Shown here: positions 1-53,996 of the stretch, piece by piece
Layout of the letters: every line of letters begins with the position of its first letter
Position numbering within the stretch: position 1 is the first letter of the stretch
NCBI GenBank assembly: GCA_017619975.1
Contig: JAFZRH010000071.1
Location: 1-53,996 of the forward strand
Source of the DNA: Lachnospiraceae bacterium
GTDB taxonomy: Bacteria > Bacillota > Clostridia > Lachnospirales > Lachnospiraceae
Reading direction: 5' to 3'
Length of the DNA stretch: 53,996 nucleotides
Made by a program: the position numbers and the translations under genes
Notes under the pieces: generated by a model
What the model was told of the DNA's origin: nothing
What the model saw: only the letters and a program-made list of their open reading frames with translations
The model's database searches: none

Positions 1-251
1 CCGTTTACGCGGACAGAACCTTCTCCTTCGTGACCAAGACCCCGCCCGCCCCCGTTCTGTTAAAGAAGGCCGCCGGCATCAAGTCCGGTTCCGGCGCTCC
101 CAACAAGAACAAAGTCGCTACCATCAAGATGGCTGATGCCCGCGCGATCGCCGAGCAGAAGATGCCCGACTTAAACGCCGCCAGCATCGAAGCCGCCACC
201 AGCATGATCTGCGGTACCGCCCGCAGCATGGGGATCGTAGTGGAAGAGTAA
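1..251 (+). CDS. rplK: 50S ribosomal protein L11, C-terminal part (5' end outside window)
   Basis: The reading frame is open from the first bases (codons in phase with position 3) and ends in TAA at 249-251. The visible 82 residues match the C-terminal RNA-binding domain of L11: a [11 protein letters not shown] stretch, then [13 protein letters not shown] and a final [12 protein letters not shown] helix. L11 binds the GTPase-associated region of 23S rRNA together with the L10-L7/L12 stalk. The gene is 12 bp upstream of rplA, the usual L11 operon arrangement. The N-terminal half and its start lie outside the window. Confidence 0.97.
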
Positions 252-263
252 GGAGGCAGCACG

Positions 264-962
264 ATGTTCAGAGGAAAGAAATATCAGGAAGCCGTTAAGT
301 CCTACGACCGTTTCCAGGTCTACGATGCGGATGCCGCTCTGGCTCAGGTCAAGAAGATGGCTACCGCCAAGTTCGATGAGACCGTTGAGGTCCATCTGCG
401 CACCGGCTGCGACGGCCGTCATGCCGATCAGCAGATCCGCGGCGCCGTCGTTCTGCCTCACGGCACCGGCAAGACCGTCCGCGTGTTAGTGTTCGCCAAG
501 GGATTAAAGGCCGATGAGGCCCGCAATGCCGGAGCCGACTATGTTGGCGCGGAAGAGCTGATCCCGAAGATCCAGAACGAAGGCTGGCTGGACTTCGACG
601 TCTGCGTTGCGACCCCCGATATGATGGGCGTCGTCGGCCGTCTGGGCCGTATCCTGGGCCCGAAGGGCTTAATGCCCAACCCCAAGGCCGGCACCGTGAC
701 CATGGACGTGACCAAGGCTCTGGCCGATATCAAAGCCGGTAAGATCGAATACCGTCTGGACAAGGCCAACATCATCCACGTGCCGATCGGCAAGGTCTCC
801 TTTACCGAAGAAGCACTGCTGGAGAACTTCAACACCGTCGTCGGCGCTATCATCAAGGCCCGTCCCGCCGCTGTCAAGGGTGCGTTCTTAAAGAGCGTTA
901 CCGTGGCTTCCACCATGGGCCCCGGCGTGAAGATCAACACTGTCAAGCTGCTGAACGCGTAA
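264..962 (+). CDS. rplA: 50S ribosomal protein L1
   Basis: This encodes 232 residues, the normal length of bacterial L1, which binds 23S rRNA at the mobile L1 stalk and takes part in E-site tRNA release; in many bacteria it also represses its own operon. The family signature is clear: [20 protein letters not shown] near residues 121-140 and [11 protein letters not shown] after it. The start ATG at 264 has an AAGGAGG ribosome site just after the rplK stop, so the two genes are translated from one message. A palindromic repeat and then a new promoter follow the stop, so rplJ-rplL can be transcribed separately. Confidence 0.98.
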
Positions 963-975
963 GAGATCGTCACTG

Positions 976-1032
976 GCCGCCCTCACCCTGTCAGCTTTGC
1001 TGACATCCCTCCCCCGCGTCCGGGGGAGGGCA
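976..1032. repeat. family 1 palindromic element, half copy
   Basis: A stretch beginning GCCGCCCTCACCC contains two stem-loops: TGTCAGC/GCTGACA, then CCCTCCCCC/GGGGGAGGG. It matches the right halves of the larger elements at 32574-32717 and 33786-33925. It occupies the first part of the 303-bp gap between rplA and rplJ; the rest of the gap holds the rplJ promoter and leader. There is no T-run directly after the GC-rich hairpin, so it does not look like an efficient intrinsic terminator. Confidence 0.75.
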
Positions 1033-1063
1033 GGGGGCGGCGTGTCATCGCCCCAAAAAAAGC

Positions 1064-1092
1064 TTGACAACCGCACGCAAGTGTGGTAAAAA
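1064..1092 (+). promoter_or_regulatory. sigma-A promoter of rplJ-rplL
   Basis: TTGACA at 1064-1069 is followed after 17 bp by TAAAAA at 1087-1092. The -35 is a perfect consensus; the -10 is weaker. It lies immediately upstream of the L10 leader and explains how rplJL can be transcribed independently of rplKA. Confidence 0.7.
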
Positions 1093-1099
1093 CTCAAAA

Positions 1100-1218
1100 C
1101 GTATCACCACTGCCGCAGACAGCAGGTACGGGAAACCGTGTAAGCCGCTTGGCGCCTGCCGAGGAAGTAAGATCGCACAACGATTTCTTATGTCCTCCGG
1201 CGTGTCCGGAGGATTTTT
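1100..1218 (+). ncRNA. L10 leader (autoregulatory ribosomal protein leader)
   Basis: The segment holding ACTGCCGCAGACAGCAGG (1109-1126) followed by the GCCGCTTGGCGCCTGCCGAGG region has the sequence character of the L10 leader found upstream of rplJ in Bacillota. In that family the L10(L12)4 complex binds the leader RNA and lowers expression of rplJL. Here the leader ends in an attenuator hairpin at 1193-1218, so control is probably by premature termination. Assignment rests on position and recognised sequence, not on a covariance-model search. Confidence 0.8.
1193..1218 (+). terminator. attenuator of the L10 leader
   Basis: A perfect 8-bp stem TCCTCCGG (1193-1200) / CCGGAGGA (1206-1213) with a 5-nt loop is followed by TTTTT. 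It lies inside the leader, upstream of rplJ, and is the expected regulated terminator. Confidence 0.8.
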
Positions 1219-1265
1219 CTCTATAGCAGAGGTGAAGCGATAATCTCAAAAGGAGGGAAAAGTTT

Positions 1266-1754
1266 ATGGCAAAAGTAGAACTGAAGGCACCGATCGTTCA
1301 GGAAATTTCCGAACTGCTGGATGGCGCGACGGCTGCCGTGCTGGTGGACTACCGCGGCATCACCGTGGACAAGGACACCCAGCTCCGCAAGGAACTGCGC
1401 ACGAACGACGTCACCTACCGTGTCTACAAGAACACTCTGCTGAATATCGCCATGAAAGGCACCCCCTTCGAAGCGCTGGCCGGCGACCTGAACGGTCCCA
1501 CCGCCATCGCCGTCACGAAGAAGGATGCCACCGTACCTGCCCGCGTCATCACCAACTTCGACAAGAAGGGCGAGATGATCCAGCTCAAAGCTGGTGTGGT
1601 AGATGGAACTTACTATGATCAGAAGGGTATCAACGCCGTGGCTCTGATCCCCGGCCGCGATGTACTGCTGGGCCGTCTGTTCGGCAGCATGAAGTCCCCG
1701 ATCAGCAACTTCGCCCGCGTCTTAAAGCAGATCGCGGAGCAGAAACAGGCTTAA
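1266..1754 (+). CDS. rplJ: 50S ribosomal protein L10
   Basis: This encodes 162 residues, typical of L10, which anchors L7/L12 dimers to the ribosomal stalk and binds its own leader RNA. The N-terminal half has the L10 pattern, with [20 protein letters not shown] and [10 protein letters not shown] around residues 27-63. The C-terminal helix (about residues 135-160) is the L7/L12 docking site. The start has an AAAGGAGG site 8 bases upstream. It is followed 37 bp later by rplL. Confidence 0.98.
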
Positions 1755-1791
1755 GAAGCCCGCAACTAAAATTTTTGGAGGAAAAAATATC

Positions 1792-2163
1792 ATGGCAAAG
1801 ATTACTGCTGCTGAACTGATTGAAGCTTTAAAGGAAATGAGCGTTCTGGAACTGAACGAACTCGTAAAGGCCTGCGAAGAGGCTTTCGGCGTATCCGCCG
1901 CTGCCGGTGTTGTCGTCGCTGCTGCCGGCCCTGCTGAAGAAGTCGAAGAAAAGACCGAATTTGACGTCGAGCTGACCGCCGTCGGTGAGAAGCGTATGGA
2001 CGTTCTGAAGGCTCTGCGTTCCCTGACCGGTGCCGGCCTGAAGGAAGTCAAGGACATGCTGGATTCCGCTCCGAGCGTGATCAAGCCCGCCGCCACCAAG
2101 GAAGAGGCCGAGCATTTCAAAGCCGAACTTGAAAAGGTCGGCGCGAAGGTCACCTTAAAGTAA
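1792..2163 (+). CDS. rplL: 50S ribosomal protein L7/L12
   Basis: This encodes 123 residues. It has an N-terminal dimerisation helix region, an Ala/Val/Gly-rich hinge (about residues 37-52), and the conserved C-terminal domain with [19 protein letters not shown], which contacts translation factors. The start carries a TTGGAGG site. A strong terminator follows directly, so this is the last gene of the unit. In most bacteria rpoB and rpoC come next; here they do not. Confidence 0.98.
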
Positions 2164-2188
2164 TTCTGCTGCGGCATACGTATGACAA

Positions 2189-2217
2189 GACCCCGGGACA
2201 TGTTCCCGGGGTCTTTG
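2189..2217 (+). terminator. intrinsic terminator after rplL
   Basis: A perfect 10-bp stem GACCCCGGGA (2189-2198) / TCCCGGGGTC (2204-2213) with a 5-nt loop, followed by TTTG. It closes the ribosomal protein unit before the next promoter. Confidence 0.88.
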
Positions 2218-2243
2218 TGCAGGCAATACTTTTCCGCCGCCTC

Positions 2244-2273
2244 TTGACAATTCCGGATCCTGACGGGTATATT
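2244..2273 (+). promoter_or_regulatory. sigma-A promoter of the envelope operon
   Basis: TTGACA (2244-2249), 18-bp spacer, TATATT (2268-2273), about 35 bp before the start of the Big2/amidase gene. Both boxes are close to consensus. Confidence 0.85.
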
Positions 2274-2307
2274 TAGTTCAATACAACGGTTTGGTGCAGG
2301 AGTTGCT

Positions 2308-5085
2308 ATGCCCGGTTCCCGGAAAAAAATAGAGGAGGCAGGGAAAAAGTTCCCGATCTGGATCCCGATCGCGGCCGTACTGGCGGCCGCCGGGATCCTT
2401 CTCTATATTTTCTGGTGGCCGGTTCCGGCGGATCAGGCGTACGATCTGTCACTTGAAACAAAGACGCTGACGCTGACGATCGAGGACGGACAGGCGCAGG
2501 AAACAGCGTTGGTCTGGACCCTTAAGCCGAAGAGCGCCTGGCTGCGGTCCAGGGCCAAGAAATCTTTTGCGGAGACCGCGCTCATCTGGAGCAGCTCGGA
2601 TCCGAACGTGGCAGCGGTGGACGCGGACGGAAAGGTCCGCGCCGTGGAAAAGGGAAACAGTCTGATTACGGGACAGTTCGGCTCTCTGACCGTGAGCTGT
2701 CCGGCAGAGGTATATTATCCGCTGAAAGGGCTGACTCTTTCCGCGCAGACGCTGACGCTGCAGAAAAATGACGGGGCTTATCTTACGGTCGCCCCGCTTC
2801 CGGACAAAGCGGAACTGCCGTCCGGGATTCGCTTCAGTTCTTCCGATCCGGCCGTTGTCCGGATCGATGATGCCGGCAATCTGACGGCGGCAGCGGTCGG
2901 AACAGCCGTGCTCACGGCGGAAGGCGGCGGCTTTTCGAATCATTGTACCGTCACGGTGCTGTCGGCGATGACAGGGATCCGGATCGAAGACGCGCCGGCC
3001 GTCATGAACGTGGGGGAAAGCGTACAGCTTCCGCTGAAGTATATTCCGGAGGACACGACCGATGACCGGACGGTGCGCTGGGAAAGCTCGGCGCCGGATC
3101 TCGCCGCGGTGGATGCCGACGGACTCGTTCAGGCGCTCGCGCCCGGAAAGGTGACGATCCGGGCTGCGGTCGGACCGTATCTTGCCGAGACCGAAATCGA
3201 GATCTTTGCGCCGCTTTTGGGCATCTTTTGTGAACCGGCGGAGCTGCTGCTGCTTCGGGGAGAAGAAGCGCAGCTTCAGATCCTTTTTGACCCGGAAAAT
3301 ACAACGGACGATACAACGGTTCTGTTTTCTTCTTCCGATCCCGGGCTGGTTTCGGTGGACGAAAACGGACGGATCACGGCGCTGGACGGCGGCATGGCGC
3401 AGATCACGGCGCAGGTCGGTCCGCATACGGCGCTCTGCGCCGTCATGGTGCGGGTCCCCATGACCGGACTTGTGATAGACGGGACCAATCTCACCCTGAA
3501 ACGGGGTGAAACGGCGGCGCTTTCCGTCAGTTTCTTCCCGGAAGATACCAATGACGACCGGACGCTGCTCTGGATCAGCGACGCGCCGGAAGTGGCTTCG
3601 GTCGATGAAAACGGCGTGGTGACCGCGGAAAACGGCGGCGACGCGCTGATCACGGTAAGCTGCGGCGAATTCAGCGACCGGGTCCGCATTACCGTGACGG
3701 TCCCGGCGGAAGAAGTCCGGATCAGCCGGGACAGCCTGCATATGAATAAAGAAGAGAGCGCCTCCTTAAGTGCCGAGGTGCTGCCGGAGGATACTACCGA
3801 AGGCCGGGATATCAGCTGGTCCAGCAGTGACAGCTCGGTGGTTACCGTGGACGGCAGCGGCCGGCTCTATGCCGTTGCGCCCGGTGAATGTACGATCCGC
3901 GCCGAGCACGGAAATCTCTCTGCTTCCTGCCGGGTTCAGGTCAGCGCTCCCCTGCGGGGGATCAGCCTGAACCGGACAGACGTCACACTGATCGCCGGAG
4001 ATCCGGTCACGCTGAGCGTAGAATACATTCCGCGGGATACGACGGATGACCGGACCGTCACCTGGAGCAGTTCGGACAATTCCGTTGCGACGGTAAACGG
4101 GGGCCGTGTGCAGACCCTCAGTGCCGGGACCTGTACCGTCACGGCACAGGTGGGCGGCTGCATGGCGTCCGCTGTGATCCGCGTCAAACCGCTGATCCGT
4201 GTGAGCGGCGTGACCCTGTCGCAAAGCTCGATCTCGTTTACGGATTACGGCCAGCGTGTGAAGCTGAGCGCCACGGTCTCCCCGGGAGATGCAACCTATC
4301 CGTCTGTCCGCTGGTCCAGCAGCAATACGTCCGTGGCAGCCGTCGAGAGTGACGGAACGGTGCGTGTGACCGGCAGCGGCAGCTGCACCGTTACAGCTAC
4401 GGCAGACGGGGTCAGCGCAAGCTGTCAGGTCAGTTCCTCGCTGCCGCCGCCCAAGGTCGTGGTCGTGCTGGATCCGGGCCACGGCGGTCCCTGGAGCGGG
4501 GCGACCGCGTCCTGGAACGGAGAGACCGTGCTGGAGGCGGATCTGACGCAGGCAACGGCCTACGCCTGCAAGTATTATCTGGAGACGCATTACGTCAATC
4601 TGAAAGTCTATCTGACCCGCTACGATAACGACGACATTTTCCGCTGGGACGACGTCGATGAAGATATGCAGGCCCGCGCGGCCTGGGCGTCGGGCAAGGG
4701 CGCGGATCTTCTGGTCTGCCTGCATTACAATGCCGGCGGATCCGGCGGGACCGAAGTCTATGCTTCCGTCGCACCGGTGATCCGGGAGGCCAGCTATAAG
4801 CTGGCCGTGGCGATCCGGGACCGCATCGTGGCGCTGGGGTATTTTAACCGGGGTGTTTTCCAGCGGGTGAACGACAACGGCCGCACGGACGATTACTACG
4901 GGATCCTGCGCTACTGCGCCTGGCACAATCTGCCCGCCGTACTGGTCGAACACTGCTTTATGGACAATGCGGAAGACTTTTTCCGCATGGGGAGCCGCAC
5001 GGAGGACCTGACCAACGCCATGGGCATTGCGGACGCGCTCGGGATCGCGGAATATTTAAAAGCGATGGGATATATTATTGAATAA
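2308..5085 (+). CDS. membrane-anchored Big2-repeat protein with C-terminal N-acetylmuramoyl-L-alanine amidase (amidase_3)
   Basis: This encodes 925 residues. A single N-terminal membrane segment (about 16-37) is followed by roughly eight immunoglobulin-like Big2 repeats to about residue 715. They are recognisable by recurring W/F-S-S-S-D-x-x-V-A-x-V-D-x-x-G and G-x-x-x-I-T-A cores, and several share an E-D-T-T-D-D-R-T linker. The C-terminal domain begins with VVLDPGHGG (H725), then an early Glu in the LEADLTQ region, LHYNA with a second His, and VEHCFMDN with a late Glu. These are the zinc ligands and catalytic Glu of amidase_3 enzymes, which cut the bond between MurNAc and L-Ala. I infer a cell-wall hydrolase held away from the membrane by an extended stalk. 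It is followed 12 bp later by a MoxR gene. Confidence 0.9.
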   Translation: MPGSRKKIEEAGKKFPIWIPIAAVLAAAGILLYIFWWPVPADQAYDLSLETKTLTLTIEDGQAQETALVWTLKPKSAWLRSRAKKSFAETALIWSSSDPNVAAVDADGKVRAVEKGNSLITGQFGSLTVSCPAEVYYPLKGLTLSAQTLTLQKNDGAYLTVAPLPDKAELPSGIRFSSSDPAVVRIDDAGNLTAAAVGTAVLTAEGGGFSNHCTVTVLSAMTGIRIEDAPAVMNVGESVQLPLKYIPEDTTDDRTVRWESSAPDLAAVDADGLVQALAPGKVTIRAAVGPYLAETEIEIFAPLLGIFCEPAELLLLRGEEAQLQILFDPENTTDDTTVLFSSSDPGLVSVDENGRITALDGGMAQITAQVGPHTALCAVMVRVPMTGLVIDGTNLTLKRGETAALSVSFFPEDTNDDRTLLWISDAPEVASVDENGVVTAENGGDALITVSCGEFSDRVRITVTVPAEEVRISRDSLHMNKEESASLSAEVLPEDTTEGRDISWSSSDSSVVTVDGSGRLYAVAPGECTIRAEHGNLSASCRVQVSAPLRGISLNRTDVTLIAGDPVTLSVEYIPRDTTDDRTVTWSSSDNSVATVNGGRVQTLSAGTCTVTAQVGGCMASAVIRVKPLIRVSGVTLSQSSISFTDYGQRVKLSATVSPGDATYPSVRWSSSNTSVAAVESDGTVRVTGSGSCTVTATADGVSASCQVSSSLPPPKVVVVLDPGHGGPWSGATASWNGETVLEADLTQATAYACKYYLETHYVNLKVYLTRYDNDDIFRWDDVDEDMQARAAWASGKGADLLVCLHYNAGGSGGTEVYASVAPVIREASYKLAVAIRDRIVALGYFNRGVFQRVNDNGRTDDYYGILRYCAWHNLPAVLVEHCFMDNAEDFFRMGSRTEDLTNAMGIADALGIAEYLKAMGYIIE

Positions 5086-5097
5086 CAGAGGACAGCC

Positions 5098-6033
5098 ATG
5101 CAGAAAGTCAAAGAATTTACCGACAGGATTCTTCAGAACGTAGGACAGGTCATCCTGGGGAAGGATGACGTGATCCGGCAGATCGTCATCTGTTTCCTGG
5201 CCGGCGGCCACGTGCTGCTGGAAGATCTGCCCGGCACCGGAAAAACGATGATGCTGCGTGCTTTCGCGCGCAGCATCGGCGGAGATTTCAAACGGATCCA
5301 GTTCACGCCCGATCTGCTTCCTTCCGATCTCACCGGCATCCATTTCTACAATCAGAAGGAAAACGAATTTGTTTTCCGGAAGGGACCGGTCTTTGCCAAC
5401 GTGGTCCTGGCGGATGAAATCAACCGGGCGACGCCCCGCACGCAGTCCGCGCTGCTGGAGGCCATGGAGGAGCGGCAGATCACGGTCGACGGGCAGACCT
5501 TCCCTCTCAGCGAGCCGTTTATCGTCATGGGCACGCAGAACCCCATCGAATCCTACGGAACCTTCCCGCTGCCGGAGGCACAGCTGGACCGTTTCTTTAT
5601 GCGGCTCAGCCTCGGCTATATGGAAAGAGAGCAGGAGATCGCCCTGATGGGCCGGCGGGATGCCCGGGATATCATTGAAGAGCTGCCGGCTGTGATCGGA
5701 AGTGAGGATCTTCAGGCGGCCCGCGGGGAGATCGCCGCGGTGACGGTTTCCGACGACGTGAAGGCCTATCTCATGGACCTGATCGAGGCGACGCGGGGAA
5801 ATGCCCAGATCGCCTGCGGTGTTTCGGCCCGCGGAACCCTGGCCCTGTTTAAGGCGGCCCGGATCCGCGCGGCTATGAGCGGCCGGAACTATATCATTCC
5901 GGAAGACATCAAGAAGGAAGTCCTTCCCGTCCTCCCGCACCGTCTGCTGGTTGCACCGGGCAGTCACAGAGACCCGGTCCGGATCATGGAACAGATCCTG
6001 AGCGAGACGAAAGTGCCGCTGGAAAACGTATGA
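5098..6033 (+). CDS. MoxR-family AAA+ ATPase
   Basis: This encodes 311 residues, the usual length for MoxR proteins, which are chaperone-like AAA+ ATPases thought to activate or assemble envelope and metal-containing proteins. Walker A GTGKT is at residues 46-50, Walker B reads VVLADEINR, and a sensor-type MGTQNPIESYGTFPLPEAQ follows. The C-terminal lid domain includes HRLLVAPGS. Its stop overlaps the start of the DUF58 gene by 4 bases (ATGA), so the two are translationally coupled. MoxR-DUF58-membrane protein sets are a widespread unit; the substrate is not known here. Confidence 0.92.
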   Translation: MQKVKEFTDRILQNVGQVILGKDDVIRQIVICFLAGGHVLLEDLPGTGKTMMLRAFARSIGGDFKRIQFTPDLLPSDLTGIHFYNQKENEFVFRKGPVFANVVLADEINRATPRTQSALLEAMEERQITVDGQTFPLSEPFIVMGTQNPIESYGTFPLPEAQLDRFFMRLSLGYMEREQEIALMGRRDARDIIEELPAVIGSEDLQAARGEIAAVTVSDDVKAYLMDLIEATRGNAQIACGVSARGTLALFKAARIRAAMSGRNYIIPEDIKKEVLPVLPHRLLVAPGSHRDPVRIMEQILSETKVPLENV

Positions 6034-7055
6034 TCCCCTTTATTCTGGTCGGACTTGCGGCAGTCATCCTGATCCTGCAGACCGTACTGACGCCGAAAGC
6101 TTTGGGGCGCCTGATCTGCCGGGATTTTTTTGACATGCCGCTCGCCGAACCGGATGAGAAGATCCTATATACCGGAAAGCTGATCAACAACTGGTTTCTG
6201 CCGGTCGTTTATATCAATTACGTCACCTATCTGCCGGAAGGGACCCGAATCGAAGGACAAAGCGCCAATCGGGACGGCCACCGGCTTTTTCTGATGCCGC
6301 ACCGCAGCTACAGCCACACGGTGGCTTTCTCCGCATCGAAGAGGGGCGTTTACCGGAAAGGAAGACACTATGTGGAGATCGGAGATTTTCTGGGGCTTAA
6401 GACCCTGCTCCGCTCCGATCCGCTCAAAGTGGATATTACCGTCATGCCGCGCCGCTGCCGGGATGAGGCGATCATTCGGACACTGGGCGGCTATCTGGGG
6501 GATATTTCCGTCCGGCGCTTTATTCTGGAGGATCCCGTTCTGACGATCGGCCATCTTGACTATACCGGACGGGAGCCGATGAACAAGATCTCCTGGAAGC
6601 AGAGCGCCCGCGTGGGGCAGCTGATGGTCAAGAACAACGACCACACCATGGAAGTCAACGCGGCGGTGATCCTGAATCAGGCATCGGGCAGCGAGGCAGA
6701 AAAGGAAAAAAGCTTTGAGATTGTCCGCTCGGTCTGTGAACAGCTGGAGGAGATGAAGATCCCCTACTCATTTCTCTCCAACGGAGATGCCGGCAATCTG
6801 GACGAAGGTTTCGGGGAGAGACATTTCCGGGCGCTGATGACCAATCTGGGGCGCTCCCGGCTGACCGGCTTCTATTCCTTTGAAAACCTGACGGACCGCT
6901 GCTGCCTGCTGGGGAAAAAGACGAACCGCAGTTACTTCTTTATCAGCCCGCCGCTGTCTGCCAAAGACCGGGAGGCGCTGAGTCCTCTTCAGCAGATGGC
7001 CGGAGCGGATCTGATCGTTCTGGAAGCGGAGGTGGAACAGGATGCTGTTAACTAA
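6030..7055 (+). CDS. DUF58 domain protein
   Basis: This encodes 341 residues. There is an N-terminal hydrophobic stretch (about 2-20), then a beta-rich region. The DUF58 hallmark YTGREPMNKISWKQSAR appears near residues 177-193, where the family normally has a Y-x-x-G-D/E-x-x-x-x-I-x-W-K-x-S-A-R motif; a von Willebrand A-like fold is expected after it. DUF58 proteins are regular partners of MoxR ATPases, and this one overlaps the MoxR stop by 4 bases. It overlaps the next gene by 14 bases. Molecular function is unknown in general. Confidence 0.88.
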   Translation: MIPFILVGLAAVILILQTVLTPKALGRLICRDFFDMPLAEPDEKILYTGKLINNWFLPVVYINYVTYLPEGTRIEGQSANRDGHRLFLMPHRSYSHTVAFSASKRGVYRKGRHYVEIGDFLGLKTLLRSDPLKVDITVMPRRCRDEAIIRTLGGYLGDISVRRFILEDPVLTIGHLDYTGREPMNKISWKQSARVGQLMVKNNDHTMEVNAAVILNQASGSEAEKEKSFEIVRSVCEQLEEMKIPYSFLSNGDAGNLDEGFGERHFRALMTNLGRSRLTGFYSFENLTDRCCLLGKKTNRSYFFISPPLSAKDREALSPLQQMAGADLIVLEAEVEQDAVN

Positions 7056-8286
7056 CGCTTTGAAAACGGTCTGTGATTTTCTGCTCTTTTTCTCGCTGGC
7101 CGGGCTGATCGGCTCCTACGGCGAAGCGGGGCCGCTGGTCGGATCTGTCCTGATCCTGGCCTTTTTCTCCTCCCTGATCCTGCAGAAAGCAGGGGGCACG
7201 CTTCCGGCGCGGATCCTCTGCGGTCTCCTGCCGGCGCTCGGTCTTTTAGCCGCGAAGGATCGGTCTGAACTTTGGATCACGGCCGTCATTCTGCTGGCCT
7301 ATTTTGCCCTGACGCTTGCCGGCAAGAACAATATTCACTACGATAATTACAAATATTGGTTCGGGCTGCCGGCCATAGGCATCGCGCTTTTATTCGCCGT
7401 CTGTCTTGTGCGCTGGCCCGCGCACCGCATGACGGTCCTCTGCTGCGGCGCCTACCTGTTCCTGGGGGTTTTTGTTCTGCGGAGCAAGCGGATCGGCAAG
7501 GGCCTGCGCGCCGGCATCGCGCTGATGAATCTCGCGGAAATGACGGCGGTCGTCGTTTTCGGCAGCGTGTTCTTTTACCTGCTGTACGCGCTTTTTATGC
7601 GCTCCGGCGACCTTCTGCTGACCCTGCTCTCGCCGATTGCCTATCTTTGGGCGCTGCTGACGGATTTTCTGGTCCGGTTCTGGCGTGTGCTGGAGGAGGA
7701 TCCGTCCGAAACGACGACGGCGGCGGTAACGGAGGAAAGCACGGCGGAGGAGGCGGCTGCCGATCCCAACGCAGCTGCCGATCCGGCGGAGCCCGCCCCG
7801 AACTATGCGTGGGTCGCTCCGCTGGTTAAAGTTGTTCTGATCCTTCTGGTGCTGGCCTTTCTGGTCTGGATCATCTTCCGGATCGTCCGGGGGATCCGCC
7901 GCCTTCGGACGGAAGAAGAGAAAGACGGGGACCCTTACGAGCTGGGAACGAAGAGAGACAGTCTGCCGGCCGGCAGGACAAAACGGAGGAAAAAGAATAC
8001 AAAGACGGGCGGATCCTCCAACAAGCAGAAGATCCGGACCGTCTACTGGCAGTATCTGAACATGGTCCGGGCGCACGGCACCGAGATCGGCGGTCAGATG
8101 ACCTCCGAGGAAGTCCTGACGGCCTCGGCCTGGCAGACGGATTCCGAGGCGGCCGCCAGGCTGAGGGAGCTTTATATCCTGGCGCGCTACGACGGGGAAG
8201 ATCAGGTGAGCGACGGAGAGGTGGAGGAGGCCGAAGCGCTCCTCAGCCGTATTCGCGAACGATACGAGAGCGCCGGTCAGAGCTAA
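7042..8286 (+). CDS. multi-pass membrane protein with DUF4129-like C-terminus
   Basis: This encodes 414 residues. About seven hydrophobic segments occupy residues 5-225. A Glu/Ala/Pro-rich low-complexity loop (about 230-255) comes next, then one more membrane segment (about 258-282). A basic linker leads to a cytoplasmic tail with VYWQYLNMVRAHG and a helical acidic end. That tail resembles the DUF4129 region found at the end of transglutaminase-like membrane proteins in MoxR-DUF58 operons, but no transglutaminase Cys-His-Asp domain is present here, so this is a reduced version. It is the last gene of the unit; a new promoter follows at 8300. Confidence 0.75.
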   Translation: MLLTNALKTVCDFLLFFSLAGLIGSYGEAGPLVGSVLILAFFSSLILQKAGGTLPARILCGLLPALGLLAAKDRSELWITAVILLAYFALTLAGKNNIHYDNYKYWFGLPAIGIALLFAVCLVRWPAHRMTVLCCGAYLFLGVFVLRSKRIGKGLRAGIALMNLAEMTAVVVFGSVFFYLLYALFMRSGDLLLTLLSPIAYLWALLTDFLVRFWRVLEEDPSETTTAAVTEESTAEEAAADPNAAADPAEPAPNYAWVAPLVKVVLILLVLAFLVWIIFRIVRGIRRLRTEEEKDGDPYELGTKRDSLPAGRTKRRKKNTKTGGSSNKQKIRTVYWQYLNMVRAHGTEIGGQMTSEEVLTASAWQTDSEAAARLRELYILARYDGEDQVSDGEVEEAEALLSRIRERYESAGQS

Positions 8287-8299
8287 GCGGCTTCAGGGC

Positions 8300-8328
8300 T
8301 TGCCTTTTCCTGCCATTTGCGGTACAAT
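8300..8328 (+). promoter_or_regulatory. sigma-A promoter of the LCP gene pair
   Basis: TTGCCT (8300-8305), 17-bp spacer, TACAAT (8323-8328). Transcription would begin near 8335, which rules out any start codon upstream of 8351 for the next gene. Confidence 0.8.
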
Positions 8329-8350
8329 ACCACTTTATGGAGGTATTCCT

Positions 8351-9733
8351 ATGAATCCCAAAAATAAAACGAAGAACCCGTCTGCTTCTCCCCGGACAAA
8401 CGGCGAGCTGCGCAGTACCGGTTCGGCGGCAGAGAAGATCGAGCATCAGGAGAGTCTGAAGCGCCTGAAAGCATATAAGAAAAAAAGAAAGCAGCAGATC
8501 ATCGGGCTGGGACTGGAATGTCTCCTGCTGATCGTTGTGGTCATCGGCTATATCGGGATCAGTTATTTTTATAAAATTACTCATAAGATCACCGATATCG
8601 GCGATCTGACCGCCTCGCAGGAGGTTCCGGAAGGAAAGACGGCAAAGACGCTGCCTGTTGTGGGACCGTCTCTCTCCGGAGCGGAAGCCACGACAAAGGC
8701 AGCGGATCCCTCCGGCCCCGACACCGCTTCCGGAGAGACCGAAACAACGCCGGAAGAGACCGATCCGCCGACGATGGATTATACCTTCCCGCAGGTGGAT
8801 ATTCCCGATCATTCGGGCTTTTACACCTTTGTTGTCTACGGCGTGGACGCCCGGGACACGACACATCTTTTGAAGGGAACGCAGGGCGACGTCTGCATTA
8901 TTGTTTCCATCAATAAAAACAGCGGGGAAGTCCGGCTGGCTTCCGTTTACCGGGATTTCAGCATCGAAGTGCAGCCGGATCTCGACCGGAAGCTGACAGA
9001 CTGCTATTCCCGTTACGGCGCGGCAGAGCTGACAGAACTGCTGAACCGCAACTTTGACCTGAACATTACGCATTTCCTTTCGGTCAACTGGCTCTGCCTG
9101 ATCAATATCGTGGATGAGCTGGGCGGTCTGGATATCGAGCTGAGCGAAGCCGAAGCGGAGGCGATCGACAAGTACGTCTGGGAGATCGCAGCGGCAACGG
9201 GCAAGTCGGAAAAACCGGAAGACATGTTTATCGGGACGTATCACAAAGACCCCAGCGCCGAAAACGGCTACTGGATGGACGGATATCATGCCGGAATCTG
9301 GCATTTGAACGGCGTCCAGGTCGTCAGCTACAGCCGGCTGCGCTACGGTCTGGGAGAGGATTACGGACGGACGGCCCGACAGCGGAAAGTGATCGGGCTG
9401 GTTCTGGACAAGGCAAAAACGACCTCGCCGAGCAAAATCATCAACCTGATCGATATCGTTGCAGACAATATGCGCACGTCTCTGCAGCCGTCCGAGATGG
9501 TGTCCCTGGCACTGCAGTACAAGAAATACAGGCTGGCAGAAGCCAGCGCGTTTCCGCTGGCCAGCGGGACGATGATCACCACCAGTTCGCTGAAGTGGTA
9601 TATCTACTGCGATGATTACGCCAATCAGGTGGGCAGACTGCACGAGTTCCTGTACGGCGACAGCAGCTACACGCCTTCAGAAAACGTGGAACGGATCTCG
9701 CAGTATCATACGAAACGGATCTCCGAGCGGTAA
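8351..9733 (+). CDS. LytR-CpsA-Psr (LCP) family cell-wall glycopolymer ligase, first copy
   Basis: This encodes 460 residues. A basic cytoplasmic N-terminus (KKKRKQQII) is followed by one membrane segment (about 55-78) and a Thr/Glu/Pro-rich linker. The LCP domain from about residue 155 has FVVYGVDARD, a QGDVCIIVSINKNSG strand, LASVYRDF and SYSRLRY with RTARQRKVI. These are the conserved Asp/Arg positions that bind the lipid pyrophosphate. LCP enzymes attach wall teichoic acids or capsular glycans from undecaprenyl carriers to peptidoglycan. The start at 8351 is chosen because GGAGG sits 7 bases upstream and the promoter covers 8300-8328. A close paralogue follows 9 bp later. Confidence 0.92.
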   Translation: MNPKNKTKNPSASPRTNGELRSTGSAAEKIEHQESLKRLKAYKKKRKQQIIGLGLECLLLIVVVIGYIGISYFYKITHKITDIGDLTASQEVPEGKTAKTLPVVGPSLSGAEATTKAADPSGPDTASGETETTPEETDPPTMDYTFPQVDIPDHSGFYTFVVYGVDARDTTHLLKGTQGDVCIIVSINKNSGEVRLASVYRDFSIEVQPDLDRKLTDCYSRYGAAELTELLNRNFDLNITHFLSVNWLCLINIVDELGGLDIELSEAEAEAIDKYVWEIAAATGKSEKPEDMFIGTYHKDPSAENGYWMDGYHAGIWHLNGVQVVSYSRLRYGLGEDYGRTARQRKVIGLVLDKAKTTSPSKIINLIDIVADNMRTSLQPSEMVSLALQYKKYRLAEASAFPLASGTMITTSSLKWYIYCDDYANQVGRLHEFLYGDSSYTPSENVERISQYHTKRISER

Positions 9734-9742
9734 AAAGAAATC

Positions 9743-11044
9743 ATGAAAATGTCCGTGGACGAACGGGCGCATGAAGAACATCTGGCGCGCCTGAGTCAGT
9801 ATAAGAAAAAGAGAAAACAGCAGATCATCACGCTGGCGGTGGAATGTCTGCTGCTTTGTCTTGCCGTGCTGGCTTATGTGGGCGTCCGCTATATGGCCGG
9901 GACGTTTCAGGATATTCGGATCGATCCGAACGAGACGCTTCCGTCCTATGCATACGATCCGGACGAGACCGAACCCGAAACGCTGCCGCCGCTGACGGAC
10001 GGAGAGGAGGATTCGGCGTCCCCGACGGAAGAGATCCCTTCGGAAGGCCTCTCCGGAACGGAAGAACTGCCGACGCCGAAAGCTCCGGGCGAGGACGGAA
10101 CGACGGAGGTCTTTCAGCCGGCGGAACCGACCGCTTTTACGAACCCGGCGCCGAACCGGACGGCGGATCCGGGCAGTTATGAGACGTATGTTCTGTTCGG
10201 GGTGGATACCCGGAAACAGAAAGAGCTTCTGAAATATACCATGGGGGACGTCTGCATCCTGGCCTCGGTCAATAAGGACAGCGGCGACGTCAGACTGGTT
10301 TCCGTCTACCGGGATTTCTGCGTGGAAGGAGAAAACAGCTATTTCTACAAGCTGACGGCGGCCTATTCCAAATTCGGGGCGGCGGAAGCCGTGGCGATCC
10401 TGAACCGGAACCTGGATCTGGAGATCAGCGACTACGTGGTGGTCGGCTGGACGGCGCTGGCGGATATCGTGGATATCATGGGCGGCCTGGAGATCAATAT
10501 GTCCCGGGCGGAAGCGGAGCAGGTCAACAACTATATCGAGGAAGTCCGTCAGGCGACCGGACGGCCCAAAGGCACGAAAGGCGTCGAGGTGCGGGAAGGC
10601 ACCCAGACTTTAAACGGCGTCTCGGTAGTCAGCTATTCCCGGATCCGCTATTTTGTCGGAAACGATATCGAACGGACGCGCCGTCAGCGCTATGTGATCG
10701 GGCAGCTGCTGGAAAAGATCCGCAGAATGGATGTCAGCCAGATGCTGGAGATCGTCAATTCCCTGAGGAAAAATATGAAGACCACGCTTGCCGTCAATGA
10801 GATCATGTCGCTGGCGTATAATTATAAGAAATACCATATCAGCCTGACGACAAGCTTCCCGGAGAATCACGTGACCAGTGAGGAGCTGGGCTGGGTCTTT
10901 TTCTCAAGGGATCTGACGGCGGACGTGAGAGAGCTGCATCGGATGCTCTACGATGATGACAATTTTATTCCGTCCGCCAATATCGCGAGGATCGGCCAGT
11001 ATCACAGAGGCCGGATCAAAGGCTCCGTCGAGTATCAGGATTAA
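9743..11044 (+). CDS. LytR-CpsA-Psr (LCP) family cell-wall glycopolymer ligase, second copy
   Basis: This encodes 433 residues with the same plan as its neighbour: KKKRKQQII, a membrane segment (about 32-54), a Glu/Pro/Thr-rich linker, then the LCP domain with YVLFGVDTRK, GDVCILASVNKDSG, LVSVYRDF and SYSRIRYF / RTRRQRYVI. The shared KKKRKQQII plus membrane segment shows that the pair arose by tandem duplication. No strong ribosome site precedes the start, so translation is probably coupled to the upstream gene. The divergence of the linkers and C-termini suggests the copies handle different polymers or timing, which is inference. A terminator follows at 11079. Confidence 0.92.
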   Translation: MKMSVDERAHEEHLARLSQYKKKRKQQIITLAVECLLLCLAVLAYVGVRYMAGTFQDIRIDPNETLPSYAYDPDETEPETLPPLTDGEEDSASPTEEIPSEGLSGTEELPTPKAPGEDGTTEVFQPAEPTAFTNPAPNRTADPGSYETYVLFGVDTRKQKELLKYTMGDVCILASVNKDSGDVRLVSVYRDFCVEGENSYFYKLTAAYSKFGAAEAVAILNRNLDLEISDYVVVGWTALADIVDIMGGLEINMSRAEAEQVNNYIEEVRQATGRPKGTKGVEVREGTQTLNGVSVVSYSRIRYFVGNDIERTRRQRYVIGQLLEKIRRMDVSQMLEIVNSLRKNMKTTLAVNEIMSLAYNYKKYHISLTTSFPENHVTSEELGWVFFSRDLTADVRELHRMLYDDDNFIPSANIARIGQYHRGRIKGSVEYQD

Positions 11045-11078
11045 CAAAAAAGATAAGAGTTCGTCACAGTTTGGACAC

Positions 11079-11122
11079 AAAAGCCCGTTAGACTTGTCAC
11101 TGCAAGCCGATAACGGGCTTTT
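11079..11122 (+). terminator. intrinsic terminator after the LCP pair
   Basis: A 12-bp perfect outer stem AAAAGCCCGTTA (11079-11090) / TAACGGGCTTTT (11111-11122) encloses a smaller CTTG/CAAG stem. The 3' arm supplies the T-run. The A-run in the 5' arm means it could work in both directions. Confidence 0.85.
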
Positions 11123-11152
11123 GCATGAGAAAGAAATGACGGGAGGCTGACC

Positions 11153-12682
11153 ATGAACGAATGGGAAGAAGATAAAAAGGAAACCGGAGAAAACGGAGAA
11201 CTGCCGATCAACGGCAGCGATGCCGTCCGGGAAGCGAACGATTTAAGAGCCCGGGAAGAGGCAGAGCAGGCGGCTGAAGAGGCGCGGCAGCGGGAAGCGG
11301 CCGCCGCGGAAGCCAGACGTCTGGCAGAGGAGCACCGGCAGGCTGTTCTGGCGGAGCAGGAAGACCGGAAAAAGCGCTGGGAGGATTATAACCGGCAGAA
11401 AGAAGCGGCCGAGAAGGCGCGCCGCAAGATGAAGCGCCGCTCTTTCGTGAGCGTGCTGGCGGCTCTGATCGCCGTAGCGGCCCTCGCTTTCGGGGTGACG
11501 AATTATCTGTCGGTGAAGGAACTGAAGACCCAGATCGCCTCCCTGCAGAGTCAGGTGACAGCCGCTCCGGGCAATACCAGCCGCAGCAGCCGCGGAAACC
11601 AGACGGCAGATCCCGGCGTACTGAGTGAAAAAGCGGTCCTGGAAACGGTATCCGCCAAGGAAAGCGACGGTATCAGCGGAAGCCTGACGGATGTCTCCGA
11701 CATCGTCAGCGAAGTGATCTCCTCCGTCGTTTCCATCGAGGTCGTATCTACGGTCAAGGTCAACAGCGGTTTCTACGGTCAGCGGGAATATGAAGCACAG
11801 GGAGCCGGCAGCGGCGTCATCATCGGCGGCAATGAAACGGAACTCTGGATCGCTACGAACTACCATGTGATCGAAGGCGCCAAAGAGATCACGATCATCT
11901 TCGTGGATGAAGAGACGGTCTCGGCCTACGTAAAAGGCAGCAGCCAGGAAAACGATCTGGCGGTGCTGGGAATCGAACTCAGCAATATCAAAGAAGAAAC
12001 CAAGGCTTCCATCAAGGCGGCCGTGATCGGCAGCAGCGACGATCTGAAACTCGGCGAAGGCGTGATCGCGATCGGGAACGCGCTGGGCTGGGGCCAGTCC
12101 GTTACGACCGGCGTCGTCAGCGGCTTTGAGCGGAACGTGACGTTTGAGGACGGCACGACCATGAATCTGCTGCAGATCAGCGCGGCGATCAACCCCGGCA
12201 ACAGCGGCGGCGCCCTTCTGAACGCGAAAGGGGAGCTGATCGGCATCAACAACGCCAAGTATTCCGATGAGGACGTGGAAGGCATCGGCTTCGCGATCCC
12301 GATCTCCAGCATCGTGGATATCATGGAGGAGCTCTCGCTGATGGAACCGCGCATCCCGGTGGCCGCAGACCAGTATCCGTATCTGGGGATCACGTTTGAC
12401 AACCGGACTTCCCGCTATGCGGAGTATTACGGGATCCCGGCCGGCGCCTACGTTTATGAAGTCGGAGCGGACACCCCCGCGCAGAAAGCCGGCATCCTGG
12501 CGTATGACGTGATCACGGAGCTGGACGGCGTGAAGATCTCCAGCTACGACGATCTGGTGAACGAACTGCAGTATCATGCCGGCGGCACCGAGGTGACGCT
12601 GAAGGTCAAGCGGCTGGAAAAGGGAAGCTATCAGGAACTCGAGATCCGGCTGACGCTGGGATTCAAGAAGGATTACAATTAA
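11153..12682 (+). CDS. HtrA/DegP-type membrane-anchored serine protease with PDZ domain
   Basis: This encodes 509 residues. The N-terminal about 95 residues are charged and Glu/Ala/Arg-rich (probable cytoplasmic coiled coil). A membrane segment (about 98-120) and a short coiled coil follow, then a trypsin-like domain with catalytic H238 (TNYHVIEGA), D268 (NDLAVLGI) and S351 (NPGNSGGALL). A single PDZ domain (about 400-500) begins at YPYLGITF. HtrA proteases degrade or refold damaged exported proteins at the membrane surface. The long cytoplasmic N-terminus is unusual compared with Escherichia coli DegP but common in Clostridia. GGGAGG precedes the start. Confidence 0.93.
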   Translation: MNEWEEDKKETGENGELPINGSDAVREANDLRAREEAEQAAEEARQREAAAAEARRLAEEHRQAVLAEQEDRKKRWEDYNRQKEAAEKARRKMKRRSFVSVLAALIAVAALAFGVTNYLSVKELKTQIASLQSQVTAAPGNTSRSSRGNQTADPGVLSEKAVLETVSAKESDGISGSLTDVSDIVSEVISSVVSIEVVSTVKVNSGFYGQREYEAQGAGSGVIIGGNETELWIATNYHVIEGAKEITIIFVDEETVSAYVKGSSQENDLAVLGIELSNIKEETKASIKAAVIGSSDDLKLGEGVIAIGNALGWGQSVTTGVVSGFERNVTFEDGTTMNLLQISAAINPGNSGGALLNAKGELIGINNAKYSDEDVEGIGFAIPISSIVDIMEELSLMEPRIPVAADQYPYLGITFDNRTSRYAEYYGIPAGAYVYEVGADTPAQKAGILAYDVITELDGVKISSYDDLVNELQYHAGGTEVTLKVKRLEKGSYQELEIRLTLGFKKDYN

Positions 12683-12713
12683 CCGGAACCGGAAAAACTT
12701 TTTGCGGAATCCC

Positions 12714-12742
12714 TTGCAAAAGAAGGGAAAGCACAATATAAT
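12714..12742 (+). promoter_or_regulatory. sigma-A promoter of the ferredoxin gene
   Basis: TTGCAA (12714-12719), 17-bp spacer, TATAAT (12737-12742). The transcript would begin almost exactly at a small hairpin, AAGACC-GGAA-GGTCTT (12750-12765), with a GNRA-type loop. A 5'-terminal stem like this often protects an mRNA from decay. Confidence 0.85.
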
Positions 12743-12792
12743 ATTTCCGAAGACCGGAAGGTCTTTAAATAAGAAACGAGGAGGTACACATA

Positions 12793-12963
12793 ATGGCGTA
12801 TAAAATTGGTGATCAGTGCGTGTCCTGCGGAGCTTGTGCGGCTCAGTGCCCGGTGGGCGCTATTTCAGAGGGAGACGGAAAGTACGAGATCGATCCGAAT
12901 GCCTGCATTGAGTGCGGCGCCTGCGCCGGCACCTGCCCGATGGGAACCATCGATTTAGAGTAA
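12793..12963 (+). CDS. 2[4Fe-4S] ferredoxin, clostridial type
   Basis: This short gene encodes 56 residues and starts at ATG 12793 behind GAGGAGGT. Two CxxCxxCxxxC-P motifs are present: Cys 9, 12, 15, 19 and Cys 38, 41, 44, 48. This is the complete ligand set of the small clostridial ferredoxins that carry low-potential electrons for hydrogenases, pyruvate:ferredoxin oxidoreductase and Rnf or Bcd-Etf complexes. It stands alone, with its own strong promoter and terminator, as expected for an abundant general electron carrier. Confidence 0.96.
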   Translation: MAYKIGDQCVSCGACAAQCPVGAISEGDGKYEIDPNACIECGACAGTCPMGTIDLE

Positions 12964-12981
12964 AGCATAAGCTTAACAGGG

Positions 12982-13018
12982 AGAGAGCAGTCCGGGAGAC
13001 CGGGCTGCTCTCTTGCTT
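12982..13018 (+). terminator. intrinsic terminator after the ferredoxin gene
   Basis: AGAGAGCAG (12982-12990) pairs with CTGCTCTCT (13005-13013), with an inner CCGG/CCGG stem, followed by TTGCTTTA. The tail doubles as the -35 box of the next promoter. Confidence 0.85.
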
Positions 13019-13041
13019 TATTCGGCGAAGGATGATATACT
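13013..13041 (+). promoter_or_regulatory. sigma-A promoter of the NAD(P)HX repair gene
   Basis: TTGCTT (13013-13018), 17-bp spacer, TATACT (13036-13041). The -35 overlaps the end of the ferredoxin terminator. Confidence 0.65.
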
Positions 13042-13090
13042 GTTTTTTTAGAATTTATCTTTTTTGTTTATGATTTGAGGATCGGGACGC

Positions 13091-14605
13091 ATGAAGGAAA
13101 TCTTGTCGGTACAAACGATGCGGGACAGCGACGCGGCCACGATCCGGGCGGGGATCCCCGGCCGGGAGCTGATGCTGCGCGCCGCCCGCGGGGTTCTGAA
13201 AAACGCCCGGATCACGGAACCGGCGGCGGTTCTTTGCGGCAGCGGCAACAACGGCGGCGACGGGTATGCGATCGCCATGCTGCTGGCTGAAGAAGGCCGG
13301 GCGGTCCGGGTCCTGCGCGTGAGCCGGAGCCTCTCGGAAGACGGTGCTTTCTATTTGGAAAAATGCCGGGCGCTGGGGGTCGAAATACAGATGTACACGG
13401 CGGAGACGGATCTGAGCGCTTTTGCGACGGTGATCGACTGCCTCTTCGGCACAGGGCTGTCCCGGCCCGCCGAAGGCCTGTATGCGGATGCCATCGAAAA
13501 GGTCAACGCGTCCGGCGCGCACGTGATCTGTGTGGATATCGGCAGCGGCTTAAGCGGTGACAGCGGTCTGGGCGATCCTGCCGTCAAGGCGGATCAGACC
13601 GTTTCGGTCGGGAGTTTCAAGCCGGGACATTTTCTGGGCCGGGCCAAGGATCTGCGCGGTGAAGTCATAAACTGCGATATCGGGATCCGGCCGCTTCAAG
13701 TCGATGCGTACCTGATGGAAGAAAAGGACGCGGCAGACTGCCTGCCGCAGCGCCGGAATTATTCGCATAAGGGCGACTATGCTTACGTGGGGCTGGCCGG
13801 CGGCTGTCTGGCCTATAACGGCGCCCCGCGGCTGGCTGCGATGGCGTCCGCCGCCATGAAGAGCGGTGCGGGCGTGGCGGTCGCCGCCGTTCCGAGGAGT
13901 CTGGTGCCAGCCATGATCCCTTATACGCTGGAAAGCACGGCGTTTCCCCTTTCCGAGACCGAGGACGGCGGGATCCGCTTTGTCCGGTCGGAATGGGAGT
14001 CTCTGATCAGGCGCTGCCGGACCATAGCCTTCGGAATGGGGATCGGCCGGAGCGAAGAAGTGAAAAACGCCTTGTTGTTCCTGCTGGAAGAGTTTGACGG
14101 CCGGCTGATCCTGGACGCGGACGGCCTGACCGTGCTGGCGGAAAGCGGAACGGAGAGGCTGAAAAACGCGAAGGCGAAGATCCTGCTGACGCCGCATCTG
14201 GGTGAGGCTTCCCGGCTGTTCGGCCGATCCGTGCGTGAGATCGAAGCGCAGCCGCTCAAGCTGGCAAAAGAATTCGCGGCCGGCCATGCGTGCACCGTCC
14301 TTTTGAAAGGGCCTGCCACAATCGTAACGGACGGAGAGGAAAGCTGGATCACGGACAGAGGCTGCCCGGGCATGGCGACCGCCGGCAGCGGAGACGTTTT
14401 AAGCGGTGTCCTGGCTGCCGTGCTGGGGTACAGCAAAGCGTCCCTCCCGAAAGCGGCAGCGGCAGCGGCCTATCTTTGCGGAGCGGCCGGAGAGCGGGCA
14501 CAGGCGGAAACCGGACCGACCGCCATGACGGCTTCGGATACGGTCCGCGCGATCCCGCAGGCGGTCCGGCGTCTGGAAATGATCCGTGACAGGATGATGT
14601 GTTGA
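13091..14605 (+). CDS. nnr: bifunctional NAD(P)HX epimerase / ADP-dependent NAD(P)HX dehydratase
   Basis: This encodes 504 residues in two domains. The N-terminal YjeF_N-type epimerase (about 1-210) has CGSGNNGGDGYAIA and CLFGTGLSRPAEG. The C-terminal ribokinase-like dehydratase (about 215-495) has the MAAAAMKSGAGV-type region, LDADGLTVLAE, LTPHLGEASRLFG and GSGDVLSGVLAAVLG. Together they repair hydrated NADH and NADPH, formed by heat or by glyceraldehyde-3-phosphate dehydrogenase, back to the active cofactors. The domain order and length match the fused bacterial enzyme. The next gene begins one base after the stop. Confidence 0.94.
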   Translation: MKEILSVQTMRDSDAATIRAGIPGRELMLRAARGVLKNARITEPAAVLCGSGNNGGDGYAIAMLLAEEGRAVRVLRVSRSLSEDGAFYLEKCRALGVEIQMYTAETDLSAFATVIDCLFGTGLSRPAEGLYADAIEKVNASGAHVICVDIGSGLSGDSGLGDPAVKADQTVSVGSFKPGHFLGRAKDLRGEVINCDIGIRPLQVDAYLMEEKDAADCLPQRRNYSHKGDYAYVGLAGGCLAYNGAPRLAAMASAAMKSGAGVAVAAVPRSLVPAMIPYTLESTAFPLSETEDGGIRFVRSEWESLIRRCRTIAFGMGIGRSEEVKNALLFLLEEFDGRLILDADGLTVLAESGTERLKNAKAKILLTPHLGEASRLFGRSVREIEAQPLKLAKEFAAGHACTVLLKGPATIVTDGEESWITDRGCPGMATAGSGDVLSGVLAAVLGYSKASLPKAAAAAAYLCGAAGERAQAETGPTAMTASDTVRAIPQAVRRLEMIRDRMMC

Positions 14606-14606
14606 T

Positions 14607-15395
14607 ATGCCGAATCTGTCTTTCCGCAAACTGAAACAGAAGAAGATCCGCCTCTCCGCCTCGGTGGGGAAGCGGCGCTTTTACTTCTTTCTGGCAGCGC
14701 TGATCGCATCGCTCCTGGTACTGGCCGGCAGCATGCTGGATGAAAGCCTGGGGCTGCCGTATATTGCCATTTTTGTGAAACTGGGCCTGGCCTGGCTTGC
14801 TTTTATGCTGGCCCGGCAGAGCGGATATCTGGATCCTGCGGGAGACGGATCTCTTTTCACGCCGTATGCCTGGCTGATCCTGCCGCCGCTCGTCTTCGTT
14901 CTGCTTTCCTGCCTGGGGCCGATTCGGTTTACGGCCGCCTGGCCGGATCTGCTGTTCTCTCTGCTCGGCGTTCTGGGAACGGCTCTGTGGGAAGAGCTGT
15001 ATTTCCGTCTCTGGGGCCGGATCCTCTTTGAAGAAGAGGGAAAATACCGTCCGCTGGACTTTCTGTTTATTGCGCTGACCTTCGGTGCGATGCACCTCAT
15101 CAATCTGGCTGCGGCGCCTTTCGCAACGGTGGCCGTTCAGGCCATGCTGGCTGTCGTAACGGCACTGTTTTTGCAGACGATCCTGGCCGGCAGCGGCAGC
15201 CTGCGTCTGGTGATCGTGTTTCATTTCCTGATCAACGGGATCTCCGTTCTGTTCGGCCGTTTTCTGGTCCCGGATGCGGGACAGCGCTTCTTCCCCGTTT
15301 TAGAGAGCCTGGCTCCGCTGCTGCTGGGAGCGTATTACGCGCTGTCGGCCGCCGTATCGGCCAGACGGCAGAAGCTTTTTATCAAACGCTTGTAA
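14607..15395 (+). CDS. CPBP family intramembrane metalloprotease
   Basis: This encodes 262 residues with about seven hydrophobic segments. The CPBP (Abi) motifs are all present: E129-E130-x3-R134 (WEELYFR), FGAMH with H163, and FHFLIN with H206 and N210. These polar residues form the metal-binding active site of the Rce1-like intramembrane proteases. Bacterial members are linked to bacteriocin self-immunity, maturation of secreted peptides or envelope functions; the substrate here is unknown. It follows the NAD(P)HX gene by one base, so the two are co-transcribed. Confidence 0.82.
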   Translation: MPNLSFRKLKQKKIRLSASVGKRRFYFFLAALIASLLVLAGSMLDESLGLPYIAIFVKLGLAWLAFMLARQSGYLDPAGDGSLFTPYAWLILPPLVFVLLSCLGPIRFTAAWPDLLFSLLGVLGTALWEELYFRLWGRILFEEEGKYRPLDFLFIALTFGAMHLINLAAAPFATVAVQAMLAVVTALFLQTILAGSGSLRLVIVFHFLINGISVLFGRFLVPDAGQRFFPVLESLAPLLLGAYYALSAAVSARRQKLFIKRL

Positions 15396-15418
15396 TTCTT
15401 TCCGCAATCAAGTAAAAT
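15390..15418 (+). promoter_or_regulatory. sigma-A promoter of mscL
   Basis: TTGTAA (15390-15395) overlaps the stop codon of the upstream protease gene; after 17 bp comes TAAAAT (15413-15418). A small stem, AGGCAG/CTGCCT, lies downstream in the leader before the AAGGAGG ribosome site. Confidence 0.75.
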
Positions 15419-15469
15419 AAAAAGATAAAAGGCAGCCTTGCGGGGCCTGCCTGATAAGGAGGAGTCCAT

Positions 15470-15943
15470 ATGAAGAAGTTTATGAGCGAATTTAAAGAAT
15501 TTGCCGTAAAGGGAAACATGATCGATATGGCGATCGGCGTTATCATCGGCGGCGCGTTTACGGCGCTGGTAACGGCTTTTACCACCAATATCGTCAATCC
15601 CCTGATCGGTCTGATTCCGGGCGTGAAGAACCTGGACAATGCCCTGAAGATCGTGATCACGCCGGCCGGTGTGAACGAAGCCGGAGAAGCGGTCGAGGAA
15701 GTCGCGATCAAATTCGGTGCTTTCCTGGCTGCCATCATCACCTTCCTGATCCTGGCTCTCATTGTCTTTATGATCGTGAAAGGCATCAACAAGATGCGCA
15801 GGGCGGAAGAAGCCCGCAAAGCGGCCGCCGCTCCCGCGGAAGAGCCTGCCGAGCCGACCACCAAGATCTGCCCGTTCTGCCAGACCGAGATCCCGATCCT
15901 GGCCCGCCGCTGCCCGCACTGCACTTCGCAGCTGGAAAAATAA
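15470..15943 (+). CDS. mscL: large-conductance mechanosensitive channel MscL with C-terminal zinc ribbon
   Basis: This encodes 157 residues. The N-terminal helix KEFAVKGNMIDMAIGVIIGG and first membrane segment are classic MscL, as is the second membrane segment (about 82-104) ending in NKMRRAEE. The channel opens under high membrane tension to release solutes during hypo-osmotic shock. The protein is longer than usual because the cytoplasmic tail carries an extra CxxC...CxxC module (CPFCQTEI and CPHCTSQL), a zinc ribbon-like end after an Ala/Glu/Pro linker. Similar tails are seen in some gut Clostridia. Confidence 0.94.
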   Translation: MKKFMSEFKEFAVKGNMIDMAIGVIIGGAFTALVTAFTTNIVNPLIGLIPGVKNLDNALKIVITPAGVNEAGEAVEEVAIKFGAFLAAIITFLILALIVFMIVKGINKMRRAEEARKAAAAPAEEPAEPTTKICPFCQTEIPILARRCPHCTSQLEK

Positions 15944-15995
15944 GCAGCCCGGCGTCCGTGACCGCATGACAGTGTAAGAAAAGAGGAACAAAAGG

Positions 15996-17114
15996 ATGAT
16001 CAATGTGACCCGGTCCTATCTTCCGGACTTTGAAGAGTATATTGAAGAAATCAGAGATATCTGGGACAGCCACTGGCTGACCAATATGGGAGAGAAGCAC
16101 CAGGCACTGGAGCGGGGACTGGAGGCTTATTTCTCCGTCCCCCACGTCATCCTGTTTACGAACGGCCATCTGGCGCTGGAAAACGCGCTGGCCGTGCTGG
16201 ATCTGCCCCGGGGCGGGGAAGTGATCACCACCCCGTATACCTTTGCGTCCACGACGCACGCCATCGTTCGGAACGGTCTGGTGCCGGTCTTCGCGGACAT
16301 CGATCCGGAGACCTACACGCTGGATCCGAAAAAAGCGGAATCCCTGATCACGGAAAAGACCGTGGCGATCCTGCCGGTGCACGTTTACGGACACCTGGCG
16401 GACGTGGACGCGTTTGACGCGCTGGCGAAAAAGTACGGCCTCAAGCTGATCTACGACGCGGCCCACACCTTCGGGGTCCGCAAGGAAGGCTTTGCCGGCC
16501 GGCCGGGACTTTTCAGCAGCGCCTACTTCGGCGATCTTTCCATGTTCAGTTTCCATGCCACGAAGGTCTACCATACCATCGAAGGCGGCGCGCTGACCTT
16601 TGCGGCGGATGCGCTGGAGCAGCCCCTGAACGATCTGAAGAACTTCGGCATCCGCAACGCGGAGGAGGTGGCCTATATCGGCGGCAACGCCAAGATGAAT
16701 GAATTCCAGGCTGCCATGGGGCTCTGCAATCTGCGGCACGTGGACGAAGAGATCGCCCGGCGGCGGAAAGTGGCCGCGCAGTACGACGCACGGCTTTCCG
16801 GCCGGGACGGCATCGTGGTCTCGAAGCCGCAGCCGGGCGTACAGTCCAACTATGCTTACTATCCCGTTGTCTTCGACGGGTTCAAAAAAGACCGTGACCG
16901 GATCTTTGAAGAACTGAAAGCGGAGGGCATCGTGCCCCGCAAGTATTTCTATCCGCTGACCAACGATTTTGACTGTTATAAAGACTATCCGACGGCCGGG
17001 AAAGAAAAAACGCTGCTTGCGGACCATATGGCGCAGCGCGTGCTGACGCTGCCGATGTACGGCGAGCTGGCCCCGGCGGACGTGGACCGGATCTGCGATA
17101 TCATTCTGCGCTGA
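15996..17114 (+). CDS. DegT/DnrJ/EryC1/StrS family sugar aminotransferase
   Basis: This encodes 372 residues, the normal length. Family features include TNGHLALENAL (cofactor phosphate region), GGEVITTPYTFASTTHAI, VFADIDPETYTLDP, the Asp of YDAAHTFGV that contacts the PLP pyridine nitrogen, and the Schiff-base K190 in FHATKVYHTIEGG. Enzymes of this group transfer an amino group to a nucleotide-linked keto-sugar. With the following glycosyltransferase and flippase it forms a small surface-glycan set. The exact sugar cannot be told from sequence. Confidence 0.9.
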   Translation: MINVTRSYLPDFEEYIEEIRDIWDSHWLTNMGEKHQALERGLEAYFSVPHVILFTNGHLALENALAVLDLPRGGEVITTPYTFASTTHAIVRNGLVPVFADIDPETYTLDPKKAESLITEKTVAILPVHVYGHLADVDAFDALAKKYGLKLIYDAAHTFGVRKEGFAGRPGLFSSAYFGDLSMFSFHATKVYHTIEGGALTFAADALEQPLNDLKNFGIRNAEEVAYIGGNAKMNEFQAAMGLCNLRHVDEEIARRRKVAAQYDARLSGRDGIVVSKPQPGVQSNYAYYPVVFDGFKKDRDRIFEELKAEGIVPRKYFYPLTNDFDCYKDYPTAGKEKTLLADHMAQRVLTLPMYGELAPADVDRICDIILR

Positions 17115-17160
17115 ACGGTCCGGCCGGCGGCAAAACAATACAATACTCAGGGGGAACGGT

Positions 17161-18123
17161 ATGGAACCGCTGGTTTCGATCCTTTGCGTTACCTTTAACC
17201 ATAAAGATTATATCCGGCGCGCGCTGGACAGCTTTCTGGCGCAGAAAACGGACTTTCCCTTTGAGATCATCATTCACGACGATGCCTCTACGGACGGTAC
17301 TTCGGATATCCTGAAGGAATATCAGGAAAAGTATCCGGAGATCGTTATTCCCTATATCCAGACGGAAAACCAGTATTCGAAGCCGGATTATCACAGCATG
17401 TACGATTTTATCTTCCCCATCGCCCGCGGGAAGTATTTCGCGCACTGCGACGGCGACGATTATTTCTCCGATCCGCTGAAGCTTCAGCGCCAGGTGGACT
17501 ACCTGGAAGCGCATCCGGACTGCAGCATCGTGACGCACCGGGCCTTGTGGCACGTGGAAGGCACGGACGGCAGCGGGGATTTCTGCTATCCGGCGGAAGA
17601 AAGCGAGAGGGATTTCAGCACTCGCGAGATCTTTGTGGACGGCGCGGGACTCTTTGCCACGAATTCCTTCGTGCTGCGGGCGGACGTGAACCGGAACGTG
17701 CCGGAAGCCTTCTACGTACGCGGCGTAGGGGACTATACGCTGCTCCTGTACGCGGCTACTCAGGGCCGCTGCCACTATCTGCCCGAGGTCATGAGCGTGC
17801 ACAACGACGGCGTGCCCGGCTCCTGGACCGTCAACAACATGTCCACGCCGGAAAAGAAGATCCGGCAGGACAATATCGTGATCGACATGCTGAAGACCGT
17901 GGACGCCTATTACGGCGGAAAATACCATGCGGAAGCAGCGGAAGCGATCGAAAAGCGGGAACGCCTGCGGGATGATTTCCACTTTAAGGCTCTTTGGGAA
18001 CAGAGAAAAAAGAAGGAAGCCGCGGCGCTCTACCCGGAGCGGAGAAAGCGCCTGCGCCGGGACCGGCTGCGCGAAAAGCTTCCCGGGCTGGCCGGCCTTT
18101 ACGACCGCCTGAAAGGGCGATAA
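17161..18123 (+). CDS. family 2 glycosyltransferase
   Basis: This encodes 320 residues. The GT-A fold begins at once: PLVSILCVTFNHKDYIRRAL, IIIHDDASTDGTSDIL, and HCDGDDYFSDPLKLQRQ, whose D-x-D-D acidic residues bind nucleotide-sugar and metal. The C-terminal about 60 residues are basic and helical. It probably adds a sugar to a lipid-linked or cell-surface glycan, working with the aminotransferase upstream and the flippase downstream. Donor and acceptor cannot be assigned. Confidence 0.88.
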   Translation: MEPLVSILCVTFNHKDYIRRALDSFLAQKTDFPFEIIIHDDASTDGTSDILKEYQEKYPEIVIPYIQTENQYSKPDYHSMYDFIFPIARGKYFAHCDGDDYFSDPLKLQRQVDYLEAHPDCSIVTHRALWHVEGTDGSGDFCYPAEESERDFSTREIFVDGAGLFATNSFVLRADVNRNVPEAFYVRGVGDYTLLLYAATQGRCHYLPEVMSVHNDGVPGSWTVNNMSTPEKKIRQDNIVIDMLKTVDAYYGGKYHAEAAEAIEKRERLRDDFHFKALWEQRKKKEAAALYPERRKRLRRDRLREKLPGLAGLYDRLKGR

Positions 18124-18147
18124 TACCGAAACAGGACAAGAAGCAAG

Positions 18148-19599
18148 ATGGATCTGCGTCAGAAGGCGGCTTCCAATTTTATATGGCGTTTTCTGGAGCG
18201 CTTCGGCGCGCAGGGGGTGGGCTTTGTCGTTTCCATGGTTCTGTCCCGCCGTCTGGGACCGGAGATCTACGGCCTGGTCGCGACGGTGACCGTGTTCACC
18301 TCGATCGTCAACGTGTTCGTAACCTGCGGCTTAAACGATGCGCTGATCCAGAAAAAAAACGCGGACGACCTGGATTTTTCCACGGTTTTCTATTTTAATA
18401 TCTTCATGTGCCTGACGCTGTACGGCCTGATGTACGCGGCCGCACCGCTGATCGCCCGCATTTATGAAGAGCCGGAGCTGACGGCGCCGATCCGGGGCCT
18501 GTCCCTGATCCTGGTTTTCGGGGGCATTAAAAACATCCAGGTGGCCTACGTTTCCCGGAACCTGATGTTCAAGCGCTTCTTCTACGCGACGCTGGCCGGC
18601 ACGCTGGCGGCGGCCGTCGTGGGCATCTGGATGGCCTACAACGGCTACGGGGTCTGGGCGCTGATCGTGCAGAACCTGGTCAATACGACCATCGATACCG
18701 TCATCCTGTGGCTGACGGTGCACTGGCGGCCGAAGCGGATGTTCTCCTTTGAACGGCTGAAGGGACTGTTTTCCTACGCCTGGAAGCTGCTCGCCAGTTC
18801 CCTCGTGGATACGGTCTACAACAAGCTCGCGCAGATCGTGATCGGCCTTCGTTACACGAAAGAGGATCTGGCCTACTACAATAAAGGCGATACGATCCCG
18901 AGCCTGCTGGTGACGAATATCAACGATTCCACCAACAATATCCTGCTGCCGATCATGAGCTCGGAGCAGGATGATATCGCGCAGGTGCGCGCCATGACCC
19001 GCCGGGCGATCCAGCTGAGTTCCTTTATCATCATGCCGATGATGGCAGGCCTGGCCGCCGTTGCGCTGCCCTTCGTTAGGCTGGTGCTGGCGGACGAGTG
19101 GCTGCTGGCCGTCCCGTACCTGCAGATCTTCAGTTTCGTCTTTGCCTTCTACTGCGTGCATACGGCGAACCTGAACGCCATCAAAGCGCTGGGGCGGAGC
19201 GATCTGTTCCTGAAGCTGGAAATCATCAAGAAAGTCGTCGGGATCGTGACACTGATCGTGACCGCGCAGATCAGCGTCATGGCAATGGCGCTGGGACAGG
19301 TCTTTACCTGTATCACGGGGCAGATCATCAACTCCTGGCCGAACCGGAAGCTGCTCGGCTACAGCTACCGGGAACAGTTAAAGGATATGCTGCCGCATAT
19401 CCTGCTGTCTGTCGGGATGGGGCTTACGGTCTGGGCCGTGGCGCTGCTCGGACTGTCCGATCTGATCACGCTGCTGATCCAGATCCCGCTGGGCATCGCC
19501 CTTTACATCGCGGGAGCAAAACTCTTTAAGCTGGAGATCGCGGACTATGCGATCGGCCTTGTGAAGGGACTGCTGAACCGGAACAAAAAGACGGAGTAA
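18148..19599 (+). CDS. polysaccharide flippase (Wzx/WzxC-like, MOP superfamily)
   Basis: This encodes 483 residues with about 12-14 hydrophobic segments. The opening, RQKAASNFIWRFLERFGAQG followed by VSMVLSRRLGPEIYGLVA, is typical of the lipopolysaccharide or teichoic-acid flippases of the MOP superfamily. It would move an undecaprenyl-linked glycan to the outer face of the membrane, where LCP ligases such as those at 8.3-11 kb could attach it. That link is inference. It is the last gene of the three-gene glycan set. Confidence 0.88.
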   Translation: MDLRQKAASNFIWRFLERFGAQGVGFVVSMVLSRRLGPEIYGLVATVTVFTSIVNVFVTCGLNDALIQKKNADDLDFSTVFYFNIFMCLTLYGLMYAAAPLIARIYEEPELTAPIRGLSLILVFGGIKNIQVAYVSRNLMFKRFFYATLAGTLAAAVVGIWMAYNGYGVWALIVQNLVNTTIDTVILWLTVHWRPKRMFSFERLKGLFSYAWKLLASSLVDTVYNKLAQIVIGLRYTKEDLAYYNKGDTIPSLLVTNINDSTNNILLPIMSSEQDDIAQVRAMTRRAIQLSSFIIMPMMAGLAAVALPFVRLVLADEWLLAVPYLQIFSFVFAFYCVHTANLNAIKALGRSDLFLKLEIIKKVVGIVTLIVTAQISVMAMALGQVFTCITGQIINSWPNRKLLGYSYREQLKDMLPHILLSVGMGLTVWAVALLGLSDLITLLIQIPLGIALYIAGAKLFKLEIADYAIGLVKGLLNRNKKTE

Positions 19600-19614
19600 A
19601 GAAAGGGAAAAGCT

Positions 19615-20025
19615 ATGAAAAACTGCATTTTCTGCAAAATTGCGGCGGGGGAGATCCCGTCGACAGCCCTGTATGAGGACGACAAGGTCCGGGTGATCCT
19701 GGATCTGGGACCGGCGGCCAGAGGCCATGCCCTGGTGCTCCCGAAGCGTCACTATAAAGACGCCACGACCATGCCGAAGACCCTGCTCGGCCATGTGATG
19801 AAGGTCGGCGCGAAGATCGGAGCGGCCCAGATGAAAGCCTTCGGCTATGACGGCTTCAATCTGATCCAGAACAACGGAGAAGCGGCCGGTCAGTCCGTGT
19901 TCCACTTCCATCTGCACGTGATCCCGCGGAAGGCGGGCGACGGCGCGGTGGGACTGTGGAAGCCGGGCAGCACGACGCCGGAAGAAATGCGGGAGACGCA
20001 GGAAAAGATCGCGGCGGTCCTGTAA
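19615..20025 (+). CDS. HIT family nucleotide-binding protein
   Basis: This encodes 136 residues. It starts with the zinc-type CIFCKIAAGEIPS, and the histidine triad HFHLH spans residues 97-101. HIT hydrolases of this branch (HinT-like) cleave purine nucleoside phosphoramidates and related AMP-linked compounds. The gene is 15 bp after the flippase, but its housekeeping nature suggests that the link is positional only. Confidence 0.95.
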   Translation: MKNCIFCKIAAGEIPSTALYEDDKVRVILDLGPAARGHALVLPKRHYKDATTMPKTLLGHVMKVGAKIGAAQMKAFGYDGFNLIQNNGEAAGQSVFHFHLHVIPRKAGDGAVGLWKPGSTTPEEMRETQEKIAAVL

Positions 20026-20095
20026 GGGGCGCGAGAAGACGGGGACATGGTTCAGACAGATCCCGGCCGGGTTCGGCACGGAAAGGAGAGGGTTC

Positions 20096-20413
20096 ATGGC
20101 GGAGAAGAACTATATCGAAGTCAATTTGATGGGGAAAAGCTATATTCTGGGCGGCAGCGAGGATGAAGCCTATCTGCAGCGCGTGGCGACTTATGTCAAC
20201 GGCAAAGAAGCCGAACTGAAGCGCATGCAGGGGTACCTGCGGCAGAATGCGGACTTCCAGCATTTAACGCTGCTCCTGAACATGGCGGACGACTATTTCA
20301 AGGCACTGCGGCAGGTGGAGAACCTGAAAGCAAAACAGGAACAGATGGAGCAGGAGATCTATAACTTAAAGCATGAACTGGTCTCCAGCCGGATCCGCTA
20401 TGAAGAGATCTGA
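20096..20413 (+). CDS. zapA: cell division protein ZapA
   Basis: This encodes 105 residues. The N-terminal domain contains NYIEVNLMGKSYILGGSEDEAYLQRVA, the ZapA globular head, followed by a long coiled coil (about 40-105). ZapA bundles FtsZ filaments at the division site. GGAAAGGAGA precedes the start. The downstream U32 peptidase gene begins within a few bases of the stop, an arrangement often seen in Clostridia. Confidence 0.9.
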   Translation: MAEKNYIEVNLMGKSYILGGSEDEAYLQRVATYVNGKEAELKRMQGYLRQNADFQHLTLLLNMADDYFKALRQVENLKAKQEQMEQEIYNLKHELVSSRIRYEEI

Positions 20414-20420
20414 GCGGAAG

Positions 20421-22601
20421 ATGGAGCTTCTGGCGCCGGCCGGCTCCTGGGAGAGCATGGCGGCGGCTTTTCATGCCGGCGCGGATGCGGTCTATATGGG
20501 CGGCCCGCGCTTCGGCGCACGGGCTTATGCGGACAATCCGGACGATGACGGTGTAAAGCGCGCCATCGACTATACGCACCTGCGCGGCAAGCGGCTGTAT
20601 CTGACCGTTAATACCTTACTGAAAAATTCCGAGATCGGCGAAGAACTGTACGGTTACCTGAAACCGCTGTACGAGGCGGGACTGGATGCGGTGATCATAC
20701 AGGACTTCGGCGTTTTTCGTTTTTTACGGGAGACTTTCCCGAATCTGCCGCTGCACGGCTCCACACAGATGACTGTCTGCGGGCCGGAAGGCGCGGCCTT
20801 CCTGCAGGAGCAGGGCTTAACGCGTCTGGTCCTGCCGCGGGAGCTTTCGCTGGAGGAGATCCGGCTGGTCTATGAACGGACGGGGATGGATCTGGAAGTC
20901 TTTATTCACGGAGCGCTGTGTTACTGCTACTCCGGCCAGTGCCTGATGAGCAGCTTTCTGGGCGGACGAAGCGGCAACCGCGGACGCTGCGCCCAGCCCT
21001 GCCGCCTGAATTACGAGGGCGGCTCTTTCCTCAATATGCGGGACCTGTGCACGCTGGATCTGCTGCCGGCGATCCGCGCAGCCGGCGCGCATTCGTTAAA
21101 GATCGAAGGGCGCATGAAGAGCCCGCTCTATACGGCCGGCGTGGTCAGCGTGTACCGCAGCTATCTGGACCGCCTGGAAGCCGGCGAGCCGTACCGCGTG
21201 CGGAAAGAAGACCGGCAGCTTTTGTTCGAGCTTTTCAACCGGGGAGATTTTACCGACGGCTACTTCAAACGGCATAACGGACGCGAGATGATCAATCCGG
21301 CCGGGAAACAGACGCGGATCAGCTTGCCGGAGGAGAAGCGGCTGGCGATAGAAGAAAAATATTTAAGCCCGGATCCTGTCGCGGTTTCGGGAAAAGTCGT
21401 CGTCGAAGAAAAGAAAGAAACAAGCTTATCTATAAAATACGGAGAAAGTTCTCTTGAAACAAAAGGCGCCGCGGCTCAGACGGCGGCCAACCGCCCTTTA
21501 GGGGAAGAACAGGTGCGCAAACAGATCGAAAAGACCGGAGAGAGCGAATTTATCTTCCGGGATCTGGCTGTTGAAGTAAAAGGCAGCTGCTTCGTACCGG
21601 TCAGCGAACTGAACGCCCTGCGGCGGGAAGCGCTGGAAAACCTGAAGGAAACGATGCTGTCTCCTTTCCGACGGCCACAGGCCGGGCTGCGGATGGCGGC
21701 TCCGGAAAACGAACGGGAAAATAAGCCGGCGGAAGCGGCGCATGAAGCAGGAATGCTGACGCTTGCCGGCCGGTCGCTGTTAAACGTCCTGATCAACAGC
21801 CCGAAGCAGCTGGAGGAGACCCTGTCCGTCCCGGAGGTGGACGGCATATATCTGCCGGCGGATTACATCCCGCCGGAAGCGCTGGCGGAGACGGCGGAAA
21901 AAGTCCGCGCAGCCGGAAAGAAAGCGTATTACGCGCTGCCTTTCGTCTTCCGGCAGGAGGCGCGCCGTCTTTTCGAAAAAGAAGAGACGCTGCGGCTGCT
22001 GCGGGAAGCGGAGCCGGACGGGGTGCTGCTTCGCAGCCTGGACGAGCTGGCTTTCTGGCAGGAAAAGGATCTGCCCGGCCGGCGGATCGCGGACGCGGGC
22101 CTGTACAGCTGGAACCGGGAAGCGGAAGCTTTCCTCAAGGAGGCCGGCGCGGAAGTGCTGACGCTGCCGCTGGAACTGCACGAAAAAGATTACGGCGAAG
22201 CAAACTTCCTGCCGCGCGAGCAGGTCGTCTACGGACGGGTGCCGCTTATGGTCTCGGCTCAGTGCGTTCAGCGCACGAAGGAGGGCTGCCTGAAAGCGGC
22301 GGGACAGCCGGCGCTTTCGGAGCCAAAGTTTACGACCCTGACAGACCGTACCGGGGCCGAAATGCCCTGCGAGAGCCGCTGCCGTTTCTGCATGGGCGTG
22401 ATCTATAACGCCGTGCCGCTCTTTTTGGGCGATATCGCGCGGGAGGAGAGCGCCTGGCGGCTGCAGTTTACGGACGAAAGCGGGGAAAAGACGCGGCAGA
22501 TCCTGGCGCTTTTCGCCGAGGCGCTGCGTCGGGGAGAAAAGCCCGGCCGGCCGGACAATCTCGCCTTTACCCGAGGCAATTACAAACGCGGCGTGCAGTA
22601 A
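20421..22601 (+). CDS. U32 family peptidase / RlhA-type rRNA hydroxylation protein with DUF3656
   Basis: This encodes 726 residues from the chosen start; an in-frame ATG at 20400, overlapping zapA, is the alternative. The N-terminal U32 domain has MELLAPAGSWESMAAAFHAG, AVYMGGPRFGARAYADN, CYCYSGQCLMSS and GRCAQPCRLNY, plus the downstream SLKIEGRMKSPLY. A long DUF3656 region follows, and near the end lies a second Cys cluster, CESRCRFCMG. In E. coli the homologous RlhA hydroxylates C2501 of 23S rRNA, and related U32 proteins act in tRNA modification, so an RNA-modifying role is more likely than proteolysis. Confidence 0.88.
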   Translation: MELLAPAGSWESMAAAFHAGADAVYMGGPRFGARAYADNPDDDGVKRAIDYTHLRGKRLYLTVNTLLKNSEIGEELYGYLKPLYEAGLDAVIIQDFGVFRFLRETFPNLPLHGSTQMTVCGPEGAAFLQEQGLTRLVLPRELSLEEIRLVYERTGMDLEVFIHGALCYCYSGQCLMSSFLGGRSGNRGRCAQPCRLNYEGGSFLNMRDLCTLDLLPAIRAAGAHSLKIEGRMKSPLYTAGVVSVYRSYLDRLEAGEPYRVRKEDRQLLFELFNRGDFTDGYFKRHNGREMINPAGKQTRISLPEEKRLAIEEKYLSPDPVAVSGKVVVEEKKETSLSIKYGESSLETKGAAAQTAANRPLGEEQVRKQIEKTGESEFIFRDLAVEVKGSCFVPVSELNALRREALENLKETMLSPFRRPQAGLRMAAPENERENKPAEAAHEAGMLTLAGRSLLNVLINSPKQLEETLSVPEVDGIYLPADYIPPEALAETAEKVRAAGKKAYYALPFVFRQEARRLFEKEETLRLLREAEPDGVLLRSLDELAFWQEKDLPGRRIADAGLYSWNREAEAFLKEAGAEVLTLPLELHEKDYGEANFLPREQVVYGRVPLMVSAQCVQRTKEGCLKAAGQPALSEPKFTTLTDRTGAEMPCESRCRFCMGVIYNAVPLFLGDIAREESAWRLQFTDESGEKTRQILALFAEALRRGEKPGRPDNLAFTRGNYKRGVQ

Positions 22602-22606
22602 CCTTA

Positions 22607-22903
22607 CCCTCCCCCTTTAAGCATGGCCCGTGTCATCCTGAGCGAAGGCGGCATCGCCGCCGGAGTCGAAGGATCTTTCACCCGCAGGGTGAATTGCCCT
22701 GCTCCGCGCCCTAAAAACGCTCCGCGCCCGGATCACAATAAAAGAAAGGACCTCGCCCTCCCCCTTTAAGCATGGCCCGTGTCATCCTGAGCGAAGGCGG
22801 CATCACCGCCGGAGTCGAAGGATCTTTCACCCGCAGGGTGAATTGCCCTGCCCCGCGCCCTAAAACGCTCCGCACCCGGATCACAATAAAAAGAAAGGAC
22901 CTC
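22607..22903. repeat. tandem direct duplication, two units of about 149 bp
   Basis: Unit 1 (22607-22755) and unit 2 (22756-22903) are nearly identical, differing at a handful of positions. Each has CCCTCCCCCTTTAAGCATGG, then GTGTCATCCTGAGCGAAGGC, a GGCGGC/GCCGCC hairpin, TCGAAGGATC, and a CACCCGCAGGGTG hairpin, and ends in AAAGAAAGGACCTC. The last bases of unit 2 supply the ribosome site of the Nudix gene. The whole 304-bp gap between the U32 and Nudix genes is filled by this pair. It resembles the GTGTCAT-type element at 31143. Confidence 0.88.
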
Positions 22904-22905
22904 CC

Positions 22906-23403
22906 ATGTTCCTCTCCACCCTCTGCTATATACAAAAAGACGGTCAGACCCTCATGCTTCACCGCGTCAAAAAGGCGCATGACTTAAACGAAGGCAAGTG
23001 GGTCGGCATCGGCGGGAAGTTTGAGGCGGGCGAGAGCCCCGAGGAATGCCTCCTGCGCGAAGTGAAAGAAGAAACGGGCCTGACGCTGACATCGTACCGC
23101 TTCCGCGGCATCGTGACTTTCGCGAACGATACCTGGCCGGAGACCGAATATATGCATCTTTTCACCGCAGACGGCTTTGTAGGAGATCTCAAGGACTGCG
23201 ACGAAGGCGTTCTTCGCTGGATTCCGGACGAAGAGATCCCCTTCCTGCCGCAGTGGGAAGGCGATGCGGTCTTTTTCCGCCTGATCCGGGAAAACGAGCC
23301 GTTCTTTTCCCTGAAGCTGAACTATCACGGCGATCGGCTCACCGGCGCCGTATTAAACGGAAAAAAGCTGGAACTGAATGCCGCGGTCGGCAAAAAGGTC
23401 TGA
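22906..23403 (+). CDS. Nudix hydrolase (8-oxo-dGTP diphosphatase-like)
   Basis: This encodes 165 residues. The Nudix box occupies residues 36-59 (G-x5-E-x7-R-E-V-x-E-E-T-G-L), including the metal-binding REVKEETG. The start MFLSTLCYIQKDGQTLMLHR and the later DCDEGVLRWIPDEEI are typical of MutT/YtkD-like enzymes that remove oxidised nucleoside triphosphates. The exact substrate is not certain. Ribosome site AAAGGA lies in the upstream repeat. ThpR follows 22 bp later. Confidence 0.9.
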   Translation: MFLSTLCYIQKDGQTLMLHRVKKAHDLNEGKWVGIGGKFEAGESPEECLLREVKEETGLTLTSYRFRGIVTFANDTWPETEYMHLFTADGFVGDLKDCDEGVLRWIPDEEIPFLPQWEGDAVFFRLIRENEPFFSLKLNYHGDRLTGAVLNGKKLELNAAVGKKV

Positions 23404-23425
23404 AACCGCCGGAAAGGAGACTCCC

Positions 23426-23917
23426 ATGCGTTTGTTTATCGCCATACAGCTTTCGGAAGAAATGAAAGCCGCGCTCCTGGAGAGCATGCATTCCCTGAAA
23501 AAACTGGGTGTCAAAGGCCGCTACGTGCCGGGCCAGAACCTGCATCTGACGCTGGCCTTTCTGGGCGAATGCCCGGACGCCGCGCCGGCGAAAGCGGTGC
23601 TGGAACAGCTGCCGTACAAACCGTTCAGGCTGTCGTTTTCACAGGCCGGCACCTTCGGAGATCTGCTCTGGATCGGCCTTAAGGGCAATCAGGGCTTAAG
23701 CGCGCTGGTGCGGGATCTCAGGGCCGGACTGGATCAGGCCGGCATCGAATACGACCGGAAAGCGTTCCGGCCGCATATCACGATCGTGCGGGAAATGGGC
23801 GGTCCCTGGCAGAAGCTGCCGCCGCCGAAAGGCGAGATGATGGTGAAGAAAGTTTCCCTGATGCGTTCGGAGGTCCGGGACGGCAAAAGGGTCTATACGG
23901 AGCTGTTTTCGGTATAA
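23426..23917 (+). CDS. thpR: RNA 2',3'-cyclic phosphodiesterase
   Basis: This encodes 163 residues. The two catalytic H-x-T motifs of the 2H superfamily are at H40-L-T42 (NLHLTLAF) and H117-I-T119 (RPHITIVRE). The enzyme opens 2',3'-cyclic phosphates at RNA ends to 2'-phosphates and in other hosts also shows RNA-ligase activity. The ATG at 23426 is chosen because GGAAAGGAGA lies just upstream. The convergent kinase gene ends 7 bp away on the other strand. Confidence 0.92.
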   Translation: MRLFIAIQLSEEMKAALLESMHSLKKLGVKGRYVPGQNLHLTLAFLGECPDAAPAKAVLEQLPYKPFRLSFSQAGTFGDLLWIGLKGNQGLSALVRDLRAGLDQAGIEYDRKAFRPHITIVREMGGPWQKLPPPKGEMMVKKVSLMRSEVRDGKRVYTELFSV

Positions 23918-23924
23918 AACACGA

Positions 23925-24806
23925 TTACCGGTACCATTTCGGGATCACAGAAGCAAAAGAATCATAATCCTCAAAAGCGGTCTGACATCTTCTCGTCATG
24001 CCGCTTATTTCTTCCGGACCGAACGGTTCGGCCCATTTGATGGAATAAAGAGACGCATGCGCGACGTATACCGCAAGCGTCCGCCAGAAATCCGTAGGGA
24101 CGTCATCCTGAAAGTAGGCGCCAATCTGACCGATACAGTACGGAACGCTCACTTCACGGCCGAAGCTTTCGAGCTTGTAGAATTCTTCGTACGGATCCCC
24201 GACTTCCCAGCGGTTAAAATCGATCACGGCGATGTTTCCTTCCGGCGTATAGATCAGATTGCCCGGATGAAAATCCCCATGCTGATAGACCGGCGCTTCC
24301 CGCCAGATCAGATCGATGTTCTCCTTTACGTAGCGAAGGGCCGTTTCATCCCCGGCGATCCGCAGCGCGGACTGTTCGTAGCGGGCAAGCTGCAGGAGCT
24401 TCTTTTCTTTCTTGGTGGCAGCCGGAACGTCGGCCGGATCCAGGGGCAGAGAATGGATCTTTTTCAGGATCGCCCCGGCCTTGCGGCCAAGTTCAAGCTG
24501 CCTTTCTTCGGGCAGGGAGGGCAGAACCTCTTCCAGATCCCGTCCGTCCACCCAGGAAAGAAGCATATAAACCTGGGAGCCGTCCGGCGTTGTCCCGAAA
24601 TCGAGGGGCTGCGACATGGGAAAGCCGAGAGAAGCGTATTTCTGAACGATCTCGAATTCTTTTTTCTTGCCGTCGTATTTGGACGCATCGGAAAGCCGCA
24701 GCAGGCACGGATCGCCTGCGCGGCTCATAACGCGGTATTTCCGGTCGCTCGACCATCCTTTTCGGACCGGGATCCTTGATTCCCAGCAAATTTTATCGCT
24801 CAGCAT
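23925..24806 (-). CDS. aminoglycoside/choline phosphotransferase (APH) family kinase
   Basis: This encodes 293 residues. The kinase-like fold is marked by the catalytic loop YQHGDFHPGNLIY and the metal-binding VIDFNRWEVGDPYEEFYK, as in APH and macrolide-kinase enzymes. Such proteins phosphorylate small hydroxylated molecules. Sequence alone does not support a claim of antibiotic resistance, since most chromosomal members have unknown metabolic substrates. It lies 29 bp downstream of the corrinoid adenosyltransferase gene on the same strand and is probably co-transcribed with it. Confidence 0.85.
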   Translation of the reverse strand: MLSDKICWESRIPVRKGWSSDRKYRVMSRAGDPCLLRLSDASKYDGKKKEFEIVQKYASLGFPMSQPLDFGTTPDGSQVYMLLSWVDGRDLEEVLPSLPEERQLELGRKAGAILKKIHSLPLDPADVPAATKKEKKLLQLARYEQSALRIAGDETALRYVKENIDLIWREAPVYQHGDFHPGNLIYTPEGNIAVIDFNRWEVGDPYEEFYKLESFGREVSVPYCIGQIGAYFQDDVPTDFWRTLAVYVAHASLYSIKWAEPFGPEEISGMTRRCQTAFEDYDSFASVIPKWYR

Positions 24807-24835
24807 CGGTTCTTTCCGTTATGAGGCAGAGACTG

Positions 24836-25354
24836 TTAAAACTCGATCCCTCGCCGGGCGTCGATGCCTTGATCGAAGGGATGGCGGAGCTTTTTCATTT
24901 CGGTGATATAGTCGGCCTGTGCCTGTAAGGCCTCGGACGGACCGCGTCCGGTCAGGACGACTTCCAGTTCTTCGGGACGCTCCTTGAGGAAGCGGATCAG
25001 CTCCGCTTCCGGGATCATGCCGCAGCCGGCCGCGCCGACTGCTTCGTCCAAAATCAGAAGATCGACAGGACCGTCGGGATTGGCAAAGGCTTCCCGCAGC
25101 AGATTCGTATAATCCGCCGCCGCACGGGCTTTTTCTTCTTCGCTCATGGTCCAGATGAAGCCGTGAGGCTTTTCCGAGACGCGGGTTTCGATGCCGATCA
25201 GCCGTAAAGGCGCCAGCTCCGCGGAGTTCCCGTTCTTCAAAAACTGAACGAACCGTACTTTTTTGCCGGCGCCGGCGGCGCGGACCGCCAGTCCGACGGC
25301 GGCCGTGGTCTTGCCTTTTCCGTCACCGCAGTAGATATGGATCAGACCCTTCAT
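24836..25354 (-). CDS. cobO: cob(I)yrinic acid a,c-diamide / corrinoid adenosyltransferase (CobO/BtuR type)
   Basis: This encodes 172 residues from ATG at 25354, chosen because AAAGGAG lies about 9 bases upstream. It opens MKGLIHIYCGDGKGKTT with the P-loop at residues 10-17, followed by VRFVQFLKNG and LLILDEAVGA (Walker B). The enzyme transfers the adenosyl group of ATP to reduced corrinoid to make adenosylcobalamin. No other cobalamin gene is nearby. The nearest B12 consumer is lysine 5,6-aminomutase (KamDE, 35.2-37.6 kb), and the divergently transcribed neighbour is kamB of its reactivase. Supply of cofactor to KamDE is therefore a strong contextual inference. Confidence 0.93.
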   Translation of the reverse strand: MKGLIHIYCGDGKGKTTAAVGLAVRAAGAGKKVRFVQFLKNGNSAELAPLRLIGIETRVSEKPHGFIWTMSEEEKARAAADYTNLLREAFANPDGPVDLLILDEAVGAAGCGMIPEAELIRFLKERPEELEVVLTGRGPSEALQAQADYITEMKKLRHPFDQGIDARRGIEF

Positions 25355-25389
25355 TTCTTTTTCTCCTTTGCCGGATCGAAGCCCCGGGC

Positions 25390-25418
25390 TTGTCTGTTTC
25401 TTTGGCATATGGTATCAT
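25390..25418 (+). promoter_or_regulatory. probable sigma-A promoter of kamB
   Basis: TTGTCT (25390-25395), 17-bp spacer, TATCAT (25413-25418). Transcription would give a leader of about 155 nt before kamB. The leader holds a perfect 9-bp stem AATAGATGC/GCATCTATT with a 4-nt loop (25456-25477). I do not recognise a known riboswitch in the leader. Confidence 0.6.
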
Positions 25419-25580
25419 ACTGGAAGCGAACAACTGGGAGCGAGCGGTTCCCGAAAATAGATGCTCCCGCATCTATTATACCGTATTTTTGAAAAGGGTT
25501 CAACAATTCCCCCGTAAAAGGAGAGGGGTTGCACTCGCTGAGCCCGTCTGCGAAAGAGGAATCTGGTTGGAAAAAGCAAG

Positions 25581-26630
25581 ATGAAACTGTGGGATCTGGT
25601 TTCCGGCGCGCCGGCTGTGGCGATGCTGGGCATGTGCAAAAACGCGGGCAAGACAACAGCTTTCAACAGCCTGATCCGGGAGCAGGCCGCCCGGGGAAGC
25701 GGAACGCTGGGGATGACCAGCATCGGCCGCGACGGAGAAGGCCGCGATCTGGTAACGGGCACGGACAAGCCGCCGATATGGCTGTATGAGGGCATGCTGG
25801 CCGCAACGGCCGAGCAGCTGCTGCCGCTGTGCGACGTTTCGAGGGAGATCCTGGCTTCCACAGGCTTATATACGAGTCTCGGGGAGGTGATCCTTTTCCG
25901 GGCGAAGAGCGACGGCTTCGTTCAGCTGGCGGGGCCGGCGATCGTGGAGCAGCTGACGATGCTGCGGAAACAGTTTCAGGCGTTCGGCGCAGACTGCGTG
26001 CTGATCGACGGAGCGTTAAGCCGCCGCAGCCCGCTGGCGGGGGTGACGGACGGCGTCTGCGTGCTATCGACCGGCGCTTCGCTGGACCGGGACGTAGATA
26101 AAGTCGTGGCGGAAACGGCCTTTGTGGCCGAGCTGCTGGGACTAAAGGAAAAAACGCTTCCTGCGGCAGGCGAAACAGCCTCCGAAAACGGGCCGGCCGG
26201 AGAAGAGAAAAGCGGGGCGGTTGGCCCGGGTGCCCTGCCGGGCAGCAAAGTAGTTCTTTTTCGCGAAGACGGAAGCCGGGAAAGCGCGGAGCGCCTCTCA
26301 GACATTAAATACGGTACGGGAGAGGAAACGATCCTTGTGCGCGGCGCGCTGACGGAGGCGCAGGCGGCCGCGCTGGTAAAGGACGGCCGGAAAAAAGCGC
26401 GCCTGACGCTTGCGGTCCGGGACGGCAGCTGTCTGATGATGCGGCGGGAGACCTACGCGCGGCTGCGCGGACAGGGTCTTTCGTTTGCGGTCCGGAAGGG
26501 CAGCCGTCTGGCCGCCGTTACGGTGAATCCGTTTTCGGCCGGCGGCTGGTCCTTTGACGCGGACGAGTTCCTGGCGAAGATGCAGGCGGCCGTGAACGTC
26601 CCGGTGCTGAACGTAAAAACACAAAAGTGA
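25581..26630 (+). CDS. kamB: lysine 5,6-aminomutase reactivase subunit KamB
   Basis: This encodes 349 residues. An N-terminal P-loop-like motif, GMCKNAGKTT (17-26), is followed by TSIGRDGEGRD and a mid-region DCVLIDGALSRRSPLAG with VCVLSTGASLDRD. A variable low-complexity linker (about 190-220) leads to a C-terminal domain. It is identified as KamB by its recognised sequence type and by the MutS-like kamC two genes on, in a window that also holds kamDE. KamB with KamC is reported to reactivate lysine 5,6-aminomutase, which loses its adenosyl group or becomes trapped during turnover. The ribosome site is weak (GGAAA, about 10 bases upstream). Confidence 0.82.
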   Translation: MKLWDLVSGAPAVAMLGMCKNAGKTTAFNSLIREQAARGSGTLGMTSIGRDGEGRDLVTGTDKPPIWLYEGMLAATAEQLLPLCDVSREILASTGLYTSLGEVILFRAKSDGFVQLAGPAIVEQLTMLRKQFQAFGADCVLIDGALSRRSPLAGVTDGVCVLSTGASLDRDVDKVVAETAFVAELLGLKEKTLPAAGETASENGPAGEEKSGAVGPGALPGSKVVLFREDGSRESAERLSDIKYGTGEETILVRGALTEAQAAALVKDGRKKARLTLAVRDGSCLMMRRETYARLRGQGLSFAVRKGSRLAAVTVNPFSAGGWSFDADEFLAKMQAAVNVPVLNVKTQK

Positions 26631-26644
26631 GGGAGGTGACCGAT

Positions 26645-26962
26645 ATGATCGGAAGCATTATCGGCGTCGTGATCGACGGCGTCCTCGGCCTTGTTTTTAT
26701 CCTTCTGGGCTATCTGGTCTGGGCTAAAGAAAAGATCACGCTTTTCCACGATTATCACACGGATAATATTGCTCCGGAGAATAAGAAGGCGTTCTGCCGG
26801 CTGTCCGGGATCGGCCTCTGTATCACCGGCGTCAGCCTGGTGATCACAGCCGTGCTGCTGGCACTGACGGATTCCGCAAAGAGTTTTATCGCTTTCGGCG
26901 TTGGTTTTGCGGTGGGACTGGGTCTTATCATCACGGCGGGAATCAAATACAATCATGGGTAA
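26645..26962 (+). CDS. small membrane protein, DUF3784-like
   Basis: This encodes 105 residues with three hydrophobic segments (about 3-22, 50-72, 80-101) separated by a short charged loop containing DNIAPENKKAFCRLSGIG. The pattern resembles DUF3784 membrane proteins, in which a helix is followed by a polar loop and two more helices. The start at 26645 has GGGAGGTGA at ideal spacing. It lies between kamB and kamC, 14 bp after kamB and overlapping the start of kamC by 8 bases. It is therefore part of the same transcript, although no membrane role is known for the reactivase. Function unknown. Confidence 0.7.
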   Translation: MIGSIIGVVIDGVLGLVFILLGYLVWAKEKITLFHDYHTDNIAPENKKAFCRLSGIGLCITGVSLVITAVLLALTDSAKSFIAFGVGFAVGLGLIITAGIKYNHG

Positions 26963-28460
26963 GACAATGGAACTGAGCTTCGGACAAAAAGAAGAACTGG
27001 GCTATAAGTATGTGTGGGACCTTCTGGAGCCGGTCTGCCCCTACGGGGTCAAACGCTTAAATTCGGAAGGTTTTTACGGGCCGGATCAGCGGGAAGAGCT
27101 GGAGAAGGAGCAGGACAACGTCGGCTTTCTGCTGGAAGCGCTGCAATCGGACGGCTTCCGGCTTCTGGCTTTGCGGGAGTCCCTGCAGGGCTTAAAGGAT
27201 CTTTCCGGAAGTTTTCTGCGCTGTGAGAGTGAGACGCTTTCGGAGGTGGAGCTTTTTGAACTGACGGCGCTTTGCCGAAGGCTGGAAGCGCTGCGGCAGA
27301 AAGCAGAGGCGCTGCCGGTCTCCCAAAAACTGACGGACATACGCTTTGTTCCGCTGGACGGAGCGCTCAAGGTGCTGGATCCCTCGGGAGGCGCTCGCCC
27401 AAGCTTTTATGTGGAAGATGCCCGGAGCGAAGCCTTACGGGCGGCGCGGGAGGCAAAAAGAAGCGCGGAGCTTGCGCTGCGGACGACAGCATCCGGGCCG
27501 GAGCGGGAGCATCTTCTGGCGGGGCGGCAGGAGGCCGCCAAAGCGGAGGAGGAAGCGCTTTGTGCGATCTATAAAGAGATGAGCGAGGCCCTTCGGCCGC
27601 ATCTGCCGGCTCTGCGGGAGAATACGGCGGCCGCCGGCCGCCTGGATGCCTGCCTGGCAAAAGCGATGCTGGCCAGACGGTTCGGCTGCGTAAGGCCCGG
27701 GATCGGCGGGGAAGAGCTGATCCTGCGGGATGCGGTGCATCCTTTGGTAGCGGCCGCTCTGGAAGAAAGAAAACGCGCCTTCACGCCCATCAGCCTGTCG
27801 ATGCCGAAAGGCGTGACGGTGCTGACCGGCGCCAACATGGGCGGCAAAAGCGTGGCGGTCAAGACCGTGGTTCTCAATCTGGCCCTGGCCTTAAGCGGCT
27901 TTTTCGTGTTTGCGAAGGCAGCAAAGGTTCCGCTCTTTGACCGGCTGGAGCTGATCAATAAAGACCTTTCCGACGCGGCCCGGGGCCTTTCCAGCTTCGG
28001 CGGAGAGATCCTGCGCTTCAACGAGGCGGCGGAGCACTTAAAAGAGGGGGGCCTCTCCTTCATTGCGATGGATGAGTTCGCGCGGGGGACCAACGCCCGC
28101 GAAGGCGCGGCCATCGCGCGGGGCACGGTGAAATACCTGTCCGATAAAAATGCCGTCACGCTGCTGGCGACGCACTACGACGGGGCGGCGCAGTTTGCGG
28201 CAAAACACTATCAGGTAAAGGGGCTGAAGAAGCTGAGCTCAGCGGAGATTTCTTCTCCGGCTTCCGAGAACCATGGGGAAAACCAGGGGTACGGTTCTTT
28301 CCCGGCTCATGGCCTGGACGCCTTGCGGCGTATCGAAAACGCCATGGACTACGGCCTGATCCCGGTGGAGACGGAGGCGGCCTGTCCGCAGGACGCCCTC
28401 ACCATCAGCCGCCTGCTCGGCCTGCCGGAGGAGATCCTGGCCGAAGCGGAGAACATGTAA
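26955..28460 (+). CDS. kamC: lysine 5,6-aminomutase reactivase ATPase KamC (MutS-family ATPase)
   Basis: This encodes 501 residues from ATG 26955; an ATG at 26967 is the alternative. The C-terminal half is a MutS-type ATPase: Walker A GANMGGKS (292-299), SSFGGEILRF, Walker B FIAMDEFARGTN and LLATHYDG. The N-terminal half is helical, with lever-like segments, but there is no mismatch-recognition domain, so this is not a DNA repair MutS. A MutS-like ATPase next to KamB is the known composition of the lysine 5,6-aminomutase reactivase. A Ser/Glu/His-rich stretch near residue 430 is an unusual low-complexity insertion. Confidence 0.85.
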   Translation: MGKTMELSFGQKEELGYKYVWDLLEPVCPYGVKRLNSEGFYGPDQREELEKEQDNVGFLLEALQSDGFRLLALRESLQGLKDLSGSFLRCESETLSEVELFELTALCRRLEALRQKAEALPVSQKLTDIRFVPLDGALKVLDPSGGARPSFYVEDARSEALRAAREAKRSAELALRTTASGPEREHLLAGRQEAAKAEEEALCAIYKEMSEALRPHLPALRENTAAAGRLDACLAKAMLARRFGCVRPGIGGEELILRDAVHPLVAAALEERKRAFTPISLSMPKGVTVLTGANMGGKSVAVKTVVLNLALALSGFFVFAKAAKVPLFDRLELINKDLSDAARGLSSFGGEILRFNEAAEHLKEGGLSFIAMDEFARGTNAREGAAIARGTVKYLSDKNAVTLLATHYDGAAQFAAKHYQVKGLKKLSSAEISSPASENHGENQGYGSFPAHGLDALRRIENAMDYGLIPVETEAACPQDALTISRLLGLPEEILAEAENM

Positions 28461-28481
28461 GAAGAAAACGAGGTGACTGCG

Positions 28482-29867
28482 ATGCCTGTACAGGCTGCTT
28501 TTATGGTCCCGCACCCGCCCCTGATCGTCCCTGAGATCGGAAGAGGCGGCGAGGAAGAGATCCGGGAAACGACCGCCGCCTACGAACAGGCGGCCAGGGA
28601 GATCGCCGCGCTGAAGCCGGAGACCATCATCATCACCAGTCCGCACAGCCTGATGTACGCGGACTATTTCCATATCTCGCCCGGGGACGGCGCGAAGGGC
28701 TCTTTCCGCCAGTTCCGCGCGGGGCAGGTCCGCTTTTCGGAACAGTACGATGTCCCGCTTCGGGAGGCGATCTGCCGTCTGGCGGAGGCGGAAGACTTTC
28801 CGGCCGGAACGCTGGGCGAAAAGGATCCCGAACTGGATCACGGCACGATGGTGCCGCTCTGGTTTATCCGAAAGCACTATACCGGCGGGAAGATCCTGCG
28901 CATCGGCCTGTCCGGCCTGCCTTTGAGCGAGCACTACCGCCTGGGGCAGCTCATCGCCCGGGTCGTGGAAGAAACCGGCCGAAACGCGGTGTTCGTGGCC
29001 AGCGGGGACCTTTCGCACAAGCTTAAGCCGGACGGCCCCTACGGTTTTGCGCCGGAGGGCCCCAAATACGATGGCCGGCTTCTGGACGCCTGCGGGCGCG
29101 CGGCTTTCGGGGAGCTGCTGGATTTTGACGAGACCTTCTGTGAAAAGGCGGCGGAATGCGGCCACCGCTCCTTCGTGATCATGGCCGGTGCGCTGGACGG
29201 TCTTAGGGTCAAAGCAAACGTCCTCTCGCATCAGGACGTGACCGGCGTGGGCTACGGGATCTGCACCTTCTATCCGGAAGGAAAGGACGAGAACCGGCAT
29301 TTCTTAAAAAACTGGCTGGAAAAACAGGAAAAGGAATTGGAGAAAAGGGCGGCCGGGAGCGATGCGTACGTAAAGCTGGCCCGGGCTGCCGTGGAAAGCT
29401 GGGTAAGGAACCGCAAAGTGCTTCCCGTACCGAAGGATCTGCCGGCGGAGCTTCTGACAAGACGGGCCGGCGCCTTCGTTTCGATCCATGAAAACGGGCA
29501 GCTTCGGGGCTGCATCGGGACCATCGGCCCGGTGGAGGAGAATCTCGCGAAGGAGATCATTCAGAACGCGGTCAGCGCTTCCTCCCGGGATCCGAGGTTT
29601 TCGCCAATCACCGAAAAGGAACTGAAATACCTGGAGATCAGCGTCGACGTGCTGGGCGAGGCCGAGCCCGTCGATTCTCCGGATCAGCTGGACGTGAAAC
29701 GCTACGGCGTGATCGTCAGCCATGGGAGAAAGAGGGGCTTGCTCCTGCCGGACTTAGACGGCGTGGACACGGTCGAGGAGCAGATTCGGATCGCCAGACG
29801 AAAGGCCGGCATCCGGGACCATGAAGACTGCAAGCTGGAACGTTTTGAGGTGGTCCGGCATTTCTGA
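28482..29867 (+). CDS. AmmeMemoRadiSam system protein: Memo/LigB-like domain fused to AMMECR1 domain
   Basis: This encodes 461 residues. The N-terminal about 265 residues are a class III extradiol dioxygenase-like (LigB/Memo) domain, with AFMVPHPPLIVPEIG, ITSPHSLMYADYFH, ELDHGTMVPLWFI and ASGDLSHKLKPDGPYG. The C-terminal part (about 285-461) is an AMMECR1 domain, with SIHENGQLRGCIGTI, SASSRDPRFSPIT and GRKRGLLLPDLDGVDTVEEQ. The two domains are separate proteins in many organisms, so this is a fusion. With the next gene it forms the three-part AmmeMemoRadiSam system, whose biochemical role is unknown. The start at 28482 is preferred over GTG 28473 because GAGGTGA is at proper spacing. Confidence 0.9.
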   Translation: MPVQAAFMVPHPPLIVPEIGRGGEEEIRETTAAYEQAAREIAALKPETIIITSPHSLMYADYFHISPGDGAKGSFRQFRAGQVRFSEQYDVPLREAICRLAEAEDFPAGTLGEKDPELDHGTMVPLWFIRKHYTGGKILRIGLSGLPLSEHYRLGQLIARVVEETGRNAVFVASGDLSHKLKPDGPYGFAPEGPKYDGRLLDACGRAAFGELLDFDETFCEKAAECGHRSFVIMAGALDGLRVKANVLSHQDVTGVGYGICTFYPEGKDENRHFLKNWLEKQEKELEKRAAGSDAYVKLARAAVESWVRNRKVLPVPKDLPAELLTRRAGAFVSIHENGQLRGCIGTIGPVEENLAKEIIQNAVSASSRDPRFSPITEKELKYLEISVDVLGEAEPVDSPDQLDVKRYGVIVSHGRKRGLLLPDLDGVDTVEEQIRIARRKAGIRDHEDCKLERFEVVRHF

Positions 29868-29957
29868 GAGAACCGGGCAGGAAGCCGATAACGACCGGCA
29901 ACTGTGACGCTTTGCCGGACGGACCGGCAAACAAGGAACCGATACGGAGAAAATACC

Positions 29958-30806
29958 ATGGCGCAGTGCGAGGTCTGTTTCAGACACTGTCAAATAGAAG
30001 AGGGGGCTCTCGGCTTTTGCGGCGGCAGGACCGTGCGGAACGGCCGGGTGGAAGAGTTCAATTACGGAAAGATCACGGGTCTGGCTCTGGATCCGATCGA
30101 AAAGAAGCCGCTCGCCCGCTTTTTTCCGGGGAGCCTCATCCTTTCCGTGGGCAGCTTCGGCTGCAATCTGCGCTGCCCCTTCTGCCAGAATTATGAGATC
30201 TCCTGGTCGGAAGAAGCGAAAAAGTTCGCAAAAAAAGCGGAAACGATCTCTCCGGAGGAGCTGGTAGACCTGGCGCTTGGGACCAAAAGCCGGGGCAATA
30301 TCGGCCTCGCCTTTACCTACAACGAGCCGCTCATCGGCTATGAATTCGTGCGGGACAGTGCAAAACTGGCGAAGGAAGCCGGCCTGAAGACCGTGCTGGT
30401 CACGAACGGGACCGCCGAACTGCCTGTCCTGCGCGAGCTGGCGCCGTATATCGACGCGATGAATATTGATCTGAAGGGCTTTACCGACCGTTATTACAGC
30501 AAGGTTCTGGGCGGAAGCCGGCAGATGGTCATGGCCTTCATCGAGGAGGCCGTAAAGACCGCTCATGTGGAGCTGACGACGCTGATCGTACCGGGCGAAA
30601 ACGACAGCGAAGAGGAAATGCGGGAGCTTTCCGCCTGGGTGAGCGGCTTAAGGGAACCGGACGGGGAAAGCATTCCGCTGCACATCAGCCGCTTCTTCCC
30701 GCGCTTTCACATGACGGACCGGAAAGCGACCGACGTGCGGCTCATTTACCGCCTGGTGAAGATCGCCCGCGAAAAGCTGGACTACGTATATCCGGGCAAC
30801 TGCTGA
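29958..30806 (+). CDS. AmmeMemoRadiSam system radical SAM enzyme
   Basis: This encodes 282 residues. An N-terminal Cys-rich segment (CEVCFRHCQI...GFCGGR) precedes the radical SAM motif C69-x3-C73-x2-C76 in GCNLRCPFCQN, which holds the [4Fe-4S] cluster that cleaves S-adenosylmethionine. Later IGLAFTYNEPLIGYEFV and MNIDLKGFTDRYY are the usual SAM-contact regions of this PflA-like branch; the terminal SRFFPRFHMTDR is typical. It is the partner of the Memo/AMMECR1 fusion 90 bp upstream. The substrate is unknown; modification of a protein or RNA has been suggested for the family but not shown. GGAGA lies upstream of the start. Confidence 0.9.
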   Translation: MAQCEVCFRHCQIEEGALGFCGGRTVRNGRVEEFNYGKITGLALDPIEKKPLARFFPGSLILSVGSFGCNLRCPFCQNYEISWSEEAKKFAKKAETISPEELVDLALGTKSRGNIGLAFTYNEPLIGYEFVRDSAKLAKEAGLKTVLVTNGTAELPVLRELAPYIDAMNIDLKGFTDRYYSKVLGGSRQMVMAFIEEAVKTAHVELTTLIVPGENDSEEEMRELSAWVSGLREPDGESIPLHISRFFPRFHMTDRKATDVRLIYRLVKIAREKLDYVYPGNC

Positions 30807-30841
30807 GGCAAAAAACAGACCGGAAATCTTTCGAAAAACGC

Positions 30842-30870
30842 TTGCATTTTTGCGGCGTTTTTATTATTCT
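30842..30870 (+). promoter_or_regulatory. sigma-A promoter of the lysine fermentation operon
   Basis: TTGCAT (30842-30847), 17-bp spacer, TATTCT (30865-30870). The transcript would begin near 30877, run into a stem CACATG...CATGTG (30886-30911) and then the lysine aptamer. Confidence 0.78.
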
Positions 30871-30922
30871 ATGAGATGTGAAAAGCACATGGAAGGCTTC
30901 CTTTTCATGTGTCATAACGGAA

Positions 30923-31083
30923 GATAGAGGCGCGGAGCGAAGGGTAGTCTTTCTCCTATGGAACAGGCGGTTCCGGAGAAGATGAAGGGTCGTTTCGCCG
31001 AAGGAAGACGGAAAAGCCTGCCCGTTTTCCTGGCAGCCGGGCCGAGCGCTAAGCTGCTGTCATGCCACGCATGAAGCGCTATC
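30923..31083 (+). promoter_or_regulatory. lysine riboswitch (L-box) aptamer
   Basis: The core matches the lysine aptamer: GATAGAGGCGCG at the 5' side, AAGGGTAGTC in the P2 internal loop, GTTTCGCCGAAGG, a P4 stem AGGAAGACGG/CCGTTTTCCT, and GCTGCTGTCATGC with a CATGC/GCATG hairpin. P1 is closed by GATAG (30923-30927) with CTATC (31079-31083). The TTCTCC/GGAGAA and GGAAC/GGTTCC stems form P2/P3. The aptamer senses free lysine. It stands directly before the lysine fermentation genes kal-kce-kdd-kamA-kamD-kamE, so it should control lysine breakdown, not the more usual synthesis or uptake. Confidence 0.93.
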
Positions 31084-31111
31084 GGGGAAAGAACCCTGAC
31101 GGCGCTTTTTT
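31074..31111 (+). terminator. riboswitch expression-platform terminator
   Basis: AAGCGC (31074-31079) pairs with GCGCTT (31102-31107). An upper stem joins TC-G-GGG with CCC-T-GA around the loop (31088-31093), and TTTTTT follows at 31106-31111. The 5' arm includes CTATC (31079-31083), which is also the 3' strand of aptamer helix P1, so the two structures exclude each other. Lysine binding, which stabilises P1, should therefore prevent termination. Confidence 0.85.
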
Positions 31112-31142
31112 GTGGAGTGGAGAAAGCCTGACGGCACAGAGG

Positions 31143-31294
31143 GTGTCATCCTGAGCGACGCCCGAAGGGCGGAGTCGAAGGATTCTGTGCCGCACCTCCT
31201 TGCGCGAAGCACGAGGTTCAAGATGGCGAAGCAATTTACTTTGCGCATATTGCCCCTGCGGGGCAAAGATTCCTCGTTTTGCTCGGAATGACAC
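31143..31294. repeat. family 2 element (GTGTCAT...ATGACAC) in the lysine operon leader
   Basis: A 152-bp stretch begins GTGTCATCCTGAGCG and ends GCTCGGAATGACAC, which are imperfect inverted repeats. It includes GGAGTCGAAGGATTC, also seen in the tandem units at 22607-22903. It lies between the riboswitch terminator and kal, so it is part of the transcribed 5' leader of about 480 nt. The 549-bp gap between the radical SAM gene and kal is fully explained by promoter, riboswitch and this element. No protein gene is seen in it. Confidence 0.7.
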
Positions 31295-31355
31295 GTTCAG
31301 GCAGGCGAGATACTGCAAACATCGGGTGAGATTCCCAATGATAAAGGAGGATACT

Positions 31356-31742
31356 ATGAAGTCTTTAATTCGGGTCCGCATGGGAGCGGAAGACGCGCAT
31401 TACGGCGGCAATCTGGTAGATGGCGCGCATATGCTGCACCTCTTCGGCGACGTCGCCACGGAGCTTTTGATCATGCATGACGGCGACGAAGGCCTGTTCT
31501 GCGCGTACGACAACGTGGAGTTTCTGGCACCGGTCTTTGCCGGCGATTACATCGAAGCGGAGGGCGAGATCGTGAAGGTCGGCAACACCTCCCGCAGGAT
31601 GGTTTTCGAGGCCCGGAAGGTGATCGTCCCGCGGCCGGATTTGAGTGAGTCTGCCTGCGACGTGCTGGCGGAGCCAATCGTGGTCTGCCGTGCCAGCGGC
31701 ACCTGCGTGGTCCCGAAGGAAAAGCAGCGCATCGCGCATTAA
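31356..31742 (+). CDS. kal: 3-aminobutyryl-CoA ammonia-lyase
   Basis: This encodes 128 residues from ATG 31356, which has AAAGGAGG at ideal spacing. It is a hot-dog fold protein ([42 protein letters not shown]). In lysine fermentation Kal removes ammonia from 3-aminobutyryl-CoA to give crotonyl-CoA, which then enters butyrate formation. Assignment rests on length, fold motifs and position directly before kce and kdd. It is the first gene after the lysine riboswitch and is 12 bp upstream of kce. Confidence 0.93.
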
Positions 31743-31754
31743 GGAGCGGTACTT

Positions 31755-32570
31755 ATGGAGAAGTTAATCATTACCGCGGCGATCTGCGGCGCGGAAGTGA
31801 CCAAGGAGCAGAATCCCGCGGTGCCCTATACCGTGGAGGAGATCGTGCGCGAAGCCAGGAGCGCGGTCGAAGCCGGCGCGGCCATCGTGCATCTGCATGT
31901 GCGGCGGGACGACGGCACGCCTACGCAGGACCGCGAGCGCTTCCGGGAATGCATCGACGCGATCAAAAGTAAGATCCCGGACGTGATCCTGATCCCTTCG
32001 ACGGGCGGCGCGGTCGGCATGAGCGCCGAGGAGCGCCTGCAGCCCACTGAGCTCTTCCCGGAGATGGCGACGTTAGACTGCGGCACCTGCAACTTCGGCG
32101 ATGACATCTTCGACAACACCATGCCGATGATGCGCATCTTCGGAAAGCGGATGCTGGAAAACCATATCAAGCCCGAATACGAATGCTTCGAGATGGGCCA
32201 TCTGGACACCATCCTGACGATGGCGAAGAAGGGCGAAGTGCCCGGCGCTCCGATGCAGTTCAATTTCGTTCTGGGCGTGCCCGGCTGCACGCCGGCGACC
32301 GTCGGCAACCTGGACTGGATGGTCCGGCAGATCCCGGCTGGCAGCACCTGGACCGTGACGGGCATCGGGCGGCATGCCTTCCCGATGGCGGCGGCCGGCA
32401 TCGTCATGGGCGGCAACGTCCGCGTCGGTTTTGAGGACAATCTGTATCGTTCCCGCGGTGTTTTGGCAAAGAGCAACGGGGAACTGGTGTCGAAGGTCGT
32501 GCGCCTGGCGAAGGAGCTGGGCCGGGAGATCGCGACGCCGGCGGAAGCAAGGAAGATACTGGGACTGTAG
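31755..32570 (+). CDS. kce: 3-keto-5-aminohexanoate cleavage enzyme
   Basis: This encodes 271 residues, the normal length for the BKACE family. The zinc ligands H46 and H48 are visible in AIVHLHVRRDDG, and a conserved Glu lies at E227 in VRVGFED, close to the ligand Glu reported for the family. The enzyme joins 3-keto-5-aminohexanoate with acetyl-CoA to give acetoacetate and 3-aminobutyryl-CoA, the step that splits the lysine carbon chain. The products go to the acetoacetyl-CoA synthetase at 37.9 kb and to Kal. It ends in TAG, 3 bp before a family 1 repeat. Confidence 0.95.
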   Translation: MEKLIITAAICGAEVTKEQNPAVPYTVEEIVREARSAVEAGAAIVHLHVRRDDGTPTQDRERFRECIDAIKSKIPDVILIPSTGGAVGMSAEERLQPTELFPEMATLDCGTCNFGDDIFDNTMPMMRIFGKRMLENHIKPEYECFEMGHLDTILTMAKKGEVPGAPMQFNFVLGVPGCTPATVGNLDWMVRQIPAGSTWTVTGIGRHAFPMAAAGIVMGGNVRVGFEDNLYRSRGVLAKSNGELVSKVVRLAKELGREIATPAEARKILGL

Positions 32571-32573
32571 GCC

Positions 32574-32717
32574 CTTGCCTTCCCCCGGTAAGCGGGGGAA
32601 GGGGGACCGCCGCCTCAGGCGGTGGTGGATGAGGGCGAAAAGAGGACGTCTTTGACAAGCCGCCCTCACCCTGTCGCCTGCGGCGACATCCCTCCCCCGC
32701 GTCCGGGGGAGGGCGAG
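32574..32717. repeat. family 1 palindromic element, full copy (kce-kdd gap)
   Basis: A 144-bp element runs from CTTGCCTTCCCCC to GGGGGAGGGCGAG. Left half: a CTTCCCCC/GGGGGAAG stem, an ACCGCC/GGCGGT stem and GGATGAGGGCG. Right half: CGCCCTCACCC, a TGTCGCC/GGCGACA stem and CCCTCCCCC/GGGGGAGGG. The halves are inverted copies of each other, so the whole can fold into one long hairpin. It fills the kce-kdd gap and ends 3 bases before the kdd ribosome site AAGGAGA. Confidence 0.88.
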
Positions 32718-32730
32718 AAAGGAGATAAAC

Positions 32731-33774
32731 ATGGAACAGTTAAAAGGCAACAAATACGGAACACACCGCGTGATCGAGCCGAAGGGCGTCCTGACGCAGG
32801 CGGCCTGGAAGATCGACAACGACATGACGAAGCATTACTCCAACGAGATCATCTGCGACGTGATCTCGCTCAATATCGATTCCGCGTCCTTCACGCAGAT
32901 CAGCGAGGTCTGCGGCGGCGACGAAACAAAGATCGGCGAGATGATCATGGGCATCGTAGCCGAGCGCGGCAAGCAGCAGAACCCGGTCACGGGCTCCGGC
33001 GGCATGTTCATCGGCAAAGTTGCCTACATCGGCGACGATTTAAAGGACCGCGACCTCAAGGTCGGCGACAAGATCGCCTCCCTGGTCAGCCTGTCCCTGA
33101 CTCCCTTAAAGATCGATAAGATCCTGGCTATCCACAAGGAGATCGACCGCGTGGATATCGTCGGGCAGGCGGTGCTCTTTGAGAGCGGTCTGTACGCAAA
33201 GCTTCCGGACGACATGTCCGAAGCCCTGGCGCTCGCGGCCCTCGACGTGGCCGGTGCGCCTGCGCAGGCGAGACGCCTCCCGAAGGAAGGCGACAGCGTG
33301 CTGATCCTGGGCGCGAACGGCAAGAGCGGCGTGCTCTGCGCCTGGGAAGCCATGAAGAAGGTCGGCCCGAACGGCAACGTGGTCGGCGTGGTCCGCAATC
33401 CGAAGCAGGTCCCGGGCCTCATGGAGCTGGGCGTGTATCATAAAGTGATCGTGGCCTCCGCTACGGAGCCGGTCGCGGTGCTGGAAGCAGCGCTCGCCGC
33501 CAACGGCGGGAAGGAATACGATCTTTCCATCAGCTGCGTGAACGTGGAAGCCTGCGAGATGAGCGCGATCCTGCCGGTCCGGGAGGGCGGCACGGTCTAC
33601 TTCTTCTCGATGGCGACGAGCTTCACGCGCGCGGCTTTGGGCGCGGAAGGCGTCGGCAAAGACATCAACATGATGGTCGGCAACGGCTACGCGAAGGACC
33701 ACGCCGAGATCACGCTGAACGTGCTGCGCGAGAATCAGAAGATCCGCGAGCTGTTCGACCGGAAATACGTATAG
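32731..33774 (+). CDS. kdd: L-erythro-3,5-diaminohexanoate dehydrogenase
   Basis: This encodes 347 residues, as expected for Kdd. A Rossmann-type NAD-binding region is seen at VLILGANGKSGVLCAWEAM (around residues 190-208), preceded by a medium-chain dehydrogenase-like N-terminal half. The enzyme oxidatively deaminates 3,5-diaminohexanoate, made by the KamA and KamDE reactions, to 3-keto-5-aminohexanoate with NAD+. This supplies ammonia and reducing power. The start has AAAGGAGAT 7 bases upstream, directly next to the repeat. It ends in TAG. Confidence 0.95.
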   Translation: MEQLKGNKYGTHRVIEPKGVLTQAAWKIDNDMTKHYSNEIICDVISLNIDSASFTQISEVCGGDETKIGEMIMGIVAERGKQQNPVTGSGGMFIGKVAYIGDDLKDRDLKVGDKIASLVSLSLTPLKIDKILAIHKEIDRVDIVGQAVLFESGLYAKLPDDMSEALALAALDVAGAPAQARRLPKEGDSVLILGANGKSGVLCAWEAMKKVGPNGNVVGVVRNPKQVPGLMELGVYHKVIVASATEPVAVLEAALAANGGKEYDLSISCVNVEACEMSAILPVREGGTVYFFSMATSFTRAALGAEGVGKDINMMVGNGYAKDHAEITLNVLRENQKIRELFDRKYV

Positions 33775-33785
33775 ATAATAGCTGC

Positions 33786-33925
33786 CTTGCCTTCCCCATG
33801 ACGAGGGGGAAGGTGTCACGGCGAAGCCGTGACGGATGAGGGCGAAAAGAGGAAAATCCCTGGTCAGTCGCCCTCACCCTGTCGCCTGCGGCGACATCCC
33901 TCCCCCTCGTCAGGGGGAGGGCAAG
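33786..33925. repeat. family 1 palindromic element, full copy (kdd-kamA gap)
   Basis: A 140-bp element runs from CTTGCCTTCCCC to GGGGGAGGGCAAG. It has the same two-half plan as the copy at 32574-32717, but the small stem reads GTCACGGCgaaGCCGTGAC on the left and TGTCGCC/GGCGACA on the right. Both stems keep pairing while their sequence differs from the first copy, which points to conservation of structure. It ends just before the kamA ribosome site AAAGGAG. Confidence 0.88.
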
Positions 33926-33938
33926 AAAGGAGAAAAAC

Positions 33939-35189
33939 ATGAAGACCCGCAACGGTTTGTTTGCCGACGTACCCGAAGAACTTTGGAACGACTGGAAATG
34001 GCAGATCCGAAACCGCATCGAAACGGTGGAAGATCTGAAGAAGCATATTGAAATCACCCCCGAAGAGGAGGAGGGCATCCGGCAGTGCCTGGGCGTGCTG
34101 CGCATGGCCATCACCCCGTACTACCTGTCCCTGATCGATCTGAATGATCCGCACGATCCGATCCGCCGCCAGGCGATCCCGACGGCCGCCGAGCTGCACC
34201 GCTCGCCCGCGGACCTTCTGGATCCGCTGCACGAGGACACCGACTCCCCGGTCAAGGGCTTAACGCACCGCTATCCGGACCGCGTGCTGCTCCTGGTCAC
34301 GGATCAGTGCTCCATGTACTGCCGCCACTGCACCCGCCGCCGCTTTGCCGGACAGACGGATCAGGCGGTGCCCGTGGATCAGATCGACGGCTGCATCGAA
34401 TATATTAAAAATCATCCGGAGGTCCGGGACGTTCTGATCTCCGGCGGCGACCCGCTGGTGATGAGCGACGAGCGCCTGGAATATGTGATCTCTAAGGTCC
34501 GCGCGATCCCGCACGTGGAGATCGTCCGCATCGGAAGCCGCACGCCGGTCGTCATGCCGCAGCGCATCACGCCCGAGCTCTGCGCGATGCTTCGCAAATA
34601 CCATCCGATCTGGCTGAATACGCATTTCAACCATCCGAAGGAGATCACCGAAGCGTCGGCGGCCGCCTGCGCGAGACTCGCGGACGCGGGCATCCCGCTC
34701 GGCAACCAGAGCGTGCTGCTGGCCGGCGTCAACGACTGCGTTTATACCATGAAGAAGCTGGTACAGGAGCTGGTCAAGATCCGCGTGCGGCCGTATTACA
34801 TCTATCAGTGCGACCTTTCCATGGGGCTGGAGCATTTCCGCACGCCGGTCGGCAAGGGCATCGAAATCATCGAGGCGCTGCGCGGCCATACGAGCGGCTT
34901 CTGCGTGCCGACCTTCGTGGTGGATGCGCCCGGCGGCGGCGGAAAGATCCCGGTGATGCCGGACTATCTGATCTCGCAGACGCCGAAGCGCGTGATCCTG
35001 CGCAACTTCGAAGGCGTGATCACGACCTATACCGAACCCGAGAACTATAAAGAGACCTGCCAGTGCGAATACTGCCGCGGGGCGCGCGAAGGCCGCCTGG
35101 TCGGCGTAGCGGGCTTAGAGCGCGGACAGACCTTGAGCCTGGAGCCGAAGGGACTGGCGCGCACGGAACGCTGCAAGAAGGGAGAGTAA
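33939..35189 (+). CDS. kamA: lysine 2,3-aminomutase (radical SAM, PLP)
   Basis: This encodes 416 residues, the size of the Clostridium subterminale enzyme. The cluster motif is C124-x3-C128-x2-C131 (QCSMYCRHCTRRR). The PLP lysine is K336 in the PGGGGKIPVMPDY motif, one residue offset from the known numbering of C125/C129/C132 and K337. CQCEYC near the end fits the zinc-binding tail. It converts L-lysine to L-beta-lysine, the first step of fermentation. A family 1 repeat lies just upstream; kamD follows 36 bp later. Confidence 0.97.
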   Translation: MKTRNGLFADVPEELWNDWKWQIRNRIETVEDLKKHIEITPEEEEGIRQCLGVLRMAITPYYLSLIDLNDPHDPIRRQAIPTAAELHRSPADLLDPLHEDTDSPVKGLTHRYPDRVLLLVTDQCSMYCRHCTRRRFAGQTDQAVPVDQIDGCIEYIKNHPEVRDVLISGGDPLVMSDERLEYVISKVRAIPHVEIVRIGSRTPVVMPQRITPELCAMLRKYHPIWLNTHFNHPKEITEASAAACARLADAGIPLGNQSVLLAGVNDCVYTMKKLVQELVKIRVRPYYIYQCDLSMGLEHFRTPVGKGIEIIEALRGHTSGFCVPTFVVDAPGGGGKIPVMPDYLISQTPKRVILRNFEGVITTYTEPENYKETCQCEYCRGAREGRLVGVAGLERGQTLSLEPKGLARTERCKKGE

Positions 35190-35225
35190 AGAAGGGGGCA
35201 AGCTGCCCTCCCCTCAAGGAGTATT

Positions 35226-36785
35226 ATGGAAAGTAAAATCGGATTAAATCAGGCGCTGGTGGATCAGGCCAGGACGTCCGCCGCTCACGTGGCGGAGGAC
35301 ACGCAGCGCTTTATCGACCGGCACACGACGGTCGCGGTCGAGCGGACGGTCTGCCGCCTTTTGGGCATCGACGGCGTGAACGAGGTCGAGGTCCCCATGC
35401 CGAACGTTGTGGTGGATCATCTGCTGGCCAGGGATCTTTTGGCGGACGGCGCGGCGCTTAGGCTCGGCAACGCCATGGCGGAACTTTCGCTTTCCCCGCA
35501 GGAGATCGCGGAAGGCATCGACAAAGGCGAGATCGATCTGGCTGCCCTGCCCATGCACGCGGAGGAGGAGATCCGCGCGGCCTTACAGCCCGTGGTGGAA
35601 GCGACGCTTTCGCGCATCCGCTCGAACGTCGCGAAGCGGAACGAGTACCTTGCCTGTTTCGGCGACAAGAAAGGCCCGTACATCTATCTGATCGTTGCGA
35701 CCGGCAACATTTTTGAAGATATCACGCAGGCCAAGGCGGCGGCCAAGCAGGGCGCGGATGTCATCGCCGTGATCCGGACCACCGGCCAGAGCCTTCTCGA
35801 CTTCGTGCCCTACGGCGCGACCACCGAGGGCTTCGGCGGCACCTACGCGACGCAGGAGAACTTCCGCCTGATGCGCGCCGCCCTGGACGAGGTGGGAGAG
35901 GAGCAGCACCGCTACATCCGCCTGTGCAACTACTGCTCGGGCCTTTGCATGCCGGAGATCGCGGCCATGGGCGCCTTAGAGCGCCTGGACGTGATGCTGA
36001 ACGATGCGCTCTACGGCATCCTTTTCCGCGACATCAACATGCAGCGGACCATCATCGACCAGTATTTCTCACGTGTCATCAACAGCTTCGCGGGCGTCAT
36101 CATCAACACGGGCGAGGACAATTACCTCACCACCGCCGACGCCTATGAAGAGGCGCATACCGTGCTGGCCAGCCAGTTCTTGAACGAGCAGTTCGCCGTG
36201 CAGGCGGGCCTGCCGGAGGAGCAGATGGGCCTCGGCCACGCCTTCGAGATGGACCCCGATCTGCCGAATGCCTTCCTCTACGAGCTGGCGCAGGCGCAGA
36301 TGGCCCGGGAGATCTTCCCGAAAGCGCCGCTCAAATACATGCCGCCGACCAAGTTCATGACCGGCAACATCTTCCGCGGACATGTGCAGGACGCCCTCTT
36401 CAACATGGTGACGATCCTCACGAACCAGAAGATCCACCTGTTGGGCATGATGACGGAAGCCATCCATACGCCGTTCATGAGCGACCGCGCGCTCGCGATC
36501 GAGAACGCGCAGTACATCTTCCGCACCATGGCGGATCTCGGAAACGACATCGAGTTTAAGGAAGGCGGCATCATTCGGACGCGCGCGGCCGAGGTGCTGC
36601 AGAAAGCGGCGGACCTGCTTGCCGAGATCGAGCGGATCGGCCTCTTCGCAACGCTGGAAAAGGGCGTGTTCGCGGACATCAAACGGCCGCTGGACGGCGG
36701 CAAGGGCCTGGACGGCGTCACGAAGAAATCGGACCGCTACTTTAACCCCTTCATTGAAGAGATGCGGAAGGAGGTGCGCGCATGA
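35226..36785 (+). CDS. kamD: lysine 5,6-aminomutase alpha subunit
   Basis: This encodes 519 residues, the usual length of KamD, a TIM-barrel that carries the substrate and adenosyl pocket of the adenosylcobalamin- and PLP-dependent aminomutase. Recognisable stretches include SKIGLNQALVDQAR-like N-terminal residues, YIYLIVATGNIFEDITQAKA, DVIAVIRTTGQSLLDFVPYG and CNYCSGLCMPEIAAMGALERLD. With KamE it moves the terminal amino group of L-beta-lysine from C6 to C5, giving 3,5-diaminohexanoate. It overlaps kamE by 4 bases (ATGA). The enzyme is prone to inactivation, which explains the KamBC reactivase encoded 7 kb upstream. Confidence 0.97.
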   Translation: MESKIGLNQALVDQARTSAAHVAEDTQRFIDRHTTVAVERTVCRLLGIDGVNEVEVPMPNVVVDHLLARDLLADGAALRLGNAMAELSLSPQEIAEGIDKGEIDLAALPMHAEEEIRAALQPVVEATLSRIRSNVAKRNEYLACFGDKKGPYIYLIVATGNIFEDITQAKAAAKQGADVIAVIRTTGQSLLDFVPYGATTEGFGGTYATQENFRLMRAALDEVGEEQHRYIRLCNYCSGLCMPEIAAMGALERLDVMLNDALYGILFRDINMQRTIIDQYFSRVINSFAGVIINTGEDNYLTTADAYEEAHTVLASQFLNEQFAVQAGLPEEQMGLGHAFEMDPDLPNAFLYELAQAQMAREIFPKAPLKYMPPTKFMTGNIFRGHVQDALFNMVTILTNQKIHLLGMMTEAIHTPFMSDRALAIENAQYIFRTMADLGNDIEFKEGGIIRTRAAEVLQKAADLLAEIERIGLFATLEKGVFADIKRPLDGGKGLDGVTKKSDRYFNPFIEEMRKEVRA

Positions 36786-37570
36786 GTTCCGGACTCTACG
36801 ATATGTCCGCCAAGGACTTTGACAAGACGCTGGATTTAACGAAGCTGAAACCCTACGGCGACACCATGAACGACGGCAAGGTGCAGCTTTCCTTTACGCT
36901 GCCGGTCCCGAACAACGACCGGGGCATGGAGGCCGCTCGCATCTACAGCCGCAAAATGGGCCTCGAGGAGCCGAACGTCGCCTACGCCCGCGCGCTGGAC
37001 AAGGAATTCACCTTCTATGTGGTTTACGGTTCCTGCTCGCATACCATCGACTACACGAAGATCCAGATCCACGCCATCGAAGACGTCTCCATGGAGATGG
37101 ACGAGGTGGACGAATATATTAAAGAGCATATCGGGCGGAAGATCGTGGTGCTTGGCGCTTCGACCGGCACCGACGCGCACACGGTCGGCATCGACGCGAT
37201 CATGAACCGCAAGGGCTTCGCGGGCCACTACGGCCTGGAGCGCTACGAGATGATCGAAGCCTACAACATGGGCGCCCAGGTTCCGAACGAGGAATTCCTC
37301 GCGAAGGCGAATGAGATCAATGCAGACGTGCTCTTAGTCAGCCAGACGGTCACACAGAAGAACATCCACATCATCAACCTGACCGAGCTGATCGAGCTTG
37401 CGGAGGCCGAAGGCCTGCGCGCCAAATGCGTTATGTGCTGCGGCGGCGCGCGCATCACGCACGAGCTGGCGAAAGAATTGGGCTTCGACGCCGGCTTCGG
37501 GCCTGGGAAGTTCGCGAACGACGTCGCGACCTTCTGCGTGAAGGAAATGGTGAGGAGAGGGATGAAATAA
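36782..37570 (+). CDS. kamE: lysine 5,6-aminomutase beta subunit
   Basis: This encodes 262 residues. The B12-binding motif D131-x-H133-x2-G136 (GTDAHTVGID) supplies the axial histidine to cobalt. K144 in NRKGFAGHYG is the PLP-binding lysine; both positions coincide with the numbers known for the Clostridium sticklandii enzyme (H133 and K144 of beta). A C-terminal Rossmann-like B12 domain follows, ending with CCGGARITHELAKELG. It is coupled to kamD by a 4-base overlap. No clear terminator follows; the repeat-rich gap and the synthetase gene come next. Confidence 0.97.
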   Translation: MSSGLYDMSAKDFDKTLDLTKLKPYGDTMNDGKVQLSFTLPVPNNDRGMEAARIYSRKMGLEEPNVAYARALDKEFTFYVVYGSCSHTIDYTKIQIHAIEDVSMEMDEVDEYIKEHIGRKIVVLGASTGTDAHTVGIDAIMNRKGFAGHYGLERYEMIEAYNMGAQVPNEEFLAKANEINADVLLVSQTVTQKNIHIINLTELIELAEAEGLRAKCVMCCGGARITHELAKELGFDAGFGPGKFANDVATFCVKEMVRRGMK

Positions 37571-37860
37571 CGGCTGCGAAAGGCTTTACCGCCCCGATAA
37601 AACTTTTCTCGGCCCGCTTCGGCGGCCTTCCGGAATAAAAACGTCCAAGGTCAGGCCGCCTCAAGGGGCAACTCGAAAAGTTTTATTCCGACGCTCGGCC
37701 CGCCTCAAGGGGCAAATCCGCGGGGCTCGTAAACGAGGCGCGCGTTGCGGAAAAGTTTTATCAGCGCGCTCGGCCGGAGGGGCATTCGGGAGAATTGTTC
37801 GGCGCGCTCGGCCAGAAGGAGAATTGTCCGGCGCTCGGCCGGAACTGTACCGTTATTTCA
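37571..37860. repeat. degenerate direct and inverted repeats in the kamE-synthetase gap
   Basis: The 310-bp gap holds several short repeats. ATAAAACTTTTC (37597-37608) appears inverted as GAAAAGTTTTAT at 37675-37686 and 37750-37761. GGCC(C)GCCTCAAGGGGCAA occurs twice, near 37653 and 37699. GAGAATTGT followed by CGGCG...CTCGGCC occurs twice, near 37790 and 37820. CGCTCGGCC occurs five times. No open frame of interest or clear terminator is seen. It may be a decayed set of insertions. The synthetase ribosome site lies just after it. Confidence 0.6.
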
Positions 37861-37880
37861 AGGATGAAGGAGATAAGAAA

Positions 37881-39908
37881 ATGCAGAAGTTGCTTTGGAA
37901 ACCCTCAGAAGAGGTAAAGAACGGCTGCCGCATGGCGGATTTTATGCGTTATGTCAACGCGCGCTGCGGAAAGGATTTTCACGAATATAAGGAACTGTAT
38001 CAGTGGTCGATCGAGGATATCCCGGCCTTTTGGGATGCGCTCTGGCACTATTTTGACGTGATCTGTTCGAAACCCTACGATACGGTCGTGGACGACTTAA
38101 ACCGCTTCCCCGGTGCGAAATGGTTCGTCGGCGCGAAGCTGAACTACGCGGAAAATATCCTGCGTTTCTGCGACCGGGACGGCACGGCCATCACGTTCCG
38201 CGGAGAGGATTTCGTAAGGACGGAGCTTTCCTGGCGGGAGCTCAAGCAGACGGTGATCCGTCTGGCTGCGGCCTTCCGTAAGGAAGGCTTAAAGCCCGGC
38301 GATACCGTGGCAGGGTACCTGCCGAACCTGCCGGAGACCATCATCGCGATGCTGGCGGCTGCGGCCGTCGGGGCTGTCTGGTGTTCCTGCGCGACGGATA
38401 TCGGCGCGAACGCGGCGGTGGACCGGCTGGGGCAGACCGAACCGAAGATCCTCGTCACGACAGACGGCTACCGCTATAAGGGGAAGACCTTCTCCTCCCT
38501 GGAGAACGTGAAGGAGATGGCGGGCCGCATCCCGTCCCTGCAGCGCATCCTGGTGGTGCACTATGCGGGCGAGCCAGAGATCGCCGGCATCCCGAACGCC
38601 GTCCTGTTCACCGACTACCTGGAACAGGGGCAGCCTGAGGACTCTTGCCCTCCCCCGGACGCGGGGGAGGGTGCCGCCGAAGGCGGCAGGAGGGGGCGAC
38701 TTGAGGACTCCTTCTCCTTCGAGCAGGTCGAGGCCTCTCACCCGCTTTTCGTCATGTTTTCCTCCGGCACGACCGGAAAGCCCAAATGCATGGTGCAGTC
38801 CCACGCCGGCATTCTGATGAACCAGTTAAAGGAACTGACCCTGCACTGCAATATTCAGGACGGCAGCAAGCTTCTCTACATCACCACCTGCAGCTGGATG
38901 ATGTGGAACTGGCAGGCCGCCGCGCTCGGCACCGGTTCGGAGTTGGTCCTGTACGACGGCAACCCGTCCTATCCGGACGATGCCGCCATCTGGAAGGTAC
39001 TGGAAGAAGAGAAGGTCACGGATTTCGGCCTTTCCGCCAGCTATATCCACATGCTGATCGCGCACGGATTCTCCCCGAAGGAGCACGCGGATCTGTCCGC
39101 GCTCCGTGCCATCTCCCAGACCGGTTCCGCGTTATCCGACGCGGGCTGGGACTTCGTCTACCGTGAGATCAAGGAAGACTACCACTTCAATTCCATCGCC
39201 GGCGGCACGGACATCAACGGTTGCTTCGGCATCGGCAACATGATGATCCCGGTGTACAGCGGAGAGCTGGCGGCCTTCGGTCTCGGAGAAAAGGTGGAAT
39301 GCTACGATGATAACGGAAAGCCCATCCGCGACCGTGAGGGCGAACTGGTCTGCGAAAAGCCCATCCCCTCCATGCCGCTGTATTTCTGGAACGATCCGAC
39401 CGGAGAACGCTACCGGAATGCGTATTTCGGCGTCTATCCCGGCGTCTGGCGCCACGGCGACTATGTGATCGTGCACGGCAATACCGGGGGTTTAACCTTC
39501 TGCGGCCGGAGCGATTCGGTCTTAAAGCCTTCGGGCGTGCGCATCGGTACGGCGGAGATCTACAATCAGGTCAACAACCTGCCGGAGGTGGAGGATTCCC
39601 TGGCTGTCGGGCAGGATTACCACGGCGATCAGCGGATCATCCTCTTCGTCAAATGCCAGCCGGGGTACGTCCTGGACGACGCGCTCATCAAAAAGATCAA
39701 GACCACTCTGCGCACCAAGGCCTCGCCGCGCCACGTGCCGGCAGTGATCCTGGAAACGCCGGAGATCCCCGTGACCCTAAACGGCAAAAAGGTGGAAGGC
39801 GCCGTGACGAATATCCTGAACGGCCGGCCGGTCGGCAACCGGGACGCGCTCGGCAACCCGGACAGTCTGGCTTTCTATACGGCCTGCCTGGAAATCCTGA
39901 AGGAATAG
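37881..39908 (+). CDS. acetoacetyl-CoA synthetase (AMP-forming) with a repeat-derived insertion
   Basis: This encodes 675 residues from ATG 37881 behind AAGGAGAT. It belongs to the acyl-CoA synthetase superfamily: the AMP-binding P-loop FSSGTTGKPK at 293-302, AGGTDINGCFGI (A5-type motif), HGDYVIVHGNTGG, GRSDSVLKPSGVRIGTAEIY and the C-terminal NGKKVEGAV with the catalytic Lys. The length and N-terminal PSEEVKNGCRMADFMRYVN fit acetoacetyl-CoA synthetase. It would activate the acetoacetate made by Kce, taking the role that a CoA-transferase (AtoDA) plays in other lysine fermenters. Residues 256-277 come from an inserted palindromic element, 16 residues before the P-loop. Confidence 0.88.
   Translation: MQKLLWKPSEEVKNGCRMADFMRYVNARCGKDFHEYKELYQWSIEDIPAFWDALWHYFDVICSKPYDTVVDDLNRFPGAKWFVGAKLNYAENILRFCDRDGTAITFRGEDFVRTELSWRELKQTVIRLAAAFRKEGLKPGDTVAGYLPNLPETIIAMLAAAAVGAVWCSCATDIGANAAVDRLGQTEPKILVTTDGYRYKGKTFSSLENVKEMAGRIPSLQRILVVHYAGEPEIAGIPNAVLFTDYLEQGQPEDSCPPPDAGEGAAEGGRRGRLEDSFSFEQVEASHPLFVMFSSGTTGKPKCMVQSHAGILMNQLKELTLHCNIQDGSKLLYITTCSWMMWNWQAAALGTGSELVLYDGNPSYPDDAAIWKVLEEEKVTDFGLSASYIHMLIAHGFSPKEHADLSALRAISQTGSALSDAGWDFVYREIKEDYHFNSIAGGTDINGCFGIGNMMIPVYSGELAAFGLGEKVECYDDNGKPIRDREGELVCEKPIPSMPLYFWNDPTGERYRNAYFGVYPGVWRHGDYVIVHGNTGGLTFCGRSDSVLKPSGVRIGTAEIYNQVNNLPEVEDSLAVGQDYHGDQRIILFVKCQPGYVLDDALIKKIKTTLRTKASPRHVPAVILETPEIPVTLNGKKVEGAVTNILNGRPVGNRDALGNPDSLAFYTACLEILKE
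38636..38710. repeat. family 1 half element inserted in frame in the synthetase gene, with 9-bp target duplication
   Basis: TGAGGACTC at 38636-38644 is repeated exactly at 38702-38710. Between them lie 57 bp made of a CCCTCCCCC/GGGGGAGGG stem and a GCCGCC/GGCGGC stem, matching the left half of the full family 1 copies. Insert plus one duplicate is 66 bp, so 22 codons are added without a frameshift or stop. The encoded residues (CPPPDAGEGAAEGGRRGRL, then EDS) are low complexity and lie in a loop before the AMP-binding motif. Confidence 0.9.
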
Positions 39909-39940
39909 GACGCGCTGAAAAGACACGCTGAAAGCATGCG

Positions 39941-39976
39941 AAAAGCGCCGCTCCGAAAAAACGGAACGGCGCTTTT
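39941..39976. terminator. bidirectional intrinsic terminator between convergent genes
   Basis: AAAAGCGCCG (39941-39950) pairs with CGGCGCTTTT (39967-39976), with an inner TCCG/CGGA stem around an A-rich loop. The A-run on one side and T-run on the other let it serve both the synthetase gene and the convergent minus-strand gene ending at 40003. Confidence 0.88.
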
Positions 39977-40002
39977 CCTGCGTCGGACGAAACCGATCGG
40001 GT

Positions 40003-40575
40003 TCAGATGCCGATGGCATCAAAGAGAGACTGGAAGATGGCGTTGAAGTCGATATTGGTGAGTTCGATTCCCGCATTCTTCCCGATGATATACAGGACCA
40101 GACCGGCAATAAGGCTTGCGATCAGACCGACCAGGATCCAGATCAGCAGAGCACGGACCCAGTGCTTTAAGTTCTTGTTTCTGGCGGCGCAGGCCATGAT
40201 GATCATCACGATCAGGCCGAGCACCGGGATGGCAAACAGCAGCATCAGCCAGAAATAGGTTCCGGTCTTCACGACGGGGCTGTTTACAGCCGGCTCATTG
40301 GTAACGGTGCCCAGTTCGCTCTCGTGCGTAAACACTTCCGCTGCGGGTTCGGCCTTCGGCTGAACGGGAGCCGGAGCGGGCTCGGCAGCCGGCGGTACCG
40401 GAGGCACATAGGAAGGCTGAACCGGAGCAGGTTCCACAGGCGGAACAGCCGCCGCGGCCGCCGCTACAAAATTCGATGCAGGAACTTCTTCTACAGGGAC
40501 TTTTTGTCCGCATTCCGGGCAGAAAAGAGTGCCCTCCTCGATAGGACTTCCACAATTCGTACAAAACTTCTCCAT
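40003..40575 (-). CDS. zinc-ribbon membrane protein with Pro/Ala-rich linker
   Basis: This encodes 190 residues. It opens with a zinc ribbon, MEKFCTNCGSPIEEGTLFCPECG (Cys 5, 8, 19 and 22), followed by a Pro/Ala/Glu-rich linker (about 28-95) and two hydrophobic segments (about 107-130 and 140-167). Such proteins are common in Clostridia and have no defined function. The ribosome site is AAAGGAG. A TATAAT box lies upstream on the minus strand. A second zinc-ribbon membrane protein of different design is encoded at 42561. Confidence 0.85.
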   Translation of the reverse strand: MEKFCTNCGSPIEEGTLFCPECGQKVPVEEVPASNFVAAAAAAVPPVEPAPVQPSYVPPVPPAAEPAPAPVQPKAEPAAEVFTHESELGTVTNEPAVNSPVVKTGTYFWLMLLFAIPVLGLIVMIIMACAARNKNLKHWVRALLIWILVGLIASLIAGLVLYIIGKNAGIELTNIDFNAIFQSLFDAIGI

Positions 40576-40626
40576 CTTATTACTCCTTTCCCCCGGACGT
40601 CAGATGGTTGACGCCTTTCCTTGTAT

Positions 40627-40632
40627 ATTATA
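40627..40632 (-). promoter_or_regulatory. -10 box of the zinc-ribbon gene
   Basis: On the minus strand this reads TATAAT, about 52 bases before the start codon at 40575. The -35 at 17 bp is poor (CTGTCG), so the call rests mainly on the perfect -10. Confidence 0.45.
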
Positions 40633-40701
40633 ACAGATATCCGGCAAAACGACAGCCGTTTTCTGTGAAAATCAGGTGAATTTTTTGCCGGCGGCAGAGT
40701 C

Positions 40702-42333
40702 TCAGCCCAGTTCGTCCGCGCTCGCGTGATAGACCTGACGCTTCATGGCCATGATATCGTCGGCCAGATATTCGTCGTAGGTCGTGATCTTGTCGATCAG
40801 GCGGCCGTTCACGAGCTCCATGATCCGGTTTGCCGTCGTCTGCACGATCTGATGGTCCCGCGAGGTAAAGATAATCACGCCCGGGAACCTGATCATGCCG
40901 TTGTTTAAGGCCGTGATGGATTCCATATCCAGGTGGTTGGTCGGCTCGTCGAAGAGCAGGACGTTCGCGCCGGAGATCATCATCTTCGAGAACAGGCAGC
41001 GCACGCGTTCGCCGCCGGAGAGGACGTTCAGCTTCTTCACGCCGTCGTCGCCTGCGAAAAGCATGCGGCCCAGGAATCCGCGCACGTAGGTCATGTCCTT
41101 GATCTGCGAGTAGCCGGTCAGCCACTCGGTGATGGTCAGGTCGCTCGCAAATTCCGCATTGGAATCCTTCGGGAAATAGGCTCTTGTTGTGGTAACGCCC
41201 CATTTGAAGCTGCCTTCGTCCGGCTCGATTTCGCCCATCAGGATCTGCAGGAGCGTGGTCTTGGCCAGTTCGTCGGAACCGACTAAGGCGACCTTGTCCT
41301 CGCGGCGCAGCACGAAATTGAGATCGTCCAGCACCTTCACGCCGTTGACGGTCTTGGAGAGATGCTTGACCTCCAGCACTTCGTTGCCGATAGTGCGCTC
41401 CGGACGGAAATCAATGTACGGATATTTGCGGCTGGACGGGCGAATGTCCTCCAATTGGATCTTCTCTAAGGCGCGCTTGCGGGAGGTCGCCTGCTTGGAC
41501 TTGGAAGCGTTCGCGGAGAAGCGCTGGATGAATTCCTGCAGCTCCTTGATCTGCTCCTCCTTCTTCTTGTTGGCTTCCTTCATCTGGCGGATGCGGAGCT
41601 GGCTGGACTCGTACCAGAAGTCGTAGTTGCCGGCGTACAGCTGGATCTTGCCGTAGTCGATGTCCGCAATCATCGTGCAGACCTTATTTAAGAAATAGCG
41701 GTCGTGGGAGACCACAATGACGGTGTTCTCAAAATTGATCAGGAATTCCTCCAGCCAGGCGATGGCGGCCAGGTCCAGATGGTTGGTCGGCTCGTCGAGC
41801 AGCAGGATGTCCGGATTGCCGAAGAGCGCCTGCGCCAGCAGGACTTTCACTTTCAGGCTGCCGTCCAGTTCCTTCATCAGCTGATAGTGGTATTCCGGCT
41901 CCACGCCCAGGCCGTTTAAGAGAGCGGCCGCGTCGGATTCGGCCTCCCAGCCGTTCATGGAGGCAAATTCGCCTTCCAGCTCGCTGGCCTTGATGCCGTC
42001 CTCATCGGAGAAGTCTTCCTTGGCATACAGGGCGTCCTTTTCCTTCATGATCTCAACGAGGCGCGGATTGCCCATCATGACGGTCTCGAGCACGGGAAAT
42101 TCGTCGTAGGCGAAATGGTCCTGTTTTAAGAAGGAAAGACGTTCCCCGGGCGTAATGAAGACTTCGCCCCGGGAGGGTTCCAGCTCCCCGGTCAGGACCT
42201 TTAGGAAGGTGGATTTGCCGGCGCCGTTGGCGCCGATGAGCCCGTAGCATTCGCCGGGCACGAATTTTACGTTGACGTCCTCAAAGAGCGGGGCCTTTCC
42301 GAAACGGACGGTAACATTGCTGACAGTAATCAT
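40702..42333 (-). CDS. ABC-F family ATPase, YbiT/YkpA type
   Basis: This encodes 543 residues in two ATPase domains with no membrane segments. The first has Walker A GANGAGKST and Walker B ILLLDEPTNHLD. Its signature reads LDGSLKVKVL in place of LSGG. The second has a signature LSGGERVR and LLFDEPTNHLD, but its Walker A reads GSDELAKTT and its H-loop region TSRDHQ. The SRDH and xxELAKTT forms resemble the YbiT/YkpA subfamily. A charged linker (about 240-290) separates the domains and would reach towards the peptidyl-transferase centre. ABC-F proteins bind the ribosomal E site and ease stalled translation. AAAGGAG precedes the start. Confidence 0.9.
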   Translation of the reverse strand: MITVSNVTVRFGKAPLFEDVNVKFVPGECYGLIGANGAGKSTFLKVLTGELEPSRGEVFITPGERLSFLKQDHFAYDEFPVLETVMMGNPRLVEIMKEKDALYAKEDFSDEDGIKASELEGEFASMNGWEAESDAAALLNGLGVEPEYHYQLMKELDGSLKVKVLLAQALFGNPDILLLDEPTNHLDLAAIAWLEEFLINFENTVIVVSHDRYFLNKVCTMIADIDYGKIQLYAGNYDFWYESSQLRIRQMKEANKKKEEQIKELQEFIQRFSANASKSKQATSRKRALEKIQLEDIRPSSRKYPYIDFRPERTIGNEVLEVKHLSKTVNGVKVLDDLNFVLRREDKVALVGSDELAKTTLLQILMGEIEPDEGSFKWGVTTTRAYFPKDSNAEFASDLTITEWLTGYSQIKDMTYVRGFLGRMLFAGDDGVKKLNVLSGGERVRCLFSKMMISGANVLLFDEPTNHLDMESITALNNGMIRFPGVIIFTSRDHQIVQTTANRIMELVNGRLIDKITTYDEYLADDIMAMKRQVYHASADELG

Positions 42334-42475
42334 AGCTCTCCTTTCCTGCGCGCGGGAGCGGCAGGGCGCATTTGCGGCACAGGAGCGGGCCGCATCATTG
42401 TTATTTTCTCAATTCTTACAAAAAAAATCAAGTGCCGCGTACAGAATTCTTGCCGCTTCCCGCAAAAGAATTTCA

Positions 42476-42504
42476 TTGACTTTCTGCCCGCCGGGCATTA
42501 TATT
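42476..42504 (+). promoter_or_regulatory. sigma-A promoter of the large zinc-ribbon protein gene
   Basis: TTGACT (42476-42481), 17-bp spacer, TATATT (42499-42504), then about 56 bases to the start codon. The leader contains two copies of TGGGTCC. Confidence 0.8.
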
Positions 42505-42560
42505 TCATAGTGGGTCCATATGGGTCCGGAAGAATAAAAAGTGATACCGGGGGATAAGAA

Positions 42561-44948
42561 ATGGTCCGTTTGATTTGTCCGGTCTGCGGAAAAGAACAGC
42601 AGGCTTCTGAAGAAAGACAATTCGTTTTCTGCAAATACTGCGGAACACACATGAACGTCGCCGAAACCGCTGCTGCCACAGCGGCCGCCGAAGCGGCTGC
42701 CGCGGCAGGCAGTCATGCCGTGCAGGCGGAAGGCCAGCCTGCTGCGGAGATTCTTTCGGATCCGATGCAGGCGGCCGGCACCGTGACGGAACCGGTAAGT
42801 CAGGCAAATTATGAATTTATTCCGGAAAAGACCGAAAAAACAAAGAAAAAAGGCAAGGGCTGGATTGCGGCGCTGATCGCGGCGGTGCTGCTGATAGGCG
42901 CCGGAACTGCCGGCTACTTCCTGCTTCTGAAGCCTGCGGGCGACTATAAGGCGGCGGAAGCGCTGATGGCGGAAGGCCGCTATGAGGATGCGATCGATGG
43001 CTATGAGGCTTTGGGAGACTATAAAGATGCGCCGGCCAAGATCGATGCCTGCCTGCTGCAGAAAGCGCTGGGAGAGCTGAAGAACGGAAAATACAGCCGC
43101 GCGGTCAGCTCTTTGAAAAACATCAGTGATAAGGAACTGGATCTGAGCAGTTTCCGGCAGGAAGCAGAATCGGCTTTCTCCGGTCTGCTGCGCACCGCCG
43201 CCCCGTCGGAAGCCAGAAGCATGAGCGATACGCTGGCCGCCTATCTGGGCAATCTGGAAGAAACGGTAAAAGCCCGTTTTGCGGAGCTGGTCGAGAGCGA
43301 AGAAACCGACTCCGTTGCGCGCGCCAAAGAACTGCTGGATGCGTTCCGGGATAAGCTTTCGAACCTTTCCTTTGTTTCCGAGACGGTCAACAAGTGCTTT
43401 GCCGCGCTGATCGGTCAGGGAAAAGACGCTGACGCGGGAGATCTTTTCCGAACCTTCGGGGATGAACTGAGCGATAAAAACGGCATTACGGAAACGCTGG
43501 GCAGTAAGATCGCTTCGCTGCTGGAAGCGGATGATTACGGTCAGGCTTCTTCGCTGTTAAGCTCCTTTGAAGATCTGAATCTTGACGTCGGGGAGGCGGT
43601 CCAGTCGGCTTTCGAAGCCCAGCTGGAGAAGGGGGATTACGAGAAAGTCGCAGCCGTGCTGGCCATTTTTTCAGAGCGGATCCCGGACAAGAGTGCCTGT
43701 GAAGAGGCGGTCAAAGAGAAAATGACGGCGCTGCTTGCCGAAAAGAAAGACGATGAAGTGAAGGCGCTGTACTATGCCGTTGACGAACTGAACGGAGACG
43801 CGCTTCTGGCCGAAACGGTCCGGAACGCCATGAAAGAAAGCGTTCAGGCAATGGATGCGGACCGCATCAATACTCTGTTAAAGAAGTTTGACTCGTACGT
43901 CGCTCCGCTGGCGAATGCCGCGGAAGATAAGATCGCGGCAATGATCGCGGCAGAGCAGTATGAAGAAGCACTGGATTTCATCGGCAAACTCGACGCTTCC
44001 CGTTTCTACCACGATCTGGAAGACCAGAAATACGATATCGCCTGCGCGCTGATGGATTCCGGCGAAGTGGTCCGCGCCATGCAGATTTTTACGACTTTGA
44101 ATACCGGACTGCATACAGATGTTCCGGAGCTGATTCGGGAATGTCTGTACCAGGTCGTGCAGAATTCGATCTATGCCATTAGAAACGGAGAAGTTTTCGA
44201 CGCGGAGACGATGGCGTCGCTTTACGATATTATCTGTAAACTGGACGGCTACAAGGATATAGATTCGTATAAGAAAGCCACACTGTTCGTCTGGATCTAT
44301 TTCCTGCTGTACAGTCAGAACGATCCTCGGGATTATGCAGAGTCTTTCCTGGAGAACGTGAGCCTGACGGAAGAGGAAAAGGCATTTCTTCTCGAGGAGA
44401 TCATACTGCCCGAGACAGGCGATATGGTCTGGTATACCGAGGATCAGGTCCGCCACACCTTTGATTCCGACAGAACGGATGCACTGGCGGATTTGATGCT
44501 GGGAATCTATATACCGGGGCAGTATGAAGCCGCAACCGATTTCATCGCCTATCTGCTTTATTTGGGCGGTCCGGCTCTGGAGATCCTGCCGGACTTCGAG
44601 ACGGTCAGGAATCTCTGGCCGCTGCGTTCGGATATGCCGGCTTTCTGTGCGGACGGCGATCCGCTGCTGCTTTTCCTGTCCGGCTCCTGGACGCTGGAGG
44701 GCGGAGATGACACCGTCATTCTGAGCATGGAAAAGACGGAAGAGTACAATTTCTATATGATGTATGATCTCCCGATGGATATTTCGAACGGGTATCTGGA
44801 AGCCATGAATCTGGGACTCAGCGCCGTGGATGAGGACGGGCAGGAGGTCGGCCGTATCTGCGATATTACGATCGTCGGCCTGGATATCATTGAAGTGTAC
44901 AACGCGGCAGATCAGACGAGCTATACGCTGGTCCGCACGGCAGAATAA
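42561..44948 (+). CDS. large zinc-ribbon, single-pass membrane protein with helical repeat domain
   Basis: This encodes 795 residues. An N-terminal zinc ribbon (ICPVCGKEQ...FVFCKYCGTHM, CxxC x2) is followed by an Ala-rich linker and one membrane segment (about 98-120). A TPR-like start, YKAAEALMAEGRYEDAIDGYEALGDYKDA, leads to a long helical region of degenerate repeats (about 135-560) containing many Asp/Glu-Leu helices. The C-terminal part (about 660-795) looks beta-rich, with DGDPLLLFLSGSWTLEGGDDTVIL. I do not recognise a catalytic domain. The form suggests an outward-facing or scaffold protein held by one membrane helix; function unknown. Confidence 0.85.
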   Translation: MVRLICPVCGKEQQASEERQFVFCKYCGTHMNVAETAAATAAAEAAAAAGSHAVQAEGQPAAEILSDPMQAAGTVTEPVSQANYEFIPEKTEKTKKKGKGWIAALIAAVLLIGAGTAGYFLLLKPAGDYKAAEALMAEGRYEDAIDGYEALGDYKDAPAKIDACLLQKALGELKNGKYSRAVSSLKNISDKELDLSSFRQEAESAFSGLLRTAAPSEARSMSDTLAAYLGNLEETVKARFAELVESEETDSVARAKELLDAFRDKLSNLSFVSETVNKCFAALIGQGKDADAGDLFRTFGDELSDKNGITETLGSKIASLLEADDYGQASSLLSSFEDLNLDVGEAVQSAFEAQLEKGDYEKVAAVLAIFSERIPDKSACEEAVKEKMTALLAEKKDDEVKALYYAVDELNGDALLAETVRNAMKESVQAMDADRINTLLKKFDSYVAPLANAAEDKIAAMIAAEQYEEALDFIGKLDASRFYHDLEDQKYDIACALMDSGEVVRAMQIFTTLNTGLHTDVPELIRECLYQVVQNSIYAIRNGEVFDAETMASLYDIICKLDGYKDIDSYKKATLFVWIYFLLYSQNDPRDYAESFLENVSLTEEEKAFLLEEIILPETGDMVWYTEDQVRHTFDSDRTDALADLMLGIYIPGQYEAATDFIAYLLYLGGPALEILPDFETVRNLWPLRSDMPAFCADGDPLLLFLSGSWTLEGGDDTVILSMEKTEEYNFYMMYDLPMDISNGYLEAMNLGLSAVDEDGQEVGRICDITIVGLDIIEVYNAADQTSYTLVRTAE

Positions 44949-44981
44949 AGAAAAGGGAAGGAACAGCTGACGGAAAAAACT

Positions 44982-46610
44982 ATGAGTCTGACTTCGGTTT
45001 TATCCTTCTTCGGCGGCATCGGCCTGTTCCTGTACGGCATGTCCGTCATGTCCACGGGACTGAAGAACGCTGCCGGCGACAAGATGCGGACGATCCTGGA
45101 AAAGGTGGCCGGAAAAAGGGTCACCGCCATCCTGATCGGTATTCTGGTGACCATGCTGATCCAGAGCTCTTCGGCAACGGATATGATGGTCATCGGCTTC
45201 GTGGATTCTGCCCTGATGAGCCTCTCGCAGGCTGTCGGCGTGATTATGGGCGCCAATATCGGTACCACGGTTACGGCACAGATCACGGCTTTTGATCTGG
45301 TAAGCTATGCCCCGTTCCTGCTCTTTATCGGAGCGGTCATGGCGCTGTTTGCCAAAAAGACGCTGACACAAAATATCGGCAGGGTGATCCTTGGCTTCGG
45401 CATGCTTTTCGTAGGCATCGGGATCTTAAAGAGCGCGATCGCCCTCCTGGCGCAGAGCGAGAGCTTTGTAAAAGCCCTGGGGATCCTGTCAAATCCGGCC
45501 CTTGCGATCCTTTTCGGCATGCTGTTCACGGCGCTGCTGCAAAGCTCGTCGTCCTCCATCGTTATTTTTCAGGCTTTTGCCGTGGAAGGGATGCTGAGCT
45601 ATGAGCAGTGTGTGTTCCTGATCATCGGCGCGGCCATCGGCTCGGTGATGCCGAACCTGCTGGCTTCCCTGACCACCGGCCGAAACGGCAAGAGGACGGC
45701 GCTCTTAAACCTCTACTTTAACCTGATCCGCGGCGCGCTCTTAACGTCGATCGTCCTGCTGTTCCCGGCTGTCCTGACCTGGATCCGGGCGCTGTCTCCG
45801 AACGATATCGCCCGTCAGGTCGCGAACACGCATACGATCTTTGCGATCTTCGCGGTGCTCGTTTTAAGTCCGCTGTCGGAGCATATCGTGAAGCTGGCTC
45901 AGAAAACGGTCCCGCTGAAAGCCTCCGAACAGCAGGTGCTGGAAGACCGCAGGCTGGTCTATCTGGCGAATATCAGCATGAAGACCATTCCGGCCGTGGC
46001 CATGCAGCAGGCCAAGCTGGAACTGAACCGCATGGGAAAGATCGCCCGCGACAATCTGGCGGCGGCCATCGAATTTTTCTTCCATCCGGCCCGGCTGGAG
46101 CTGTTTGAACAGGTGGAGGAGACGGAGGCAACCGTCGACTACCTCAACAAGACCATCGAGGACAAGCTGGTGGAACTGCGGACGCTGCCGTTAGCAGACC
46201 GCGACGTGTTCCGCCTTTCCCGCATGATCCTCGCCGTTTCCAACTTCGAGCGGATCAGCGACCATGCGTAGAACATCATCGAATTCGCCGACCGGATGAA
46301 GAATGCGAAAGTGAGCCTGTCCCAGGCGGCGACGGAGGAACTCCGGACGCTTTCCGGCAAGGTCATGGAAAACCTGGACCGCGCCATACGGACCTTTGAA
46401 GAAGAGGATCCCGCGCTGCTGGCAGAGACTGCCGAGAAGGAGCAGGAGATCGACGATCTGCAGGAGCAGTTCATTCAGAATCATATCGACCGGCTGATGG
46501 TTTCCGTCTGCGATCCCCTGGGCGGCGTGATCTTTGCGGATATGTGCACGGATCTGGAACGCTGCGGTGACCAGGCCATGAACATTGCCGAAGCCTTGGT
46601 GAAAAAATAA
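44982..46610 (+). pseudogene. Na/Pi cotransporter family protein with PhoU-like domain, interrupted by in-frame TAG
   Basis: The first 429 codons encode a Na/Pi-cotransporter II-type membrane domain (GGIGLFLYGMSVMSTGLKNAAG, two QSSSA/T motifs, and GANIGTTVTAQ) and the first part of a PhoU-like domain. At 46269-46271 there is TAG, in the conserved ERISDHA-x-NII motif where family members normally have Glu, so a single GAG to TAG change would explain it. The frame then runs on unbroken to TAA at 46608-46610, giving the rest of the PhoU-like domain (ERCGDQAMNIAE). TAG is an ordinary stop elsewhere in the window. This is probably a recent nonsense mutation or a sequencing error. The stop overlaps the prfC start (TAATG). 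Confidence 0.85.
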
Positions 46611-48196
46611 TGTCAATCAGAGAAGAAATCGAAAAACGGCGGACCTTCGCCATCATATCGCACCCCGACGCGGGCAAAACGACCCTGACGGAAAAGTTCC
46701 TGCTCTACGGCGGCGCCATCAATCTGGCGGGATCTGTCAAAGGGCGGAAGACCGCACGGCACGCTGTTTCGGACTGGATGGAGATCGAGAAGGAAAGAGG
46801 AATCTCGGTCACCAGCTCCGTGCTGCAGTTTCACTATAACGGCCTGTGCGTCAACATCCTGGATACGCCCGGCCATCAGGACTTTTCGGAGGATACCTAC
46901 CGCACCCTGATGGCGGCCGACTGTGCCGTCATGGTCATCGATGCCTCCAAGGGTGTGGAAGCGCAGACCATCAAGCTGTTTAAGGTCTGCGTGATGCGGC
47001 ATATCCCGATCTTTACTTTTATCAACAAGCTGGACCGCGAGGCGAAGGATCCGTTCGAGCTGCTGGACGATATCGAGCATGTGCTCGGCATTACGACCTG
47101 CCCGGTCAACTGGCCGCTGGGTTCCGGCAAGAATTTTAAAGGCATCTACGAGCGCGACAAAAAGTGTATCACCACCTTCAAGGCGGAAGGCGCCGGCCAG
47201 CGGGAGATCGCGACCGAAAGCCTGGATCCGGCGGATCCCGCGACCCGGGAAAAGATCGGCGGGCCGGCCATGGATCAGCTCACGGACGATCTGGAAATGC
47301 TGGACGCGGTCGCGGAGATGGACGAGGAAGCGGTGGCGGACGGCTTGCTGAGCCCCGTGTTTTTCGGTTCCGCTTTGACGAATTTCGGGGTTGAGACCTT
47401 CCTGGAACACTTCCTGCGGATGGCGCCGGCACCCGGCGTGCACGAGTCTGACAAAGGCCCCGTGGATCCGGCGGCCGAACCGTTTTCGGCCTTCGTCTTC
47501 AAGATCCAGGCCAATATGAACAAGGCGCACCGCGACCGCATCGCTTTCATGCGCATCTGCTCCGGCCGCTACGAAGCCGGCATGGAGGTCAATCACGTGC
47601 AGGGCGGCCGGAAGATCCGCCTGTCCCAGTCTACGCAGATGATGGCGCAGGAGCGCACTCTGGTGGAAGAAGCCTATGCCGGCGACATCATCGGCGTCTT
47701 CGATCCGGGCGTGTTTTCCATCGGCGATACGCTCTGCCTTTCGGAGGAAAAGTACCGTTTCGAAGGCATCCCGACCTTCGCACCGGAGCATTTCGCGAGG
47801 CTCCGCCAGGTAGATACCATGAAGCGCAAGCAGTTCCTGAAAGGAGTATCGCAGATCGCGCAGGAAGGCGCCATCCAGATCTTCCAGGAATTGAAGGGCG
47901 GCATGGAGGAGATCATCGTCGGCGTGGTCGGCGTGCTGCAGTTTGACGTCCTCATGTTCCGTCTGCAGAACGAATACAACGTGGAAGCGAAACTGGAGAT
48001 GCTTCCGTACGAATATATCCGCTGGATCGTAGGCCCGACGGCGCCGGAAAGCATTTCCGGCACGTCGGATATGAAGCGGGTCATGGACTTAAAGGGGAAT
48101 CCCCTGCTGCTCTTCGCGAACAGCTGGAGCCCCGGCATGGTGCTGGAACGCAATCCCGGTCTGAAACTGGCGGAGTTCGGCACCAATCACGCTTAA
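46610..48196 (+). CDS. prfC: peptide chain release factor 3
   Basis: This encodes 528 residues, the normal RF3 length. The GTPase domain has HPDAGKTTLTEK (P-loop 18-25), RGISVTSSVLQF (switch I), DTPGHQDF and NKLDRE. Two beta-barrel domains follow. RF3 removes RF1 and RF2 from the ribosome after peptide release by GTP-driven change. Its start overlaps the stop of the interrupted transporter gene (TAATG), so translation may be coupled; the upstream nonsense mutation could then lower RF3 synthesis. nrdR follows 21 bp later. Confidence 0.97.
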   Translation: MSIREEIEKRRTFAIISHPDAGKTTLTEKFLLYGGAINLAGSVKGRKTARHAVSDWMEIEKERGISVTSSVLQFHYNGLCVNILDTPGHQDFSEDTYRTLMAADCAVMVIDASKGVEAQTIKLFKVCVMRHIPIFTFINKLDREAKDPFELLDDIEHVLGITTCPVNWPLGSGKNFKGIYERDKKCITTFKAEGAGQREIATESLDPADPATREKIGGPAMDQLTDDLEMLDAVAEMDEEAVADGLLSPVFFGSALTNFGVETFLEHFLRMAPAPGVHESDKGPVDPAAEPFSAFVFKIQANMNKAHRDRIAFMRICSGRYEAGMEVNHVQGGRKIRLSQSTQMMAQERTLVEEAYAGDIIGVFDPGVFSIGDTLCLSEEKYRFEGIPTFAPEHFARLRQVDTMKRKQFLKGVSQIAQEGAIQIFQELKGGMEEIIVGVVGVLQFDVLMFRLQNEYNVEAKLEMLPYEYIRWIVGPTAPESISGTSDMKRVMDLKGNPLLLFANSWSPGMVLERNPGLKLAEFGTNHA

Positions 48197-48217
48197 CGGC
48201 AAGAAAGGAGACCCGGT

Positions 48218-48676
48218 ATGAAATGTCCTTACTGCGGCGCGGAAGATACAAAAGTCATCGATTCCCGCCCCTGTGAAGGCGGCGCGATCCGCAGACGCCG
48301 TCAGTGCGTCCTCTGCGACAAGCGCTTCACGACCTACGAACGGGTGGAAGCGATCCCGCTCATGGTGGTGAAAAAGGACGGCGTGCGCGAAGAATTCGAC
48401 CGCATGAAGATCGAAAAAGGAATGCTGCGCGCCTGCCACAAACGCCCCGTCTCCGCCGATACCATCTCGCGTCTGGCGGATGAGATCGAAAATGAACTCA
48501 TGGCCGGCGGCGAGCGGGAGATCCCGTCCACGGTCATCGGCGAAATGGTCATGCAGAAATTAAAAGAAACGGATGACGTGGCCTATGTGCGCTTCGCTTC
48601 GGTCTACCGGGAGTTTAAAGACGTACGGACTTTTGTCAGAGAAATTGAAAAAATGGATCAGAATCCGAAGAATTGA
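48218..48676 (+). CDS. nrdR: transcriptional repressor NrdR
   Basis: This encodes 152 residues, the standard size. A zinc ribbon is formed by Cys 3, 6, 30 and 33 ([16 protein letters not shown]...[14 protein letters not shown]), followed by an ATP-cone domain ([19 protein letters not shown]). NrdR senses dATP/ATP and represses ribonucleotide reductase genes by binding paired NrdR boxes. The ribosome site is AAGGAGA. No ribonucleotide reductase gene is in the window. Confidence 0.97.
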
Positions 48677-48678
48677 GC

Positions 48679-48707
48679 TTGCATTCTGTCGGATTATCAA
48701 GTAAAAT
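48679..48707 (+). promoter_or_regulatory. sigma-A promoter of efp
   Basis: TTGCAT (48679-48684), 17-bp spacer, TAAAAT (48702-48707). It starts directly after the nrdR stop codon and lies about 70 bases before efp. Confidence 0.8.
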
Positions 48708-48777
48708 ATTTGCGTTAATGCGGCGAAAGCCCGCAGGACACCCATTTTGCATTATTTACCACCCCAAGGAGGATTTT

Positions 48778-49335
48778 ATGGTATCAGCAGGTGATTTCAA
48801 AAACGGTATTACCATCGAGTGGGATGGCGGCGTGTGGCAGATCATTGAGTTCCAGCACGTAAAGCCCGGCAAGGGGGCCGCTTTCGTCCGCACGAAGTTA
48901 AAGAACATCATCAGCGGCGGCGTGGTGGAGACTTCCTTCCGCCCGACCGACCGTTTCGAAAACGCGATCATTGACCGCAAAGCCATGCAGTATCTGTATA
49001 ATGACGGCGACATGTACTATTTCATGGACAACGAGACTTTCGAGCAGATCGCTTTAAACAACGATCAGATAGGAGACGCGTTAAAATTCGTGAAGGAGAA
49101 CGAAGAGTGCCGCATCTGCTCCTACAAGGGCAGTGTTTTCTCCGTGGAACCGCCTCTGTTCGTAGAGCTGGAGATTACGGATACCGAGCCCGGCTTTAAG
49201 GGCAACACCGCGACCGGCGCGACCAAGCCCGCTATCGTGGAGACCGGCGCGCAGGTCAATGTGCCGCTGTTTGTGAACCAGGGCGACAAGATCAAGATCG
49301 ACACCCGGACCGGCGAGTATCTGTCCCGCGCATAA
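48778..49335 (+). CDS. efp: elongation factor P
   Basis: This encodes 185 residues from ATG 48778 behind AAGGAGG; an upstream in-frame extension would run through the promoter and is rejected. The modified loop is [13 protein letters not shown] with K32 at its tip, the residue that reaches the peptidyl-transferase centre and in some bacteria carries a modification. EF-P relieves stalling at poly-proline. Neither EpmA nor YmfI-like modification genes are in the window. A repeat-derived terminator follows. Confidence 0.97.
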
Positions 49336-49365
49336 TCGGTACGCAGCAGGCAGACAGCGTTGATT

Positions 49366-49404
49366 GTGTCATTCTGAGCACTCCCGCTCGGAATGACACT
49401 TTTT
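49366..49404 (+). terminator. terminator after efp formed by a short family 2 palindrome
   Basis: GTGTCATTCTGAGC (49366-49379) pairs with GCTCGGAATGACAC (49386-49399), 14 bp with one G-T pair, followed by TTTTT. The arms match the end sequences of the element at 31143-31294, so a minimal copy of that element appears to serve as the efp terminator. Confidence 0.82.
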
Positions 49405-49495
49405 CGTAACTCGCCGCAATCCTTCCCCGGCCTTGCTGTTTATTGCGGCCGCGCTTGGCCGTAACCCACTGCCCCGACCTCAAAGGAATCCTGCC

Positions 49496-50284
49496 ATGAC
49501 GAAAAAAATGACTTCTCTTGACAAGGGCTTTGCCGCCCTGCGCAATATCGCTTTCCTCAAAAACGGCACCGTGGAGGTGGCGGACGTTCTGCGTGCTTTC
49601 GGGAACATCCCCTTAAGTGATGAGGAGATCCGCCGCATTTATGATTTTATGGCTGCCGAGAATATCGCACTGGCGGATTATGAACCCGCCGGGACCGATG
49701 CGGTAAACATGAACGAGCTCGTCTCCGAGACCTGGGGCGAAGCGGATTCGGAAGCGGACCGGAAGCTGCTGGACTTTTACGAAGAGGATCTGGCCGGGAT
49801 CGCTCCGCTCAGCCGGCAGGAAGAGGAGAATCTGACTGCGGCTCTGCTTCAGGCGGACGCGGCTGCCCGGCAGGCAGCCGCCGAGCGTCTGACGGAAGGC
49901 AATCTGCGCTGGGTCATGCAGATCGCGAAGGATTATGCCGGACGGGGGCTGCCGCTCTCGGATCTGATCCAGGAAGGAAATCTCGCGCTGTGGGAAAGCG
50001 TCAGCCGCTTCGACGGTACGGCAGCGCTGGCGGAAACGCTGGAGAAGGATATCCGCGGGGCTATCAAAACGCTTCTGAAGGAAGAGGGTGCCTATGAACG
50101 CACGGAGAACCAGCTGGTGAATCTGTCCAACCGGATCCTGGATACGGTGAAAGAGATGGAAGAGGAGCTTGGCACGGCTGTCACGGCGGCACAGATCTCC
50201 GAACGGCTCGGCATTCCGGAAGCCCGTGTGGACGAGGTGCTCCGCCAGTCCGCCAAAGCCATGAAAAATCTCGAAAACGGATAA
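49496..50284 (+). CDS. sigma-70-like protein lacking region 4
   Basis: This encodes 262 residues from ATG 49496 behind AAAGGAA. The N-terminal about 85 residues resemble a sigma region 1.1-like helical domain (LDKGFAALRNIAF, LSDEEIRRIYDFMA). Then comes PLSRQEEENL (region 1.2-like) and a region 2 core, ERLTEGNLRWVMQIAKDYAG and LPLSDLIQEGNLALWESVSRFDG, followed by a region 3-like end (VTAAQISERLGIPEARVDEVL). The -35-binding helix-turn-helix of region 4 is absent, and the aromatic-rich region 2.4 that melts the -10 is poorly conserved. It may modulate RNA polymerase more than act as a full sigma factor; this is inference. Confidence 0.8.
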   Translation: MTKKMTSLDKGFAALRNIAFLKNGTVEVADVLRAFGNIPLSDEEIRRIYDFMAAENIALADYEPAGTDAVNMNELVSETWGEADSEADRKLLDFYEEDLAGIAPLSRQEEENLTAALLQADAAARQAAAERLTEGNLRWVMQIAKDYAGRGLPLSDLIQEGNLALWESVSRFDGTAALAETLEKDIRGAIKTLLKEEGAYERTENQLVNLSNRILDTVKEMEEELGTAVTAAQISERLGIPEARVDEVLRQSAKAMKNLENG

Positions 50285-50297
50285 AGCGGAGGGATTT

Positions 50298-52061
50298 ATG
50301 AGGCAGAACAAAAAGAAAAAAGCCATTCTGACGCCGCTGCTTTTGCATTACTCTCCGGTCTACCTGATCGGGCTGGCCGCCCTTTTCATGGTGGACTATG
50401 TACAGCTGTTTATCCCGCAGTATATGGGCGAGGTAACGGACGGTCTGGCATCTCACACGCTGGACGGCGCCGGCGTCTGGGATCTTTGCCGGAAGATCAT
50501 TCTTTGCGGTGTCCTGCATCTTTTAGGCCGCTTCGTCTGGCGCTACTGCATCTTCGGCACGGCCCGAAAAGTCGAACGCATCATGCGGAATCAGCTTTTT
50601 GCGCAGCTGGAGACTTTAACGCAGCGCTACTATCACGAGCACAAGACCGGCGATCTGATGAGCTACTTCACCAATGACCTGGAAGCCGTGCGCATGGCGG
50701 TGGGGCCTTCGATCGTGACGGCCTTCGACGCGACGGTCATGACGGTCCTGGTGCTCTACCGCATGATCACCCATGTGAGCCTTACGCTTACGCTCTATAC
50801 GCTGATCCCGATGGGGATCCTGGCCGTCGGCGGATATTTTTACGGAAAAGTCATCGAGATCCGCTACCGGAAGATGCAGAAGGCTTTTGCGGACCTGCAG
50901 GACTACGTGCAGGAGAGCGTCTCCGGTGAGCGCGTCGTCAAAGCCTTCGTGCAGGAGAAAAAGCAGTTTGAAGCGTTCCGGGCGGTCAATGAAAACAAGC
51001 GCCGGGCTTCCCTGAACGTCGTGAAGATCAACGCCCTGTTCATCCCCTCGCTGCGGCTTCTGGTCGGCGCGACCTATGTCATCGCGATCGTCGTCGGCGG
51101 CTACTACACCATGATCGGCGAGATGACGCTGGGCCGCTTCGTGATGTTCACTTCGTATATCAGTTCCCTGGTCTGGCCGATGATCGCGCTGGGCGATGCC
51201 ATCACGTCCATTTCGCAGGGCATTGCCGGCATGAACCGCATCCACGAGGTCATGGATGAGGAGAGCGAGATCCGGGATCCGGAAGAACCGGACGAGGTCG
51301 GACCGTTCAGCGGACAGATCAGCTTCGATCACGTGACCTTCTCTTACGGCGAAAACCTGCCGGACAAGCTGCAGGACGTCACGGTGGAGGTCAAACCCGG
51401 CGAGACGCTGGCGGTCATGGGCCGGACCGGCTCGGGCAAATCCACTTTCGTGAACCTGCTCTGCCGTCTGTACGACGTGGAGCACGGTTCCGTATCCTAT
51501 GACGGACACGACATTAAAAAGATTCCACTCAAGGTTTTGCGGGAAAATATCGCCTATGTCCCCCAGGATAACTTCCTGTTTTCTCAGACTCTCGCGGGAA
51601 ATATTTCTTTCGGAAATCTGGATGCTTCTCAGGAGGAGATCGAACAGGCGGCCAAAGCGGCGGATATCCACGACAACATCATGGAATTCCCGGAAAAATA
51701 CCAGACTATGGTCGGCGAGCGGGGCGTGACCTTATCCGGCGGCCAGAAGCAGCGCAGCTCCATCGCGCGGGCGCTCTTAAAAAACAGCCCGATCCTGATC
51801 CTGGACGATGCGCTCTCCGCCGTGGATACGGACACCGAGGAGCGGATTCTGGAAAACTTGAAAGCATACCGCGCCGGACGGACGAATATCATCATCGCGC
51901 ACCGCGTTTCCACGGTGCAGAACGCGGATCATATCCTCGTGCTGGATGAAGGCCGGCCGGCCGAATACGGCACCCGGGAAGAACTGATGGCGCGGGGCGG
52001 CATTTTTGCCTCCATGGCCCGCAAGCAGCAGCTGGAGCGTCAGCTTCAGCTGGTGGATTAG
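50298..52061 (+). CDS. heterodimeric ABC exporter, subunit A (degenerate catalytic site)
   Basis: This encodes 587 residues: an N-terminal six-helix membrane domain (about 15-310) and an ATPase domain. Walker A GRTGSGKS is at 375-382, the Q-loop is VPQDNFLF, the signature is canonical LSGGQKQR, and the H-loop is IIAHRVST. The Walker B reads LILDDALSAVD, with Asp where the catalytic Glu normally stands. This is the pattern of the degenerate half of heterodimeric exporters such as TM287/288. Substrates of this family are drugs, lipids or peptides and cannot be told here. Subunit B begins 15 bp later. Confidence 0.92.
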   Translation: MRQNKKKKAILTPLLLHYSPVYLIGLAALFMVDYVQLFIPQYMGEVTDGLASHTLDGAGVWDLCRKIILCGVLHLLGRFVWRYCIFGTARKVERIMRNQLFAQLETLTQRYYHEHKTGDLMSYFTNDLEAVRMAVGPSIVTAFDATVMTVLVLYRMITHVSLTLTLYTLIPMGILAVGGYFYGKVIEIRYRKMQKAFADLQDYVQESVSGERVVKAFVQEKKQFEAFRAVNENKRRASLNVVKINALFIPSLRLLVGATYVIAIVVGGYYTMIGEMTLGRFVMFTSYISSLVWPMIALGDAITSISQGIAGMNRIHEVMDEESEIRDPEEPDEVGPFSGQISFDHVTFSYGENLPDKLQDVTVEVKPGETLAVMGRTGSGKSTFVNLLCRLYDVEHGSVSYDGHDIKKIPLKVLRENIAYVPQDNFLFSQTLAGNISFGNLDASQEEIEQAAKAADIHDNIMEFPEKYQTMVGERGVTLSGGQKQRSSIARALLKNSPILILDDALSAVDTDTEERILENLKAYRAGRTNIIIAHRVSTVQNADHILVLDEGRPAEYGTREELMARGGIFASMARKQQLERQLQLVD

Positions 52062-52076
52062 GGAAGGAGGTGCGAC

Positions 52077-53996
52077 ATGGCTCAGTTAAATGAAGAAGTG
52101 CTCGAGACCAAGTATAACGGCAACGTTTTCGCCCGCCTCTTTGCCTATGTAAAGCCGCATATCAAAACCATGCTGCTGGCGCTTTTCCTGGTTCTCACGG
52201 TCACCGGCATCGATCTTTTAAAGCCGGTGCTGATCGGGAAGGCGATCGACGGCTGCATCGAAGGGTACGATGCGCCTTTCTACTATGTTTCCGCCGAAAA
52301 AGCGGAGATCACGCTGGACGGGCTTTCCTTAAGCCGCAGCGAACCGGCCAGGGCGCAGGAAGGCCCGCAGGCTGCCAGACTTCTGTACTATGAAGAAACC
52401 TATTTCCTGGCAAAAGACCTGACCGTCGACGAGCTGCGGGAGATCGCGGCTCTGGAGGAAGACGGCCTGCCCGGCGCCGTACGCACGGGCAGCAGTCTGC
52501 GCGTGACCCTGGCAGGGCGTCAGATCGAGGCCGTCGAACAGAACAAGGAAGCGCTCTCGCAGCTGCGTGCGCAGGACAGAAGCGGCGCACTGAAGATCGG
52601 TCTCCTTTACGCAGGACTCCTCGTTATCGGCTTTTTCCTGCAGATCTGGCAGAACTGGCTGCTGCAGAAGACGGGACAGAGCATTATCCTGACCATTCGG
52701 CAGGAGGTCTTCGAGCATGTGCACAGCCTGCCGCTGCGCTTCTTTGATACCAACCCGGTGGGGCGTATCGTGACGCGCGTTACGAACGACGTGGAATCCT
52801 TAAACCAGATGTACACACAGGTGCTGGTGCGCCTGATCAGCAATACGGTCCTGATCATCGGCTACGCGGTGGTCATGATCAGCATCGACCCGCATCTGGC
52901 GCTGATCTCGTTCCTGTTCCTGCCTGTCGTTTTCGGGATCACACTGGCCTTCCGCATCCTGATCCGCAAGATCTACCGCATCGTGCGGACCAAGATCTCG
53001 GCTCTTAATACCTTCCTGTCCGAAAACATTTCCGGCATGAAGCTGATCCAGCTCTTCGCCCGTGAAAAGACCAAGGCGGCGGAGTTTAAAGAACGGACGG
53101 ACGACCTGTACAAGTCTCAGATGAAGGAACTCTTTACCTTTGGCCTGTTCCGGCCGGGCCTGTCCTTTATCGCGAATTTCGCTTACGCGCTGATCATCTA
53201 CAAGAGCGGCGTTTCGGTGCTGGCCGGCACACTGTCCCTGGGCACGCTTTATATCTTCACCAGCTACATCCGTTCCTTCTTCGAGCCGATCCAGGAGCTG
53301 GCGGAGCAGTTTTCGACTCTGCAGAACGCGATGGCTTCCGCGGAGAAGATCTTCACGATCCTGGACGAGGAGAATACGATCCTGGAGTCCGAAAATCCGG
53401 TTCGCATGCCCGACTTCAAGGGAAAGATCGAGTTTAAGAACGTCTGGTTCGCCTACGAGAACGAGGACTGGGTCTTAAAGGACATCAGCTTCGTGATCAA
53501 TCCCGGCGAGCGCGTGGCCTTCGTCGGCGCGACCGGCGCGGGAAAGTCCTCCATCCTGAACCTGATCGGCCGCTACTATGACATTCAGAAGGGCGAGATC
53601 CTGATCGATGACGTGAACATCAAAGATCTGTCGCTGGCGGATCTGCGGCAGGCCATCGGCCAGGTGCAGCAGGACGTCTTCATCTTTACCGGCGACATCA
53701 AGAGCAACATCCGCCTGCTGGACGAGAGCATCACGGATGAAGAGATCCGGGCGGCATCCCAGGCGGCGAACGCGGACCATTTCATTGAAAACCTGCCGGA
53801 AAAATACGATGAGCCCGTCACCGAACGCGGCTCCACGCTTTCCGCCGGCGAGCGCCAGCTCCTTTCCTTCGCACGGACCCTGGCCTACGATCCGAAGATC
53901 CTGGTCCTGGATGAGGCGACGGCAAACATTGATACCGAGACCGAGCAGCTGATCCAGGCGGCGCTGGAGCGACTGATGCAGGGGCGGACCTCCATC
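52077..53996 (+). CDS. heterodimeric ABC exporter, subunit B (3' end outside window)
   Basis: The 640 visible codons start at ATG 52077 behind GGGAAGGAGG and run open to the end of the window; the protein is nearly complete. Membrane segment 1 (about 32-50) is followed by an extra extracytoplasmic region of about 110 residues (70-180) before segment 2, longer than the short loop of most exporters. The ATPase domain has Walker A GATGAGKS starting at 484, a signature reading LSAGERQ and a canonical Walker B VLDEATANID. The degenerate signature complements the degenerate Walker B of subunit A, so only one of the two ATP sites is expected to be fully active. Confidence 0.92.
   Translation, partial: MAQLNEEVLETKYNGNVFARLFAYVKPHIKTMLLALFLVLTVTGIDLLKPVLIGKAIDGCIEGYDAPFYYVSAEKAEITLDGLSLSRSEPARAQEGPQAARLLYYEETYFLAKDLTVDELREIAALEEDGLPGAVRTGSSLRVTLAGRQIEAVEQNKEALSQLRAQDRSGALKIGLLYAGLLVIGFFLQIWQNWLLQKTGQSIILTIRQEVFEHVHSLPLRFFDTNPVGRIVTRVTNDVESLNQMYTQVLVRLISNTVLIIGYAVVMISIDPHLALISFLFLPVVFGITLAFRILIRKIYRIVRTKISALNTFLSENISGMKLIQLFAREKTKAAEFKERTDDLYKSQMKELFTFGLFRPGLSFIANFAYALIIYKSGVSVLAGTLSLGTLYIFTSYIRSFFEPIQELAEQFSTLQNAMASAEKIFTILDEENTILESENPVRMPDFKGKIEFKNVWFAYENEDWVLKDISFVINPGERVAFVGATGAGKSSILNLIGRYYDIQKGEILIDDVNIKDLSLADLRQAIGQVQQDVFIFTGDIKSNIRLLDESITDEEIRAASQAANADHFIENLPEKYDEPVTERGSTLSAGERQLLSFARTLAYDPKILVLDEATANIDTETEQLIQAALERLMQGRTSI

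Follow-up and report, generated by a model that had tools for sequence, protein, structure and literature searches.

A predicted lysine-activated transcription switch ahead of a lysine-fermentation gene set in a Lachnospiraceae bacterium

The adenine pbuE riboswitch is an ON switch in which the 3' strand of the P1 helix lies within the terminator, with no separate antiterminator. Lysine riboswitches of the lysC type (RF00168) are OFF switches with a separate terminator and antiterminator. Repression by lysine has been demonstrated in B. subtilis and E. coli, and lysine riboswitches have been described in C. difficile (PMC11477304). Lysine riboswitches with ON logic, in which part of the terminator is buried, were discussed in 2007 with reference to Rodionov 2003 (PMC2258182), and in 2017 lysine riboswitches at kal and kce were described as positively regulated in C. 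sticklandii, F. nucleatum and Thermoanaerobacter (PMC5584792). The novelty implied by the initial annotation of the locus studied here was therefore overstated, since ON logic was already in these two papers; our switch adds to an already predicted kind, and its mechanism is supported rather than new. We found no biochemical test of a natural lysine-ON riboswitch in the open-licence literature, and the available text of PMC3766115 and PMC7160235 contains nothing on lysine ON logic.

The stretch of DNA that we analyzed (the window) comprises 53,996 nt of a Lachnospiraceae bacterium (GCA_017619975.1, contig JAFZRH010000071.1, positions 1 to 53,996); the features described between 30842 and 39908 all lie on the plus strand. 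The kal-kce locus of C. sticklandii, kal of F. nucleatum and pspF3-kal-kce of Thermoanaerobacter resemble this locus in aptamer, lysine-fermentation genes and proposed positive control (PMC5584792). Compared with those cases by their description, the window switch precedes the whole kal-kce-kdd-kamA-kamD-kamE set, and the overlap between P1 and the terminator is here spelled out and counted over 63 leaders. The lysC-type riboswitches share the aptamer class of the window and have the opposite, OFF logic; their separate terminator and antiterminator appear here in the second riboswitch of relatives from the same genus. The window leader is predicted to work like pbuE, differing in aptamer and ligand, and is not a member of that class.

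A full-length match to the Rfam lysine riboswitch covariance model (RF00168) was found at 30917-31089, scoring 72 bits (gathering score 30; E = 6.4e-17), confirming the aptamer that had been proposed at 30923-31083. It is the only lysine riboswitch found in its own genome, the assembly of which is 94% complete. P1 is formed as originally described, by GATAG at 30923-30927 and CTATC at 31079-31083. The 5' side of the P2 internal loop (30941-30946) reads AGGGUA, where the other lysine aptamers examined have AGUA with one additional base ahead of it, and CAGGC in L2 (30964-30968) is complementary to GCCTG in L3 (31016-31020), a possible kissing loop by complementarity alone. In an alignment of 13 leaders from the genus, the P1-P5 fold had 93.2% of 709 cells paired, with lower values for P3 (84.8%) and the tip of P2 (75%). 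Changes on both sides were seen in 25 of 55 pairs and the covariation score was 0.333 versus 0.168 in shuffled alignments, values that none of 500 shuffles reached, and the aptamer exceeded shuffles and slid controls on every measure. P5 is invariant in these 13 leaders and hence silent on covariation.

A strict consensus scan of 30780-31400 found no terminator and no promoter, which we explain by the interrupted terminator stem and a weak −35 box. Because of this result, the terminator was assessed by folding against shuffled sequences. The intrinsic terminator claimed at 31074-31111 was recovered as a hairpin at 31074-31107 followed by a U tract at 31106-31111. Its 13 pairs are interrupted by a single A-C mismatch (31081-31100), and its minimum free energy (MFE) is −20.1 kcal/mol, compared with −7.7 ± 2.25 for 200 dinucleotide shuffles (z = −5.5; 0/200 as good). 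The hairpin starts inside the aptamer, and six U directly follow the stem. Its 5' arm includes the 3' strand of P1, CTATC at 31079-31083, which is the pbuE-like, ON-type arrangement; a lysC-like layout is not seen in the window, where the strongest U-tract hairpin overlaps P1.

P1 and the terminator exclude each other because CTATC belongs to both. We folded transcripts of increasing length: those ending at 31083-31101 (every second base) had MFE structures with all five P1 pairs, whereas those ending at 31103 onward had no P1 pairs and 8-11 of 11 terminator pairs. The two were never both complete in this series, in line with the mutual exclusion that had been proposed. For the full leader, the terminator state (−82.3 kcal/mol) lies about 8 kcal/mol below the P1 state (−74.4 kcal/mol).

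We regard lysine-activated transcription as by far the best reading of this leader, and assign a probability of roughly 90% to a lysine-activated transcription switch ahead of kal-kce-kdd-kamA-kamD-kamE. RNA polymerase would transcribe the aptamer first. Lysine bound by the time position 31083 is made would hold P1 closed and deny CTATC (31079-31083) to the terminator, and closed P1 would allow read-through into kal-kce-kdd-kamA-kamD-kamE. In the absence of lysine, P1 would be weak, and the growing 3' arm (31101-31107) would capture CTATC and its neighbours; the terminator so formed would stop transcription at the U tract (31106-31111) and keep the gene run off. We infer the ligand (L-lysine), sufficiently rapid binding and the direction of the response. 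Since the fold model favours the terminator state by about 8 kcal/mol, the outcome probably depends on kinetics and is settled while some 20 nt are transcribed; at equilibrium, lysine might fail to hold P1. The adenine pbuE switch is also decided kinetically.

The opposite logic would be a classical OFF switch, in which lysine-bound P1 permits the terminator and an antiterminator forms in its absence, for example through pairing of AGCGCT at 31045-31050 with 31075-31080. The initial annotation had raised this helix as a caution. The motif is indeed present and can form the pairing, the nested fold (−77.0 kcal/mol) falls between the terminator and P1 states, and 46 of 67 other lysine riboswitches have a strongest hairpin that stands apart from P1. 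However, P1 occupies the 5' arm of the window terminator, so an RNA with closed P1 cannot form it, and only 8 of 13 genus leaders retain AGCGC in L4. The helix would cost P4 and would block, not favour, the terminator; OFF logic by way of the L4 helix was rejected on these grounds. Repression of a lysine-degradation operon by lysine would also make little metabolic sense. Taken as a whole, we consider an OFF switch extremely improbable.

A likely promoter, read from the sequence, lies at 30842-30870 (TTGCAT at 30842-30847, a 17-nt spacer and TATTCT at 30865-30870), and all 13 genus leaders have a match to the loose pattern TTGNNN, 16-17 nt, TANNNT ahead of the aptamer, counted with no shuffled control. 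The MFE structure of 30880-31115 contains a 5' leader hairpin at 30885-30912, and similar-looking inverted repeats are visible by eye at this position in several genus leaders. Between the terminator and kal lies an interspersed repeat (31115-31320) with 43 matches in its own genome, itself counted and most of them partial. The aptamer ends 267 nt before kal in the window, compared with 36-81 nt in the 10 genus leaders that have kal next; by this spacing, the repeat is absent from those 10 leaders.

All six gene names given initially hold, with every product above its NCBIfam equivalog cut-off. The run starts with kal (3-aminobutyryl-CoA ammonia lyase, 31356-31742, with AAAGGAGG at 31343-31350; NF052388, 197.6 bits, cut-off 160), followed by kce (3-keto-5-aminohexanoate cleavage enzyme, 31755-32570; NF052387, 433.2 bits, cut-off 382), kdd (L-erythro-3,5-diaminohexanoate dehydrogenase, 32731-33774; NF052381, 260.3 bits, cut-off 200) and kamA (lysine 2,3-aminomutase, 33939-35189; TIGR03820, 627.1 bits, cut-off 525.4). 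The alpha and beta subunits of lysine 5,6-aminomutase are encoded by kamD (35226-36785; NF052384, 917.9 bits, cut-off 600) and kamE (36782-37570; NF052385, 398 bits, cut-off 280), and an acetoacetate-CoA ligase gene (37824-39908; TIGR01217, 783.3 bits, cut-off 520.9) is possibly the last of the run. Elsewhere in the window, a ribosomal protein L10 leader was found at 1095-1228 (RF00557, 56.1 bits).

The distance to kal bears on another explanation, namely that translation or RNA stability is the main target of the switch and that the hairpin is an inefficient terminator. The consensus scanner misses the window hairpin, and in three genus relatives (G302, G306 and G308) a few nt separate the hairpin from the ribosome-binding site behind it and the U tract is broken up, as this explanation would have it. 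In the window, by contrast, kal has its ribosome-binding site some 230 nt farther downstream, outside the hairpin, and the six U stand directly after the stem. We therefore judge a main effect on translation or stability to be very unlikely, with lysine-activated transcription the preferred reading.

Among 16 genomes of the genus, Kdd was found in 12 and at least one lysine riboswitch in 14. Of the 12 Kdd-bearing genomes, 11 have a lysine riboswitch no more than 2 kb upstream of Kdd; in the twelfth (G309), it precedes kamA on another contig than Kdd. G307, where no Kdd was found, also has a riboswitch before kamA and was assigned to the kam group for that reason. In the 13 genus leaders, 94.5% of the terminator cells are paired and the covariation score is 0.260 versus 0.153 in shuffles (0/500 as high). 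The terminator stands above the shuffles in cells paired, cells changed on both sides and covariation score; only three of its pairs are changed on both sides, a number that 357 of 500 shuffles reach, and its six further pair types are reached by 498 of 500. The outermost P1 pair, the sole varying one, changes on both sides (A-U in 6, G-C in 5 and G-U in 2 of the 13), and the base of this pair that is shared with the terminator retains its terminator partner in 13 of 13 leaders.

The genus also supplies riboswitches of the other layout. Besides the kam-linked one, G302, G306 and G308 each carry an additional lysine riboswitch with a separate terminator, in which the region of the P1 3' strand can base-pair with the terminator's 5' arm to give an antiterminator duplex (−16.3 to −18.5 kcal/mol), and the MFE structure holds P1 and the separate terminator together. 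By sequence and folding, these second riboswitches have the classical OFF layout, and L057, L058 and L059 serve as the OFF-layout contrast leaders to the window. In the C127 riboswitch of G305, a separate terminator forms, yet the MFE structure lacks P1. The gene after this riboswitch and the gene after the second riboswitch of G306 belong to the Na+/H+-antiporter family, and the gene after the C71 riboswitch of G305 to the dihydrodipicolinate-synthetase family. On a single contig, G342 carries a kam-linked riboswitch and, 16 kb away, another with a separate hairpin.

We then looked beyond the genus. Kdd was searched in 398 genomes of the phylum and matched in 87; weak partial matches (G345, G487, G509, G599 and G703), the window's own genome and a fragment (G563) were dropped before the riboswitch search. 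In the resulting evenly drawn sample, a same-strand lysine riboswitch was found in the 8 kb upstream of Kdd in 6 of 80 carriers, under strict filters that lose weak matches. For named genomes, the best 80 Kdd loci of a longer list were examined with a riboswitch model (R1) that includes kam leaders, and 46 had an upstream lysine riboswitch on the same strand, all of them among the 70 loci with at least 1.8 kb of upstream sequence. Carriers include Intestinimonas, Flavonifractor, Clostridium, Vallitalea and two Anaerolineaceae. Near relatives of the window Kdd thus often have this arrangement, which is infrequent overall. Rfam's own model, run on 33 of the 63 kam leaders retained, confirmed 31 (13 from the genus, 8 from the phylum and 10 from named genomes) and missed L207 and L208.

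With duplicates removed (L143, L144, L145 and L150, which duplicate genus genomes), the comparison set comprised 63 kam-linked leaders and 67 other lysine riboswitches, the latter all lacking a kam gene as their immediate downstream neighbour. The nearest gene matching one of the window after the kam switches is kal, kce, kdd or kamA, 36-424 nt on, with G562 (3.9 kb to the nearest matched gene) as the sole exception. Pfam analysis of 10 genes behind the 67 others assigned three to the dihydrodipicolinate synthetase family, three to the Na+/H+ antiporter family, and one each to the pyridoxal-dependent decarboxylase, amino acid kinase, semialdehyde dehydrogenase and amino acid permease families. 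In a lax test, any U-tract hairpin covering the P1 3' strand was counted, giving 61/63 kam-linked leaders versus 15/67 others. Several of these 15 are weak hairpins, so we made a strict count of leaders whose strongest terminator-like hairpin contains the P1 3' strand (dG ≤ −12, length ≤ 60), and obtained 54/63 versus 1/67. Across six settings, the ranges were 52-55/63 and 0-4/67. The Fisher p value at the quoted setting is 8e-26, and since the leaders are related it does not count independent events. Computation thus shows the aptamer, the strand common to P1 and the terminator, the loss of P1 once the terminator forms, and the conservation of this geometry, which together support the ON logic first proposed from the window leader, with the lysine response following by inference.

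Nine of the 63 kam leaders fail the strict test, and seven of the nine still have a P1-overlapping hairpin. They include L188 from Intestinimonas, in which the P1-overlapping terminator reaches −27.8 kcal/mol and another hairpin scores better. In L197 and L205, the P1-overlapping hairpin is present with no U tract after it. In the table of dual pairing over the 63 leaders, the P1 row of L180 is shifted by one base and is to be disregarded, and the same offset applies to L180 in the overlap counts. As a separate observation, four Clostridium leaders (L197, L205, L219 and L194) have a P1-overlapping hairpin with no clean U tract, followed by another hairpin, and may be three-part ON switches. 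Lysine 5,6-aminomutase requires B12, and in one Anaerolineaceae locus (L213) a cobalamin riboswitch (16869-17006, 43.5 bits) lies downstream of the kam genes.

In a FastTree phylogeny of the 130 aptamers, all 63 kam-linked members fall on one side of one branch (support 0.92), corresponding to one label change compared with at least 35 in 200 shuffles. The split stays when P1 and P5 are left out (63/63), with a support of 0; P2 alone places 60 of 62 kam-linked aptamers together (support 0.88), and P3-P4 alone 57 of 62 plus one other (support 0.88). The sequences are short and the sampling is uneven, so the tree carries limited weight, and a single origin of the group would mean that the 54 of 63 are not independent cases. 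The groups are also separated by one alignment column in the P2 internal loop, a loop of sarcin-ricin type described as highly conserved in lysine riboswitches (PMC2258182) and typical of, though not required for, RF00168 membership. The base before GUA (30943 in the window) is G in 60 of 63 kam-linked aptamers (exceptions L205, L211 and L213) and A in 67 of 67 others, and the 5' side of the loop is one base shorter in 61 of 63. The window leader carries the altered loop (30943-30946). A kam-linked group that stands apart from the 67 others, with an altered P2 internal loop, looks new.

The altered loop could change ligand affinity or specificity. This raises the alternative that the ON logic holds but the ligand is a pathway intermediate, for instance beta-lysine or D-lysine, in place of L-lysine; the separate grouping and the P2 difference are what such a change of ligand might leave behind. 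Against it, each of the motifs AGAGG, GC, GCCGAA, CTGTC and GCT is either invariant or conserved at 90% or more across 24 aptamers from both groups, and the altered loop lies outside them. We accordingly hold another ligand to be very improbable and retain L-lysine as the proposed effector.

Some kam leaders carry a further element, a second copy of the closing strand of the aptamer 50-110 nt on. Our first search pattern, devised with examples already in view and fitted to kam strands, gave 12/61 kam leaders; for a neutral count, we took the 12-nt closing strand of each individual leader and sought it within 260 nt. With at most two mismatches, a second copy was again found in 12/61 kam leaders (L175, L195, L152, L190, L192, L167, L170, L174, L183, L172, L155 and L136; the count leaves out the first aptamers of two tandem leaders, G620a and G663a) versus 1/67 others, and with at most three, specificity was lost (19 kam versus 9 others). 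The second copy opens another U-tract hairpin in 10 of the 12 by script, and in L190 and L192 such a hairpin was seen by eye only. It pairs better with the P5 5' arm of its own aptamer (−6.6 kcal/mol) than with those of other leaders (−4.4 kcal/mol; 0/5000 permutations), a match that would also be expected from plain duplication. The repeated strand could give each aptamer two serial decision points, or could be a plain duplication. A closing-strand repeat before a second hairpin in 12 of 61 leaders looks new; the window leader has no second copy.

Fourteen double lysine riboswitches have been reported (PMC9481103), and two of our leaders are alike, whereas the window has one aptamer. L136 (1313-1495 and 1576-1757) and L137 (9205-9022 and 8976-8794), from two genomes of one genus, have tandem complete lysine riboswitches before kdd, each aptamer with its own P1-overlapping hairpin, and L136 has a third hairpin. 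Taking these observations together, we tentatively propose, at somewhat less than even odds, that the kam-linked aptamers, the window's included, form a distinct subclass of single origin, with GGUA in place of AGUA and a dedicated ON logic, serving lysine fermentation in many Bacillota and some Anaerolineaceae, and that in some members, the window's not among them, a repeated closing strand could let one aptamer gate two serial terminators.

The lysine riboswitches cited as experimentally proven in PMC11477304 are OFF switches, and the lysine-ON versions described as functional in PMC10974012 were obtained by laboratory selection. The window leader and the 62 like it are candidates for compact, naturally occurring lysine-ON switches that have OFF-layout partners within the genus, and these matched ON/OFF pairs offer a way to test how one aptamer class drives opposite outputs. 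The leader type of the window also occurs in an Intestinimonas metagenome genome (L188). In Intestinimonas AF211, lysine-pathway proteins were about 10-fold higher on lysine than on glucose plus acetate, with Kal not detected, and the word riboswitch is absent from the available text of that paper (PMC4697335). Overall, our findings suggest that lysine, acting through RNA, directly controls its own conversion to butyrate in Intestinimonas and similar gut bacteria.
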